64,000 nt of DNA from Brachypterus glaber (lineage: Eukaryota > Arthropoda > Insecta > Coleoptera > Kateretidae): assembly GCA_958510825.1 (NCBI GenBank), contig OY294050.1:9463340-9527339 (forward strand). The letters run 5' to 3'. The notes beneath the pieces were generated by a model. That model was not told the DNA's origin, made no database searches, and worked only from the letters and a program-made list of their open reading frames with translations. A program made the position numbers and the translations under genes. Each line of letters begins with the position of its first letter. Within the stretch, counting starts at the first letter, position 1. Below are positions 1 through 64,000 of the stretch, one piece after another.

Positions 1-440
1 GCGTAGAAGGACCATATAAAAAGTTGAATTTCAACTTATACGGTTCATACTGAAGTGGACTGTATATGGCTTTTTTTGGTTACATCCTAGCACAACTATT
101 ATTTCTGGAAGTGCTTGTACTGTGCAATATTTAAAAGACAATCTAGATGATAGATTGGAGAATTTGGTTAATAATAAAACTTTAGTTAGTCCTATACATA
201 AGGGAATAATATTAGGGGACCTGTGATTTATACGGATCATATAAAAAGTTGAACTTTGACATAGGTAGCGTAGAATGACCATATAAAAAGTATAATTTTA
301 AATTATACCTAAGTTGGTATTTTGACACTTTGACACAACTTAAGGTTAAAATTTTGACAAGTTAAGTGCAAAATTCAACTTGGTAAGTTGAAATGTTGAC
401 ATAGTAAGTTGAAATTTTAACTTAAAAGTTTCAACTTGTT
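1..440. repeat. Degenerate AT-rich direct repeats
   Basis: A block starting GCGTAGAA..ACCATATAAAAAG occurs at 1-40 and again at 267-305. From about 300 to 435 short units built on AAGTTGAAATTTTGACA recur with variation. The copies are too diverged to name a family and no coding potential is seen. Confidence 0.5.
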
Positions 441-1265
441 TTTTTCTTGATGAATTTTTTTCGGAACCGTCCTTTTTAATTTCTTTCTAGTCATTAAAAT
501 AAGTTAAAATTTCAAATTATTATATTAAAATTTCGACATATCCAACTTATTTGACTTACTTCGTAATAAAACATTATGTTAAAAAATCATAATCATAATA
601 ACTAGTTAAAAAATCATAATCCTGGTGCTCCAGTTTAAAAATAGCTATATTGATATTTATTTAATCCTGATTCAAAATATGTACATTAAATATGGCTGTC
701 CATATAAAATAATAACAATGCGCCTTGGAAACAAAATAACACAGGCGTAACCCGCATTTGTGTCCTACTAAAGCGTTTCTTTACAAAACAAACAAAATCT
801 ACCCTTAGTAAACTGTCATCAAACATAGTTGTGTTATAACAAGTCATACAAATATACATTGCTTCGCATTCCTTGGTATACAATTTAAAGTAGGTAGTTA
901 TTAGTATATTAGTATATTTTAGTCGAACACCTTCTTCAGGCTAACAAGAGGCGCGTAAAATGAGCCCGGGCCCCAGAGGGGTCAGAGCTCGATTCGGATG
1001 ATTTTTTTATAAATTTTTGATTTTATGTTTTTTTAGTCATCTCTTTTTTTTCTGGGTGTATTTTTCTTATTTTTTATTTTTTTTTTTTTGGGAGGAGCCC
1101 CTAGGGGTTGAAGTATACAACTATACCCGAGCCTGAGAGCCAGTCGGGGGCCCTGTAAACACTGTTTACTGCGGTCATTTTTAATAAGCAATAGTTATTA
1201 AGAAGTTACTAGGTACCTACCTATATCAATACCTGCTGCTAAAAATATTAATTTAAGCCACTTTA
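441..1265. other. Intergenic, no gene; GC-rich remnant blocks
   Basis: No convincing ORF or RNA gene. Short GC-rich islands near 950-985 and 1090-1155 (GGGCCCC-type words) stand out from the AT background and look like decayed transposon ends, but no paired terminal repeat was found. Confidence 0.4.
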
Positions 1266-1411
1266 AGGTCTATTCAGAAGCTTGCATAAGAACATAAAAC
1301 ATAAGAATGCGATGCTGTGATTGGCTTACAAGATACATGCCGGCAAATCAAGCCAATGATTACATCGCATTCTTATGTATTACGTTCTTATGCGAGACCG
1401 TGGATATGCCC
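1266..1411. mobile_element. PIF/Harbinger-like MITE, 146 bp, TTA duplication
   Basis: The two halves are inverted copies: a left arm with CATAAGAATGCGATG is answered by CATCGCATTCTTATG on the right. The ends AGGTCTATTC and GATATGCCC are flanked on both sides by TTA (1263-1265 and 1412-1414), the TWA duplication typical of PIF/Harbinger. Related copies lie at 34491-34637 and, as fragments, at 51678 and 25606. No transposase is present, so it is non-autonomous. Confidence 0.65.
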
Positions 1412-2190
1412 TTAATTGAAAGGTTTTATAAATTATTTGCTTTTTAAATTCTGAGGGAGTTAAAAAATGTGTGTCCTTAAAAATGCTAAAAATGTTGGCC
1501 TTCGGCACTAAACTTGATTTGTGATAAAATGATCACAATTTTAATTAATGCATTTTATAAAATAATTTCTATATCAGTTACTAAGGCAAATGCAAAAACT
1601 TTATAAAATATTTATAAAGTTTTTGCATGGGGCGCTAAATATGATGTGTTAATTTTTAAGGGGTTTCGTCTGGGCCAGAGGCCCTGCAGAGCCAGAGCTC
1701 TGGCTTTAAAGTTACCCTACTGTGGGCACATATGCCAAAAATGTTTTATATTGTATTAAAAATCATCGAGTTAAAAAAACATCCAGTTAATTTGAGAAAA
1801 TAAAACAGTTTAAGTTGAGAAATTTTAATTTTGCGAAAAATGAAGAGGGTTTCTTCTTACCTTAGAGTTTTTATTAAAAAACTTTTTAATAAACTTAATA
1901 TTTTTTAATTTGATTCTAAAAATGACACTTCTTGTTCATGTTTTTGTTATAGTTTGTGCCCCAAAAAGGTTTAAAATAAAAAAAATATTCTAGGTATAAT
2001 ACAAGGGCAAAAAGGTAAATTTGATTTCGTAGGTTTATAGCCTCGGGCCGGAGGCCCTCCTCTTTTAGAAACCTACTGAATCGAAAAAAATTTCGCTTTT
2101 GTTTTAGTCATTAATTAAAAATTAATTATATAAAAAAATTAGAAATATTATCGATTATTTTGAAATTTAAAAACCTTTAGAAAATACTCA
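1412..2190. other. Intergenic upstream of the forkhead gene
   Basis: AT-rich, no gene recognised. It contains a 16-bp perfect palindrome AGCCAGAGCTCTGGCT (1690-1705) and GC-rich scraps at 1665-1700 and 2040-2062. Any distal promoter or enhancer sequence of the downstream gene would lie here, but none can be named. Confidence 0.4.
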
Positions 2191-2307
2191 TCTAGATATA
2201 GAGCAATGAAGAGTTTAACAAAACAAAATCTTAGGCGGCGCAGATTATCGTAATAGGCGGAGCCGAGAATACCCCGGCAGTTCCATTGGCCCACTGCGAT
2301 TGGGCCC

Positions 2308-2319
2308 AGAACCGGTTCT
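2308..2319. promoter_or_regulatory. Palindromic Grainyhead-type site upstream of TATA
   Basis: AGAACCGGTTCT is a perfect 12-bp palindrome containing AACCGGTT, the established Grainyhead (CP2-type) consensus. It lies just upstream of the TATA box, next to two inverted CCAAT-like ATTGG words at 2285 and 2300. Binding is inferred from the motif only. Confidence 0.5.
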
Positions 2320-2321
2320 GC

Positions 2322-2386
2322 TATTTATACGCCTGCCCAGGTTAAAAACTATCAGTTGAGCCTAACGTTTATAAGCGAGTGGTCGT
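2322..2386 (+). promoter_or_regulatory. Core promoter of slp-like gene: TATA, Inr, DPE
   Basis: TATTTATA (2322-2329) lies 32 to 25 bases upstream of the A in TCAGTT (2352-2357), a perfect insect initiator (TCAKTY). Taking A2354 as +1, GGTCGT occupies +28 to +33 (2381-2386) and matches the downstream promoter element RGWYVT exactly. The three elements are in canonical spacing, which places the transcription start at 2354 with good confidence. The predicted 5' UTR (2354-2474) contains no ATG. Confidence 0.75.
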
Positions 2387-2474
2387 AAAACTTACAAGTT
2401 AATAAACTAAGGATTAAAAGTGATTTAAATAAGTGCTGTACTTTAAAGACTATAAATTGTGAATTCGAGAATAA

Positions 2475-3488
2475 ATGAGTGATAAAATGGTGAAGAAGGA
2501 AGAAACTATCCTAGTAGTACCGACTATGGCCCGTACTCCTTTGAAACAAACGTATTCTTCGTTTTCAATCAGTTCCTTGCTTCCAGAAACGGTTTTGGAA
2601 GCTCCAGAGCAAGTTCCAAAATCTCCAGAACAAACTTCAGAAACCGAAATAAGTGATTCCGACTGTGATTTGGATGTAACTGGCACACCTCCACCCCTAG
2701 ATTGTTCCAAATCTTCCGAAGATAGAGATGGTGATAAGAAATCAAATGAAAAACCACCCTACAGTTATAATGCTTTAATCATGATGGCTATAAGAAACAG
2801 TCCCGAAAAACGACTTACTTTAAATGGTATCTACGAATATATTATGACTAACTTTCCTTACTACAAAGACAACAAACAAGGTTGGCAAAACAGTATCAGA
2901 CATAACCTAAGTTTGAATAAGTGTTTTGTCAAAGTACCCAGACATTACGATGACCCAGGAAAAGGCAACTACTGGATGCTGGATCAATCCGCTGAAGACG
3001 TTTTTATCGGTGGTACGACTGGCAAACTTAGAAGAAGGTCGACAGCCGCTTCCAGATCCAGACAAGCAGCTTTCAGAAGGACTTTGTCGCTTTACAACCC
3101 AATACAACCAATGTATCCAGGTTTTTACCCACACAATCCAGCTTTGTTGGCTGCTTACAGGTATAATCCATATTTACCTAGTGCACAGCCCACGATTCCT
3201 GTGATGCCAAGGCCCAATATGGGACAAATGCCACACCATCCTGCTCAGTTTTCCATGGAAAGGCTTTTGGCACAAACTACTCCCTTGGATATTGCTTCTT
3301 CGCCCTTCTTCAGGCCTCAGATGGATATATACGGTAACTTTAGGTTACCTAGTCATCACCATATGAACCAAATGATGGGTCAGCCTATGCCCTTATCACC
3401 TACTAGTTCGTCTAGTTCACCAGAGCCTAGAACCACACCGGAACACACGATTTTTAAACCAATTACTTTGATTTCACGGCAAAGTTGA
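2475..3488 (+). CDS. slp: Forkhead transcription factor, sloppy-paired/FoxG type
   Basis: A 337-residue nuclear DNA-binding protein, complete and intronless within the ORF. Residues 93-188 form a full forkhead domain starting [15 protein letters not shown], with recognition helix [13 protein letters not shown] (139-151) and the wing-2 segment [13 protein letters not shown] that marks the FoxG class. FSISSLL at residues 30-36 matches the eh1 motif that recruits Groucho, so a repressor role is expected. The N-terminus is acidic and Ser/Pro-rich; the C-terminal third is rich in Pro, Met, His and Ser. In insects the family (slp1/slp2) acts in segmentation and head and neural patterning. TAA directly precedes the ATG in frame, so the start is Met1 or Met5. 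Codon use is more GC-rich than the flanks. Whether it is orthologous to slp1 or slp2 cannot be decided here; no second slp lies in the window. Confidence 0.95.
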
Positions 3489-3649
3489 TTTTTTTAAAAT
3501 TGTTTAAATTTTTATTGATCTCATGGACAATATCCAGTCGTTTTGTAAATTGTAAATTATTGTTTTTAGTTAAAACTTTTATTGTGATCTTAGACATGTA
3601 AGAAAATCTTTAATGTACAGTATTATAGATATAATTTATATAACAATAT

Positions 3650-3655
3650 ATTAAA
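3650..3655 (+). terminator. Candidate poly(A) signal of the slp-like gene
   Basis: ATTAAA lies about 160 bases after the stop codon and is followed by a T-rich, GT-containing tract at 3680-3706 that could be the downstream element. An alternative AATAAA lies at 3912-3917. Only transcript ends could decide. Confidence 0.4.
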
Positions 3656-3699
3656 TATTTATCATCAAAATTAATACCATGTTTTATTTATTGTTTTTA

Positions 3700-5780
3700 T
3701 TTTTCAGGTTAAAAGATTAAGAAAAAATACACACAAAAAACTACCTATAAACTAGGAAAAAAACTATACGAATATTATTGAAAACAAATATCAATATAAG
3801 CACGGTATTTAACTAAATATTTACAAACAAAAGTATCTATAAGTTTCACAAAAATAACTTTAAAAAAAGTTCTGTCGAATGTGAGTTATTTATAACTTTT
3901 GTTTTTTTCTAAATAAAATATTTTTTTGTGCATTTATAAACTAAATGTTACAGTATAGTAATGAAAAATAGTTAAATTATATGTTTATGAATACACTAAA
4001 AATATATGAAGAATATAAAAATTAAAATGAACTGGAATATTGAAAAAGAAAAATATTTTTTTTATAAATTGTATAAAATAATATTTTGGACACTTGCCTT
4101 GCAAAGTAAAACCCAAATTTCCAGAAAAAAGAGTCATTAATGCTCATAATCTCATGTATTGTATTTTAATGTCTATGAAAAATTACATAATACAATGTTG
4201 ACAAAATTAATTTCCCTAAATTTTACACTAATTCTTCACAGTCCTTTTTTTATTTTGGAAAATAGGATCACCCAAAAGTATCAAACTGTGCCAGTGCAAT
4301 ATAATGTTTTTGAAACAGTAAAAACTCCAGGAAGTTTAGGTAGATTATCCTTAAAATTTTGGCCATTAAGTGGCCAAATTGAATAAAATCATAAAATTAT
4401 ATGGTCTTTTAGAAATGTCACAAATCGTTTTAAATTTCTTAGAAAATCAGTTTTCTAATTTCCAAGTACATTTTTTATTTACAGTTTTACAACTACCAAT
4501 ATAAAATTTGTTTGTATGTTTCTTCCATAATGGTTAGATTTATGGTCAATATCAAAGTGTGGTCAGTGTCATTGCCACAAGCATATAAAACTGGAACTGG
4601 TTATTTTAATTTTTTTCCAAGCTGGTACCTGATCTAAATTTTGAAGGTGACTATTTTACAAGTACCTACTTATAAATTATACTAATATTTTAGCCGATTT
4701 TAGCTAGTGCAATTTTCACCTTGTTGAAAAAATTATGAAATAGTCCATCAAAATAACCTTCTATCGTACAGCTTGAGTTCTTAGATAATTTTGTTCTGAC
4801 ATATTAAAAATGTTGATTTAAGGAAATTGTTCTCGTTCATTTCCCAGCAAAATGCTTATAACAAAATTATCAATAATTCAACATGCACTAAGGATATTAC
4901 TGTTAAAAATTTCACTTTTTTAAAACCGGTAAATTACACAGGTCTACGAAAAAAAAATTGCGGATTTTCAATTTAAAAATCTTTCTACAGCATAGATTTC
5001 GAGTAAATCCCGGTTGTTGTATTAGAGATCGGTTATACGAGCCCAAAAAAGTAAACTTCGGATTCATCTGAGGATAAATTTAAATCGTGGGTTAGGATGT
5101 GGGGCTCACGTAGATGCCATTTTATTGAAAATCGGTTACGATTTCAGGGAGCAAAATAGTGGGGGCGCCTTGGTTTTAATTATATGCTTTTCATTATCGC
5201 TCATAACTTGGGCATTTTGTAAGAGAGTTTCATTAATTTTTTGTCTTTTCCTAAGCTTTAGGGTTCTACAAATAATAAAATGCTTAAAATCCAGCGTTAG
5301 CTGAGGGGGGCGGCCAGGGCAGACAAAAACTCGAAAAGCAGGTTATCGCTCCTGGTCGCCCCCTTAGTCTTTTAAGGATAAAAATATACATTTTAATTAT
5401 ATAGAGATTATCTACAAAGATTATTTTAAGACCAAAATTAAAAAGAACTATTAAGTAGTATAATGAGACCTTTTTTTTTCTATAATAGCTAGTTTATATA
5501 ATAGCTAAATAGTTCACTTATTTTAAGTAAGTGTTCAAAATAAAAACATTTAAAATTTAATTAAAAAATTCTACAAAATAAATTACAAATAATAACAATA
5601 AAGATTTTTCATGATCTTTTTAGTCAAACTAGAAAGTTTGTTATTACTTTTTATTATACCCACTCCTTGCAGAGGATTATACCTTTACTTCAGACCCCGA
5701 AAAAGAAAGATTTTGTCAAAAATCAATTTTTGTACCATAGTGCGTTATATATATATTGGTAAGGACACGAAGGGTATTTA
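3700..5780. other. Intergenic 3' of slp-like gene, no gene seen
   Basis: AT-rich sequence without recognisable genes. A GC-rich block at about 5280-5365 contains an inverted pair (GGGGGCGGCCAGG and CCTGGTCGCCCCC), a likely small foldback remnant. Confidence 0.4.
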
Positions 5781-6240
5781 AATTTAAAAAATTCCTCCCA
5801 AAAATAAAAAAAGTTATGGGGGGCTATATATTTAAAAAAAATAGAAAATAGTAAAAGAAAATCTCCGAAAAAGTCCAAATTCATTTATTTTTTTCAAGAA
5901 AAATTATATTTATTAAAAATATCAATCTTACTAAATTAAAAAATGATCCCCATAAAAACAAAAAAAGTTATAGGGGGCTAATCTAAAAAAAAATTGAAAA
6001 AAATATAGCAGGAAAAGTGCGATTTTAGGAAAAATTACTTTTATTAAATGGATCACTCTTACCAAATTTAAAAGAAATTCCCATGAAAACAAAAAAGTTT
6101 TAAAACATCGAAAAAATAGATTTAAACTTGCTATCAAAATATTTTTGCCGGAAAAATATTCTTCAATAAATGAATCAATCAATTAAATAAAAAAAACAAA
6201 TTAAAAACAAAAAAGTTACATAGGGTACCACTTAAAATTA
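5780..6240. repeat. Decayed tandem repeat, ~120-155 bp units
   Basis: The phrase AAACAAAAAAGTTA, often followed by GGGGGCT, recurs near 5811, 5965, 6095 and 6213. Similar flanks around each copy indicate about four diverged units. The minus-strand ORF over this block is an artefact of the repeat. Confidence 0.5.
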
Positions 6241-6321
6241 GAAATATCCCGATACAGTTTAATTATGTTTTACTTAAAATTTCACCACGAAAAAAAGCTA
6301 CCTGCAACTGTGATGAGTATA

Positions 6322-6589
6322 CTTATTGTCGGACTGGGCAGCCCGAGGCTAGTGAGATTTGTGACCCGTTAGGGGCTAGGGGCCCACAAGTTAATATTAA
6401 TAAAAAAAAATTTCCCTCATCACCCCTAAAGATTTTGTTTACCCCTGGCAGAAAAAAAAACTCATCACCCCCAAAAATTACTAAAGAGATCCTTGCCTCC
6501 GGCAAGGAGCCCCCAAAGTATGAAGGGCCCCTAAAGGTGGGGGCCCCGTGATATTTTACCGCTATCTCATCTGTCCAGCCCGACGCTGA
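6322..6589. mobile_element. hAT-like MITE with diverged terminal repeats
   Basis: The left end GTCGGACTGGGCAGCCCGAG pairs with GTCCAGCCCGACGCT on the right. The flanking words GAGTATAC and GAGCATAC could be an 8-bp target duplication with one mismatch, as expected for hAT. The interior is GC-rich with repeated GGGGCC(C) words and no transposase. Confidence 0.45.
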
Positions 6590-6954
6590 GCATACTATAG
6601 AATGAGAAACATTATGTATCTTCATGGCTCCAAACGAAAAATACCCCTAAAAAAGCTTACGCCATTTTTGAATACGGTTAAATCGAGGGTTAAATTCTGT
6701 TTATATATTAATCTTTGGATAACCTCTTAATAAAAGGCTCTTATGTACTTATTTAATCTGTTTTGCACAATTTTTGCATATGAAGCTCAATAATCCTTTA
6801 AGGATTAAAGCTTAGGTTATATAATTAGCTGTATTAGTTTAAAGGGTATAATTATGTATTTAAAATGGTTACATAACAGCCAAAACAAAAAGCAATGCCA
6901 TTTATTTATTTACAAAAAATAATTACTTTTGTTGTATCTATACCTAAATAAATT

Positions 6955-7030
6955 ATTTATCACTCACTGGCCCGGGCCACTGGGCAGCAAAAGCGGTCCG
7001 GGCCCCACCCAAACTGCGGGTCCCTCTCTA
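6955..7030. repeat. GC-rich repeat remnant
   Basis: A GGCCCGGGCC/GGTCCGGGCCCC block inside AT-rich sequence, resembling the ends of the GC-tipped elements elsewhere in the window. Further GGGCCC words lie at 7135-7195. Confidence 0.35.
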
Positions 7031-7231
7031 GCAACTTATTTAAAATTATTTTTATTTTATTATTTATTAATCGTGAAAGCTTACACACTAGTGTTACTAC
7101 AGTAGGCCTTTAAAGCTTTGTATTAGTTTATTAAAAGGGCCCGTTGATAATTTTCTAGAATCAGGCCCTAATTAAAAAGGAATTTAAAGGGCCCGCCATA
7201 TTTTTTTTTGAAAAAAACGGTGAGCGCCGTG

Positions 7232-7470
7232 TTTCTGGCCGTTTGGATCAACGAAAAAAAAGGAATATTATTCAGTATTGAAGTCACTATAGCCCGAACT
7301 AGAAGAAAACTTTTTGGTCAAAAAATAACAAAATGGCGGACGTTTTTCAAAAAATTTCAAAATAAGCGTAAGCCATTTTGTTATTTTTTGGACACAACAT
7401 TTTCTTCTAGTTCGGGCTATAGCGAATTCAATACTGAATAATATCCCGTTTTTTTTCAGTCGATCCTGAA
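7232..7470. mobile_element. Foldback element, ~95-bp arms
   Basis: The segments at about 7248-7345 and 7368-7465 are inverted copies; both arms contain TATAGCCCGAACTAGAAGAAAA and AAATAACAAAATGGC in opposite senses. The palindrome explains why similar small ORFs appear on both strands. The ends are not sharply defined. Confidence 0.6.
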
Positions 7471-7550
7471 TCATGGCGACCACCGTTTTTTTATGTTTAT
7501 TTTTTTGCCAAAAATGGCACTTTACAGTCTATTTTTTTAAATTTCTATTT

Positions 7551-7822
7551 TCAATTAAAAAAAAAAATGTTTTTTCGAAGAAAGTTTTTTTTCTTGTAAA
7601 ACGAAAATTGGATAATTAACCTATGGTCCAAAGTCTTTAGCCCGAAGCGTGCTTGAGTTATCATGGTCACAAATTTCCCGGACACACAGACCGGCCGACA
7701 GACAGAATTTATTTTGACGGAAATCATATTTGTCGGATATAAAACGTCCATAAAAGCAATAAAAGTGTTTCGATTTTTTTTACTAACCCAAGACTTTTCT
7801 TGGGGAAAGTAAAAACATCGTA
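7551..7822 (-). mobile_element. TIR element fragment with GACAGACC microsatellite
   Basis: The segment TTTAGCCCGAA..CTTGAGTTAT..GTCACAAATTT, an ACACAGACCG-type simple repeat and GGATATAAAACGTCC recur in the same order at 48360-48545. The right end reads AGACTTTTCTTGGGGAAAG; its inverse (CTTTCCACAAGGAAAGTC) opens the copy at 48058. No coding capacity. Confidence 0.5.
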
Positions 7823-8280
7823 TACAATACAATTAACCATAATTGATAATGACGTGGGTTGATTTCGTGTGTCATCTGGGTCATTTTCGGTTAGATGAGC
7901 ACGTAGGTGTACCATTGGGCTTTGTCATGTTGGCCTGCAGGTCAATTAATAAATTAATTAAATGTTGACTCGACAACCACTGTTTTTTACGATCAAGTAT
8001 TATACTCTTAAAATTTATTAGAAATAAAATTGTAGATATACAAGATATTAGATTTACTTTTTGACATTGTTCTTTATTGTTCACAAGGGTACAGAGTCAT
8101 GAAGAGCCCCAAATAAGCTTCAAGCTTGTGGTAGGGGCTCTCCATTGATTTTGACAAGAAATACAAATAGAATTTTAAGTAGATTTTTATGTTAATTTTT
8201 GTCTTAAAATCAAGATGCCTATAAGAGATTGTCCAACCCAAATGCTCTTCAAGACGTTTTTCGAGCACTCCGATATGTGG
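7823..8280. other. Intergenic, nothing recognised
   Basis: AT-rich unique sequence between two elements. The minus-strand ORFs here are short, lack domains and are not supported as genes. Confidence 0.4.
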
Positions 8281-8289
8281 CTACTTTAA

Positions 8290-8817
8290 CCCTCAGCCAC
8301 AGACATTCATATTCATGGAATGTTACTACAAACATGGAGTAAAAATTACGCCTCCCTTTAAACGATTTAAAAGTCAAACAATTTTTTTTAAATTTTGACT
8401 TATTTATCCTTAAACGTGTTCTTTAAGCTTTAATTATGTAAATAAAATATAACATAATATTTAAACGAGTTATTTATACAATATAATTTGTACCATATTA
8501 TTATTTTTTGTTAAATTTTACTTGGTGAGAAAATTTATTTAAATTAAATAACTTGATAGAACAAAGAAAAAAAATATTTACAAAATATTTTATTTTTCCG
8601 TACTTACAGACATGGCGTATTTTTTACGCCGCCTAATTTAAAATGACACGTAGAAAATTACTGTGCAACATGCTAGCTTCTCCTCTCGGATTTAGGGCTT
8701 AAACGGAATGTCCGATAGGCACTGAGGCGTGAAAATCCATAGTTAGTCGGAGTGAGGAGAAATCACAAATTGCAAACTATCCAGGCGTAAAATATACGCA
8801 GTGTTTGTAGCTAAGGG
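8290..8817. mobile_element. piggyBac-like MITE, 528 bp, TTAA target
   Basis: The ends are CCCTCAGCCACAGACA and, inverted, CCCTTAGCTACAAACA: 16-bp terminal repeats with three mismatches. Both sides abut TTAA (8286-8289 and 8818-8821). TTAA duplication with CCC-starting ends is the piggyBac signature. No transposase is encoded. Confidence 0.75.
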
Positions 8818-9366
8818 TTAAGTTGGCTTACTACTTTTGGCAAATTCTTTTTACTTTTATATTTTAAAATTCCAAAATAAAAAGTATTTTTATTATAATT
8901 ACATTTTCAAAATGTTATTGAATATATTTTGGTAGCTCCTTTTTACAAGATTAAAAAATAAATCAAATTAAAACTTAAAACTTTTTAACAACTTTTTATA
9001 AAATGGTGGAGCTAATTTTTGAACGTCATGTTTTTTTCTTTAATAGATATTTCAAAATTAAACATTTAGGGCGAGGACATTTTTTATTATCTATATCACT
9101 TAAGTACCTATATATTAAAATTTATTATTATTATACGCCGCATACAAAATATTAATTAGAATTGATTAAAACCGAGGTCCAGTTCAATTATTATTTAAAT
9201 AGGTACAAATGAATCTAACGCAAGTAGGTGTTTAATAATAAGCATTAATAATAAAATTGAACAACATATAATTGGTGTCCATTTAAAAGAAATGAACATT
9301 TATTGTTGTTTGTCTCCTCACTGATATATCGAGAAAATTGAAGGTTGAGATGGATGAAGGAGGTAA

Positions 9367-9625
9367 ACACAGAAAATATATAAATATAATATTGTCTTAA
9401 ATCAAGAATATGGTGATTTGTAAATAACAAAGAGAATATATTCTTTTTTTATGCATACCATATTCTTATCCTTTTATATTTGAGAATATATTGTCCTTTC
9501 AAGCACACCATATTAGTATCCTTTAATGTTTAAAGTACAGTTTTGCTATGAAGGAGAATATATTCTCTTCGTTATATCCAAATCACATATTCTTGATTCA
9601 AGACAATGCTTTTTCTGTGTATCTA
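9367..9625. mobile_element. Foldback MITE
   Basis: AATATTGTCTTAAATCAAGAATATG at the left is answered by CATATTCTTGATTCAAGACAAT at the right, and internal GAGAATATATTCTC-type palindromes repeat three times. The whole unit can fold into one long hairpin. Target duplication not resolved. Confidence 0.55.
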
Positions 9626-10787
9626 TGTTTTTAAATTTACTTTTATAAGGAGAAGCAGAAAAGTCCAATAAGATGGAAGTCAGACTTTTAATACAAATGG
9701 GGTTCTGGGCCCTAAAATAGCCTGTCAACTAATTGCAACCTGTTCTAGACCATCAAGTAACAGACAGCTATGCTTGTGTCTTTTAAGATGACTTTGCAAG
9801 AAAGAAAAGTGAAGCTGTACTCACCACAGGACCAAAACCATGCTGTGGAATATTATACTCCATAGCCAGTCACAACTCGTGACTCACGAGGTCAGGAGAG
9901 ATGTATCTAAAATGAGGGAAGCTAAACTTTTGTAGGGGGCTACCAAGAAAAATAGTTATTTATGTACTAGTGGGCAATATCGGTTTACCTATGAGTGCCA
10001 TACAAGGTTTTATCCAATAAATAGCTTAGGAATTCATATTTTTATTAAAAATTTTAATGATATTTACAAGAAAATAATTTGACAAGTGACAGTTGAGTGG
10101 GTAAAATAAATAATTATCCACTCAATAAAGTAAAAGCCACGCGGGGGTCATTATTGAGTTTATCTATTTAAAATAAAGCTGGCAATTGTCTCATTATCTA
10201 TATGTATTGGATAAAAACTATTTACTTCTATGCATAAAAAGATGAAGAAGAAAAACCTAATGCTAATGTATTTTTTAACAGTGTAAATGGTTCTAGAGAC
10301 GACCCTATTGTCATACATTTATTAGTGTATCCCACGGCTCATTTTGTGTACAAATATTGACCTCTGACAGATATACACATTCCCATATCTACCTACACTC
10401 AATTAAGAATTAAATAAGCCTGTCAATTGCGCTACATTTAAGACATTCCATTCAACAACAACTTCTAACAAATTTATGAATAATGCAGTACCTACACGAA
10501 TCTACATATTTCTCTATTTAATTATAATTATTTAACAAGCAGTGTAGATATGTGTTGCTTTCAACAGGGTTTTCTCTATTTATTTAATTTTTAAAATACG
10601 AACCAAATAGTTTTTGTGTTTATGTTATCCTGCAGAGACACCAGAGCTATACTGCCTAAAAATACTAAATAACCTTTTCAATTCGGTTTTCTGATAACTT
10701 CTCTATTAAGTAACTAAATCTATAAGCTTTTATCTTTAATAATATTAAGTTTAATATTATATAGCTATCAACTTTTTTTTTTTATTT
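9626..10787. other. Intergenic, nothing recognised
   Basis: No gene. TTTTATCCAATA near 10011 is answered by TATTGGATAAAA near 10207, hinting at another small TIR element, but the ends could not be confirmed. Confidence 0.35.
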
Positions 10788-10983
10788 AATAGAAAAATAG
10801 ATAAGGACAGAAATTTTTAATTTTAAACAAAATTATAAAAATATTAATTTATTATTAATTAGATTAGGAGAGGTATGCGTAGTTTTCTACATCTAGAAAT
10901 AGATGGAGCACAAGTCTACATCAATCTAATGGCTATATTCCTTTTGCGAGTAAAGTCTAAAAACGTTTTCTTAATCAGCGTGC

Positions 10984-11048
10984 AGAGTTGACTCTTGGTA
11001 CTGAAGAGGGCCAGCAGCCCGAAACTGTCAGTCTACCAATATCACTCT
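10984..11048 (+). ncRNA. Hammerhead ribozyme, type I, intact core (copy 1)
   Basis: Stem I pairs TTGGTA (10995-11000) with TACCAA (11034-11039) and continues after an internal loop with AGAGT (10984-10988) and ACTCT (11044-11048). The core CTGAAGA (11001-11007) fits CUGANGA. Stem II is GGGC/GCCC with loop CAGCA. GAAA (11021-11024) follows. Stem III is a very short ACT/AGT, and the cleavage triplet GTC ends at 11033. Every invariant core base is present, so self-cleavage between 11033 and 11034 is predicted. Confidence 0.85.
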
Positions 11049-11337
11049 GTACGATGATTAGAAAATAGATTGATGGAATAATAAATTAATATTTTTATAA
11101 TTTTGTTTAAAATTAAAAATTTCTGTCCTTACTAATTTTACGTCTAACCACCCGTTAGTGGTACTATGTGCTTGAGACACACAAGTCTTCAACTTGCTAC
11201 CATTCAAAGTCTCCAGATTAGGAGAGGTATGCGTAGTTGTCTACATCTAGAAATAGATGGCGCACAAGTCTACATCAATCTAATGGCTATATTCCTTTTG
11301 CGAGTAAAGTCTAAAAACGTTTTCTTAATCAGCGTGC

Positions 11338-11402
11338 AGAGTTGACTCTTGGTACTGAAAAGGGCCAGCAGCCCGAAACTGTCAGTCTACCAATATCACT
11401 CT
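11338..11402 (+). pseudogene. Hammerhead ribozyme, probably dead (copy 2)
   Basis: Same stems and GAAA/GTC elements as copy 1, shifted by 354 bp, but the core reads CTGAAAA: A replaces G at 11360, the invariant G8 that acts in catalysis. Stems I, II and III are unchanged. The copy should fold but cleave very poorly or not at all. Confidence 0.75.
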
Positions 11403-11448
11403 GTACGATGATTAGAAAATAGATTGATGGAATAATAGAAAAATAGAT

Positions 11449-12043
11449 ACTAATTTCCTAAACACTGTTTAAATAACGAAAGATTAAACTGGAATTTATA
11501 GCCTGGAAATGACAGCGGGCTTGTAGAGCTGTTAAAAACCAATTATCAACTTAAGTTTGCTTAGATGTAGGTACGTTACATTTTTTCTACAGGTTTCGAT
11601 AGTTATATTCGACTTACAAGACTTACATTTACTAAGGACTTTTATAAAAGACTTTGTTAGTCTACAAATTAAAAAAAAATACAATACATATTTTAGGCTA
11701 GATATATTTTGAATGCGTTTAGATAAAGTAAATTTAGCCCTGTTTATTCATAACTGGCCATGGCATATGCGTACATGCATTTTAAACAAGACCGTATCTC
11801 CTGATACAATCGACAAAATATAATACTTTTGTTTGTGTGTTTATAAATTTAAGATTATCTTTAGTTGTATTTGTACCTTTCGGGGATTACTATTAGGATA
11901 TTCAGTTACATTTTCACATAGACAGAAAAAAAACAGTTGCTCTTTTTATAGAAATGAAAAGGATCAAGTTTCATGACTAGATACATTGATAACCCCATCG
12001 AATAAGGACGTAAGTCATTTTAGTAGGATACATGCACAGCAAT
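11449..12043. other. Intergenic, nothing recognised
   Basis: AT-rich unique sequence without a supported gene, ending at the simple-repeat tail of the adjacent SINE. Confidence 0.4.
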
Positions 12044-12334
12044 CATTACATTACATTACATTACATGTTTGTTTAACCTCGTACTATTCTACTTAATTAA
12101 GCATCCCCTAAGTCCAGGACTTGTGTGAGCTAGTAGTAGAGGGAACCACCGGCTTATACTGACTTTAGAACCAGTTTTTATAGGGAGCGTTGGCTTCAAT
12201 TATCGCCTTCGCCCAAATTTCAATTATTAATTAACTGAAAAAGGCAAATCGGCGCCAGTGAGAACCGAACACAGGCTAGTTGACTAGTAGACTTGTCATG
12301 TACAGACGCGGTAGACCACTCCACCAATCCTCCC
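12044..12334 (-). mobile_element. tRNA-derived SINE, family 1, copy 1
   Basis: Read on the minus strand, the head carries an A box TGGTGGAGTGG (complement of 12316-12326) and a B box GTTCGGTTC (12262-12270) of a tRNA-type pol III promoter. The body ends in an (ATGTA)n tail (12044-12066). Copy 2 is at 49990-50270 (+) and matches over the whole body. The B box differs from consensus at one base. Confidence 0.8.
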
Positions 12335-12946
12335 AAACACGACCTCGATATTCTGATAGTTCTGTTATAACATATTGAAGGTCTCTAGGACCTCAACAGA
12401 GTGCATAGTGGACCAGGAAAAAAAAAAACTGGGACAAAATTCTGAATTTTTGCATTCGGCTATTTAATTCCACTGATTTCGAATAAAATAACGAAAAAAT
12501 AAAAAAATCGGCGTCATTAGGGTAGTCGAAAATTTTATTTTGTTTCGATCTTTCTAAAAATGTATCAAATGGCTTATCTTGATTATGTTGGTATAGACCA
12601 ATGTCCATAACTTAAAAATTCAAAATGGTGGAGCCAATATGACGCTTCGGAGTTTGAACCTTAATTATATTTGCACGAAATTAGAGCATTTTTTTGTAAA
12701 GTGATGAGTTTTAGAGAAATACATAAAATTAAAGCATTTAATATGATAAATATATGGTCAAAAACAATACATTTAATCCCCTATTTTCCTGAAATTCCTA
12801 ATTTCGGGATCTTAAGCCATTTGTAAAATAAACTAAATTTTTTGATCATAGAATATATCCTTAAATATCCTCAGGTATGTCTAAAAATATATTACACAAC
12901 TAATAATGTGTATATATCCTAATGTAGAGGTCCTCGAAACATGAAA
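12335..12946. other. Intergenic, nothing recognised
   Basis: No gene or repeat identified. The 71-codon minus-strand ORF has no domain and AT-biased composition. Confidence 0.35.
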
Positions 12947-12954
12947 ATAGTAAC

Positions 12955-13356
12955 CAGGGCATAACTAGAGGGGGCTAAGCCCCCCTGGCCTTCGTTTGAG
13001 TCCCCCTGGCGTTTTCACTGTTTCGCTGAGCCCTCCCTGGTATTTTTTAAGTCACCTACCCTTGAGCGCCAATTTTTTTGCAGGGGCGTCAAGTTTGGTA
13101 GAAACCGTCAGGGACAAAGCCTTTTTTCTTAAAGGTAATTTTTGGGGCGACAATTTTTTTTGCAGGGGCGCCAAGTTTGGTAGAAGCTGTCAGGCACAAA
13201 GCTATTTTTCATGAAAGTATTTTTTTGGGAGCCAATTTTTTTTTGTAGGGTCGCCAAGTTGTGGTTACAACCGTCAGGGATAAAGCTTTTTTGCTTTTTT
13301 TTGAGGGTGCCACCTTGGGTGCTGAGCCCATAGATTGTTTTCTTTTTAAGGCCCTG
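12955..13356. mobile_element. hAT MITE of the CAGGGC family, with 8-bp duplication
   Basis: The element starts CAGGGCATAACTAG and ends GGCCCTG. It is flanked by ATAGTAAC on both sides (12947-12954 and 13357-13364), a perfect 8-bp duplication as made by hAT transposases. The interior has about three tandem ~80-bp units built on GGGACAAAGC..GGGGCGCCAAGTTTGGTAGAAACCGTCA. Related copies are at 42180-42687 (five units) and inside 23107-23283. The small plus-strand ORF is repeat-derived. Confidence 0.85.
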
Positions 13357-13364
13357 ATAGTAAC

Positions 13365-13690
13365 TATCAGTTTAAGTCATAAATATAAAAAATAACCGAT
13401 TGTTAATTGTCCCTTTCCATGCAGATTTTTCTTTACCTATAGTAATATTATTCTATGGCCAAAGTTGAACACGAAAAAAAAAATAATAAAGTTTTTTTTA
13501 GATTCGTATTTTTTGCATAGACATTTACAACCAGATAATGTTAATCTAATAATTTTGGCTAAACCCCCTTATAAAATTAAGATTTGAATCACAGCTACCA
13601 TCAGAACTCCAACTGTCATCATCGTCACTGTACGGAATTTTATTTACATTTTTTCAAAATTTTCCGCCTCTAAAACTAATGGGAAATCTG
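13365..13690. other. Intergenic, nothing recognised
   Basis: AT-rich unique sequence between two elements, without a supported gene. Confidence 0.35.
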
Positions 13691-13695
13691 CACTG

Positions 13696-13970
13696 TAAAA
13701 AAAATTGTGGAAATTTACATGCCAAATCAGAGGCAATATTTTGCCAAGCAAGTGCACGTAAAATTTACGAGATTTAACTTGTAGTTTTACAATATTTTAG
13801 GAATATTACGTACATTTACATGTAATATTCCTAAAAAATACGTACATTTATATGTAATATTCCTAAAAAATTGTAAAATTACAAGTTAAATGTCGTAAAT
13901 TTTACGTGCACCTGCTTGGCAACATACCTATTACATCTGATTTAACATGTAAATTTACACATTTGGACTT
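13696..13970. mobile_element. Foldback MITE with ~110-bp arms
   Basis: Left-arm words (GCAAGTGCACGTAAAATTTACGA, AACTTGTAGTTTTACAAT) recur inverted on the right (ATTGTAAAATTACAAGTT, TCGTAAATTTTACGTGCACC). The centre holds a tandem pair of ACGTACATTTA(C/T)ATGTAATATTCC. The whole unit would form one hairpin. Confidence 0.65.
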
Positions 13971-14540
13971 TTTGATGATTTTGATGATTCTAAATGGATT
14001 TAACTTAATTTACGGCCTTTTTCGATGGTGCTTCTACATAATTGAAATATTAGATTAAAACCAAATAGGAAGATACCCGCTTTTGTTACATTTTTTTTGT
14101 AAAATATGACAATAAAAAATTGTTTTATGATAATAGAATTTGGTATACAAGATTATTTTTTTTTAAGAAAAGTACAATTTTGATCTTGTTTATAAAGAAT
14201 TATGTAACATTATTACTTTATTAGATCGTGGTCCAGATTCTTTTCAAAAAGAATTGGAATCAGGTTTAAGGAATTAGGATTAAATAAAGGAAGAAGACTT
14301 GCTGCTTTACTTTAAAAAAATAAGTAATAGATAATATTTCTATACAACTCCTCGATAAGGTGTTTTTATGAGTTTCCGTTTTAAGAAATTCATATTTCTG
14401 ATAAAATAAAAGAAGGTGTTTTATTCCAAATTGTATTGTACAATTTAATATTTTAAGATGTCCATTTAAGTAACTATAACTCCGTAATAAAACTTTCCTT
14501 CAAATACTTCCTAGAAAAAAATTTGCAAGAAAAATGAGTA

Positions 14541-14712
14541 TATATATAGTTTGACGCACGGATCTGTGTCTACGGGAAATATGTTTGGAATGTTTGTGCA
14601 AGTGGGAGGCCGTTGTAGGCACGCACGCCTTATAACGCTCTTGATTGAAAGAAGAGAGCTCGAATGATTCTTCCCCCTTTCGTCGGAGGCTTTCTTTCAT
14701 GTAGAGAACTAT
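14541..14712 (-). repeat. ~170-bp repeat with AGTATAGTT ends, copy 1
   Basis: Inverse of 48742-48905 at roughly 85% identity. The ends are short inverted repeats (TATAGTT.. and ..AACTATA). It is GC-richer than the flanks and contains GGGGGAAGAATCATTC and GTTATAAGG. It could be a MITE; a small-RNA origin cannot be excluded. No promoter box is recognised. Confidence 0.5.
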
Positions 14713-14780
14713 ACTTTCGAGTGCGGCCGTCTAAAAAATATATATTTTAGTTTATTTTTGAAATATTTATTGGTGTATAA

Positions 14781-15000
14781 GGGAACGTTCAAGTATTACG
14801 TAACGCAAATTGTACCAAAATCCATACACTTCATACCCCGGTTCTCGCGTTATTATATATTATAGAGATTTCATATTTTGGCTACCACCACTAATAGGGG
14901 GTGTGTTAGGGGGGGTAGCCAAAATATGAAATCTCTACAGCCTTGAATAACGCGAGAACCGAGGTATGAAGTGTATGAATGTTGGTACATTTTGCGTTAC
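14781..15000. mobile_element. PIF-like foldback MITE (GGGAACGTTC family), right end truncated
   Basis: Starts GGGAACGTTCAAGTATTACG after TAA. The arms CGGTTCTCGCGTTAT and TTTCATATTTTGGCTACC return inverted after a GGGGGTGTG centre. It stops at GCGTTAC (15000) without the last ~20 bases of the right terminal repeat seen in the copy at 47318-47525. Confidence 0.65.
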
Positions 15001-15577
15001 TTAGAAGGATAGATATGTGTTTCTATAAATTCACATCCTTAGGATCATCTGTTATCAATTGAGGGTCATTAGATTAATACGTACATAACATGTTCATCGA
15101 ACAAAATAGTTAAAACATCTCCAGTTTCCTTTAAAATCTACCACCCAAAAGAAGAAAAAATCTTAAGGCCTTGTTTATATGTTATAGTCTAATAATATTT
15201 ACCTCAAACCTAATAAACCATACCTAATACAGATCAGATCAAAGAAAATTTACCGAAATGTACCGTTTCTTTTTAATCATTCTGTTAGTAAGTTACATCG
15301 GCACTTTTTGTAACATTAATTCGTAAATGCAAACAACCGGAAGGACTTAAGTTAAATCCTTTCCCTCAGTTACTTGCTGATCCTGTTTACTGAAATAACA
15401 ATCTACTTAAGAAATAAAACGGCATTATACCGAATTCCATACTTTTTTACTCTTCTTTTTGATACGAAGAAGATTACCAAAGAACATACCTTCTCAAATT
15501 ATCAAAATATTTTAAAATAGTCAGATCTTTTTTATAGGTAAGCGCGTAGCATGGCTTTCTAGACAGTACGCTACATA
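15001..15577. other. Intergenic, nothing recognised
   Basis: Unique AT-rich sequence, no supported ORF or RNA gene. Confidence 0.4.
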
Positions 15578-16450
15578 CAGGTTTATTCAGAGATAAGTTC
15601 GAGAAATTTAAGAGATGATTCTACTTTAAAAAATATGAAAAAAGGTTCCTATAAAGGTTGGTCCGCATATTGAATGGGGAACAAAGTAGTAGTAGTAGTA
15701 ATGGTGGGGAGGTCAAGCCTGGCAACTAGACCATATTGGTCCTTTTTGCCTACCCCTGTGTTACTAGTTTTTTCTACTCTAACCAGGATTTTTGTTGTTG
15801 TACCCCGGGACCTACAGTTTAGCGAGGAATCCTAACCTCGTTTTGTCGACTTTTTTGGCTAAGTGATCGGCTTTGATCCTTAAGTTTATTGGCTGCCAGT
15901 GAACTTGGACCGGCGCCAAACTGCTTAAGGATCATTTTCGCTTGCAGCCTTAGTACAGATCCTGGTTGCTTGAAAGTCCCTAAAGTGAGCTCGGCCAACA
16001 GACCTGACAGCTACCTTGCTGCTCCCTTTCGGTACGCCCGGGTAGTATCACAGGTCCGAGTGCTAGTGCGGCATTATCCACTGCAAACCTTTTTCTGTAC
16101 TGTGTGCTTAGATCTTCGGCAGCACACGCCAACGTGGTGGGGAAACGACAGTATTTTATTTCTGTGAAAAAGTTGTTCCACAACCGAGGATTGAACCCCG
16201 GCCTCTCGAATACTAGATCGAGGCGTTCACGACTGAGCCACCGCCGCCCCCATGGGGGCCAAAAAAAAGCACCAATAAAATTTTAATGCCGCAGAGAGAT
16301 TCTTCATTTAAAACTAAGCAAAAAAGTATTCTTCACCAAAATACCTAAATTTAATATTAAAGGAGTAATAGCTTTCAAAAAGTAACATTTTTAGTGAGAC
16401 AAAATGTTCCTCTTAATTGCATTTAAAAAGTTTAAAACTTGGAACTTGAA
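15578..16450. mobile_element. TA-flanked element of the ACAGGG family, split by a SINE
   Basis: The left end (CAGGTTTATTCAGAGATAAG after TA) matches the end of the element at 17304-17751. The homology resumes after 16260 with AAAAAGCACCAATAAAATTTTAATGC and runs to about 16450. The 575-bp SINE sits exactly inside the run GGGGAACAAA-AAAAAGCACC that is uninterrupted in the copy at 55690. The right terminus is not recognisable. Confidence 0.6.
15686..16260 (-). mobile_element. tRNA-derived SINE, family 2, nested
   Basis: On the minus strand the head carries A box TGGCTCAGTCG (16230-16240) and B box GTTCAATCC (16188-16196) with a paired T-stem. A long body of about 400 bp and an (ACT)n-type tail (15686-15701 on plus) follow. 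It is unrelated to family 1. There is no complete acceptor stem, so it is not a functional tRNA gene. Confidence 0.7.
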
Positions 16451-17301
16451 ACAAAGGTTTTCTTAGCAGAGATTTTTTTTTTATTTCAAGTCTCTATGTC
16501 AAAGCGTTCTTGAAATATCGTATTGGAAAATTGTTTTGCAACTTGCTTTCGACTTTAGTTTGACTATAATATAGAAAAATTAAGAGTTTCCTTTGTAATG
16601 AGAAGCAATCACATAAATCACATAAACCTATTTCAAACTTGCGCTTTTTCTATCTTAGGATCACGTGGTTTGTACTATTTTCACAGGATTTTCTCTATAT
16701 ATTTTAATCTTATTTAGAATTACCGTTGTATTATATATTACTTTACAGTTACTTATATAGATGTAAGTAGTTTAAGTAAAGTTTTTGAACATTTCAAGAG
16801 CGGCATTATGTCTAAGCCTTATTTCCTAATTTGGTATAGTTGAATGAGTGGTTTAAATGCTCAATTTTGTATTGATTTACTTGAATTTTCTACTTTGCAA
16901 AGATGTTCTATTATAATTATACAATAATATTGTGCATAGATTATATATAGAAATATTTGGACTGATGGACAATTTACTTACAAATATTGGTTTGCCGCTA
17001 TATTTCTTTTAAATGTTTTCAGTACATTTAGTGTAGGGTGAATGTCGGACAGTTGGCTATCGAGGAGACATGAACCTTTTCGAATAAATACCTACTAATG
17101 TTACTTTATTTCCCTATTTTTCTCGGCCGGTACGTCCCTGAGTCTGCGGGTTAAGTTATACAATCTGATATGTGAAAAGGCTTTGATTTTGGCCGCTTTC
17201 AATGTCCATTTAATACGATATTAATACACCGATCAATCGATATTATCGGCTAATCAGTTTTTTATTCCACCTTTTGTAAAAGGTCTGCTAGATGATTTAT
17301 A
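16451..17301. other. Intergenic, nothing recognised
   Basis: AT-rich, no gene. A short GC-richer stretch near 17120-17160 has no identity. Confidence 0.35.
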
Positions 17302-17303
17302 TA

Positions 17304-17751
17304 CAGGGTTTTCAGAAATAAGTTGGAGAAATTTAAGAGGTGATTCTACGTTAAAAAATATAAGTTTATATTCATTTATTTTTTTGAAATTATTCAGAGG
17401 CGTGCCTAGACGGACAAAATATGTGAGGCTTAACACATTTTTGCCCCAAACTTTTTTATGTATATATTTTTTGGATTTTTTTAATAAATATAGATTCCAT
17501 CAGTAAAAATACATTTAATACCTTTAATATTAAATTTAGGTGTTTTGGTGAAGAATACTTTTTTGCTTAGTTTTAAATGAAGAATCGTCCTGCAGCATTA
17601 AAATTTTATTGGTGTTTTTTTTTTGTCCCCGATTTAATATGTCCACCTTCGAAGGGCCGCAGCTCCCTTAGGGCTTATTTCCGAACCAACCTATATAGGA
17701 ACTTTTTTTTATATTTTTTAAGTTTCTCGAACTTATTTCTGAATAACCCTG
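17304..17751. mobile_element. TA-flanked TIR element, 448 bp (ACAGGG family)
   Basis: Terminal inverted repeats begin CAGGGTTTTCAGAAATAAGT and, inverted, CAGGGTTATTCAGAAATAAG, each next to TA (17302-17303, 17752-17753). The interior shares GAGGCGTGCCTAGACGGACA and the GCAGCATTAAAATTTT segment with 50934-51628. A TA target suggests Tc1/mariner-type mobilisation. No transposase. Confidence 0.65.
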
Positions 17752-17759
17752 TATAGTAA

Positions 17760-19070
17760 TTTTGTTGGGTCACACTATATTCTAGTATCATCAAACATTT
17801 CATGGACCCATTAAAAAGTATTGGAGCTTCTATTTATGTCCGTAGTTTTGTATATTTTTTTATTAATTCACTTAAATGTTTAGTTCGCCTTCCTTTGTCA
17901 TGTTTTAAATGCATGAATGAATATCTTTGCGTAAAAATATTTTTTTGAAAAGGATTGATTTGAATGACTCCATTAGCCGCAGCCTTTATCATTATTATTA
18001 TTGACATGGTTAAGATCTCTGATAGATGGATTGATAGTTTATGTTGCTTTTAATGTATATTAAACTGTTATATCTATAGGTAGGTATACAATATTTAATA
18101 GATGTGGGCGGCTTATTTTAAGCATGTATGTCCCCGGGGGACATTGTCCCCCCAATCTCGTCAAATTGGAAAAATCAAAATTCGAGTTTGGAAACTTGAC
18201 TGTCGACTATAAAAATTATCGATTCGGGAAAATTATAGAGTTTCACTTAAGAAATCTTTGTTTCGCCTCCCCCTCCCAACTTTTTACTTCAAACTTTTTA
18301 CTCTGCTGCATTTGTTTAAGTTGTAGGAAAGAAGTCCAAAATGATCAAAATTTGTAATACTTAAACGTTCCCTAAATGAAAATTCTAAGATAATAAAAAA
18401 ATATAAGGTCCACCCTAAAGTACACACATCACTAAGTCTTATTATCTAATAATCGCACATCTAAAGTGTTAAATCTTATCATCCTTAACGTTTATCGTTA
18501 ATAAAAAAATTGCTGCTCTTATCTTAAGTATTATGTTTGACTTTAGGTTCAGTTGTTGGTGGCATCAACCAGTTAAAGTCGGGTTTGTTTAACAAATAAA
18601 TATGTAATATAATAACTTCAATTTGGTTATATTTTCTTACTTATAAACGTGCTCTTAACGCTACATCCTGTTATTTGTACACAAATTTATTTTTGTTTAA
18701 ACTCGCATCAGTTAGTTTTAATAAATACACGTGGATTTATCCCAACAATGTCGTATTTTATGGATATTACAACTTTTTTTTAAATTTTTAAATAACAGTT
18801 CTAGGATCAAATGCTCTATTATAGTTATAGGGCGGAGTTTAGGACATAAGACTGCTTAATATCGGTTTAGGCGCATAACAATATGATATTGTAAAATAAA
18901 ATTTTAAATAAACTATGCTTTAGACTCTAAAGCATAGTCTAAAGCAAAGCATAGTCTAAAGTTTGGAGATTTTTTTTTATTTAAAATTTTACACTTGCAA
19001 GGGTTAACAAAATCGATGGATTACTTGTATATGGCAGGGAGACCTTTTTAGAGTTTCTGTTTCAAAGATA
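17760..19070. other. Intergenic with small remnants
   Basis: No gene. The words at 18388-18417 (TAAGATAATAAAAAAATATA then GGTCCACCCTA) match the terminal repeat of the elements at 40660 and 61797. A local repeat of AAAGCATAGTCTAAAG lies at 18925-18965. Confidence 0.4.
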
Positions 19071-19074
19071 TATT

Positions 19075-19190
19075 TTCCTTTTTCTTTTTTCCCCTTTTAC
19101 TTTTTCTTATCATTTTCGTTTTCCTTTTCCTTTTTCGATTCTTTTTCCTTTTTCCTTTCAAGGAAAAGGAAAAGAAAAAGGATATATATT
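19075..19190. repeat. Pyrimidine tract and its inverted complement
   Basis: (TTTTCC)n-like sequence at 19075-19160 followed by AAGGAAAAGGAAAAG, giving a self-complementary simple repeat. Confidence 0.7.
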
Positions 19191-19577
19191 TAGTCTAACT
19201 TACTACGCTCGATACAAGAAGTTTGACTTCTTCTTTCTAATAGAAACAAATCCAATTTTTTTTGTTGATATTTTAACAATATAAGGTTATGTCATGCTTG
19301 ACAGTAATTTTGACAAAAAGAAAAAGTAAGGTATGGAATTTTGATTGTTAAGTCCTCATTACATGATAAGGTATATTATTTAAGGTTATGTATAAGTATA
19401 TATTAGTAATTGACGTTCCCTATTGCAAAGACTAACAAAAATTGCTATTGACGTCACTGCATGTAGCTGATATATATATTTGCGCCATTAAAAACCCGTT
19501 GTCCTACTTCTTTTTGGCTAGCATAGTACATAGAACTCCGTGTTTTAAGCTTAGCTTGTTATTGTTTGTAATTTAAC

Positions 19578-19729
19578 AATAAAAAATAGTATATTGTTTT
19601 ACTAAGAGGAAAAGTGAAGCTTTTTTTACTAGTCTGTAGAATTTACGGACGACGCGAAGCGGAGTCCGGAAACTACAGACGAGTAAAAAAACACTTTTCC
19701 TCTGAGTGAAACATACTATTTTTTCTTCA
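19578..19729. mobile_element. Foldback element, ~65-bp arms
   Basis: AAAAAATAGTAT..AAGAGGAAAAGTG..GTCTGTAG on the left returns inverted as CTACAGAC..CACTTTTCCTC..ATACTATTTTTT, around a GC-rich centre GACGCGAAGCGGAG. Ends are approximate. Confidence 0.6.
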
Positions 19730-20600
19730 AGTATCCTATATATATTTTTTAAATATTAATTTTTGAATTTAATTTATTCAGTAATAAAGTATGTTTTGTT
19801 TATTAAAATAGGCCAATAAAACCCTTTTGAAATGAACTTAAACCTTCCTTAGCTCATTTTAATTTTTTTTCGCAGGCTAAATCGTACACTTTTCGCGATT
19901 TCGATGGTAACTTGTCCAATGTAGCATTTGCAATTTCGGAGAGATTTGTAGGTGTATAAACCATATATTCTTCTTCAATCATTTTTAATCAATTTCACAC
20001 AAGGTTTTTGCACAGAATCTCGAGTCAACCACCTGTTTACATAATAAACAAAAAAGTTTAAAGTATGGCTGTCATCAAAGTCAAAGAGTGCTGCCGCCAG
20101 TGGTGGTTTTGCTAACTAACTTTTTTTTACGGCGTACAACAATGAACTCATTTTTTTACTGTAAAAAAATAGATCACTTCTAACTAGTGTGTTCAGTTAT
20201 AAAATATGAACATTTTAGTACGCTTGAAGAAAAAGATATTATTGTATACTACAAAGTGTCATACAATGTGACGGAGCTCTTATTATATTTATATTTATGT
20301 ATCTTATTAACAAGACGCTTAAACGATATGTTTTTATATTATAGCGGAAGTCACTGCAACACAACAGCGCAATTATTTTAAAGCTCTTTATATTCTCCCT
20401 GGATTCGCTACTAGACTTTATTATTGACTTAATTGTATAATAGTACTAGTAGTAGCCTAATGAAGTGATATTTAACTTAATATATGACCTGTTCCGTAAG
20501 AAAAACTAACATCTTACCGAGTGAGCTTTATCCAGTGGACTGCAAGTAAAAATTCGCATGTAGCCAAATAAATATTTATGCCTAATAAAAATTTTTAAAA
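19730..20600. other. Intergenic, nothing recognised
   Basis: AT-rich unique sequence. GGTTATGTCATGCTTGACAG, just outside at 19286, recurs inverted near 52440 and marks a small dispersed repeat. Confidence 0.35.
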
Positions 20601-20605
20601 TAAAC

Positions 20606-20660
20606 TTCTTCTTCTTCTTCTTTTTCTTCTTCTGCTTTTTCTTCTTCTACTTCCTTTACT
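20606..20660. repeat. (CTT)n microsatellite
   Basis: Imperfect CTT/TTCTTC run, non-coding. Confidence 0.75.
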
Positions 20661-21692
20661 TCTGTAAGAGTGTTTTGAACTTAGCTGATTTGGATTTGGA
20701 CCAAGCAATCTTTAGTTCAGTTTTACTACATATTATGGTTAAAATATAGTACTAGCCTAGTACTACTAGTGTGTTTTCTGAACCTAAAAAAAATGGATTT
20801 GCTAGTTGACAAAGAATAAGAAGGTGTCTTCACACCAAAAAAATTCCTTTATGCTTTTAGGTTGATGTTTAAAGGCACTATGTATAAATATTATTGCGTG
20901 GGATAACATTAGTCCACAGGTGTCTAGATCCAATGCGACACGTGATGATAAGACGTCATAACAGATGTAAATCATATTATGAAAGTAATATTTATAATCT
21001 GACGTCTCATTAGACCTATCGTTTATGGTTTATCCGTATGTGGGATAGATGGATTTGTTCTCTATAGATAAAATACGATTTATCTTAAAGTATTTCATCT
21101 ACCCGCATTTGAGGCCATTGTTAAGAAAATATAAAGGTGGAAAATATTATAGATATTTTAAATGAATACAAAGAAATATTCAAATATATAATATATTTGA
21201 ATTATAAATAATTTATGGGGGTTAAAATAAAGTACGCTCCTATTCCAATACGGTATATTATATCCTTAAAACGTTCCTAAATGATTAGTTTTTTTCAGAA
21301 ATTTCATCAATTTTTAATTTATGTATCTTAATAGTATATTAACATACGTTTTTAGCGCACGAGTACAAGTTTAGAAAACGAGCCTCTTGCGGAGAGTAGT
21401 AAAAACGTGTTATGAAACGAGTTCTTTATACAATTTTTTCTATTTTGCTCTAAAATTTTAAAAAACTTACATTTAAATTGATGACAGATTTAGGAATTTT
21501 TGTTTCGGATTGGCATTACAGTTTTCGCTATGTTTAAAATTCTAAGAACAAATATAATTTTAATATATTTTATAGTCATTTCTTCTCTTCTTTACTGCAA
21601 GTAACCAAGCCACAATTTTAACACGGTAAAAAATAACCTAAACACAAAATTTTGTAGAAAATTAAACTTTAAAGCGACGTTCACATTTGCAC
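20661..21692. other. Intergenic, nothing recognised
   Basis: AT-rich unique sequence up to the assembly gap. No ORF with recognisable content. Confidence 0.4.
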
Positions 21693-21892
21693 NNNNNNNN
21701 NNNNNNNNNNNNNNNNNNNNNNNNNNNNNNNNNNNNNNNNNNNNNNNNNNNNNNNNNNNNNNNNNNNNNNNNNNNNNNNNNNNNNNNNNNNNNNNNNNNN
21801 NNNNNNNNNNNNNNNNNNNNNNNNNNNNNNNNNNNNNNNNNNNNNNNNNNNNNNNNNNNNNNNNNNNNNNNNNNNNNNNNNNNNNNNNNNNN
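21693..21892. other. Assembly gap, 200 N
   Basis: A run of exactly 200 Ns, probably a fixed-size scaffold gap whose true length is unknown. The apparent ORF across it is meaningless. Confidence 0.98.
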
Positions 21893-22840
21893 CTAAAAGT
21901 TAGAGGGTACCAAACAATAACAAAGATGTTACTTTATACGGTGGTATAAATAATTTGAAACCGTGTTACTCATAGGATCTAATTGCGGTCTTGTTTCCAT
22001 CGAGTACATTGTTGATTATTGGACGTCTTCTGTTACATTTTGTAATAGCCAAAACCTAGGATGAATAATATAAAATAATGTGTGTAAATTTTAATTTATT
22101 TTAACCAATATATCAATATAAAGACCTAGTCTACTGTCGTCAATTTACCTAAGGAAATTGAAATTTTATTCAGTTTAGAAATTATCTCACGTCTTCCCTA
22201 GCAACTTGAGTGATATTTTTATCCCACTCTTTTAAAAAAGGCAGTTTTGTTTTAATACTTTTTTGTGACTGGGGTATGTGAGTTTATCCCGGGATCCCAT
22301 TTAATTGATCTTGAACCAGTAACAATTTCATCATTTTAAAAGCCATTAAATCTTAACCTCAAAATTGAAATTTCTCCAATTATCAAAACTTTTATACTCT
22401 CATTGACGTATTTTTCTTTTGATTTGGGTGCTATAGTAATAAAAGTAGCCACTTTTGCTTCCAGAATATCCTCAGGGATAAAAACCCTATTTTTATCTTT
22501 AAAGTTTATTTTTAATTTGAAAACGACGTCACGTGGTAAAATAATTCTTGATTTCAAACTGTCAAACTTGCAATTCTTTTTTTGTAATGTAGCCGCCTAC
22601 TATTACAGCGGCCATAATGAAATAAAACATTGTGTGTACATAAAAACGTATGATTAAAAATCGCATTTTCTTATGATTACAAATGTACTGGATAAAATAG
22701 ATATTGAAATAGATATTAAAAATTACACAAAATTACAAAAATAATGTAAATTAATTAAAATTATATAGACTGTTTTTTTGATTTTTACCTATTATCAATT
22801 ATGGAATATGTAATTTTACAAAAAATTACATGTCGGATCA
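21893..22840. other. Intergenic, nothing recognised
   Basis: AT-rich. Two opposite-strand ORFs overlap at 22336-22657 without domain content; neither is supported. Confidence 0.35.
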
Positions 22841-22848
22841 GTGTAACT

Positions 22849-23472
22849 CGAGGGGCTGACCGTGAGGAAATCTTTTGTACAAGCCAAAGGAACTCAGGAG
22901 GAACTCTGGAAGAACTCCGAGGAACTCTGGAGGAACTCCGAAGAACTCTGGAGGAACTCCGAGGAACTTCGAGGAACTCTTTGCAAAAAGGAACTTTTTC
23001 GTACAAATTTCAGACCCGGTCAGAAACAATTATTATTTATTACCCATGTGGATTAACGTTTTTATGTTCAAACTAGATGAGCCGTTACAAACACTTTAAC
23101 AAAACATCCTACCTTTGGGAGCCAATTTTTTCTTTTTGAAGGGGCGCCAAGTTTGGTAGTAACCGTCAGGGACAAAGCTTTTTTTATGAAGGTATGTTTT
23201 TGGGCGCCAACTTCTTTTTTTATAGGGGCGCCAGGTTGAAACCGTCAGGGACAAACAAAGCTTTTTTTGACGGGGGTGCCTTATTGGCAGTAGTGCTTGC
23301 ACAGCGGTAATTTCTACGGCTTATTTGCCAAAAATTACCCCTTCCAGAGAGGAACTCTTAAGGAACACAGGAGGAACTCCCAAGGAACTCTGGAGGAACT
23401 CCGAGGAACTCTGAGGAACTCTTTGCAAAAATGAACTCTTTTGTACAAATTTCAGACGCGGTCAGCCCCTCG
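22849..23472. mobile_element. Composite hAT-like element with GAGGAACTC arrays
   Basis: The terminal repeats are CGAGGGGCTGACCGTG and its inverse CGCGGTCAGCCCCTCG (16 bp, one mismatch). The flanking GTGTAACT at 22841-22848 and 23473-23480 is a perfect 8-bp duplication. Two arrays of GAGGAACTC(C/T) (22889-22980 and 23348-23425) alternate 10 and 11 bp, so 21 bp is the higher-order unit. Between them sit a partial right end (..CGGTCAG at 23023) and about two units of the CAGGG hAT family (23107-23283). The arrays keep several frames open on both strands, which explains five overlapping ORFs; none is a gene. Confidence 0.7.
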
Positions 23473-23480
23473 GTGTAACT

Positions 23481-24291
23481 TTTACAAAATATTTCATGTC
23501 GGTTCAGTGTAGCTTTTAAAACAATAAGTACAAAACATACATGCTTTACAATTACCCTACTTTACGGTATTAAATTAAGTACTAAAGTAGTAAATTAAGT
23601 TTAAATCAAAAGAAAATAATCAACTCAAACATTACTGTTGCATCCATATAAATGTTTATATTAAGTGAAACCCTAAAATGTATTTAGTATTTTTCAAAAA
23701 TATTTACATACAGTATACAAAAAGAAAATTCTGAAAATTTATAAGGATTCCATATTTATTCATTAAATAAAAGGAGTTAATGAAAATATATCCAGAAAAA
23801 CAAATAAATAAAAAATTAAATGTTTCAAATAAATTTTACATTTGTGATTCTTTTGAGAACTAACATAAACATATCCGAAATGTTTAGGTCGGTATATTGT
23901 TTATAAAAATATAAAAGGCACGAAAAACAAGTTAATGGAGTAAACATTCAAAAGGGAATACGAAAAAAAAATCAGCTCCACTGAAAAATATTTTTTTGCG
24001 AAAGTAAAAAAAATAGGTAGCATTTTGGTAGCATTTTCGTAGCATTTTAATAGCTTTATTTTAATGGAAATGCTTCATTTAAGCACCAAAATAAATGAAC
24101 CTATTCTTTTATAAGTTTACTCATCGTTTGATCTTTAGCGACTTGTATTTTTTTAAATCTATAGATTTAAAATAAATTTATATATAAAAGCATGATTTTT
24201 TCAAATACGGTATTTTAGGTAATCCTATTCTTAAGATTTATAAAGTTTTATTTATAGTAAATTCATAGAAATATAGTATATTCAAAATGAC
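23481..24291. other. Intergenic, nothing recognised
   Basis: AT-rich. The words ATGTCGG.TCAGTGTA at 22831 and 23497 are duplicated on either side of the composite element; they are part of its insertion site region. Confidence 0.35.
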
Positions 24292-25205
24292 ATGATCCTT
24301 ATATCAGAGTGGCTTCGATCTCACAAGCTAACCCTCAACATTAGCAAGTCTGGATATAAGAAAACAGTAAATACAAAAGATCCAATAACCTTTGGTACTA
24401 AATTATATACAAAAAACTAAGTATCTAGGCTTGCTGATTGACGAGACGTTGACTTGGAGAGAACAAATTGATTCTCTAAGGAAAAAGGTTGCTCCAGTTG
24501 TGGGGATATTGTGTAGGTTAAAAAAAATAAATAAAAATCTTCTCAAATCAATTTACTATGCACTTATACACAGCCATATACAGTACCTGACAATTCTCTG
24601 GTATCAGGCAACTGAGAATTTACTAAAACCTATTAAGATACTTCAAAATAAAGCTCTTAAAATACTTTTTTCACTACCATGGACATACCATACCAAGGAC
24701 ATTTATTTGAACTTTAAAGTTATGTCACTTCACGCCGTTTATGAATATCAAAACTCAATATTTATTAAACAAATCCGCGAAAATATAAGGCACTCTAATA
24801 TAAAATTAAATCTAAGGTCAGAATTTCATGATTACATGATCAGAGATAATTTAAATATTAATCTTCCAATATTTAAAACTAATTTGGGAATAAAATCAGT
24901 CTTGCACAAAGGAGCTTCATGCTTTAATAACTTACCTAATGAGGTAAAAATCTTACCATATAAACAATTTAAGATTAAACTAAAAAAGCATTAATATTTT
25001 TTTTAAGTCAAAACTTACTGTGATGTAGATGTAATTAATTTGAATGTAGGTATATTTTTTAAATATTTTTTTAACAGTTGTAACGTGTAGTTATGTAATA
25101 TATAGGTCTATAAGTTGATATGTAATATATTATAGGTACTATGTAAGTATTTAAGGGGATGAACCATATAAATGTAAATTTCTGGTTAAAAAAAAAAAAA
25201 AAAAA
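24292..25205 (+). pseudogene. 5'-truncated non-LTR retrotransposon (LINE), 3' end
   Basis: The reading frame from 24392 to 24994 gives 200 residues typical of the C-terminal part of a LINE reverse transcriptase: YLGLLIDETLTWREQI followed by SIYYALIHSHIQYLTILWYQ, the thumb region of Jockey/CR1/L2-like polymerases. A preceding piece (from 24292; SEWLRSHKLTLNISKSGY) continues the same protein in another frame and hits a stop at 24418-24420, so there is a frameshift. The TTG at 24392 is not a real start. A ~190-bp 3' UTR and an 18-A tail (25188-25205) follow. The catalytic YxDD region is missing: a dead, 5'-truncated insertion. The clade is uncertain. Confidence 0.85.
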
Positions 25206-27190
25206 TAATGACAAAAAAACTATGGTTACGGCTATGTACAGAATTAATTAGGAAATAAGGAAACCAGCAAATGAAACCATCATCCTTAAAGCTTACCAAA
25301 TCTGCGTTTTAGGCACCATTGAATCCAATGACAATTCCCCTCTATTATTTCGAAAATTTATTCATACAAGCCACTAAACTTCGACGTCTCAATACATTGC
25401 AGATTAACACGTATGTCTAACAAATAGTATGTGTACTCTCGATAGAAAAGGGCCTTGCTTGTTGAATACAGTTTTGGAGATATAAGCGAATTGGTCATGG
25501 TCAAAATTTGATATTTTTGATTTAGATTTAAACAGCATTTAGATATTTTCGATTTTTAATTAATGATATATAATATCCCAAATTCAAAAAAATCATTAAC
25601 TTTAATACAATACATAAAACGATGCCGTGATTAGCTTAGTGTGCAGTATACGTTATGTCTTTTGGTTAACGTCTGTGGATATATCTCCCTTATTGTGATA
25701 AGGATATAGTTTGATAGCATGAAGTATAACTGAAAATAATATAAAATAAAATTTATTTAAAATTTAATTAAAACTAAAAGTCCGTTTTAAAATCAATGTT
25801 CAAGTTATTATATACAGATAGAAAGAAAAGCTTTATGGCTATTAAAATACCTAAACAACTATTAAAAATTATTTCCAAAACTTATGTCTAGGTTACATAA
25901 AAAAGTATGCCTTCGATAACTCTTCTAATCTAGCATATAGCGACTTCTAAGTAACGAAACGAAACGAGGGATAGTGAACTGCTAATTTAAGGGTAAATAA
26001 GGGGTAAGAAAGGACAAATAGGTATTTCACTGACCTTGGTTCCTGATATACTTGATGTTCCTGTGCACAGGGCTGGATTCTTGATGTTGTTGATGATGTT
26101 GAGGTTTGTAAGGAGAATAAGGGTTAATGCGTGGAAACGATAATATTTGCCAACCACAAATAGGTTTTTACAACAAATTTAGATTAAAGACTTTTCACGA
26201 GCGACTTGTTAGTATCGCATCTTTCAACCGAAGTCTTACTTGTCTGCAAAATAAAAAGCACAAGTGATAATCAATTATTATACTATCAATACTTTTATGG
26301 AAAACGTAGTCCAGAAAACTATAAAAAAATCTGAATCTTAATAATTAACCCAGTTCTGACGTAAGTACACAAATATATACCAAAGATTTACCAGCTGCCC
26401 ATGATGGCTAGAGGGGTAGTTAACCCTCTTTAGTCGACCAAACAGAATAGAAAACATAACCTAACCTACAAAATCATACTGAATATAGTTGGACCAGTGC
26501 TATCGCTATTGTTTTGACACAATGGCGAAAACATTTGTAATAATAACGATGTGCTTTTTGAGGTTTGTATAAATATACAAATGTTTCTATGTGTTGTTGC
26601 CGATATTTTAGTGGGTTCCTAATGCGTGAATTTGTTTTATTTGGTGGCATAGAAGTTGAAGATTGATTGGTTTCGGTGATACTGAAAGGAATGATACAAT
26701 AGAGTATGATAATAGATTTGTTACTCGTGTGGTTCTAGGTTTGTGATTTAGATGGATTTGTTGTGAAAATGGTTTAATTGATATATTTGAGGGATAAAAC
26801 TAGTTTTGTCAAAGTTTGTCTTGCTGTTACTTTTCATACATTTTTATGTGCCTACAAAATATATGAATATATGTCTTAATTGTTAATCTGGAAAAAAACT
26901 AGCTTTATACCTAAAAATCAAATTGATTAAGGTGGATAGTAATAACAATCCATTAGTATCAAGTAAATTATTACAAAACCTTTTAGTCTATTTTGCAGTG
27001 AGTTTGTATTGATCAATTTTTTTATTTTTAAAACTCATATCAACAATAAAGTACAACTATTTTTGATGTTCTAAAAATGATTCTTTCTCTTTTCAGCTTT
27101 TACTAATATAGGCTTGCCTTTTTTATTTTTTTTCCATGATTGTTTGTTTTACCAACCTCCAAATATTATATTAGTCTCTGCAATCGCTAA
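25206..27190. other. Intergenic with one MITE remnant
   Basis: No gene supported. Words at 25606-25690 (ACATAAAACGATGCCGTGATT.. and ..CTGTGGATAT) are a decayed copy of the MITE at 34491-34637. Confidence 0.4.
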
Positions 27191-27194
27191 ATTT

Positions 27195-27497
27195 GTTTAC
27201 TTTCTATTTATTTTTCGTGTTCTTCTTTTTCTTCTTCTTACCTTTCCTTCCTTCACTTTTTTTTACCTTCTTCTACTTTTTCTCATTTTTCTCTTTCTCT
27301 TTCTTTTTCTTCTCCTTCATCTCCTTTATATCCTGCTTCTCGATCTGGCCCTCCTTGTTCTTCTCCTTCTTCTCCTTCTCCTTCTTCTCCTTGGTCTCGT
27401 TCTTCTCCTTAGTATCCTTCTCCACGTTCTTCTCCTTAGTTTCCTTCTTCCCCTTCTTCTGCTTCTTCTTCTTCTTCTTCTCCTCCTCCTCCTCCGG
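27195..27497. repeat. Pyrimidine-rich (TTC/TCC)n tract, ~300 bp
   Basis: Nearly pure C/T sequence shifting from TTTC to CTTCTCCTT and CCTCCT units. It produces long Leu/Phe-rich ORFs in two frames, which are composition artefacts. Such tracts can form triplex DNA. Confidence 0.85.
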
Positions 27498-27513
27498 AAA
27501 CTTCTCTCCTAGA

Positions 27514-27556
27514 GTGCCTTAATGTCAAGAAAACAGAAAACGTCACATTAAGGCAC
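27514..27556. repeat. Small inverted repeat
   Basis: GTGCCTTAATGT and ACATTAAGGCAC, 12-bp perfect arms around a 19-base A-rich loop, directly after the pyrimidine tract. Confidence 0.5.
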
Positions 27557-28007
27557 CAAAGTCTCCCCTACAGTCATGAAGATAGAAATTTTTAATTGCA
27601 CGGAATTTTTTGTACCTAAATAAAATCAACCTATTAAAAAAATCAATATATTAAAAAAATCAATTTATTGCTTGTCATTATAAATTACATGTAGTTAGGT
27701 AAGCCCTTGCAAAAAACCCAAAATAAGTTGTACAAATTCATGAGGGTACATAGAAGTTCACATGTCAATGTAGAAAAGTGAACGGTGTTTCCATACTCTT
27801 TTCGGCCTTCAGCTAGAAAAGTCCTATCCTATTCTAATATTTTACTGTAAACTATTTTCAACATACAAGAAAGAAAAATTTATGTTTCGGATAATTTAGA
27901 TTTAGAAATTTATATAAATTGTTTAATTCAGACTCCTGAAAAAAGTTCTTATTATTACTTATTAAAAAAGAAAATATGTTAGTTTTTTCCGTAGTACCTA
28001 TATTAAT
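27557..28007. other. Intergenic, nothing recognised
   Basis: AT-rich unique sequence. Confidence 0.35.
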
Positions 28008-28227
28008 TTAGGTTAGGTTTTTGAGGAAGAAGAAGAATAATAAATTTTATTTATTTATATCTGTAATTTTACATACAAAATTGTATTAATTTATTTAACG
28101 TCAAACTTTTTGTTAAAATAATTTAAGATATGTTCGAAAACGCCGAAAAATTCCTGTCGAAACGTCACAAATTAAAGAGAAGTTTTTTTAATTTAATACC
28201 TCCCGATACCTCAAAAACCTAACCTAA
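28008..28227. mobile_element. Small TIR element, 19-bp perfect ends
   Basis: TTAGGTTAGGTTTTTGAGG and its exact inverse bound a 220-bp AT-rich unit. The target duplication is not obvious. No coding sequence. Confidence 0.55.
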
Positions 28228-28785
28228 AAGGAAAATATGTAAAAAAGTAAAAGTGAAATTAAAAGGAGTGTATTTGAGCTTACACTAAATATACAATATC
28301 CACTGTAAGGAGTATTTTATGAAATGTGAAGCATAACATATCACCATGACTTGTTTTCAATTGTTTTCGGGGTGGCATGAGGTCGTTGTTGCCCTAAATA
28401 AATAATTTCATAAATCATATTTAAGACCCTATTGTGTGGGCTTAACGGATCGTAGGAAATAAGTGCAATATGTGTGTAGTACACAAAACGATTTTGGCCA
28501 AAACTTGACTGACAATTCGACTGGAAGATAACGGATATGTGAAGGGGAAAATTAAAAGATTTCTTCATCGGAAATCACCATTGGTTTAATAATGGCTGAA
28601 TTTTATATCCATGGGAAATTTTCAATTGATTGAAAACCATGTTTTGTGAAGGATAATAGAATAATGTAATATTAACCCTTATAATTGTAATTACCATTAA
28701 AAGAAAAAAAAACAATTTAGAGAAATTGTGGATTTCCAGACATTTTTGTTCACAAATACCTAAATTCATAGAATTTGAAAGGGGG
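28228..28785. other. Intergenic, nothing recognised
   Basis: AT-rich unique sequence. Minus-strand ORFs of 64-75 codons show no domain. Confidence 0.35.
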
Positions 28786-28903
28786 TTTCAGTAATTGAAT
28801 TTTTAATGTCAAAATTGCCACATGAGGAAACTGAGTTGGAAATGTTTCAGTAATTGAATTTTTAATGTCAAAATTGCCACATGAGGAAACTGAGTTGGAA
28901 ATG
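28786..28903. repeat. Perfect 59-bp tandem duplication
   Basis: A unit beginning TTTCAGTAATTGAATTTTTA and ending GAGTTGGAAATG occurs twice head to tail without a mismatch (28786-28844, 28845-28903), so it is recent. Confidence 0.9.
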
Positions 28904-29179
28904 TTGGAGGATCCACAAATCCATGGAAAAGAAACAAAGGAAAAAAATAAGGAATTTGGCAAGAAAAATATCAAAAGAGGAAATAAGTTCAAAATAAGTT
29001 ACTTGATTTGAAGAAGGCAAGGTATTTGTTTACAAATGTTTTATTAGTGTCTCGAATCCTACGCGGACGAAGTCGCGGGTCTTCTGCAAGTATATTATAA
29101 ATGTAGAGTTGTACAATTAAGTTATTTTCTATAAGTATTTTATAATAATTTTTGTAAGCATGTACAATTTTTGGTTGTA

Positions 29180-29460
29180 ACACCGGTTAACGTTACGGTT
29201 ATTATCCTCACCATTCAGTTCGTATAACTGACAGTTCCCACAAAAACGCACCGGTTATTTTTTTTGTAAAATATATGCGCAGACTTGTGAATTTGCTGTA
29301 AATACACAATTTATAGGTTAGGTATTTCCGTTAACCGTATGTAACCTACCTCCGAACCTGCGTTAGATGCGGTTAGTCACCGTATGTAACCACTTCCCAC
29401 AAAAATGAGTTTCAGTAACCCGGTTAGTTCTGGTAACTTCACAAGAAACTGGCTAATATT
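29180..29460. promoter_or_regulatory. Cluster of CGGTTA/TAACCG words
   Basis: At least seven CGGTTA, TAACCG or CCGGTTA words in both orientations within 280 bp. The same words appear at 54315-54362. They resemble MYB sites (YAACNG), but a decayed repeat could produce the same clustering. Confidence 0.25.
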
Positions 29461-29467
29461 TAGTTAA

Positions 29468-29500
29468 GGGAACGTTCAAGTATTACGTAACGCAAATTTT
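29468..29500 (+). repeat. End fragment of the GGGAACGTTC MITE
   Basis: GGGAACGTTCAAGTATTACG continuing to ..TAACGCAAA is identical to the left end of the element at 14781. No right end is found nearby. Confidence 0.6.
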
Positions 29501-30169
29501 GATCAATTTGGACAGTTTCCTTTTGCCTTTCGTCACTAAAACATCATTCAAAATTAATAAAACTGACTAACCATGGTAACAAAAACCAAAAATTACTAAG
29601 CATAGTTCAGAAACAGGCACTGTCCCATTTAATGATATGTCCCATTCATGGATATTTCCCCCTATTTCCCCCTATTGTTATTTTTTTATACATATTAAAA
29701 ATATATTTTTAAATCACATAAAGAATGACCATTTAAATATGGGACATGCCGTACATTCGTGGTATATTAAATCATATTATAAGTTCAAATTTATTAACTC
29801 TTAGTCGTAGATTTGAAAGATTGTACCGTATGAATCATAGACCTGTTTCCTGTAGTTGTATTTTTAATCAAATGGGGGTAATTAACAACGTTAAAGTTTG
29901 ACATTGACTCAACAGTACAAACTTACATTAATTAATACTAATATATATTTTTAACAATAAAATAAGACTTTAGTAAAAGTATTTTTTCCGTAGAGGAAAA
30001 ATAACACAACCCTGCAAATCGAAAATTAGGTACTTAGCTAAAAAATGGAAGAAATGTTGATGATCTAGGTGGTAAGTATACTTGTAAGAGTTAAAAGTTT
30101 TCGGCTCAAAATCGATTTTAGACATAAAGTATATTAAAAAGTAAAAATTGTTTTGTTTTTCAGGTACTA
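29501..30169. other. Intergenic, nothing recognised
   Basis: AT-rich unique sequence. Confidence 0.35.
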
Positions 30170-30229
30170 TTAAAATTTTACTAACTGGCAACTGTGAGCT
30201 GAGGCAAGGGGAAGAGAAGAGGTAAAATA

Positions 30230-30264
<35 letters not shown>

Positions 30265-30322
30265 GTATAAGCCACCTTGCATTCCAAGCATTCCGCCCAG
30301 GTGCCAGTTAGTAAAATTTTAA
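30170..30322. mobile_element. TIR element with (GT)n interior
   Basis: The 21-bp arms (reading TTAAAATTTTACTAACTGGC on the left) are perfect inverted repeats (30170-30190, 30302-30322) around 111 bp that contain a microsatellite. Confidence 0.6.
30232..30262 (+). repeat. (GT)15 microsatellite
   Basis: Uninterrupted GT repeat inside the TIR element above; on the minus strand it yields a poly-Thr/His ORF that is not a gene. Confidence 0.95.
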
Positions 30323-31331
30323 AAGTACTCACGTATTAAAAATAATAATAATAATCAGTATAGCTAATAATTAGAAGCAATCGAGACACAATTGATAACT
30401 TGGTCACATGTGTCACACAGCGCTTCTTGGTCTCATCGGCGTATTATGGAAAATGTTATGCTTAAAATGCAAAATAATTCTCACAGCTTGTTATTTTATT
30501 ATGTTCGCAATTCCCAATTTAATTTGTATTACAAAACACAAACATTAAACTACACAACGTGTTATATATTTTTTTATTGTTGTTTCACCCCTACATGTAT
30601 CAAAACTAAATGGCTTATTGTTATAGCTTTTTAAAAATAAAATTGTCACGGTGGTTATTTCTACTATATTATACAATTTTTCCCTCGCTTAGAGAAACGT
30701 ACAAAAAAGCCGACGATATAAAATTAAAAACAAGCCGAAATTGTATCCATTGCTTCGTATTCCAGGATATACTCCTTTTCTACGATTGGTTTAGAATGTA
30801 GGCATCTCCACACATTTTTAAAACATAGAACATTCTAACTAGATACGGTATGACTATTCTGAATCAAGTGCTAGTATAAACACATTTGGCGCCACCTCTT
30901 GTCTATAAAAGTAAAGAAAACTGTATCAAAATTAGCAAAAAAATATATATTACTATGAAATGTTGAATAATTTAATGTAATTTAAAGGTTTACGTTAAAT
31001 TTACATACAATTTATTAGTTTTTCTTAATATTAGTTCAAAAAAATTAAACTAATATATTGTTAGTTATTTAAACCATGATACCTATGTCACAACAATCTG
31101 ACATGACCTTCAATTTTTGCATAATAATTTGTAAATAGGTGGTAAATTTCAATAAAAATATTTTTGAGTAATTAAGTATTTGATCAAATTATTTAATAAT
31201 AATATTAGTGGTTTATTTAAAAATATGTATTTTGTTGCATTTACAATTTCTAGTAACAAGGAACATTGTCTTCAACCTTGTCCGTAGTTTAAAGCCATCT
31301 AGCCTTTCATATTTGCAGTCCAAAAAAGGTA
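30323..31331. other. Intergenic, nothing recognised
   Basis: AT-rich unique sequence with short unsupported ORFs. Confidence 0.35.
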
Positions 31332-31452
31332 TAGTCTATAACACGTATGGAATATTCATTCCGCGCTCGCGAGATCGTCATACACGCCAATCGGCTTGTA
31401 TGAAAAACTTTTCTCTCATGCGGAATATTGTCTATTCCATACTAGTTATAGA
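31332..31452. mobile_element. Foldback hairpin element
   Basis: TCTATAACACGTATGGAATA..CCGC on the left is matched inverted by GCGGAATATT..TCCATACTAGTTATAGA. The centre is GC-rich (CGCGCTCGCGAGATCG). Confidence 0.5.
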
Positions 31453-31752
31453 ATAAAGTTGGATAGGTAATAGGTGTATTGTATTTTATTCCATAAAAAT
31501 TATTTTAAAAATTATATTCTTCTGAACCCATTTTTGTTCAATTTTTTATTTCGGATTATTTAGTCTGTTCTTTATGTCCGATTTGTATGATAACACAGCA
31601 AAAATTCCTTCCCTAAGAGACATAAAGTTAAAAAACAATTTAATTAAAAATAAAATGTTGTATTGAGTCCACTTGAGATAAACTAATAACAAATTTTTGA
31701 TTTAACTATGATTTTTAAAGATAATTTTATACTTTCGTACTTGTCAATACTA

Positions 31753-32176
31753 CACGGAAAGAAATTAGTGGGCTCTGCGCTATACATTATAAGATATTTG
31801 GTAACAGTGGCAAATTATAGTGATTTAAGCTATAGATTATAAGGGACACAATAACTAATAATGTTAAAAATAAATTGGAAACGATTATATATATTACAGA
31901 CACGATTATATTTATTACAGGCACTATTATAAATTTACAGAAATTTTATTATATTATAAAAATTATTAGCACGGACAATAATTAAATCTATTTAAGCTAT
32001 AAATGCCATACTATTTGTTATATTTTATTATTCACTAAACAATTAAAGTATTTCATATAAATTTTTACACTGACTGCCATAATTGTAAGAGAAAGCCTTG
32101 TATTTATATAATAAGCGATTATAATTTGCTTGGTATGTGTGTTATAGCGCTCCTAGCTATAATTTTTTTTTCCGTG
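31753..32176 (+). mobile_element. TA-flanked MITE, CACGGAAA family, copy A
   Basis: Begins CACGGAAAGAAATTAGTG and ends TTTCCGTG, flanked by TA on both sides, as for Tc1/mariner-type insertions. Copy B at 35270-35672 is its inverse with only one substitution and one 21-bp deletion over about 400 bp. No coding sequence. Confidence 0.85.
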
Positions 32177-32336
32177 TAAACCTAAAAAATCTTTTATCCT
32201 ATTAGTTATTTCTTAAACTTTATATAAACGTACGTATAAAAAACGTGTAACAGATTTAGATATTTTAAAAGGTAATCAGAATAAGCAACTGTTATTGTTG
32301 CTTTAATAGTACCTATAATTTTCTAGGGGTTCGTGT

Positions 32337-32595
32337 CAACGAACTAATAACTCTTCTCTCTAGAATAGGCATTTCATTTGTAAAAACTGACAAAAACGTA
32401 GCCAACATATACATTTGTCCGTCTTACTCGCACAGCTTTGTTCTAACAGAGACAACAATAACAGTTACTGGTAACTGTTATTGTTCAGGCCTAAATATAC
32501 CTACTATTTGTATATTTTACAAACAAACCGAGATGTTGGCGATACTTTATATTAACGGTATGCGTATTCTAGAGAGAAGAGTTATTAGTTCGTTG
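32337..32595. mobile_element. hAT MITE with 31-bp perfect TIRs and 8-bp duplication
   Basis: The arms 32337-32367 and 32565-32595 (starting CAACGAACTAATAACTC) are perfect inverted repeats. GTTCGTGT flanks both ends (32329-32336, 32596-32603), an exact 8-bp duplication. The centre has a second palindrome AACAGTTACTGGTAACTGTT. 259 bp, non-autonomous. Confidence 0.85.
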
Positions 32596-32603
32596 GTTCG
32601 TGT

Positions 32604-33319
32604 TCGGCATAGGGGCATGGCCGACCATCTTAACAAGTGATATGTCTCGGAATTTTTAATTGTTAAATGTTGTGTGTTGATAAAGTTTGTAAAGCAGGAA
32701 GTTTTATGTTAAATGTTATATGGTGTATGTTGTATATGGTTAATTTTGTTGATATGGAGAATTTGGAACTGGAATAAGTATAATTTTGAAAACGTGTATA
32801 ATTTTTTATAACAGACAATCTTTTTATGAAACATTTTTTATGGATTAGCGCATGCGCAATCATCAAACTGATAGTACCTATACGATAAATAAAATTATAC
32901 ATGTGATTTTTTTCTAATCAATACATATTGCAAGGTGACTTTTTTTTAAATAGTGGATGGTGGATATGGAATATTCCAGACGAAATCTGCCAATCCGGAA
33001 CAAATCTATTGCTTGAGCTGGCGAATTATCTTAGGAAAATGCCAATAACACAAATTGGAATTGGAATTATAATTTTCTAGCTACAGGGCTGCAAAGAGTA
33101 CCTAGAATAATAAAAACAGTCCCGAACATATATAAATCATTCGGTAACATCTCTATATATCCCACAATTGGACCTCTCATTAGCATAATTTTGAAATATA
33201 TATCTATTAACGAAGGACACACCTTGAAGGGTAAGTAATCATATTATAAGAACTTCAGTACACACAGAATACTAATAGGTTGGACAAGAATTAAACTCGC
33301 TTTTTTAAATGATGACTTT
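32604..33319. other. Intergenic, nothing recognised
   Basis: AT-rich unique sequence. Confidence 0.35.
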
Positions 33320-33720
33320 TTGTTCCTCTTTATTTCTTCGTCTTCTGTATTTCTTCGCCTTCTTTATTTCTTTGTCTTCTTTTTTCTTCGGCTACTTTAT
33401 TTTCTTCGTATTCTTCCTCTTATTAGTATTCTTCGTCTCCTTCGTCTTCTTCGTATCTTAGCCTTTATCTCCTTCATCTACCTCGTCTTCTGAGTCTTTC
33501 TCGTTTTCTTCATCTTCTTCGTCTCTTTTGTCTTTTGTCTTTCTCGTTGTCCTTGTCTTTTTTGTCTCCTTGATATGATTCGCCTTGTTCGTCTTTTTTG
33601 TCTTCATCTTCTTCGTTTTCTTCGTATTTTTCACATTCTTCTTCTGTTTCTCCTTCTTTTAGATCTTCTTCCTCTTCTTCTTTTTTTCTTTGATTGTTTC
33701 TTCTGATTCTCCTTTTTTTT
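33320..33720. repeat. (TTCTTCGTC)n-like pyrimidine tract
   Basis: About 400 bp of imperfect TCTTCG/TCTTC units. Low complexity, non-coding. Confidence 0.8.
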
Positions 33721-33938
33721 CATTTTCAGTGTTCTTCAGTGGATTTATTTCTAAACAGTATTGATAATTTTTTTTATAATTGTATAGTTATTTCAGAAAA
33801 TATTTATAAAAGCCTAATAGGGAAGGATCAACAGTTTTTTCAAATTGAGACTTAAAACCTAGACTGATAAGTGATCTTGCAAGGCCTTAGTCATGCTTAC
33901 AACTCGTCTGACAGATTCAACGTGACCTTACCACTCAT

Positions 33939-34281
33939 ACCGGTCTGGAAACAATTTTTAGCTCAACTTTCATATAGCCCAAGTTTTTTTCATAATTTAA
34001 TTATTTAGAGCTTTGGCATCTTTTTAAGACCAAATTAAAAAAAATCTATCGATGCGTTCTTGAGAAAAACGATTTTCATTTGTTTTAACAAAAAAAATAT
34101 GACATATTTAAAACCTATTTTAGATATTCAACTTTTAAGTCAAAAAGTGAGAAAAAGTTTTTATAGAAGTTTGAGCTAAATTGCTTTTCAAGGGAGCTAG
34201 CGTACTTTGAAAGGGCATCTTTAGAATATTATAAATTATGAAAAAAAACTTGGGTCATATGACAGTTGTTTCCAGACCGGT
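33939..34281. mobile_element. TIR element, ACCGGTCTGG family, copy 1
   Basis: Ends ACCGGTCTGGAAACAA and inverse, followed inward by AGCTCAACTTT. Copy 2 is 56845-57152, with longer well-kept arms. No target duplication could be fixed. Confidence 0.65.
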
Positions 34282-34490
34282 GTGCTCTTTTTAACAATAA
34301 TTATTATTATTCATAGTCAACTTTGACCTGATATTCTTCTTAATCTATTTTTATTCTTAGTAATGCTACTATATTTAAGTGATTCTGTCCATTCATAAAA
34401 GTTTTATGAATGAAATCCTTAATTGATTTTAATTAGCTGTTATTTAGCAGTAATTGTAGTATTTGCGTAAATCTTAAATCACCATAGTAA

Positions 34491-34637
34491 AGGCATATCC
34501 ACAGCCTCGCATAACACCGATAGTACATAAGAATGCGATGCAGTGATTGGCTTACAAGATACATGACGTCATATCAAGCCAATCACGGCATCGCATCTTA
34601 TGTACTATGCGTGTTATGCGAGGCTGTGGATATGCCC
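34491..34637. mobile_element. Near-perfect palindromic MITE, TAA duplication
   Basis: 147 bp, with arms of about 70 bp starting AGGCATATCCACAGCCTCGC and ending in the inverse. TAA lies on both sides (34488-34490, 34638-34640), fitting PIF/Harbinger. Best-preserved copy of the family at 1266-1411. Confidence 0.75.
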
Positions 34638-34640
34638 TAA

Positions 34641-35267
34641 TACTGAGCATATTGAGCAAATTGAAACAGCAGTTTGAATGTAGATATGTATTAATCTACA
34701 TCACTGAAAAACAAAACTAACTATACCTAACTACTAGAATAAATATATATTTAATTATAATTTGTAGTTACTGTCAGTACCCGGCATATTTCCAGTTGTA
34801 GTCCAGTCTTCAGGTCAATAAAAGATGCTTTACCTGGAAATAATCCAGGGAGTTTTGATTTTCGGTTTATTGGGTAGGGTTAATGGCCGCATATAAAAAA
34901 AACAATTTTGCGACGTTGAACTAGATTTGGAACTGTTATTTTTTAACGTGTTTTTCACAAAAAACGGGTTTTTAAAATATCTCTTAAACGTTACACTATA
35001 CCTTTTTAGATGTTTAATTTTTTTTTCTAAACACCAAAATTGTTCTTTATTGTCGGTGAGGCCCCTTAGAACATTTTGGGTGAAAATTAAAAAAAAATCT
35101 ATCTGGCACTTTCTTTTTAATTTACGTAAAATTAAATTTACTTTTAATAATTCACATTTGTGCCCCAGCAAAGCAATCAAAAAACCAACGTAAAACAACG
35201 TTAACGTAAACCAACGCTTTCCATTAAAAAGTAAAACACCAAACTAGCACAAAACCAAGCGCATGCG
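34641..35267. other. Intergenic, nothing recognised
   Basis: Unique sequence. The two ORFs on opposite strands at 34830-35198 are complementary shadows without domains. Confidence 0.35.
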
Positions 35268-35269
35268 TA

Positions 35270-35672
35270 CACGGAAAAAAAAATTATAGCTAGGAGCGCT
35301 ATAACACACATACCAAGCAAATTATAATCGCTTATTATATAAATACAAGGCTTTCTCGTACAATTATGGCAGTCAGTGTAAAAATTTATATGAAATACTT
35401 TAATTGTTTAGTGAATAATAAAATATAACAAATAGTATGGCATTTATAGCTTAAATAGATTTAATTATTGTCCGTGCTAATAATTTTTATAATATAATAA
35501 AATTTCTGTAAATTTATAATAGTGCCTGTAATAAATATAATCGTGTCTGTAATATATATAATCGTTTCCAATTTATTTTTAACATTATTAGTTATTGTGT
35601 CCCTTATAATCTATAGCTTAAATCACTATAATTTGCCACTGTTACCAAAGAGCCCACTAATTTCTTTCCGTG
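35270..35672 (-). mobile_element. TA-flanked MITE, CACGGAAA family, copy B
   Basis: Reverse-complement copy of 31753-32176, flanked by TA (35268-35269, 35673-35674). Relative to copy A it lacks 21 bp (TATCTTATAATG..GCA near the CCAAA/GAGCCC junction) and differs by one base in the CTC(G/T)TACAATTATGG segment. Confidence 0.85.
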
Positions 35673-35674
35673 TA

Positions 35675-36057
35675 GATCGCGGAATACGTTCCTCCCGTTA
35701 GCCCCTTCTAAAATTTTGCATGCAGAGTAGTGATACCTATACTATTCATGAATCGAAAATGGACATCAAAATGCACTTAGAAAAACAGAGGGCCTGCAAA
35801 TAAATTGTAACTAATTTGGAAATGATTTATTGATATTTTTAAAATATATTACTTATCACCGCCTTTAAAAATATCCTTGAGCAACATGTTATCCATTAAG
35901 ATGTTTACAGCATCTGATATTTTGCTCTATAGGCGGTCTGTGATAACAAACTTGAGAGTTTTTAATATTTTACTTGAAAATGTGTGATGTTTTTAGTCAA
36001 ACAGATACAACTTTATTGATAAGTATTTTTTTTGTGAATGAAATATCGAGGGTGGTC
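35675..36057. other. Intergenic, nothing recognised
   Basis: AT-rich unique sequence. Confidence 0.35.
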
Positions 36058-36553
36058 TATTAGGGTATGTTAAAAAACACAATTTTTTTTTTTGGTTTAA
36101 GTTCCTCCCTTAAAATTTCGTAATAAAATTTTGTGCCTTTCATAAATAAAACAAGCCGTGAATATATGTAATGCTATGCATTCCATTATATCTATTCACA
36201 GTAAATGGTATATTGTATTTTCCCAAATACTTGAAAATGTTAAAAATATTTAAAAAAAAACTTAAAAAAATATTTCAACAATTTTTTTTTTAAGTTTATT
36301 TTAGCGAAAAAATAAATTGAGAACAAAATTTAAAAAAAAAATTTTTTTTTTCAATTTTTTTTTAAAATTTTAGCTCAGTTTTTTTGTTACCTAAGTTAGC
36401 TATCAAAAAAATTGACCCGATCCCTGGTCGCGGGATCCTGGGACTGCATACTCTAGTGCGGTCCCTATTTTGTTTTTTTTTTGAGCTGGAATTTGTCACA
36501 AAAATTTAATTTTTTATTTTCATAAATTCTTTTTTTTTTTTGAAACACCCTAT
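36058..36553. mobile_element. Possible TIR element, ATTAGGGT ends
   Basis: CTATTAGGGTATGTT on the left and AACACCCTATTG on the right are inverted and imperfect. The interior is poly-A/T-rich with one GC patch (GGTCGCGGGATCCTGGGAC). Confidence 0.35.
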
Positions 36554-36719
36554 TGTTTACAAATGTATTTTTAAAATATTTTCGTTTGGACGTTTTAAGT
36601 TGTTGATAAAAGTCAGATGGATCTAAAATGTTAGAAATAAGATATTCATTTTAGATTATCATGCATAGGCACTCTTTATCACAGAAAATCGAAAAAAAGT
36701 AAGCTAAGTAAATTTGGGG

Positions 36720-36769
36720 TATAGTTGGGACGCCCCCCCCCCCCCATCCTCACCAAAGCTACGGCCCTG
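36720..36769. repeat. hAT end fragment with poly-C
   Basis: A run of 13 C followed by ..CTACGGCCCTG, matching the terminal GTTACGGCCCTG of the CAGGG hAT family. The other end is missing. Confidence 0.45.
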
Positions 36770-38010
36770 AGTATTCAATTAGCGGGAGAGGGGGCTCTCG
36801 CAGAGGTCAATACATTTTTTAAACTCCAGAGTGCCCCTAAATTATGCTAAAGATTTTAAAAATTTTTGGATACTGTAAATTTTATTTTGGATCTTTAAAT
36901 CCAATGTTTTAAAAGACATTGATATTTTATTTGTCCTAGTTTTTTTTCAGTGAAAATGTAAAACAACAAAGGCACAACAATGTATGTTTTTTTACATTTC
37001 TTTTTAAATCCTTTAAAAGGATTTTTAATAAAAACTTTTTGTACATTAAAAAGCCATTAAAAAATAAAATTAAAAGCAGCCCTAAAAGGGCACCAATATA
37101 AACATCTTTTGGATAACGAAACACCTAGATCAAAGATATGCTGTTCATTTTTATTACATTATCAAAATCAAGTAGCCCGAACACTATTGATGGTAAATGG
37201 TCATGTATGGCTGCCATCTTGATTTTTAACTACTTATTACAAGTAAACAATGGGCAATGTATTTTTATATACTCGCTTCCTTTTAAACTAGTTAAATCTT
37301 TTAGAAACTTATTTGTTCGCCATGAAAGCTATTTTGAACATAAAAGATTTACCAGAGCATCTACTTAACTATAAGTTAAGAGTGTTTAGAGAATGTGTAG
37401 CATGCGTGAATCTTAAAGAATAGAGCCTTTATTTTTGCAGTATATTCTTATTGTTACAAAGTTAAGGATCTTAATGCTTTTTTATCTTAAAATAATATTT
37501 TCTAATTTGTATCAAAAAATTACCGAACGATGTTACGTACAAAAAAGAAATTTTTAAAAGTTTTATTGTGCAAAACAGCTGGAGGTAGGAAAACTAATAT
37601 CTGAATTATTATTTGATAGTTTTTCGCAAATAGGTCATACCCTTTTATACAGGTATCATATTTTCTTTCTATAATAAGTATTTAATAAAAAATAATTGAA
37701 AATGTAAAAGGATATTATCTTCTTATAGTATATTATGCACCTAGTATACGAACTTAGTCTTTTAGTTAGTGTTCGAGACTGAAGTTTTTTTGCTGAGACA
37801 GAGTCGAGGAAAACAATCAGTCAAGAACACTAAAGATAGTTCTCATACGTGGTGCATATAAGATTTTTTCTACTACCTAAAGCTAGTACTGCAAATATCA
37901 GTTAAGAATATAGTTTAAAAAATATGTTGACAACTAAGTTAAAAAAATTTGTCTTAATTTTTTTTATTATTGACCGTCGTCAATAAATAATGCTTTACAA
38001 CAGTCAGTAA
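36770..38010. other. Intergenic, nothing recognised
   Basis: AT-rich unique sequence. The 62-76-codon ORFs have no recognisable domain. Confidence 0.35.
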
Positions 38011-38012
38011 TA

Positions 38013-38253
38013 CACTGATAGCCTTATTAATACAACAACATAGTGTTATATATGAGCTAACCACAAATTTTACTATATAGCATAGTACTAACTATGACAT
38101 AAGATAACATTTGTTGTTGTATTTATTACAATTTTATGTTGTTTACTTACCTCTTAATTCTACAATTGGTTGTTGTATCGTATAACATATTTATGTTATA
38201 ACATATTAGAAATTATGGTTGGCGCCTATATTATAACAACATTTCTATCAGTG
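38013..38253. mobile_element. Small TA-flanked TIR element, CACTGATAG ends
   Basis: TA-CACTGATAG at 38011 and CTATCAGTG-TA at 38255 bound 241 bp that is rich in TTGTTGT/ACAACAACA inverted words. Confidence 0.5.
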
Positions 38254-38282
38254 TACATGAGTTCACTGATTGTATTAGGAAA

Positions 38283-38406
38283 AATAGTGTACATAACTTG
38301 TCGGAAAGGATCATTAGTGAATTCGGGACGTTTCAGCACTCGCCGCTGCGCTGCGCTCGCTCATGCGAAATAAATCACTTTCCGTACAAGTTATGTAATA
38401 TACTAT
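38283..38406. mobile_element. Foldback hairpin element, GC-rich loop
   Basis: AAATAGTGTACATAACTTGT..GGAAAG is matched by CTTTCCGTACAAGTTATGTA..ACTATT. The loop contains CTCGCCGCTGCGCTGCGCTCGC. Related words occur at 58015-58125. Confidence 0.55.
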
Positions 38407-38548
38407 TATTACGTATTTTTGCACTCTAGCACTAGAAGTATTACTTATAATACGGTATTCTCGAATTTTTCAAAATTTCTAAAAATCGGCCTAGACAAAA
38501 AAAATCTTGGATACAAATGTGTTTCGCGGTAAATTAGCTTTGAAAATA

Positions 38549-38633
38549 ACTGTCCGTTTGTATGTCTGTCCGTTTGTTTGTCTCTCTGTCCGTTTGTCTG
38601 TCTGTCCGTCTGTCTGTGCGCCCGTCCATCCAA
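38549..38633 (+). repeat. (CTGTCCGTTTGT)n microsatellite
   Basis: Imperfect CTGTCCGT/TTGT repeats embedded in a longer dispersed repeat; a complementary-type run occurs at 48420-48520. Confidence 0.8.
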
Positions 38634-38639
38634 TGTCAT

Positions 38640-40400
38640 GATTTTTGTGTTAGGGGGTTAAAATTATTAAATAAAGAAAAAAGTGGGATTAAAGTTATTT
38701 TTCAGGGAAATTTCCTTTATTATAAGGCTTTAAGGATCAATAATTATTTAAAAAAAGTAAAAAAAACAACAAAAAAAACAGTAGCTGGAGATGGAATCCG
38801 ATTTAGGACCTTTGTATTGATCCTTATAATAAAAGTAATTTTTTCTTGATAAAATTACATCAATTTGACTTTTCCTTCAGATTTTTTTATTAGTTTAACC
38901 CCTCATAACTTTTTGTTTTTGGGGAGATTATTTTCAAAATAAAATACATTTTACAGAGCAATAATAGTAGTCTCCTACTGTTCACTGTTTTGAAAAAAAG
39001 TTTAAACCTAAATTTGGCATCGCTTACACTCCAATTTAAATATCCAAAATCAGTAAAGGCTCACTTAAACCAGCTGTCCTCTATAAACTTGTACTCTTTG
39101 GTAATAGAGCCACCCATTCCTGTTCTTTAGTTTTCTTGATTGTTTTATGGCATTTTCTTCACTTAATCAATTTAAAGCAAGCTGTGGTACAGACAGGAAA
39201 TGGGGTCAAAATATTTATTCAAACTCGTGCCTAGTGCATTGACTAAAACTGCCTTACAATTAAATAATTGGTAGCACTTTGTCTTTAGCGTACTAACTAA
39301 TAAGTTAATAAACCAAACACATCTGCCTACGCATCTTGTTACATTACAGAGTGCTCAATAAACAAATACTATTGTTTTGTGTACACCTAGACAAATTTTA
39401 ATTTAAAACAATATTTAAAAATCCATAGAGAAAGAAAATCACGCGACTTCATTAGGATTTGACTTCGATCTTAAGGATTCTGGCCCGACTTGGTAGGCTT
39501 ACATGCTGTATCATAATATTGACGCTTAAAAAGGCAGGTATTTTTTTTAATCGTTTAGTATTTCTGTAAATTCTGGAGAAATACGAAATAAGAAATATTT
39601 GAAAATGTTGTAGTCCAATTACTAACCTCAGAGTTCTACTGTACTAAATATTCCAACTTTGGTGAAAATTCAAATCGTATTTGGTCGCTCACTGTGACTA
39701 ATATTATAAAGTTTGTTTAATTAAAAACTTGGCAATTCTCAATTCTCAATAGGATTCTTTTCCTGACGATGGTCATTTAAAAATAACGACCATTCTTCGA
39801 AATAGTCGAATGAGGAAGTTGTTCGTCCAACATCCATAGCCATAGCGTTTAAGTTTTCCATAGCCATAGCATACAACTTCTTTTTGAACTAAAGCGTTCA
39901 AACGGCGAGTCTGTTCCATGCACCATGGCTTGACTTTTCCTCTAATATACAGATTTTCTGTATTTAAAATACTTTAAAAGATGTCATGTGTTGAAACATT
40001 CTTAAAAAGGAAGTGCTTTTATAAATTTAATTGATGAAGAACAGTTTCGTCTGTCAGCTGTCTTAACAGCGTAATTTAGTCATGACACGAGTCGAACAAG
40101 AAAGACTCAACTTTAAACTCTCGACTTGACCCCTGCGGTCCAATTATTAACTTTAATCATCTTCATGGCCGAGGATATTCATTCATACAATCATACAAAT
40201 GCAATTACTAATTTTACTACGCACTGAATAAATGGTTAACACTGAGAGAACGCTGTATAAAATAGTTTCACTGGAAAAAAAAAACAGGTGTATTTACGGC
40301 AAAATAACACAGATTGACAAAAAAAAGTCAGGACTATTTGACCGGACCATGGTATTCATAGGTAATTTGGCGCCATGAATCAGATCCCGGGGTCAGTTTT
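38640..40400. other. Intergenic, nothing recognised
   Basis: AT-rich. CCATAGCCATAGC is repeated at 39834 and 39860. No gene. Confidence 0.35.
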
Positions 40401-40418
40401 GCCCCATCACGTCAGAAA

Positions 40419-40612
40419 AACGAGATTTCAAGGTCATTTGAGGTCAAAATGGTGATTTTTTGGGAGCGGCCCCGGGACAATATCTCAAGCGACCTGTTAA
40501 CTTCACGGGTAACTGTGTAGGTCTTGAATACTTTCTGAACGTTGAGATGTTGTCCCGGGGCCGCTCGCAAAAATCACCATTTTGACCTCCAAATGACCTT
40601 GAAATCTCGTTA
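40419..40612. mobile_element. Foldback element, 70-bp arms
   Basis: The arms 40419-40488 and 40542-40612 are inverted copies (AACGAGATTTCAAGGTCATTT.., ..GAGCGGCCCCGGGACAA) around a 53-bp loop. GCCCC (40401) and GGGGC (40615) extend the pairing outward past a small indel. Confidence 0.7.
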
Positions 40613-40659
40613 GGGGCAACACTGGCGGATTTTCGGTAACGGTTAGAATCTTTTAATCA

Positions 40660-40905
40660 TTTTGAAATTTGGCATATAATTTTGCATGCTCAAAACGAAA
40701 AAAGCCCTTTTATATTTTCACTTATACAAAAATTACAAACAATTTTCAAAGATTTTTTACGATTTATGGGTAATTTACGAATTTTAGGGGCCCAATTAGC
40801 ACCCTTAGAGAAGTTTGATCTTTCATATTTTCAGAATTTTCTAGTGAAAATTTTAAGATAATAAAAAATATAAGGTAGCATTGCTACATTCTCTTTCGAT
40901 TGTTT
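40660..40905 (+). repeat. Remnant of the TAGGGTGGACC-ended element
   Basis: Diverged inverse copy of 61797-62095: shared phrases include TTTGGCATATAATTTT, AGGGGCCCAATTAG and AAGATAATAAAAAATATAAGG. Confidence 0.5.
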
Positions 40906-41317
40906 TTTTTTTCATTAACCTCTTCAGGGACGAATTTTTTGTTTAAATTAATTTAGTAGCAAAAGTTAAAAAGGCTTTTTATTGTCAAAACAAGTAAACA
41001 ACTGAAGATGTGCGAATCTTGGCCATTGAGCGTTAATGAATTTGGTGATTTTCATTTTGCGGAGTTTATTTTTAAACGTACACATATGTGCCTATGTCCC
41101 TGAAGAGGTTAAGAAGCGTGAGATTTGAAACAACTTACAAATTCTCTTACATCAAAGTATCATTACTTTTGTAACTTTAGTTTGTACTTTTCATACACTT
41201 ATATTGCTTTAATCCAAAATAAAATCATTGATTTCCTATCCCTAAGTTTGCATTAGCAAGTCTTAATTAAATCTGGACGTGGTCCTCCCAGTATGATAGT
41301 CCAGGGGGTTGTAATGC
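40906..41317. other. Intergenic, nothing recognised
   Basis: AT-rich unique sequence; CCTCTTCAGGGA (40919) returns inverted as TCCCTGAAGAGG (41097), bounding a possible ~190-bp TIR remnant. Confidence 0.35.
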
Positions 41318-41575
41318 CCCATGTTAACCCCCACGTGTGTGTACGTTATCTCGTCTCATTATAACGCGTTTATTTTGTTTCCGTCAAAAGATGTGACACG
41401 CGACGCTCTCTTGTTATCGGACCGATGCTCTATTGTTTGGGTCACGTGCTCGGCGTTTTGTTACTCATTTGTTTCCAATAACGGTGAAGAGCGACGCTGT
41501 GCCGCGGAGCTCGTGAAAACTATCGTCCTTTTGTTTTTTATTATGTGCCTGAGGCGTCGTTTTGTTATATGAAAG
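41318..41575. promoter_or_regulatory. GC-richer single-copy island, candidate regulatory DNA
   Basis: About 250 bp at near 50% GC in otherwise ~30% GC sequence, with a CACGTG E-box (TCACGTGC, ~41441), several CG-rich words (CGACGC, GCGACGCT) and no repeat copy in the window. An 83-codon ORF spans it but shows no domain. Composition and uniqueness suggest conserved non-coding or promoter DNA; inference only. Confidence 0.3.
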
Positions 41576-42171
41576 AAAAACAAAAGAAAGGGTGGTTGTT
41601 GATGGTGTTTTGTTTGTTTAAAATCTTGCGGATGAATGTGATTTAAATGTTTGTTTTTAGGTTAGGAAAGTTATGTGGGAAACAGAACAATTATATGGGA
41701 TTTGTATTATGAAAACATTAACCGAACCAAAATATTTACAAGGGTGGAGCCAGAAGTAGGTTTAAAAGGGGGGCAAAAATTTTGAAATACATTTATCTTG
41801 ATTTTAACTAACTTTATCGATAACTTAGTTTATGCCAATAATGATATATTAATAATACAGAGATTTTTAAAGAAATACTTTCTGCTAATAACAATAAATA
41901 TTACATATTCTCCAGCTCAGATTTTTTTTTATCGATAGATCTCGATGCGCTCATTCCAATTATATAGGCGTATAATACCTCTAGATTAATATTTTGGAAA
42001 ATATTAGCCAAATAAATTTTCTAAAAAAAAATTGGTTTTTCGTATTAAAAAAAAAAACGGACGACTGAATCTTGTTCAGTGACCAAAAATACGCATAGAA
42101 AACCATTTATGGTTCACTATAACAGACAGAAAAAAATTGTGGTCCTGCATGTGTTATCAACTAAGTTTTGT
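41576..42171. other. Intergenic, nothing recognised
   Basis: AT-rich unique sequence between the GC island and the hAT element. Confidence 0.35.
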
Positions 42172-42179
42172 CGTCGACA

Positions 42180-42687
42180 CAGGGTCTTAACTAGGGGGGG
42201 GGGCATAGTCTCCATCAGGCCTTGGTTTGAGCCCCCCTGGCGTTTTCTCTGATCCCCCCTGGGTAGTCAGGGACAAAGCTTTTTTCCTTGAAGGTAATTT
42301 TTGGGACGCCATTTTTTTGCATTTTTGCAGGGGCGCCAAGAGTTTGGTAGATAAAGCTTTTTTTCGTAAATGTATTTTTGGGGTGCCAAATTTGGTAGAA
42401 ACTCCCAGGGACAAACAAAGCTTTTTCTTAGTAAAGGTAATTTTTGGGGCTACAATTTAATTTTTTTCGCAGGGGTGCCCTGGCGTTTTAGCGTTTTAGC
42501 TGCTGAGCCCCCTGGTATTACAAAGCTTTTTTTCGTAAAGGTAATTTTTGGGGCGCCAATTCTTTTTTTTCAGGGGTTCTAAGTTTGGCAGAAACCGCCA
42601 GGGACAAAGCTTTTTTTCATGAAGGTATTTTTTCTTTTTTTGACCCTGGGGCTGAGCCCCCCTAGATTTTTTCTGGTTACGGCCCTA
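42180..42687. mobile_element. hAT MITE of the CAGGG family, larger copy
   Basis: Starts CAGGGTCTTAACTAGG and ends CTGGTTACGGCCCTA. The flanks CGTCGACA (42172-42179) and GGTCGACA (42688-42695) are an 8-bp duplication with one difference. It holds four to five ~75-85-bp internal units (GGGGCGCCAA..TTTGGTAGAAACC..GGGACAAAGC). Overlapping ORFs on both strands are repeat artefacts. Confidence 0.8.
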
Positions 42688-42695
42688 GGTCGACA

Positions 42696-44143
42696 AATTG
42701 TAGAATAATGTAGTCTAGCATTTTCTTGGCGGCCAAGGTATTTTCCAGGTTTTCGGCAATTTTTGCCTGTGTGCGTCGGCAGAATATCAAAGAGAACTGG
42801 AATTAACGTAAAACACATGGCCAATCTGTCACAACATCAAACATTATATACTTAAGAAACAGAAACAGTTATACGTTTGAGTTAAAGGAGAATGCGACAT
42901 CTCATGGGGGGTTGCTGATAACAAGGTACCACCCTTGTCGATTATTCTGGCGGCATTTATGTGCATCTTAGGCATGCGGAAAAAATTATAGATAACACTG
43001 ATAAATATTGTTTAAAGGTTTATGGGTGGCCAGATTTTGCTTTTCATTGAAAAATTGAGAAATACACACTTCAGTGAAAGAATTTCTTTTAGACAAAGTT
43101 TGAAGGGGTAATACAAGAACTCACTTATTTATACTAAGTAAGGCCGTATTTATGATGATCTGTTACAAATTGTGCAAGTATTTTTGTAGCATCTATATTA
43201 GTGGAGACGTATATTTTTAATTTACATTTACACCTAGAAAAATACTACACATTAAACAAATGGTCAATTGCCACGGACTAGCTCATACCTTACCCTAGTA
43301 TGTTTATTTTCTTTTCGTGCCCATATCTCCAAAATGCATATAGCATTTTTTGTAGAAAATTATTTGAGTTTTCTTTTGTTTTAAAGTTTTTCTTCATACT
43401 ATAATTTTACCGTGCTAAACAAGCTGACAATTTGAGTTTTCAGCTTATTGCTTGCTGAGGATTTAGATTTTTAGGTTATATAGTTTCTAAGATAAACGAC
43501 TGAGTATGTACAGATGGATAGACGGACAACCTATAAAGGTTCCCTCTTAAACATTTATTGTAGAGATTTTCTCAATATGGCTTTTGATTGAACATTTTTT
43601 CTAGCTTTAAAAGTATATTCCCTACTATATGATCCAATAAAAGATAAATTCTTCTTTCCCATTGCAGAACTGTAATTAATCGTTTATAACATTTAATCTA
43701 ATTTTGCTTTCGCAAGTATCATCTTCATAACGTTGGATAGACTTGCTGTAAATCTCTTTGTTAGGTCACGTTCACTATGTAGATGACACGTGCCTCATTT
43801 TAAGTAAACATTTAATATCTGATACTTGAGTTTTATCATCGATTTTCAATCTGAAAGGGTAAAATTTGTAAATATGCGGATGTGTATTGGAAAATAAGGA
43901 AAATCACGTTCCTAGATCAAAGGAGAGAAATGATGGCATATGAGGCTCTATCATTTATCATATTTCTAGAGGTTTCTAGAGTCCTTGAAGCAAGAATTGC
44001 ATAAAATTATAACCTGTAAGTATTTTTTAAGCATTTATTCGTACATTAAGCAAGTTCTATCCAATGCAAGGAAAATTAATCAATCTCTACACATAGAAAA
44101 ATGTTTATTAAAAACAATAAATCAAGTTTCCTAAAAGTTTGTA
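42696..44143. other. Intergenic, nothing recognised
   Basis: AT-rich unique sequence, no supported gene. Confidence 0.35.
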
Positions 44144-44145
44144 TA

Positions 44146-44480
44146 CAGGGTGTCCGTTTTTCGACCTCAAGCATGGGTATCTCGCTTATTATAAGAGATA
44201 CAAGATCGGTTAAATTAGAAAAAAGTTCCTTGCCAAAAAGGACCCTAAAATGTTTCAATTAAAAATGACTAGCTTTGTCGGTTTTCGCTCAAAAAAATAA
44301 AAACGAAAATCAGGATTTTTATTTTTTTGCGATAATTAAAAAACGAAAAATGCCAGGTCAATTCTTCTTTCAGATTATTGCTCAACATAAAAATGCGCAA
44401 CTTTTTCCTTGTTTAACCTATTTTGTATCTCTTATAATAACCGAGATACCCATGCTTGAGGTTGAAAAACAGGCACCCTG
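44146..44480. mobile_element. TA-flanked TIR element, 335 bp (ACAGGGTG family)
   Basis: ~40-bp terminal repeats: CAGGGTGTCCGTTTTTCGAC and inverse, each next to TA, continuing inward with CTCAAGCATGGGTATCTCG. The two small ORFs on opposite strands that share EIPMLEVEK come from these arms. Confidence 0.75.
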
Positions 44481-44483
44481 TAT

Positions 44484-44805
44484 CTGCAAGCGTGTTAATT
44501 ACTTAAATCAAATGTTTTGATTTATTCAAGCTGAATACGTATCTTACTTAGACCAAGCGGTTAAAACTTGAAAAAAAAAAATAAAAGTTCTTGGTTCAAA
44601 TAATAAAATTTCTTGTATTAAGTTAAAGAAAGACATTTATAACGCTTTTTTAAATGGTACAGCATGTTTTCCCTTAAAAGGAAAGCCTTTATTCTCGTCC
44701 CTAATCTAGATTATTTTTGCTTGTCAAGCAATTAGTCGTAGTATCATAACTTTTGACACCAGTTGAAATGTTGCCATTGTAATTATTGATACAAAATCAG
44801 CAATA
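44484..44805. other. Intergenic, nothing recognised
   Basis: AT-rich unique sequence. Confidence 0.35.
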
Positions 44806-44975
44806 CGGCGTAAAGGGGGTCTTTGGAGGAGACGGAGAAGGGAAAAGGAGTTGGAGAAACGTTAGTTAACCGCACGACGTCATTCCGGAACGCGCTTATG
44901 GCAAAATGAGGCCAATCGGCTACAAGTTGGAGTGATTCGTTGGATATACTGCCGCGCTTCAAAACAACGTTGTAA
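44806..44975. promoter_or_regulatory. GC-richer single-copy island with Runt-type site
   Basis: Purine-rich GGAGGAGACGGAGAAGGG followed by GTTAACCGCAC, which contains the Runx/Runt consensus AACCGCA, then CGACGTCATTCCGG and a GGCCAAT word. No other copy in the window and no coding frame. Candidate enhancer; inference from composition and motifs only. Confidence 0.3.
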
Positions 44976-45200
44976 TCGACGAATGATTTATCAAAAACAA
45001 AAAAACCTCTTAAAAAATGAACTGAATATTATAAAACAAGAATAAACTAAATTAAAATTACACTTTTATCATCGAAGTCTTTATCGAGAGAAATTCTTTT
45101 ATTTTTGACGTATGCATATGAATCTATAATAGCGTTGGAATGCTTTTTGTACATGATTACGGCTTTTGAATTTTTAAAAGATAACTAAACCTTGATCTTA

Positions 45201-45357
45201 AATTAATCAGGTTTTTTTTAGGTATCAGACCGCATAAATCCAATGTTTTAATTAGATCATAAAAAGTCTCGGAGGTTGTTTAATTAATCAGTTTTTTTAG
45301 GTATCAGACACAATCAAATGTGTTAGATAGATCATAAAAAGTTGCTAGGGAGGTTGA
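45201..45357. repeat. Diverged ~81-bp tandem duplication
   Basis: AATTAATCAG..TTTTAGGTATCAGAC..TAGATCATAAAAAGT occurs at 45201 and again at 45282 with several indels. Confidence 0.7.
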
Positions 45358-46317
45358 GGCAATATATTCGCCATTTTCAGCAATCGATAACTCTGTTTTG
45401 ACATAACTATGGCATACCGTTAAACTACTGCTAATATGTTAAATTCTAATTACAATTTTTGGTAGAAAATCTGCCTTGGAGGGCCCTAATATTGTTTTTA
45501 CTAATATGTCAGAAATTAGGAACTTAGATACCGCTATATTCATTCTAATACCACGTATGGGATTTTTTAGTTAAAAGAGTTTTTGACTTTTGTGGACCTG
45601 CTTTTGAAGGTCTATCTATTCGTTCTAATCCCACGTATCAGAAAAAATTACTTCTCTATTTTATATATATAAATAACTCAAAACGCATTTAATAAATTAA
45701 ATTTCTAATTTGAGATAATTCGTTTTTCTTCTTTACTTCTATTAGAATAAAAGTAGTGAAATACTAATACGTTATACAGCTTCCTCATTTAATTTTTACC
45801 TTTAAGTATTTTTCTGGAGTTCTGATTTAGTACCAATTTTATAATATCAACACAGACCACAATAATATTATTTTTACGCTATTATTACATAACTTACCCC
45901 TATGGCACAAATGATCCCCTGTTGTTAACACAATATGTTTTGAGATTTAAGTAATTTTGAGATAGTCATAGTAGCTATTGGTATGTTAATTATAAATATA
46001 TTTTTGTTTTTGCATATTAATAAATAAATCCAATGGTCAGTGGAATAAATTTTTATTTTCAGTGTCGGCCGTATTTTGATTCGATAAAAATGCAAAGAAG
46101 ACTTAATAAAGTTGTGTGAAGCAAGTTCATCGGTCTCAGCGGGTTAGATGCTTCTTCCATTCTCGAGTAAGATGCCATACATAACAAAATAAATAAAGAA
46201 ACGTGTTAACACACTCTTAATATGACCGAGACACGAACACGTCTCGATATACTAAACTGCAATGTTTCTAATGTACAGAGTCATTCAAAAATATCACTTC
46301 AAGGTATATATGTTTTA
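45358..46317. other. Intergenic, nothing recognised
   Basis: AT-rich unique sequence. Confidence 0.35.
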
Positions 46318-46410
46318 ATGATTATAATATGATATTACCATATTACCATATTACCATATTATGGTAATATGATATTACAATATTACCATTTATTGTATGG
46401 TAATATAGAG
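46318..46410. repeat. (ATATTACC)n tandem and inverted repeat
   Basis: ATATTACCAT is repeated head to tail and then inverted as ATGGTAATAT, forming a self-complementary patch. Confidence 0.75.
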
Positions 46411-46652
46411 CCTTCTATATTTATGTCTTAAAAATTGAGAAAAATTAACAGATTATCTAGATTTTTCTGTAATAAAATGGTAATAATAAGGAGATCTAAG
46501 TAAAATGGAAATACGATTTTCTCGACGATTTTTGTCAGTGATGGACAAGATGTTAATTTGCTTTTTTTAAACACTGGTTATAACCTATTATTCCGAAATG
46601 GAATTCTCTTTACATTAATATCAATCAGGATCCAGGCCAATCTATATTTTAT

Positions 46653-47011
46653 AGTCCAGTCAAATAATAAATGTAAATTGCAATAAATTCACGCGGGCTG
46701 ATATTTTAAAGGGGGGTAGTGGATGGTAACAGTACCCTCCCGTTAGTTTTTCACCGGGTGATTTTTGTAAGGGGTGTCCGCTATCTTGAATTTTAGGTGT
46801 GAGTGAGGTTGTGATAAATATGCATCTTACGTTAAAAATGCATATAACCACGTTTGTTAAGGAGCAAATTCTAACAATTTTTGTTTAAATCAATTTTTTA
46901 CCCCTTACGCAAATCAGGCGGTAAAAAACTAACAGGAGTGTTCTGTTACCCTTTAAATATCATGCATTGATTGCAATTTCAACATAGGAATTCCTCTTAT
47001 TTGACTGGACT
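46653..47011. mobile_element. TIR element, AGTCCAGTC ends, 359 bp
   Basis: 15-bp perfect ends AGTCCAGTCAAATAA with inner arm words TGCAAT and ATATTTAAAGGG also inverted. A GC-richer interior has CACCGGGTG. Target duplication not resolved. Confidence 0.65.
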
Positions 47012-47317
47012 TAAGATCTGCAACCTAATTCTTGCGGCGTAATTATTAAACTGCATTTGGAAACATTTATTTTAATTTTTCTTTGCAGTGTTGAAAATAT
47101 TTTTACACTGTATAAAATAAAATCACATCTAGTCTTCACACCAGGTGTGTGTCAGATAACTCCAGGTTATCACACACCCACGAATCATGGTCTCCTGCGA
47201 CGATCTGATATTTACAACGTCTTTATAAGCCGACTCGATCGAAATTTTGTTCTATACTCCATGTATTTATTCTCTTCGCTAGATAAGAAGAGACTTTTTT
47301 TTGTAAACTGATTCTTA

Positions 47318-47525
47318 GGGAACGTTCAAGTATTACGTAAAGCAAAATGTACCATGATTCATATACGTCATACCTCGGTTCTCACGTTATTCATAGCTGT
47401 ACCCCCGCCCTATTAGGGGGGTAGCCAAAATATGAAATCTCTATAATCTATAATAACGCGAGAACCGGGGTATGAAGTGTATGAATTTTGGTAAAATTTG
47501 CGTTACGTAATAGTTTAACGTTCCC
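47318..47525. mobile_element. PIF-like foldback MITE, GGGAACGTTC family, complete
   Basis: 208 bp from GGGAACGTT to AACGTTCCC, flanked by TTA on each side (47315-47317, 47526-47528). The arms CGGTTCTCACGTTAT and ATAACGCGAGAACCG fold around GGGGGGTAGCC. TTA target and G-rich ends suggest PIF/Harbinger. Confidence 0.75.
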
Positions 47526-47528
47526 TTA

Positions 47529-48057
47529 AAGGAAATGACCACTTTTAAAGGGTAATTTTTAGAATAATTTTCACTTTATAACTTAGAAACAATTTAACTT
47601 ATCGGCATAAAATTTTCACTACAATACAAAACTAATAAATTTATTTATTTATAAATACTATCCTGTCTTAGGATAAAAAATAACCTCAGTCAATTTAACG
47701 AAAAAAGCTTAATTTTTCCAAGTTTTCGATTGAAGAATTAACAATTTTTCCGAGAAAACAATTGATGACCAAAAAAAGGACATCAGCTCAATTTTTCATC
47801 ATTTTCGACTGAAGAATTATCAAATTGGTTTTTGCCCCCCGACCATATCTCTGAATACTACGGAGATAATACTAAGGTATCCGAAGCAGCACATATCTCC
47901 ATGGCTTGTTATAATATACAAGGACAATGAGACGATGAAAGCAAAAAGGATGAGATTTTTATGTGGTCAATTTACATATCTCATCAACATTAGTGTCATC
48001 TGAAGTTTATTGGAAGTATCAGAAATAAAAATATGATGTATTTTGAAATAAAAAACT
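47529..48057. other. Intergenic, nothing recognised
   Basis: AT-rich unique sequence. Confidence 0.35.
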
Positions 48058-48545
48058 ATTTTTACTTTCCACAAGGAAAGTCTTGCGCTAGTAAAAAAAA
48101 CTGATGCCAAAACAAAATAATACTTTCCCCTATAGGCCTACGTTCATTAAAATCAAAAAAGAAAAAAATAAAAAAAAAAATAAAAAAAAAATTTAGATTT
48201 CAAAAATTTTTTTTTCAAAAATTCTTTTTTCCTAAAACAAAAAATAAATTGATTTTTTTAAAATTGTTTTTACCCTATTTTACCCCGTTTTACCCCCTTA
48301 CCTCAATCCGACTTTTACCAAAAACGATCCCAGCCTATAACTTTGGATAATCACCTATGGTTCAAATTTGAAGTCTTTAGCCCGAAACGTTCTTGAGTTA
48401 TCGTGGTCACAAATTTTCCGGACACACAGACAGACCGACAGACCGACAGACCGACAGAGACCAACAGACCGACAGACCGACCGACCGACGACCGACCGAC
48501 CGAACGACCGACCGACCGACCATATTGGATATAAAACGTCCAGAA
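48058..48545 (+). mobile_element. TIR element with ACCGACAG microsatellite
   Basis: Opens TTTTTACTTTCCACAAGG and contains TTTAGCCCGAAACG..TTGAGTTATCG and GGATATAAAACGTCC as in 7551-7822. A (GACC/GACAGACC)n run occupies 48420-48520. The right end is not clear. ORFs over the microsatellite are artefacts. Confidence 0.5.
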
Positions 48546-48741
48546 ACGTGAAAAAAGCAATAAATCATTATTTACGAATCAAACCCCATTAACACCAAAT
48601 TGATTTTTGGATATTTTACAGTGGATGAATAATATCCATTAAGATTTGCGTACATTAATTTTAAAACTGACCTATATTTTTTGTTTTATGTACTATTAAA
48701 ATAATTTTCTCTACAAATAAAAGAATACAAGTATAGTTCTC

Positions 48742-48905
48742 CGCATGAAAGAAAGTCTCCGACGTAAGGGGGAGGAATCATTCCCGCTCTCTTCTTTGCG
48801 TCAAGAGCGTTATAAGGTGTGCGTGCTTACAATGGACCTCCCACTTGCACACACATTCCAAACATTTTTCCCGTAGCCACAGATCCGTGCTTCAAACTAT
48901 ACTAC
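48742..48905 (+). repeat. ~170-bp repeat with AGTATAGTT ends, copy 2
   Basis: Inverse of 14541-14712 with roughly 85% identity over its length; the flanks are unrelated, so the copy boundaries are real. Confidence 0.55.
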
Positions 48906-49932
48906 TCACTGAAACACTCTTTATATTAAAATATTTTGAAACATAAATTTATTGTATTATTTGTGGAAATATACATAAAAATATCTTATTACGTATAGAC
49001 AATAGCAAAAAACGTACCGACGAAATTCCAGTAAAAGTATTTAAAAATAAATGGTTCCTTTTTGTTATATCGACTACTGTATACCACACTTTTGTAGTTG
49101 TATTAAATGCCGACTGATTAATGACCCTAAACTGTAGTATTGTCAATAACCATAATATTTGCCAAAAGTATACATTACAACAAGTGGGCATACATTTCAA
49201 AGTCGGCAAAATACAGACTAAAAACATACATTATTTTAAGGCAGTTCATAAATTATATGGTTTTTCTGTGAAAACAATAAAAAACCTAACGATGAAAATA
49301 TGAAATTTTGGTTAATGGTACCTACTTATATTACATTTTTAAAAATATTTAAAGATTTTTTAAACTGAATACTCAAATTTACTGGTAATTACTGTAAAAA
49401 TATTAGATTTTTGTTGTTTTTGCAAAATATTTGTAAAATTTAATAGATTTTACATGTAATTTGAAAGAAGGCCCTTCTCTGGATCTTTGAAACTAAGATA
49501 TTTCAAGGAATCATTTTTTCAGTACAACAAAGATTTTTTAACTTGGTAAAAAACCTTGCAAGGCCAAGGGTTTAATTTTAAAGTCTTCAAATAAAAGCTT
49601 TCTAGAAATATCCAACTTTTATTTAAAAAATAACTTTTATTTTAAAAATCAACTTTTATTCTACATTTATGTTCCCCGCGTTATTCTTGCATAGGGGGAG
49701 AAAAATTAACTTTTTACCTAAAGGTGACTATATTATATTACAATTTTTTAATGCAATACTAAATTGTCTGAATTTTCTGTGTACAGATAGAATAATAGAT
49801 AAAACAGAGTGTCCGTAAGTATGATTATCAGTACTCGGCGAATTTCCAGTCCTCGCATAGGCGCCGCGTCAACTCTAGCACGGGTTTTAAATATTTACAT
49901 TTTTAATGTTTTTATCTTTATCGTAAAAATGG
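48906..49932. other. Intergenic, nothing recognised
   Basis: AT-rich unique sequence with short unsupported ORFs. Confidence 0.35.
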
Positions 49933-49979
49933 TATTATATACCTCAAACTTGTTACAATAACGTTTGGTTGTACTATTT
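49933..49979 (+). repeat. 47-bp repeat shared with 62729-62775
   Basis: TATTATATACCTCAAACTTG..TTGGTTGTACTATTT is identical at both places. Here it directly precedes the SINE head. Confidence 0.8.
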
Positions 49980-49989
49980 ATATTTTTAT

Positions 49990-50270
49990 GGGAGGATTGG
50001 TGTAGTGGACTACCGCGTCGTACCTGACGAGTTTACTACACAAATAGCGTGAGTTCGATTCTCACCGGCGCCGATTTACTTTTTTTCAGTTAATTAATAA
50101 TTGAAATTTGGCGAAGGCGTAAGTGAAGCGGACACTCCCTATAAATTGGTTCGAAAGTCAATTAAAGCCGGTGGTTCCCTATACTACTAGCCCACACAAG
50201 TCCTGGACTTAGGGGATGCTTAATTAAGTAGAATAGTACGAGGTTAAACAACAACAAAATGTAAAAAAAA
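49990..50270 (+). mobile_element. tRNA-derived SINE, family 1, copy 2
   Basis: The head GGGAGGATTGG starts the unit. A box TGGTGTAGTGG (49998-50008) and B box GTTCGATTC (50053-50061) both match the pol III consensus, and the T-stem GTGAG/CTCAC is perfect. The body matches 12044-12334 inverted. The tail is A-rich. Intact promoter boxes mean it could still be transcribed. Confidence 0.85.
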
Positions 50271-50931
50271 AGATTATTTCTAGATATTTCTGTCAGTGTA
50301 CTTGTGAAGTAAGTTTAATTCAAAGAAATAACCTTATCCAAATCCAGATGATTAAAGAATATTATTTACATATTTTTAATATATTTACAAGAATTCTACA
50401 TAATCCTTAACAAGTTAAGCATTAAACAATATGTATGTTCAAATAGGCGTCAATAAAGCTTTATAAAGGTAATTCAAACAAAATGGTTATTACTTCTAGT
50501 TTCTATTTAAATTCATGGTTTTATCCATATCTGGGCAGGTATTTATATTGGGGGGTGGTATATTCAATATAATTGTGGTTTGGATTAAAGAAAATCTGAC
50601 CACAAGATTAAGACTTAAGACTCTTAATGTTTAATTTTCATTAAAAATATGTTTATTTTCACAGAAAAATTAAGGAATTCTTGTAATAATATATTTATAT
50701 TTAGGTATTTCTGATCAAAACCACTTTATGTTGGTACCTACTTCTAGCAGGGTATTTGACTTAAATATCTAAACACTGTATTTTAAATACGGTATACCGT
50801 ATTACCGGTATTAGGCATTGATACTGATTTTAACTAGCCCCTTTGAAAGAGATTAAATTTTAATCTTCAGTAATTTCTTAAATACAGTTCGAAATCTTTG
50901 ATTAGGTGGTACCTGATAAAATATATGAATA
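50271..50931. other. Intergenic, nothing recognised
   Basis: AT-rich. Contains the 18-bp palindrome AATACGGTATACCGTATT at 50786-50803. Confidence 0.4.
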
Positions 50932-50933
50932 TA

Positions 50934-51628
50934 CAGGGTGATCAATAACTGGCATGCCAAAAAATAACAATAAAAGTTCCTATAAAGGTTGGTCCGGAAA
51001 TGAGCCCTAAGGGAGCTATGGCCCTTTAAAATTGTAATAAAAATATATGTTTTTAATTAATAACTAGTACCCTTTAAGCTAGAGCGACGAACTTTTGCAT
51101 GTATACTAGTATTAATAAGGGCAATAAGTTTATGTTAATTTATTTTTTAAACTTATCCAGAGGCGTGCCTAGACGGACAAAACATGTGCGGCTTAACACA
51201 TTTTTGCCCCAAACTTTTTTATGTGTAGTATTTTTTGGATTTTTTTTGTAAAAAATATAGATTTCTTGAGTAAAAATACATAAAAAATGTCATATATGTC
51301 ACTGTAGGAGCAACTGTTTTCAAAAAAATACAATTTAGAGGAAGTAACATTTTGTGCCACCAAAAACGTTACTTTTTAAAAGGCTATTACTCCTTTAATA
51401 TTAAATTTAGGTGTTTTGGTGAAGAATACTTTTTTGCTCAGTTTTAAATGAAGAGTCACCCTGCAGCATTAAAATTTTGTTGATGCTCTTATTTGTTCCC
51501 CAGTCATCTTCGAAGGCCCGTAGCTCCCTCAGGGCTCATTTACGGACCACCCTTTATGAAAACATTTTCATATTTTTGGATGTAGAATCACCTCTTAAAT
51601 TTTGGCATGGCAGTTACTGATCACCCTG
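50934..51628. mobile_element. TA-flanked TIR element, 695 bp (ACAGGGTG family)
   Basis: Ends CAGGGTGATCAATAACTGGC and, inverted, CAGGGTGATCAGTAACTGCC, each next to TA (50932-50933, 51629-51630). The interior shares AGGCGTGCCTAGACGGACAA with 17304-17751 and GCCACCAAAAACGTTACT with 55559. Longest member here; no transposase. Confidence 0.75.
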
Positions 51629-51677
51629 TATATTTTTCTTGAATTCCTGTATTTTCTATGAAATAATGCAAGAATTA

Positions 51678-51765
51678 AGGCCTATCCAGAAGCTTGCATA
51701 AGAACATAAAACATAACAATGCGATGCCGTGGTTGGCTTACAAGATACATGGCGGCATTTGCCGC
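51678..51765 (+). repeat. Truncated MITE of the AGGCATATCC family
   Basis: Starts AGGCCTATCCAGAAGCTTGC, as in the left arm of 1266-1411, and is cut off after GATACATGGCGGCA. Confidence 0.6.
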
Positions 51766-51774
51766 TTTATTATT

Positions 51775-51820
51775 GCCGCAGATCAGGCATTGTAATATAT
51801 TAAATTGCCTGATCTGCGGC
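51775..51820. repeat. 15-bp perfect hairpin
   Basis: GCCGCAGATCAGGCA and its inverse around a 16-base AT loop, replacing the missing right arm of the adjacent MITE. Confidence 0.7.
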
Positions 51821-52200
51821 ACCGGTTACCAATGATGATGTTGATGAAGGAGAAAGTCTTGATTCGACTTAACATCGGTGTTTTACAAATAAATTTATAT
51901 ATTTTCTGGCTTCAACTGATTTGTAATTAATATTATTTAAAGTAGATCGCAGCATCTTACCGAGTTCGATAGCAATTCCATATCAAAATAAGTTCAAGCT
52001 GTGAAATGTTCACAGTAAGGCTAAAGAATATACAAGCCCTGAAGACAGGTAACGCTTCGTATCTTGTAGTATACTTTCTGTAATAGTTATTTGTGTGCCA
52101 GAACCCTAAGAATTTTATAGACTTTCTTTGACATACGAGGTAGTATCCGCATCAAAAAAAGTAGGAAAGCGGTTTTTTAATGATGTAAATATACGTTTAT
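51821..52200. other. Intergenic, nothing recognised
   Basis: AT-rich unique sequence; ATGATGATGTTGATGA near 51832 is a short low-complexity run. Confidence 0.35.
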
Positions 52201-52202
52201 TT

Positions 52203-52242
52203 CTTCTTCTTCTTCTTCTTCTTCTGCTTCTTCTTCTTCTAG
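52203..52242. repeat. (CTT)n microsatellite
   Basis: TTCTTC run with one GC interruption; it gives poly-Leu and poly-Arg ORFs on opposite strands, not genes. Confidence 0.9.
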
Positions 52243-54129
52243 TAATAAATCGGCTGCATACAATGATGTCAATAGAAATTTTTATTCGTTTTTGCAATAG
52301 GCAACGTCGATGGTCAATAAATGACGGTTCTTATACATAACCTCAAATAATATACCCTGTCATTAATGAGAAACTCACCATCAAGATGTTATGTATATCT
52401 AAGACAGGATAGCATTACTTTTTCTTTGCCTTAAACTTACTGTCAAGCATGACATAACCTAATATTAAGAGACCAATTTAAATTGTTAAAATATCAAAAA
52501 TATGTAGGGTTCGTTGCTAATTTCGAAAATTCTTAGAATCATACAGCATTCTTAATATTTATTTTAAAAATATTTTAAGGACTGTTTTGTGCTATCCGGG
52601 ATGCTTTTATCTGCAGACCTGCTAAGAGTATAATAAAAAGTCGACTAACTCAACACAGCATTCTCGATGTCGGCCAAACTGTTTATAGATATGTAATTTT
52701 TAATAATTCGCAGTTATTTATACGATTTCACAGTGTGACCAAGTCGAACATTCGATTTAAATGTAAATTTTTAGTTTAACATACGTTAAACAAAATTAAA
52801 GAAACACTAGTTTTTATTTTAAAATAAATATCATAACATCACGTGTAAAAGGATTTTTTATTGCATACGAATATAAGTTATACTGTACAAAATAAGGATA
52901 AAAAGTATGAAATTAGGTATACATGATTCTATATTTTTATTCCTCAGCTATATCTCTGTATACAGGATGTCCAGTAAATGATGTCATTAATTTTAAGGGG
53001 TGATTCTACATAGGAATATATGAAAAAAAGTTTCTATAAACATATGTCTAATAATGCGTCGTAAGGGAGCTAAGCCCCTTTGAAACTGGTTAAAAAAATT
53101 CGGTTTTTATTTAATAACTAAGGAACGCTTTGAGGTACAACGAGGTACAACGAGGTTTTGCACGTAAACTAATAATAATAAGGCCCATCTTCGCATGTTA
53201 TTTTCATGTACTTATTTTAATTAGAGGTGATTAAAACGGGGGATCTCTATTAGTTTTTCATCCCAAACTTTTTTCTTTGTATTTTTTTTTTTTTGTAATT
53301 TTATTTTTGGAATATGATTCCTCAGGTCAAAATACATACACAAAAGGATAATTTGCAGTCATAGTTTTAATATACTATATTACTACGTAATTAGAGATTT
53401 TCCCCGTTTATTTTTAGTTCGGACCGTTTTTATTTTTTTTTTGATATATTGTTTAAATAATTTGCTCCAGCTCAAATATTGTAGCAATTTTGCGCAACCT
53501 TATAAGAAAAGAAGTAGGTACACTAATACAATTTAGGTGTATATTTTTTGTTGTATAAAACAACGTTTTCAGTTCCAAGATATACCTACAAGTAATGTAT
53601 GCGTTTGCTTTAGCTACCGACAAAACAAACAAAAAAGAGAAAATTCCCATTCTGTTTCGTAAATATTTCCAGTAGACCTTATTTAATAATCGATCCTTAT
53701 TGTCGGCACTATCTCTACAGTCACAAAGTCAATAGAGACATTAGCAGATCAGTATAAAGACATCAAGACTACCGGTTACCCGACTACCTCCGCCCACTAC
53801 GATTTTCAAAACGGTACCGACAAGCAAAGGTGCTTTGATTAATGACCTATCTGGTATTTGGTTTGGATAAATAGACTTTTTGCGTTTTGTTACGACATTT
53901 TTGTATTATTTTGAGGAATAAACTTGTATCCAAGAAGTGCCGACACAAGTAGTTTTTGGAATAATGGCTAAAACGTTAACATACCTTCTAAAAATAAGCC
54001 TTGAAGATTGTAGCTGATTTGCAATATATAATTTTTTCTGTAGAAAATTGTTATTAGTAAGAAGTTATTTTATAACTGATCATTTATAAATTATGCCGAT
54101 TTAAAAATAACTTACCTGACTACTCCTAG
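52243..54129. other. Intergenic with a TIR-family remnant
   Basis: 52965-53100 (ACAGGATGTCCAGTAAATGA, then AGGGGTGATTCTAC and AAGGGAGCTAAGCCCC) is a decayed end of the ACAGGG family. No gene recognised. Confidence 0.4.
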
Positions 54130-55323
54130 GGGAACGTTCAAGTATTACGGAATGCAAAATTTGGCCTTTTCGACCCCCACCCCCAATCTAACGCGGCTTA
54201 AAATTTCAAGACCCCCCACTCCCCCTCCCATTTGTTAAGTAACATTTTTTTTACAAAAAGTAAAGCAATTAAAAGGAAATTTTGCTTAGATATTGCTTCC
54301 GTGTTTTACTCAAAAACCGGTCTGAGATAATTTCGGCAACCGGTTAACTGAAAACCGGTTATTGCCTATGGTTTCCATGTCTATTTTTTTTTTGTTTGGA
54401 GGATTTAGTGAACGCCGTGTGCAATAAAATTTGCAACGAATCCGTATCTTACGCCTAGATCATTGTTAAAAACGTGATCCAATAAACATTTTATAAGTTT
54501 ATAATTTTTTAAGTGTGACGTAATATTTTTACTGGAACCCACCCGAACGATCGAACATCTTCAAAGGAAAAAACATTTGCAATAAAAAAAATTAAAAACA
54601 AAAAATAACGATCCTATTTTAAAATTAAATAGACATTGTTTAATGGACATTTTTAAAAATAAAATTTAAAATTTAAATAATAATAAGCACTGCTTTAACA
54701 ATTTAAAGAAATTTTCTGACAAAAACATGAAATAAATTGAAGTGAATAAATTGTATCTACTAAAACAAATGGTGATATTAACAGTAAAATGCAATTTTTG
54801 AAACATTTGCTAGTTAATTTTCTATTATCCGTGTTGACATCTCCCGCTGGGAAACAAGACAAAAACAACAAAAATACATTAGCAATTTTTAGAAAACTAT
54901 CATGAGATTGTGTCAATCTGGTCCATAAATTACTTTTCAAAAGGGAACCGATATATTTTTAGATAATATTTTTTCTTTTTTCTGAAAGATGCAAGTCAAT
55001 ATCATAGGAAGAAATATTATTTTGTTTTACTTTGGCACCAACCCCCAAAACAATCTTTTAGAATAAGGATGGTTGATGCTTCCTTTTTTTTTTTTTTTTT
55101 GAATTTTTTCTGGGTTAACGAAAAAAAAACACTAAATCCTTTTTACTTATTTAATCGGAGCTCTATTTTCAATAAATTTTTTATAGGTATGGAAAAAAAT
55201 TCAAGCAACATGTTGAGTAACGTTACTCTGCGTTACAGAGGGGGGTTGGGTGTAAAAATGTTATGTAACACTTAAAAAATTATAAACTTATAAAATGTAC
55301 TCGATCACGTTTTTAACAATGAT
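54130..55323. mobile_element. Possible larger element with long inverted repeats
   Basis: Starts with the GGGAACGTTCAAGTATTACG end known from 14781 and 47318. The arms at 54459-54523 and 55261-55323 are inverted copies (ATCATTGTTAAAAACGTGAT.., TTATAAGTTTATAATTTTTT) about 740 bp apart, extended outward by CAACGAATC.GTAT words. G-rich blocks near both ends also pair. Internal sequence is AT-rich without a transposase. Nesting makes the true ends uncertain. Confidence 0.45.
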
Positions 55324-55429
55324 ACAGATTCGTTGAAACTTTTAACATGTTTACTAAATCTTTTAAACAAAAAAAAAATAGAGTAGTGGTAAGGGTAGTG
55401 GTTACCAGAAAAAAAAACTTTGTACTTAC

Positions 55430-55558
55430 CGGATCCGGCAAGTACAAAAATTGTTCCCTTACCAGATTTCTTGTTCCAGGAACCAGAAATATAGTTTTGT
55501 ATTAACTGATTGCCACCGGTTGCCGCAATCAGACCTTCGTTTTCTTGGATTTTATGAA
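55430..55558 (-). other. Candidate internal coding exon, phase 1-1
   Basis: On the minus strand a 129-nt segment, open throughout, lies between an AG acceptor (TTTACAG) and a perfect donor G|GTAAGT. It encodes 42 complete codons plus split codons at both ends; the peptide contains ENEGLIAATGGNQLIQNY and SGKGTIFVLAGS. Base composition is more GC-rich than the flanks. No family was recognised. The sequence just upstream belongs to an ACAGGG-family repeat, so it may be a gene fragment carried by a transposon. The acceptor tract is weak. Confidence 0.3.
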
Positions 55559-55800
55559 CTGTAAATTTTGTGCCACCAAACATGTTACTTTTTAAAAGGC
55601 TAGTACTATTAAATTTAGTTGTTTCGGTGAAGAATCCTTTTTTGCTTAGTTTTAAATGAAGAATCGCCCTGCAGCATTAACATTTTATTGGTGCTTTTTT
55701 GTTCCCCATTCGATATGTCTATCTTTAAAGAGCCATAGCTCCCTTAGGGCTTATTTCCTGTTCTTTCGTTGGTTTTTCATGTTTTGTGATGTAGAATCTT
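55559..55800 (+). repeat. Fragment of the ACAGGG TIR family
   Basis: TTTTGTGCCACCAAACATGT, GTGAAGAATCCTTTTTTGC, CCTGCAGCATTAAC and GGTGCTTTTTTGTTCCCC follow the order seen in 50934-51628 and 17304-17751. Confidence 0.65.
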
Positions 55801-56840
55801 CCCCTTTATTTAGTGACAAAATACTGCAAACACCTTGAATACTATAATGATAGTATTATAATAGTACTAAAGTTTATTTTTTTAAGGTATAGTTATTTTA
55901 AATTTGCCGCTAAATACTCCACAAAGTCCGATTTACACTGAAGCATGTGGCTTGTTTTGAATGTCAACATAACCAAATTTTATAATTTTTGTTTACTTAC
56001 TTTGTTTTTATGATGTTTTGATGTAAAAAAAGAGAATTGATAAAGCTGTTGCTAAAAACACTTTTGTAATCCTTTAGAAACAAAATTTGCTTATAAAATC
56101 GCTTTTATTCCAATAATTTAGAGGAATAAATCATTGTTTTGTTCTCGTTAATGGAGCGTCAACGCTTTACGGTTGTGTAAATTGGGCCTAGTCATTTCGC
56201 TTACGACGCATGCGTGTCTTACGTTGCTATGGTAATTTCGAGATTGTTTACAAGCGGGAAGGTTTAAAAAAATAAACTTTAGTAGTGTTATTTATACGCC
56301 ATTTTATTTCGTTGTATTATTATTTTTTTAATTGTCGGAGCTATAGCCATATATGTGTTTTTCTGAGAAGGTGTGTAAGCTATAATTATACAAGTCAGCC
56401 GACTATGATACAATTTTTTATATTATTCCACGATTTGTAAAGAAAACTTACTGTTCATTATTTTTAATAATCTAATTATTTTTATTGTGATGAATCATCA
56501 CCGATCATAACGTTTTGTTTTATTTAACGGTTTGCATCTGTTTTTATTGTTTGGTTATACTTTTTTATTCTCTATTTGATGACATGTTAAAAGCATCAAC
56601 TTAAAAAATAAAATGTCAAATTTTCTTCTTTGTTGTATTTTTTAAATGCTAACCATTGTTTCAAATCGTATAATTATTTATTTTTCACACTCGATATTTT
56701 TTTCTCTTCCTTTATATTTTTCTTCCATTTTTTTACTGCTTAATAATCTGCTTAATAAACAGAAAAAAACAATTTTATTTATTCAAATAAAATAACATAA
56801 AATAAAAAAACATGAACAAAAAATTATTTAATAAAACAAA
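55801..56840. other. Intergenic; short GC island
   Basis: Mostly AT-rich. 56150-56250 is GC-richer, with GACGCATGCGTGTC (an NRF1-like palindrome) and no repeat copy. No gene recognised. Confidence 0.35.
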
Positions 56841-56844
56841 ACAC

Positions 56845-57152
56845 ACCGGTCTGGAAACAATTTTTAGCTCAACTTTATATGAACCCAAGTTTTTTTTTTA
56901 ATTTTTAATTTAATTATTTAGAGCTTTGGCATCTTTTTAAGACCTTTAAAAAATCTATCGATGCATTTTTGCAAAAACGATTTTCATTTGTTTTAGCAAA
57001 AAAAATATGACATATAAAATATCTAATATCTAAAAATTATTTTAGATATTCAGATTTTACGCCAAAAAATATGACAAAGCTCTAAATAAATAAATTATAA
57101 AAAAAACTTGGGTAATATGAAAGTTGAGCTAAAAATTGTTTCCAGACCGGTG
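56845..57152. mobile_element. TIR element, ACCGGTCTGG family, copy 2
   Basis: The arms of over 40 bp run from ACCGGTCTGGAAACAATTTT through AGCTCAACTTT and return inverted at the right end. The interior resembles 33939-34281. Confidence 0.7.
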
Positions 57153-57212
57153 TGGAAAATTTTATATGGTATATGCATATCTAAAATTATGAATATTTTT
57201 ATAACTTTAAGT

Positions 57213-57414
57213 GTGTGGTGGGGTTAAATCCACCCATACGGAACTTTAAGACTACTAAAAAAGTAAACGTGTAAGGTAAGGGTCAAACAAAAATTGTCAA
57301 TATGTTTATTATTCGTTTACCTACAGCTATTGAAGAGGATAATGTTAAAACAAAAAATACTGCAAAGCAGTCTACGTTGGAAATATGTCATGGGTGGTTT
57401 TAACCCCACCACAC
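57213..57414. mobile_element. TIR element, GTGTGGTGGGGTT ends
   Basis: GTGTGGTGGGGTTAAATCCA..CCAT (57213-57237) and its inverse (57390-57414) are 25-bp arms with one mismatch. TTAA occurs just outside both arms (57207-57210 and 57424-57427), so a piggyBac-type target is possible though the tips differ. Confidence 0.5.
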
Positions 57415-57594
57415 ATGCGTCGGGTTAATATTACTTTACTTTTTTATTAAATTAAATTTTTAATTAATATTATCCATTTTTTATTTGGATAAAATGCTAC
57501 CCTGTGTTCTTGAAAACCAGTACGCAAACTTCGCGAATTCTAATTCGACCTATATATAATTCTGACATAAAAATGTAAAGACCAGTTTTATAAC

Positions 57595-58005
57595 TCGGTA
57601 AGTTTTAGGCCACGTTCTGGCCAAGATGAGTCGTAAATTATTGTTGAATCCATAACTAACAGATTTTCCTTAGTTCATCTGTACTCTAATCAACTATAGA
57701 ATATCTTACTTATTGTGCTTTCTTTATCAGTGTAGAAACACTGATAGATTTATTACCCTTAACATTTTTTAACCTTATCTAATATGATGCATTTACGAGA
57801 GCATTGTTTAGGGTAAAGAATCAATATTAATGCTTAGATTACCATTAAATTAAACATAATTGAATTTGTTCTTTTCAATTCATAATTATACATAGTTATA
57901 ATCATTCTTTTACTTAAATAATATACTTTAATTTTGAAGATGGTATAAGTGATAGATTTATTGATGTTGAAAATTGTTTAAAATTTGTTCCTGAATTATT
58001 TCACA
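57595..58005 (-). repeat. ~0.3-kb dispersed repeat, inverted copy
   Basis: GGCCACGTTCTGGCC at 57609 and TTTGTTCCTGAATTATTTC at 57982 are the inverse of the ends of the plus-strand copies at 60464 and 61447. CTATAGAATATCTTACTTATTG also matches inverted. Confidence 0.55.
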
Positions 58006-58140
58006 TTATCTAGTGGAAAGTGACATATTTCACGCGAGTGGGAAGGTTTAAGAACGAGCCGCTAGGCTAGTGAGGAAACCCCACGAGTGTATGAAATACA
58101 CTTTCCAACGAGTTATGTTCACTATTTTTCCTACGATCTC
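58006..58140. repeat. Foldback remnant, TTTCACGCGAGTGGGAAGG
   Basis: GTGGAAAGTGACATATTTCA is partly inverted as TGAAATACACTTTCCAAC, with a GC-rich centre GAGCCGCTAGGCTAGTGAGG. Similar to 38283-38406. Confidence 0.45.
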
Positions 58141-59328
58141 GAAAAAATATGAAGTTTCTTATTTTAAAATTTATATATGTATGTTAAACAGGAAATATGA
58201 TTTTCATTTAGCTTTAGTTTTCTTGGTTTTATAAAATACATAGCTGTTTAATGGGTTGCCTATTCCTAAATAAATGCAAACTTGAGTTTACTTATTAAAT
58301 TAGATTTCTGTGGTTATGTTGCCATATAAGACAATAAAATTGTACTGTTTTACATTTTGTAAGAAAAATACTGTATTTTTGATGGTTTTTATGTAATGTA
58401 AGTTAACTAAATAAAAAATTAAGTAATTTTTATAAGATCTAAACGGTCTAGACTAGACAGTAATGGTCAAAATAGTAACGTTATAACTATAGTTTTTAAC
58501 TTTGACATGAAAAACAGATATATTTGGATTAAAACACTAAAAGATATAAAAGGCTGTGGTGAAAGGTGGTTTATAAAACAAGGTGAATAAGATTCGTAGA
58601 ATCTACGAGGTAAATATCTAAATAAAATTAGGCAAACCTCCATACATAAATATCACACGAGTATGATATAAAAATATCAAACTAGTGCGATATGAGGCGT
58701 TTTCTAAAGAACAAAGGAGTGTGCTAAATATCGTTTTCATAGAGGATCGTAGGAAAAAGTTATTACCGAACTTTCCTTTATATCGATACCCCCAAGCAAC
58801 AAAGCCGTAACTCATATATTGTCATTTTTCACGACCTAAATTTCTAAAATATTTTTTTTTCTTATTTAAGGGTGGGGAAATGATTGAAGTGGAAAAGGAA
58901 GCCATGTTATATATCATTTGAAAGCTTATAACATTCTCTATTTAACTCTATAAGTAAACATTGTTTATTTATTGTTTGTTTCTGATAATATTCAAAATTA
59001 GAATTTCTTACTTTAGTGTTTTTAGGTAGACTTTTGGTTAAAATGGCCTGTGGAGAAATCTGAGTAGTACCACCATGTGTGTCTTTTTTCAAGGCGTTTA
59101 CCTATGAGTATAACTCAAAATAGGTCTAACTTGAGTTACATCCTTGTTGTATGGGAGTGTCGATATATATTTTTCAAATTTGCTAAAATGAGTCATAATA
59201 AAGATTTAAGAACACAATAATAAAAACTAGGCACGTATGTTATTTAAAACATTTTGGTCATGACTAACTTGAACTTAAACCTGATTTTTTATCATTTTAC
59301 CTATTTTATTTTCAATTGAAATTTAGTA
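58141..59328. other. Intergenic, nothing recognised
   Basis: AT-rich unique sequence. Confidence 0.35.
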
Positions 59329-59488
59329 ATTGGTCAATTAAAATTTAGCCACTGTTGTATACATTTTTCTCAGTAGGCTTAGTATGTAGAACTTTTAAGA
59401 AAATTGCAATTGGCCAATTAAAATTTAGCCATTGATGTATACATTTTTCTCAGTAGGCTTAGTATGTAGAATTTTTAAGAAAATTGCA
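59329..59488. repeat. 80-bp tandem duplication
   Basis: CAATTAAAATTTAGCCA..CTCAGTAGGCTTAGTATGTA occurs at 59335 and 59415 with only a few differences. Confidence 0.85.
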
Positions 59489-60463
59489 CTTTCTACTAAA
59501 ATATTTGTATTTCCCCCATTTCAAAAATAGGAAATAGCCTTTTGTACATTTAAACACAGCACGCATAATTTCTCATTATTCAGAAGCAAACTTTAAGCAA
59601 TTTTAACGGTAATAAATACATCAGGGCGAACAAAAGGATAAATTCAAAACGTAACGTTGTAAAATAATTGTTCACTCTTGCAATAAACGATTTTATTGCT
59701 TAATTTTTTGCCAGAGCGTGCACAACTTTCTGGCCAAGCCTTAGGTGTTTGTTTCTTAGAAGGTTCTTCTAAAATAGACATTTATTTTATGTAATTGATA
59801 AATAGTTATGTATTTTACACATTTCATATTGAAAGACTAGAAAATAAAGTCATTAGTTTTTAAACAGAATTTTTCCTAAATGGAACTGGTAACAGTTGTT
59901 TAAAGATTAAATATTTTAAATTATATTTTTCCAAATATATAATTTTCCCCAATATGGCTATCCTATTCTAACGATTCTAAATATTCCCTGCCAGTTTAAG
60001 TCAGTATAACAAAACTCCTAACAAACGTGACAGCAAGCTACAAGGTTTTCTCGAGAGTTTTCTGTACTATCCCACTACAGTTTTGTATCATTTATTTCGC
60101 CTAAGAACTATCAAGCTTGTATATATAAACAAATATGTAAAAAAGTATACAAAAAACACTTTTTTTGTATGTAGTTTTAAATTAAATCTAAATTGAAATA
60201 TTAGGATAGTTAAGTTTAGTACATCTTTAATTTCTGTAACTTTTATTATTAATTCTTATATTTTCAAATTAAATGATTTGTGTCTAAAAGAATATAATTT
60301 TAGTTTTAAAATAGCACATTTTAAAGTTAGCTTTCTATTTTTAGCTCCGCGAGACTCGGTCTAAGTCTTGATCAAGACTAAAACTTGCTTTTGACTTGTA
60401 ATTTTAGTCCTAATATTAATAACATATTTCTTGTTAAAAAGACAATTCTAAATAGTTAAATTA
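59489..60463. other. Intergenic with a partial dispersed-repeat copy
   Basis: 59594-59625 (AAGCAATTTTAACGGTAATA..TCAG) matches the interior of the repeat at 60464. Otherwise AT-rich. Confidence 0.4.
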
Positions 60464-60725
60464 GTAATGTAGAATTTAACGGTAAATCAAACCAAAAATA
60501 TCGAATTTCTCCTTCAAACAAAAAAAGTACTAAAAGTATAATGTTAAATAACACAGGAACAAAAATTAAACAATTTTTATCGGTAATAAATACATCAGTA
60601 CTTTTATAATAGAATGACAAAAAGTTAGATAGTCTATAGTTGAGAATTATACAGAATGTTCCGTATTAGTCATGCACCTCAGATGGATGATTTTATTACC
60701 TCTGGTGGCCAGAACGTGGCCCAAG
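60464..60725 (+). repeat. ~0.3-kb dispersed repeat, copy 2
   Basis: From AATGTAGAATTTAACGGTAA to GGCCAGAACGTGGCCC, with AATAAATACATCAGTACT inside; a direct relative of 61447-61745. Confidence 0.6.
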
Positions 60726-61038
60726 TAATAACCAAAAGATTTTCAGAAAAACGGTAAAGTAGGTAACATTATTGAAAAGTAATATAGTGGTATTTTTTTT
60801 TTAGTTTTTGACTTTTTCTTGTTATTTTTTTGTTTGAAATTTTGAACACAAATAAGATAACTCAAGTAATTTTTTGGTATATATTTGGTATGCTTAGGGG
60901 GTACAATGACAACAGAGGGGCAAGAGGGTATTTTTTTTAATAGTAAGGGGGGTCGAGTGATACATCATTTTAAAGCTTATAAAATTCTCTAATTGCCCAC
61001 ATATTTTTTTTATTTTCGATCAATTTTTGGGGGGGTTT
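60726..61038. other. Intergenic, nothing recognised
   Basis: T- and G-rich unique sequence, ending in GGGGGGGTTTTG at the element border. Confidence 0.35.
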
Positions 61039-61442
61039 TGCTGGCCCTCTTCAGTACCAAGAGTCAACTCTGCATGCTGATTAAGAAAACGTTTTTAGAT
61101 TTTATTTGCAATAGGAATATAGTCATTAGATTAATGTGCGCCATTTATTGCTAGATGTAGACAACTACTCATACCTCTCCTAGCCTGGGGACTTTGAATG
61201 GTAGCAAGTTGAAGACTTGTGTGTCTCAAGCACATAGTACCACTAACGCGTGGTTAGACGTAGAATTAGTAAGGACAGAAATTTTTAATTTTAAACAAAA
61301 TTATAAAAATATTAAATTATTATTCCATCAACCTATTTTCTAATCATCTTACAGAGTGACATTGGTACTGAAGAGGGCCAGCAGTTCGAAACGTCAGTCT
61401 ACCAATATCACTACGATGATTAGAAAATAGATTGATGGAATA
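61039..61442. mobile_element. Inverted hammerhead-ribozyme element copy
   Basis: 61039-61367 read on the minus strand is a nearly complete monomer of the 354-bp unit: it starts TACCAATGTCACT, the predicted 5' end left by ribozyme cleavage, and ends inside the next ribozyme (..TGAAGAGGGCCAGCA). Joined to it on the plus strand is an intact ribozyme (61355-61412). 28-bp inverted repeats (61321-61348, 61415-61442, one mismatch) bracket that ribozyme. No target duplication was found. Confidence 0.75.
61355..61412 (+). ncRNA. Hammerhead ribozyme, type I, intact core (copy 3)
   Basis: Stem I is AGTGACATTGGTA/TACCAATATCACT, 13 pairs with one C-A mismatch. The core is CTGAAGA (61368-61374). Stem II is GGGC/GTTC with two G-U pairs and loop CAGCA. 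GAAA is at 61388-61391. A minimal stem III (AC/GT) is closed by GTCA. The cleavage triplet GTC ends at 61399. All catalytic bases are kept although stem II has drifted. Confidence 0.8.
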
Positions 61443-61446
61443 ACAA

Positions 61447-61745
61447 ATTCATAATGTAGGATTTAACGGTTAATCAAACTAGAAATATCGATTCTTTCCC
61501 TGAACAATAATTTCAAAAGTAAGATAATTCAGGAACAAATTTTAAACAATTCTAACGGTCAATAAATACATCAGTACTCTGATAATGCAAGGACAATGAG
61601 TAAGATTTTCTATAGTTTGGTATACAAAAAAATACTTACAGCTGAAACTAAAGAAAATCTATTTTAGTTACGGACCCTATGACTTTATTGCCTATAGACT
61701 ATAGCCACTACAGTGCATTGCAGTGGCCAGAACGTGGCCCAAAAA
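61447..61745 (+). repeat. ~0.3-kb dispersed repeat, copy 3
   Basis: ATGTAGGATTTAACGGTTAA, AATAAATACATCAGTACTC and GTGGCCAGAACGTGGCCC in the same order as copy 2. It begins directly after the ribozyme element. Confidence 0.6.
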
Positions 61746-61796
61746 CTGACCTAAAAATTTTCAGAATTTGTGTACCAAAATCTAATAGTATACTAC

Positions 61797-62095
61797 ACTA
61801 GGGTGGACCTTATATATTTTTACTATCTTAAAGTTTTCTTTTCGGTTTGACTAGAAAATTCTAAAAATATGAAAGTGATTAAACTTCTCAAAGGGTTCTA
61901 ATTGGGCCCCTAAGATTGGTAAAATTATAATTTTATTTATAATTATCCATAAATCTTTGAAAATTATCTGTAACTTTTCTAAAAAGTGCTAAATTTAAAG
62001 AGCTTGAAATCCTATTTTTTTTACTTTTAAGCATAAAAAATTATGTGCCAAATTTTAAAATGATCAAGGGACTCTAACCCGTCCCAAATATCCGC
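61797..62095. repeat. Remnant of the TAGGGTGGACC-ended element
   Basis: Starts CTAGGGTGGACCTTATATAT and continues with AATTGGGCCCCTAAG and ATTATGTGCCAAATTTTAAA, the inverse of 40660-40905. The same end is seen alone at 18388. Confidence 0.5.
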
Positions 62096-62210
62096 TAAAG
62101 TTAACCCTAACACTAAAATTTACGAATTCATACCATAAATGTGAGTCAAGCGGTAAAAAAAAAACACTTTGAAAATACATCATTACATACCAAATACATA
62201 CCAACCTACA

Positions 62211-62455
62211 TACCAAATTTTAAGTTTCTACAACCTCTCGCTCGAAAGATATGACTTTGACATGTCAACCATCTTGGTTTTCTTGATTTTAATTTTTCAT
62301 TGTGTTCCTAAATACCGAATTTCAAGTTTCTACGACCTCCAGTTCAAAAAATGTCACTTTCACAGGTCCGCCATCTTGTTTTTTAGTTTTTTTTTATTTT
62401 AATTCGTTATCGTACCCCTACATACTAAATTTCGAGTTTCTACTACCTCCCGCAT
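62211..62455 (+). repeat. ~105-bp tandem repeat, 2.3 units
   Basis: TACCAAATTTTAAGTTTCTAC, TACCGAATTTCAAGTTTCTAC and TACTAAATTTCGAGTTTCTAC begin successive units at 62211, 62313 and 62423, each followed by a CCTC..C block and a GCCATCTTG-type word. Confidence 0.75.
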
Positions 62456-62976
62456 ACCTTAAGCTACAATTTGGTGCAAAAAAATCTGAAAATACCGTGA
62501 AGCTTCGGGGCTTTAAACCCCAAAGATCAATCAAGAAATAACCTATCCTTGATTATATATTATATTTTTAATATTTTGGTAAAGCATTTATTAGAATCAG
62601 CTGATTGTCGCCATCTTTATTAATCATCCTTCCTCAAAAAACTACAACAACGTTGTTGTATTATTAAATAATATGAATCTACCATTTTAATAGCATATTT
62701 AATATAACGTTATAATGTTTTATAATATTATTATATACCTCAAACTTGTTACAATAACGTTTGGTTGTACTATTTTTAGATTTTTCTAACAATGTACACT
62801 TAAAAATACCTAGTTAATTTAGCTGTTTCTGTAATTTTATTTGTCCGAAATAAAAATATATATTTTTTAATTCTTCTAAAAGACTTTTTAAACACCAGTA
62901 ACAAAAAACTTTTTAAACGCGAGTAACAAAAAAGTACATCTACGTGGGCCACTCGTGGGTATAAATAACTTTTACT
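62456..62976. other. Intergenic with 47-bp repeat copy
   Basis: No gene. 62729-62775 is identical to 49933-49979. Confidence 0.4.
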
Positions 62977-63208
62977 GCCCTCCTAACGTCCTAACTAACA
63001 TTTTCGCCATTTTCGGCCATTTCCGGTTGTTCTATGCCATATTTATATATTCTCCAGGATTCCCACCATTCAGGGAAAACAGGAAAGTCAGGGAAAAGTC
63101 AGGAAAATTGAAATTGAAACCTGAAATTCAGGGAACTTGGCCATTTATTCGAAAAATTTAAGGGAAAATAGCAATGTTAGTTAGGACGTTTTAACTAAGA
63201 AGGGCAGT
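62977..63208. mobile_element. TIR element with GTCAGGGAAAA repeats
   Basis: TAACGTCCTAACTAACATT at the left returns inverted at 63172, and CTGCCC/GGGCAG caps both ends. The interior carries CAGGGAAAA and GTCAGG words in several copies. The 68-codon ORF is repeat-derived. Confidence 0.55.
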
Positions 63209-63769
63209 TTATATGTATTCTTTTAAGTAAATTCTATTTGACCAAATGTACCTTTTCAATACATTTCAACAATAAATAAAAAATGGTCTTTTAAATACTT
63301 TTCATATAAATAACTAAAAATAGAAAATTAGTAATACATATCAAACATATCAGTTCAATAACATACAAATAAAGGCACATCAATCAAATAATATTAGACA
63401 CAGCCAAGTGATCTCTAAATGAGATATAAAAAAATTAAAATTGTAAAAGTTCACCCCACGCCGAGCTAATGAAGGATAGTCCCAATGGGACATTTATGGG
63501 ACAGTTTTAAACCATCAGTATCATGGTTCCTATTGACAGGATTCTTGGTACTGCATTTATACAGAAGTCAGATGTACACTTTACTGGTGTCTCCAAAGAA
63601 TAAGAATTGTGATTGTATTGATCTTCTTTTTTTGCTGAATTTCGTTTGTCTGCCTTTAAGAGTTGATGTTTTGACATGTTATCTAGTGGGTGTTACTTTT
63701 TAAAATACCTATAAATAAATAAAAATATTTTTTAATGTTAATTACAAAAAAAAAAAGTTGTCTGTGCTC
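63209..63769. other. Intergenic, nothing recognised
   Basis: AT-rich unique sequence. Confidence 0.35.
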
Positions 63770-63999
63770 GGGTTGAGAAACACCTATTCTTATGTGTTTT
63801 GGGATGCTGAATACGATTCTGTCATAAAAAAGGCACTTCATGAGCTCATTTTTTGCTATACTGAAATTGGAGATGAGGATTTTCACAATTTTAGTCAGTT
63901 TCTTCAGTGTAGCAAAAAAATGAGCCCATAAGTTGCCTTTTTATGGCAGATTCATGTTCAGCATCCCAAAATACATAAGAATAGGTGGGTCTCAACTCC
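63770..63999. mobile_element. Foldback element at the window edge
   Basis: ~95-bp arms: GGGTTGAGAAACACCTATTC.., TTTTGGGATGCTGAATACGA.. on the left return inverted as ..TTCAGCATCCCAAAA.. and ..AATAGGTGGGTCTCAACTCCC. The right tip coincides with the window end, so it may extend further. Confidence 0.7.
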
Positions 64000-64000
64000 C

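What the first reader, a model, noticed from the sequence alone, without database searches (positions are those of the whole stretch)
10788..11448. Tandem hammerhead-ribozyme retroelement with a 15-bp target duplication
Seen in sequence: two units 354 bp apart, each with CTGA-GA / GGGC-GCCC / GAAA / GTC and complementary stem I strands, an inverted 54-bp cap at the 5' end, and AATAGAAAAATAGAT on both sides. Established: animal retrozymes and Penelope-like elements carry type I hammerheads with very short stem III in tandem units. Inference: this is a non-autonomous element moved through self-cleaved, possibly circular, RNA.
Basis: partly seen in the sequence, partly recalled or inferred. Interest (0 to 1): 0.88.

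Follow-up and report, generated by a model that had tools for sequence, protein, structure and literature searches.

The report
Ribozyme retroelement with two-sided insertion
This is a small non-coding mobile element carrying self-cutting (hammerhead) RNA motifs, and its copies in the same genome bear the insertion marks of Penelope-type retrotransposons, which points to the kind of enzyme that moves such elements in animals.

Summary
A second, diverged copy lies at 61039-61444.

Main result: how copies are built. Of 48 elements read, 34 are two-armed (inverted left arm joined head-to-head to a direct right arm). Both outer ends could be assigned in 30: 27 have one end ~97 and the other ~50 nt downstream of the HHR cut, 3 have both near 50, none both near 97. 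Exact duplications of >=11 bp flank 19 of 22 tested copies versus 0 of 462 mismatched controls.

Three of five two-armed copies of a Penelope-like element (PLE; RT + GIY-YIG) in this genome show the same two-site layout, and it matches the two internal RT start sites reported for an Anolis PLE (PMC11167929). A 2020 review says no motif in retrozymes reveals their helper (PMC7761336); this signature may. Cleavage, circular RNA and the particular helper are not shown.

The parts
10788..10802 (.). left copy of the 15-bp target duplication AATAGAAAAATAGAT
   Evidence: 17 bp if the flanking T and A are counted
10803..10856 (-). left arm ('cap'): inverted unit, outer end at unit ~97 (site S2), inner end at unit ~44
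   Evidence: exact reverse complement of 11077-11130; start sequence AAGGACAG shared by the left ends of other copies
10857..11433 (+). right arm: direct, 1.6 units, ending at unit ~50 (site S1); the last bases overlap the duplication
10995..11039 (+). hammerhead copy 1, intact core, predicted cut 11033/11034; extended stem I about 10966-11065
11349..11393 (+). hammerhead copy 2, G8 changed to A at 11360, predicted inactive; cut position would be 11387/11388
11034..11387 (+). one full 354-nt unit, numbered from the predicted cut; S1 at about 11083, S2 at about 11130
11434..11448 (.). right copy of the 15-bp target duplication
61039..61367 (-). second element, inverted arm, unit 337 to 1, about 92% identical; its outer end does not lie at S2
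61368..61444 (+). second element, direct arm ending near unit 50; the joint falls in the self-complementary stem I; no target duplication found
61361..61406 (+). third hammerhead motif (CTGAAGA, stem II kept by G-U pairs)

Best explanation
A metazoan-type non-LTR retrozyme, mobilised in trans by a GIY-YIG Penelope-like reverse transcriptase through two-sided target priming. SHOWN from sequence: a 354-nt non-coding HHR unit; dispersed copies, most with duplications of 9-16 bp; head-to-head arms whose outer ends lie at two fixed sites, S1 (~50) and S2 (~97 nt after the HHR cut), usually one site per arm; the same layout in three PLE copies of this genome. INFERRED: the PLE protein makes a staggered cut about 13 bp wide; the 3' end of one strand starts reverse transcription at S1 and that of the other at S2 of retrozyme RNA that is a circle or an uncut multimer; the two antisense cDNAs grow inward, often beyond one unit, and are joined, giving an inverted-plus-direct insert. 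Tandem units would come from repeated laps or from multimeric RNA.
For: End sites: 27 of 30 assignable two-armed copies are S1/S2, 3 S1/S1, 0 S2/S2; P 3.3e-6 if ends were chosen independently (sequences). Leaving out the three copies chosen for being two-armed: 24 of 27. Duplications >=11 bp in 19 of 22 copies against 0 of 462 controls. PLE copies L066, L068, L075 have one end about 50-60 and the other 88 nt after an HHR-like motif, with duplications of about 12-15 bp read by eye. RT and GIY-YIG domains in those PLEs. Anolis PLE: extends both strands, two adjacent internal RT start sites, tail = stretch between them (PMC11167929, parts 1-2 of 4). Template: 26 of 27 50-arms read through the cut site, 22 of 27 exceed one unit; units within an element are more alike than between elements.
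Against: No PLE with the retrozyme's own S1/S2 or HHR sequence was found in the PLE loci read. Two of five two-armed PLE copies (L067, L069) and the window's second element have an outer end at neither site. The Anolis study saw no start-site difference between strands in vitro. Several elements mix unit variants (L015, L039, L042, L046), which a single unit-length circle does not predict. L085 and L086 have different flanks but the same internal joint. Rfam scores are far below gathering. The end table was made by hand.
Confidence: 0.8

Rival explanations
1. Snap-back or self-priming: one cDNA folds back, for instance at the palindromic stem I, and copies itself to give the inverted arm, as proposed for rotifer PLEs in PMC3846280.
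For: Joints of L012, L023, L025 and the second window element fall in the self-complementary stem I; three copies have both ends near 50 (L018, L027, L042a), as this model predicts.
Against: It would repeat the same outer end on both sides; 27 of 30 copies have two different ends.
Confidence: 0.08
2. LINE-type twin priming: an ordinary LINE moves the unit and the inverted arm is the usual by-product.
For: Inverted 5' segments and duplications of this length also occur in LINE insertions (recalled).
Against: Twin priming starts at scattered internal places (recalled), whereas the inverted arm starts at ~97 in 27 of 30 copies; PLE copies of the same genome share the layout; no poly(A) or simple tail is seen at the right end.
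Confidence: 0.05
3. The unit is the solo or tandem pseudo-LTR of a Penelope-like element of this genome rather than a retrozyme proper; it inserts by the PLE's own machinery in the same way.
For: PLE pLTRs carry type I HHRs, tandem and inverted copies and tails (PMC3846280). Many PLE lineages here were not read.
Against: In the PLE loci read, unit matches are separate insertions or short diverged stretches, not the flanks of a PLE frame.
Confidence: 0.15

Closest known systems
Metazoan non-LTR retrozymes (PMC7229834; outline and sections 13, 14, 17 read)
   Same: Non-coding tandem unit of 170-400 nt with a type I HHR, GC under 50%, no LTRs, target duplications longer than 4 bp; reported in insects among others.
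   Different: Head-to-head arms with two fixed outer sites are not described in the sections I read; RNA circles are shown there and not here.
Penelope-like elements, e.g. Anolis PAc (PMC11167929) and Adineta Penelope (PMC3846280, passages)
   Same: Two RT start sites about 30-50 nt apart shortly after an HHR; inverted copies; a tail on one end; short target duplications; extension of both strands in vitro.
   Different: The unit here encodes no RT or endonuclease; the start sites sort one to each arm in 27 of 30 copies, while the in vitro study saw no strand difference.
Plant LTR retrozymes (PMC4918200, seen only in listings; compared in PMC7229834)
   Same: Non-autonomous, HHR-bearing, thought to spread through RNA circles.
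   Different: Plant ones have LTRs, type III HHRs and 4-bp duplications (PMC7229834).

Membership tests
metazoan non-LTR retrozyme | type I hammerhead in the unit | tested here: met
   by motif and stems (core intact in 58 of 84 sites in the loci's set); covariance models are below gathering
metazoan non-LTR retrozyme | unit of about 170-400 nt, tandem, low GC, non-coding | tested here: met
   354 nt, GC 0.359, longest frame 65 aa; tandem copies
metazoan non-LTR retrozyme | target duplications longer than 4 bp | tested here: met
   15 bp here; >=11 bp in 19 of 22
metazoan non-LTR retrozyme | expressed as self-cleaved linear and circular RNA | not testable with these tools
   no RNA data
metazoan non-LTR retrozyme | no LTR, primer binding site or polypurine tract | not tested
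   no search for PBS or PPT was run; the terminal direct overlap of single units is noted only
Penelope-like element | encodes RT (and GIY-YIG endonuclease) | tested here: not met
   longest frame in the unit 65 aa
Penelope-like element | insertion signature: inverted head-to-head arms, tail, short target duplications | tested here: met
   compared with PLE copies and with PMC3846280
mobilisation by a particular PLE | sequence shared between the retrozyme and its helper at the start sites | tested here: inconclusive
   one PLE family and two further PLE starts read, no clear match; most lineages not read

The most novel reading that the evidence does not exclude
PLE-type enzymes insert by an asymmetric double priming: in each event one target strand is extended from site S1 and the other from site S2 of HHR-bearing RNA, perhaps of one and the same molecule, so that an insertion consists of two cDNAs of the same polarity joined head-to-head. 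Retrozymes would then be RNA parasites whose HHR plus about 100 downstream nt form a PLE loading-and-start module, copied from circles for several laps. The repeated G-to-A change of the catalytic G8 inside single insertions would be a mark of the template or of its copying.
Probability: 0.5. Interest if true: 0.76.

Novelty: new variant of a known kind. Interest (0 to 1): 0.63.

Why it matters
[quoted passage not shown] Two fixed outer sites, head-to-head arms and a tail are such a signature, can be read in any assembly, and here occur in PLEs of the same genome. The copies also serve as a record of PLE-type insertion: they argue that two cDNAs are started separately, at different sites, one on each target strand. 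The self-priming model of PMC3846280 does not predict this, and the in vitro work (no strand difference seen) did not report it. It can be tested directly with purified PLE protein and retrozyme RNA.

Tried and rejected
Rfam scans gave no usable hammerhead call except with 78 bases; L083 as a control was missed too. An exact pattern in viral and genome contigs and blastn in plasmids and phages found nothing. In 63 HHR windows no base pair is changed on both sides, so covariation neither supports nor opposes the structure, and 41 cells are not standard pairs. A helper PLE was sought in 12 stretches of 10 kb, 20 shorter PLE loci and two PLE starts without a convincing match; L050 holds a 72.8% relative over 81 columns. 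The joined flanks of the window element matched only the window itself, so no empty site was seen. A query across HHR and tail returned 0 candidates, although it must match the window: a limit of that search. That G8A marks one dead subfamily is not supported: the tree needs 13 changes (4 of 500 shuffles as low), most branches weak. Post hoc and not relied on: 50-arm inner ends in the HHR, 13 of 27, P 0.0006; 97-arm inner ends at 40-52, 4 of 27, P 0.016. The host was not identified.

Full report
Observation. The duplication, the 54-nt inverted cap, the 354-bp spacing and the first hammerhead are exact. The second hammerhead reads CTGAAAA: the catalytic guanine (G8; numbering recalled) is A at 11360. 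A motif scan found three sites in the window and none in 100 first-order shuffles of one strand. The third belongs to a second, about 92% identical element at 61039-61444. Rfam covariance models stay far below gathering, and they also miss a canonical-looking PLE hammerhead of this genome.

Nature of the element. The unit has 354 nt, GC 0.359 and no frame above 65 aa. In the window's genome (648 Mb, 842 contigs, unnamed) one query gave 266 first-look candidates and another 1510; each time only 40 were scored. I fetched all 38 further loci among the full-length rows, three insertions that happened to lie in PLE loci (L071, L075, L077), and four chosen because opposite-strand hits lay side by side (L079-L082). 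With the two window elements this makes 48 elements (L042 holds two). The sample favours close relatives of the window copy. L035 and L036 share flanks and look like one duplicated locus; L039, L046 and L080 are cut by the end of the stretch.

How copies are built. Number the unit from the first base after the predicted cut. Of 48 elements, 34 are two-armed: an inverted part joined head-to-head to a direct part. In 27, one arm has its outer end at ~97 (AAGGACAG reading inward; 92-107 by alignment) and the other at ~50 (GGAATAAT; up to a few bases beyond). In three (L018, L027, L042a) both lie near 50; only L018 of these has a duplication. In none do both lie near 97. Four two-armed copies were dropped: the second window element (337 and 50), L043 (97-100 and 34), the retrozyme in L075 (98 and 117), and L080 (97-side at the edge of the stretch). 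With ends chosen independently, 27 discordant of 30 has P 3.3e-6; without the three remaining copies chosen for being two-armed it is 24 of 27. The other 14 elements are single-armed, old, array-like or cut. Two more left ends, read later, start at 97-99 (L085, L086; right ends not read).

Insertion is real. Exact repeats of at least 11 bp flank 19 of 22 two-armed copies tested, against 0 of 462 left/right pairs from different copies; at 9 bp the controls gave 4 of 462. The misses are L015, L040 and L041; for L040 another setting had found 13 bp. In the hand table 24 of 27 have 9 bp or more, median 13. No empty site was found for the window element.

The same layout in a PLE. The genome encodes many RT plus GIY-YIG proteins. 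One family, tandem with a period of about 3.0 kb in L067, has five copies with two arms in view. Three (L066, L068, L075) have one end at about 1608-1618 and the other at 1646 (L067 reverse coordinates), with duplications of about 12-15 bp read by eye; L067 and L069 have a short inverted arm that ends elsewhere. The HHR-like motif upstream puts the two ends 50-60 and 88 nt after its cut, close to 50 and 97 in the retrozyme. Its core departs from canonical (TTGARGA plus one extra base). A second PLE lineage has a canonical core, CTGAAGA...GAAACCGGTC|AGCT, about 94 nt before its start codon (L083). In a third (L084) only part of such a motif is seen.

Published work. PMC11167929 (main text parts 1-2 of 4, and passages): a purified Anolis PLE cuts and extends both strands, starts reverse transcription at two adjacent internal sites, and the tail is the stretch between them; no start-site difference between strands was seen, and HHR mutants still inserted. 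PMC3846280 (passages): inverted pLTRs, an optional 31-bp tail on one of them, self-priming proposed. PMC7229834 (outline, sections 13, 14, 17): animal retrozymes, PLEs a strong candidate. PMC7761336 (passages): no motif reveals the helper. The searches listed no title that reports the two-site signature for retrozymes; beyond the four papers named I saw listings only.

Mechanism. Two different outer ends cannot come from one cDNA that folds back and copies itself, which would repeat the same end. They fit two reverse transcripts started separately, one on each strand of a staggered cut, at S1 and S2. The window's cap is then a short S2 transcript of 54 nt that stops just past S1. Template: 26 of 27 50-arms and 17 of 27 97-arms copy through the cut site and 22 of 27 50-arms exceed one unit, so it was a circle or an uncut multimer. 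Units within one young element differ less than units of different elements (5 informative differences in 13 pairs, 2 of 5000 permutations as low, L015 left out); of these, L024's two arms differ at 3 of the 5. This favours a single source molecule. L015, L039, L042 and L046 mix variants, which favours multimers or later change of arrays. The point is open. L085 and L086 share one internal joint (26/204) with different flanks, in line with joining at a short shared sequence, but unexplained in detail.

An unexplained mark. Position 327, the catalytic G8, is A in 21 of 63 units from 17 elements, and differs between units of one insertion in 7 of 16 elements with two or more scored units; the next sites do so in 2. 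The Poisson value of 8e-8 is for a site picked after the fact. On a weakly resolved tree the change is scattered (13 steps). Candidates, none tested: a dead ribozyme protects the template; miscopying opposite G8; mutation of DNA.

Membership. The sequence-level features of a metazoan non-LTR retrozyme that I tested are met, the RNA-level ones could not be tested. It is not a PLE, since it lacks the protein, but it inserts like one. That it might be the solo pLTR of an unread PLE of this genome is not excluded.

Noticed in passing
window 11360; unit position 327 in other copies: The catalytic G8 of the hammerhead is G in some units and A in others of the same insertion, in 7 of 16 elements with two or more scored units.
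   Followed up: partly
window 2475-3488: Open frame of 337 aa with a Forkhead domain (Pfam); best solved match is Forkhead box protein G1. An animal host is inferred; the species was not identified.
   Followed up: partly
G000: Many divergent PLE reverse transcriptase lineages (35-62% identity to the L067 frame), several with open frames over 800 aa; 62 of 4818 candidates scored.
   Followed up: no
G000:C1:17587559-17590325, G000:C2:12155974-12158607: Direct tandem arrays of seven or more retrozyme units at 354-bp spacing.
   Followed up: no
L020:466-898: A 433-bp insert splits a retrozyme copy with 14 bp of the unit (23-36) repeated on both sides, likely a later insertion.
   Followed up: no
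L085, L086: Two insertions with different flanks share the same internal joint (unit 26 to 204); a third locus, C759:3849-3991, has a match of the same length.
   Followed up: partly
L050:317-393: A diverged stretch, 72.8% over 81 columns, related to the unit around the cut site and ending near the S1-like GATGGATTAAT.
   Followed up: partly
window 31750-32178 and 35268-35675: Inverted pair, 95% identical, about 3 kb apart; possibly the ends of another element.
   Followed up: no
window 28785-28905 and 59328-59488: Short tandem duplications: 59-bp unit x2.1 at 100% and 80-bp unit x2 at 95%.
   Followed up: no
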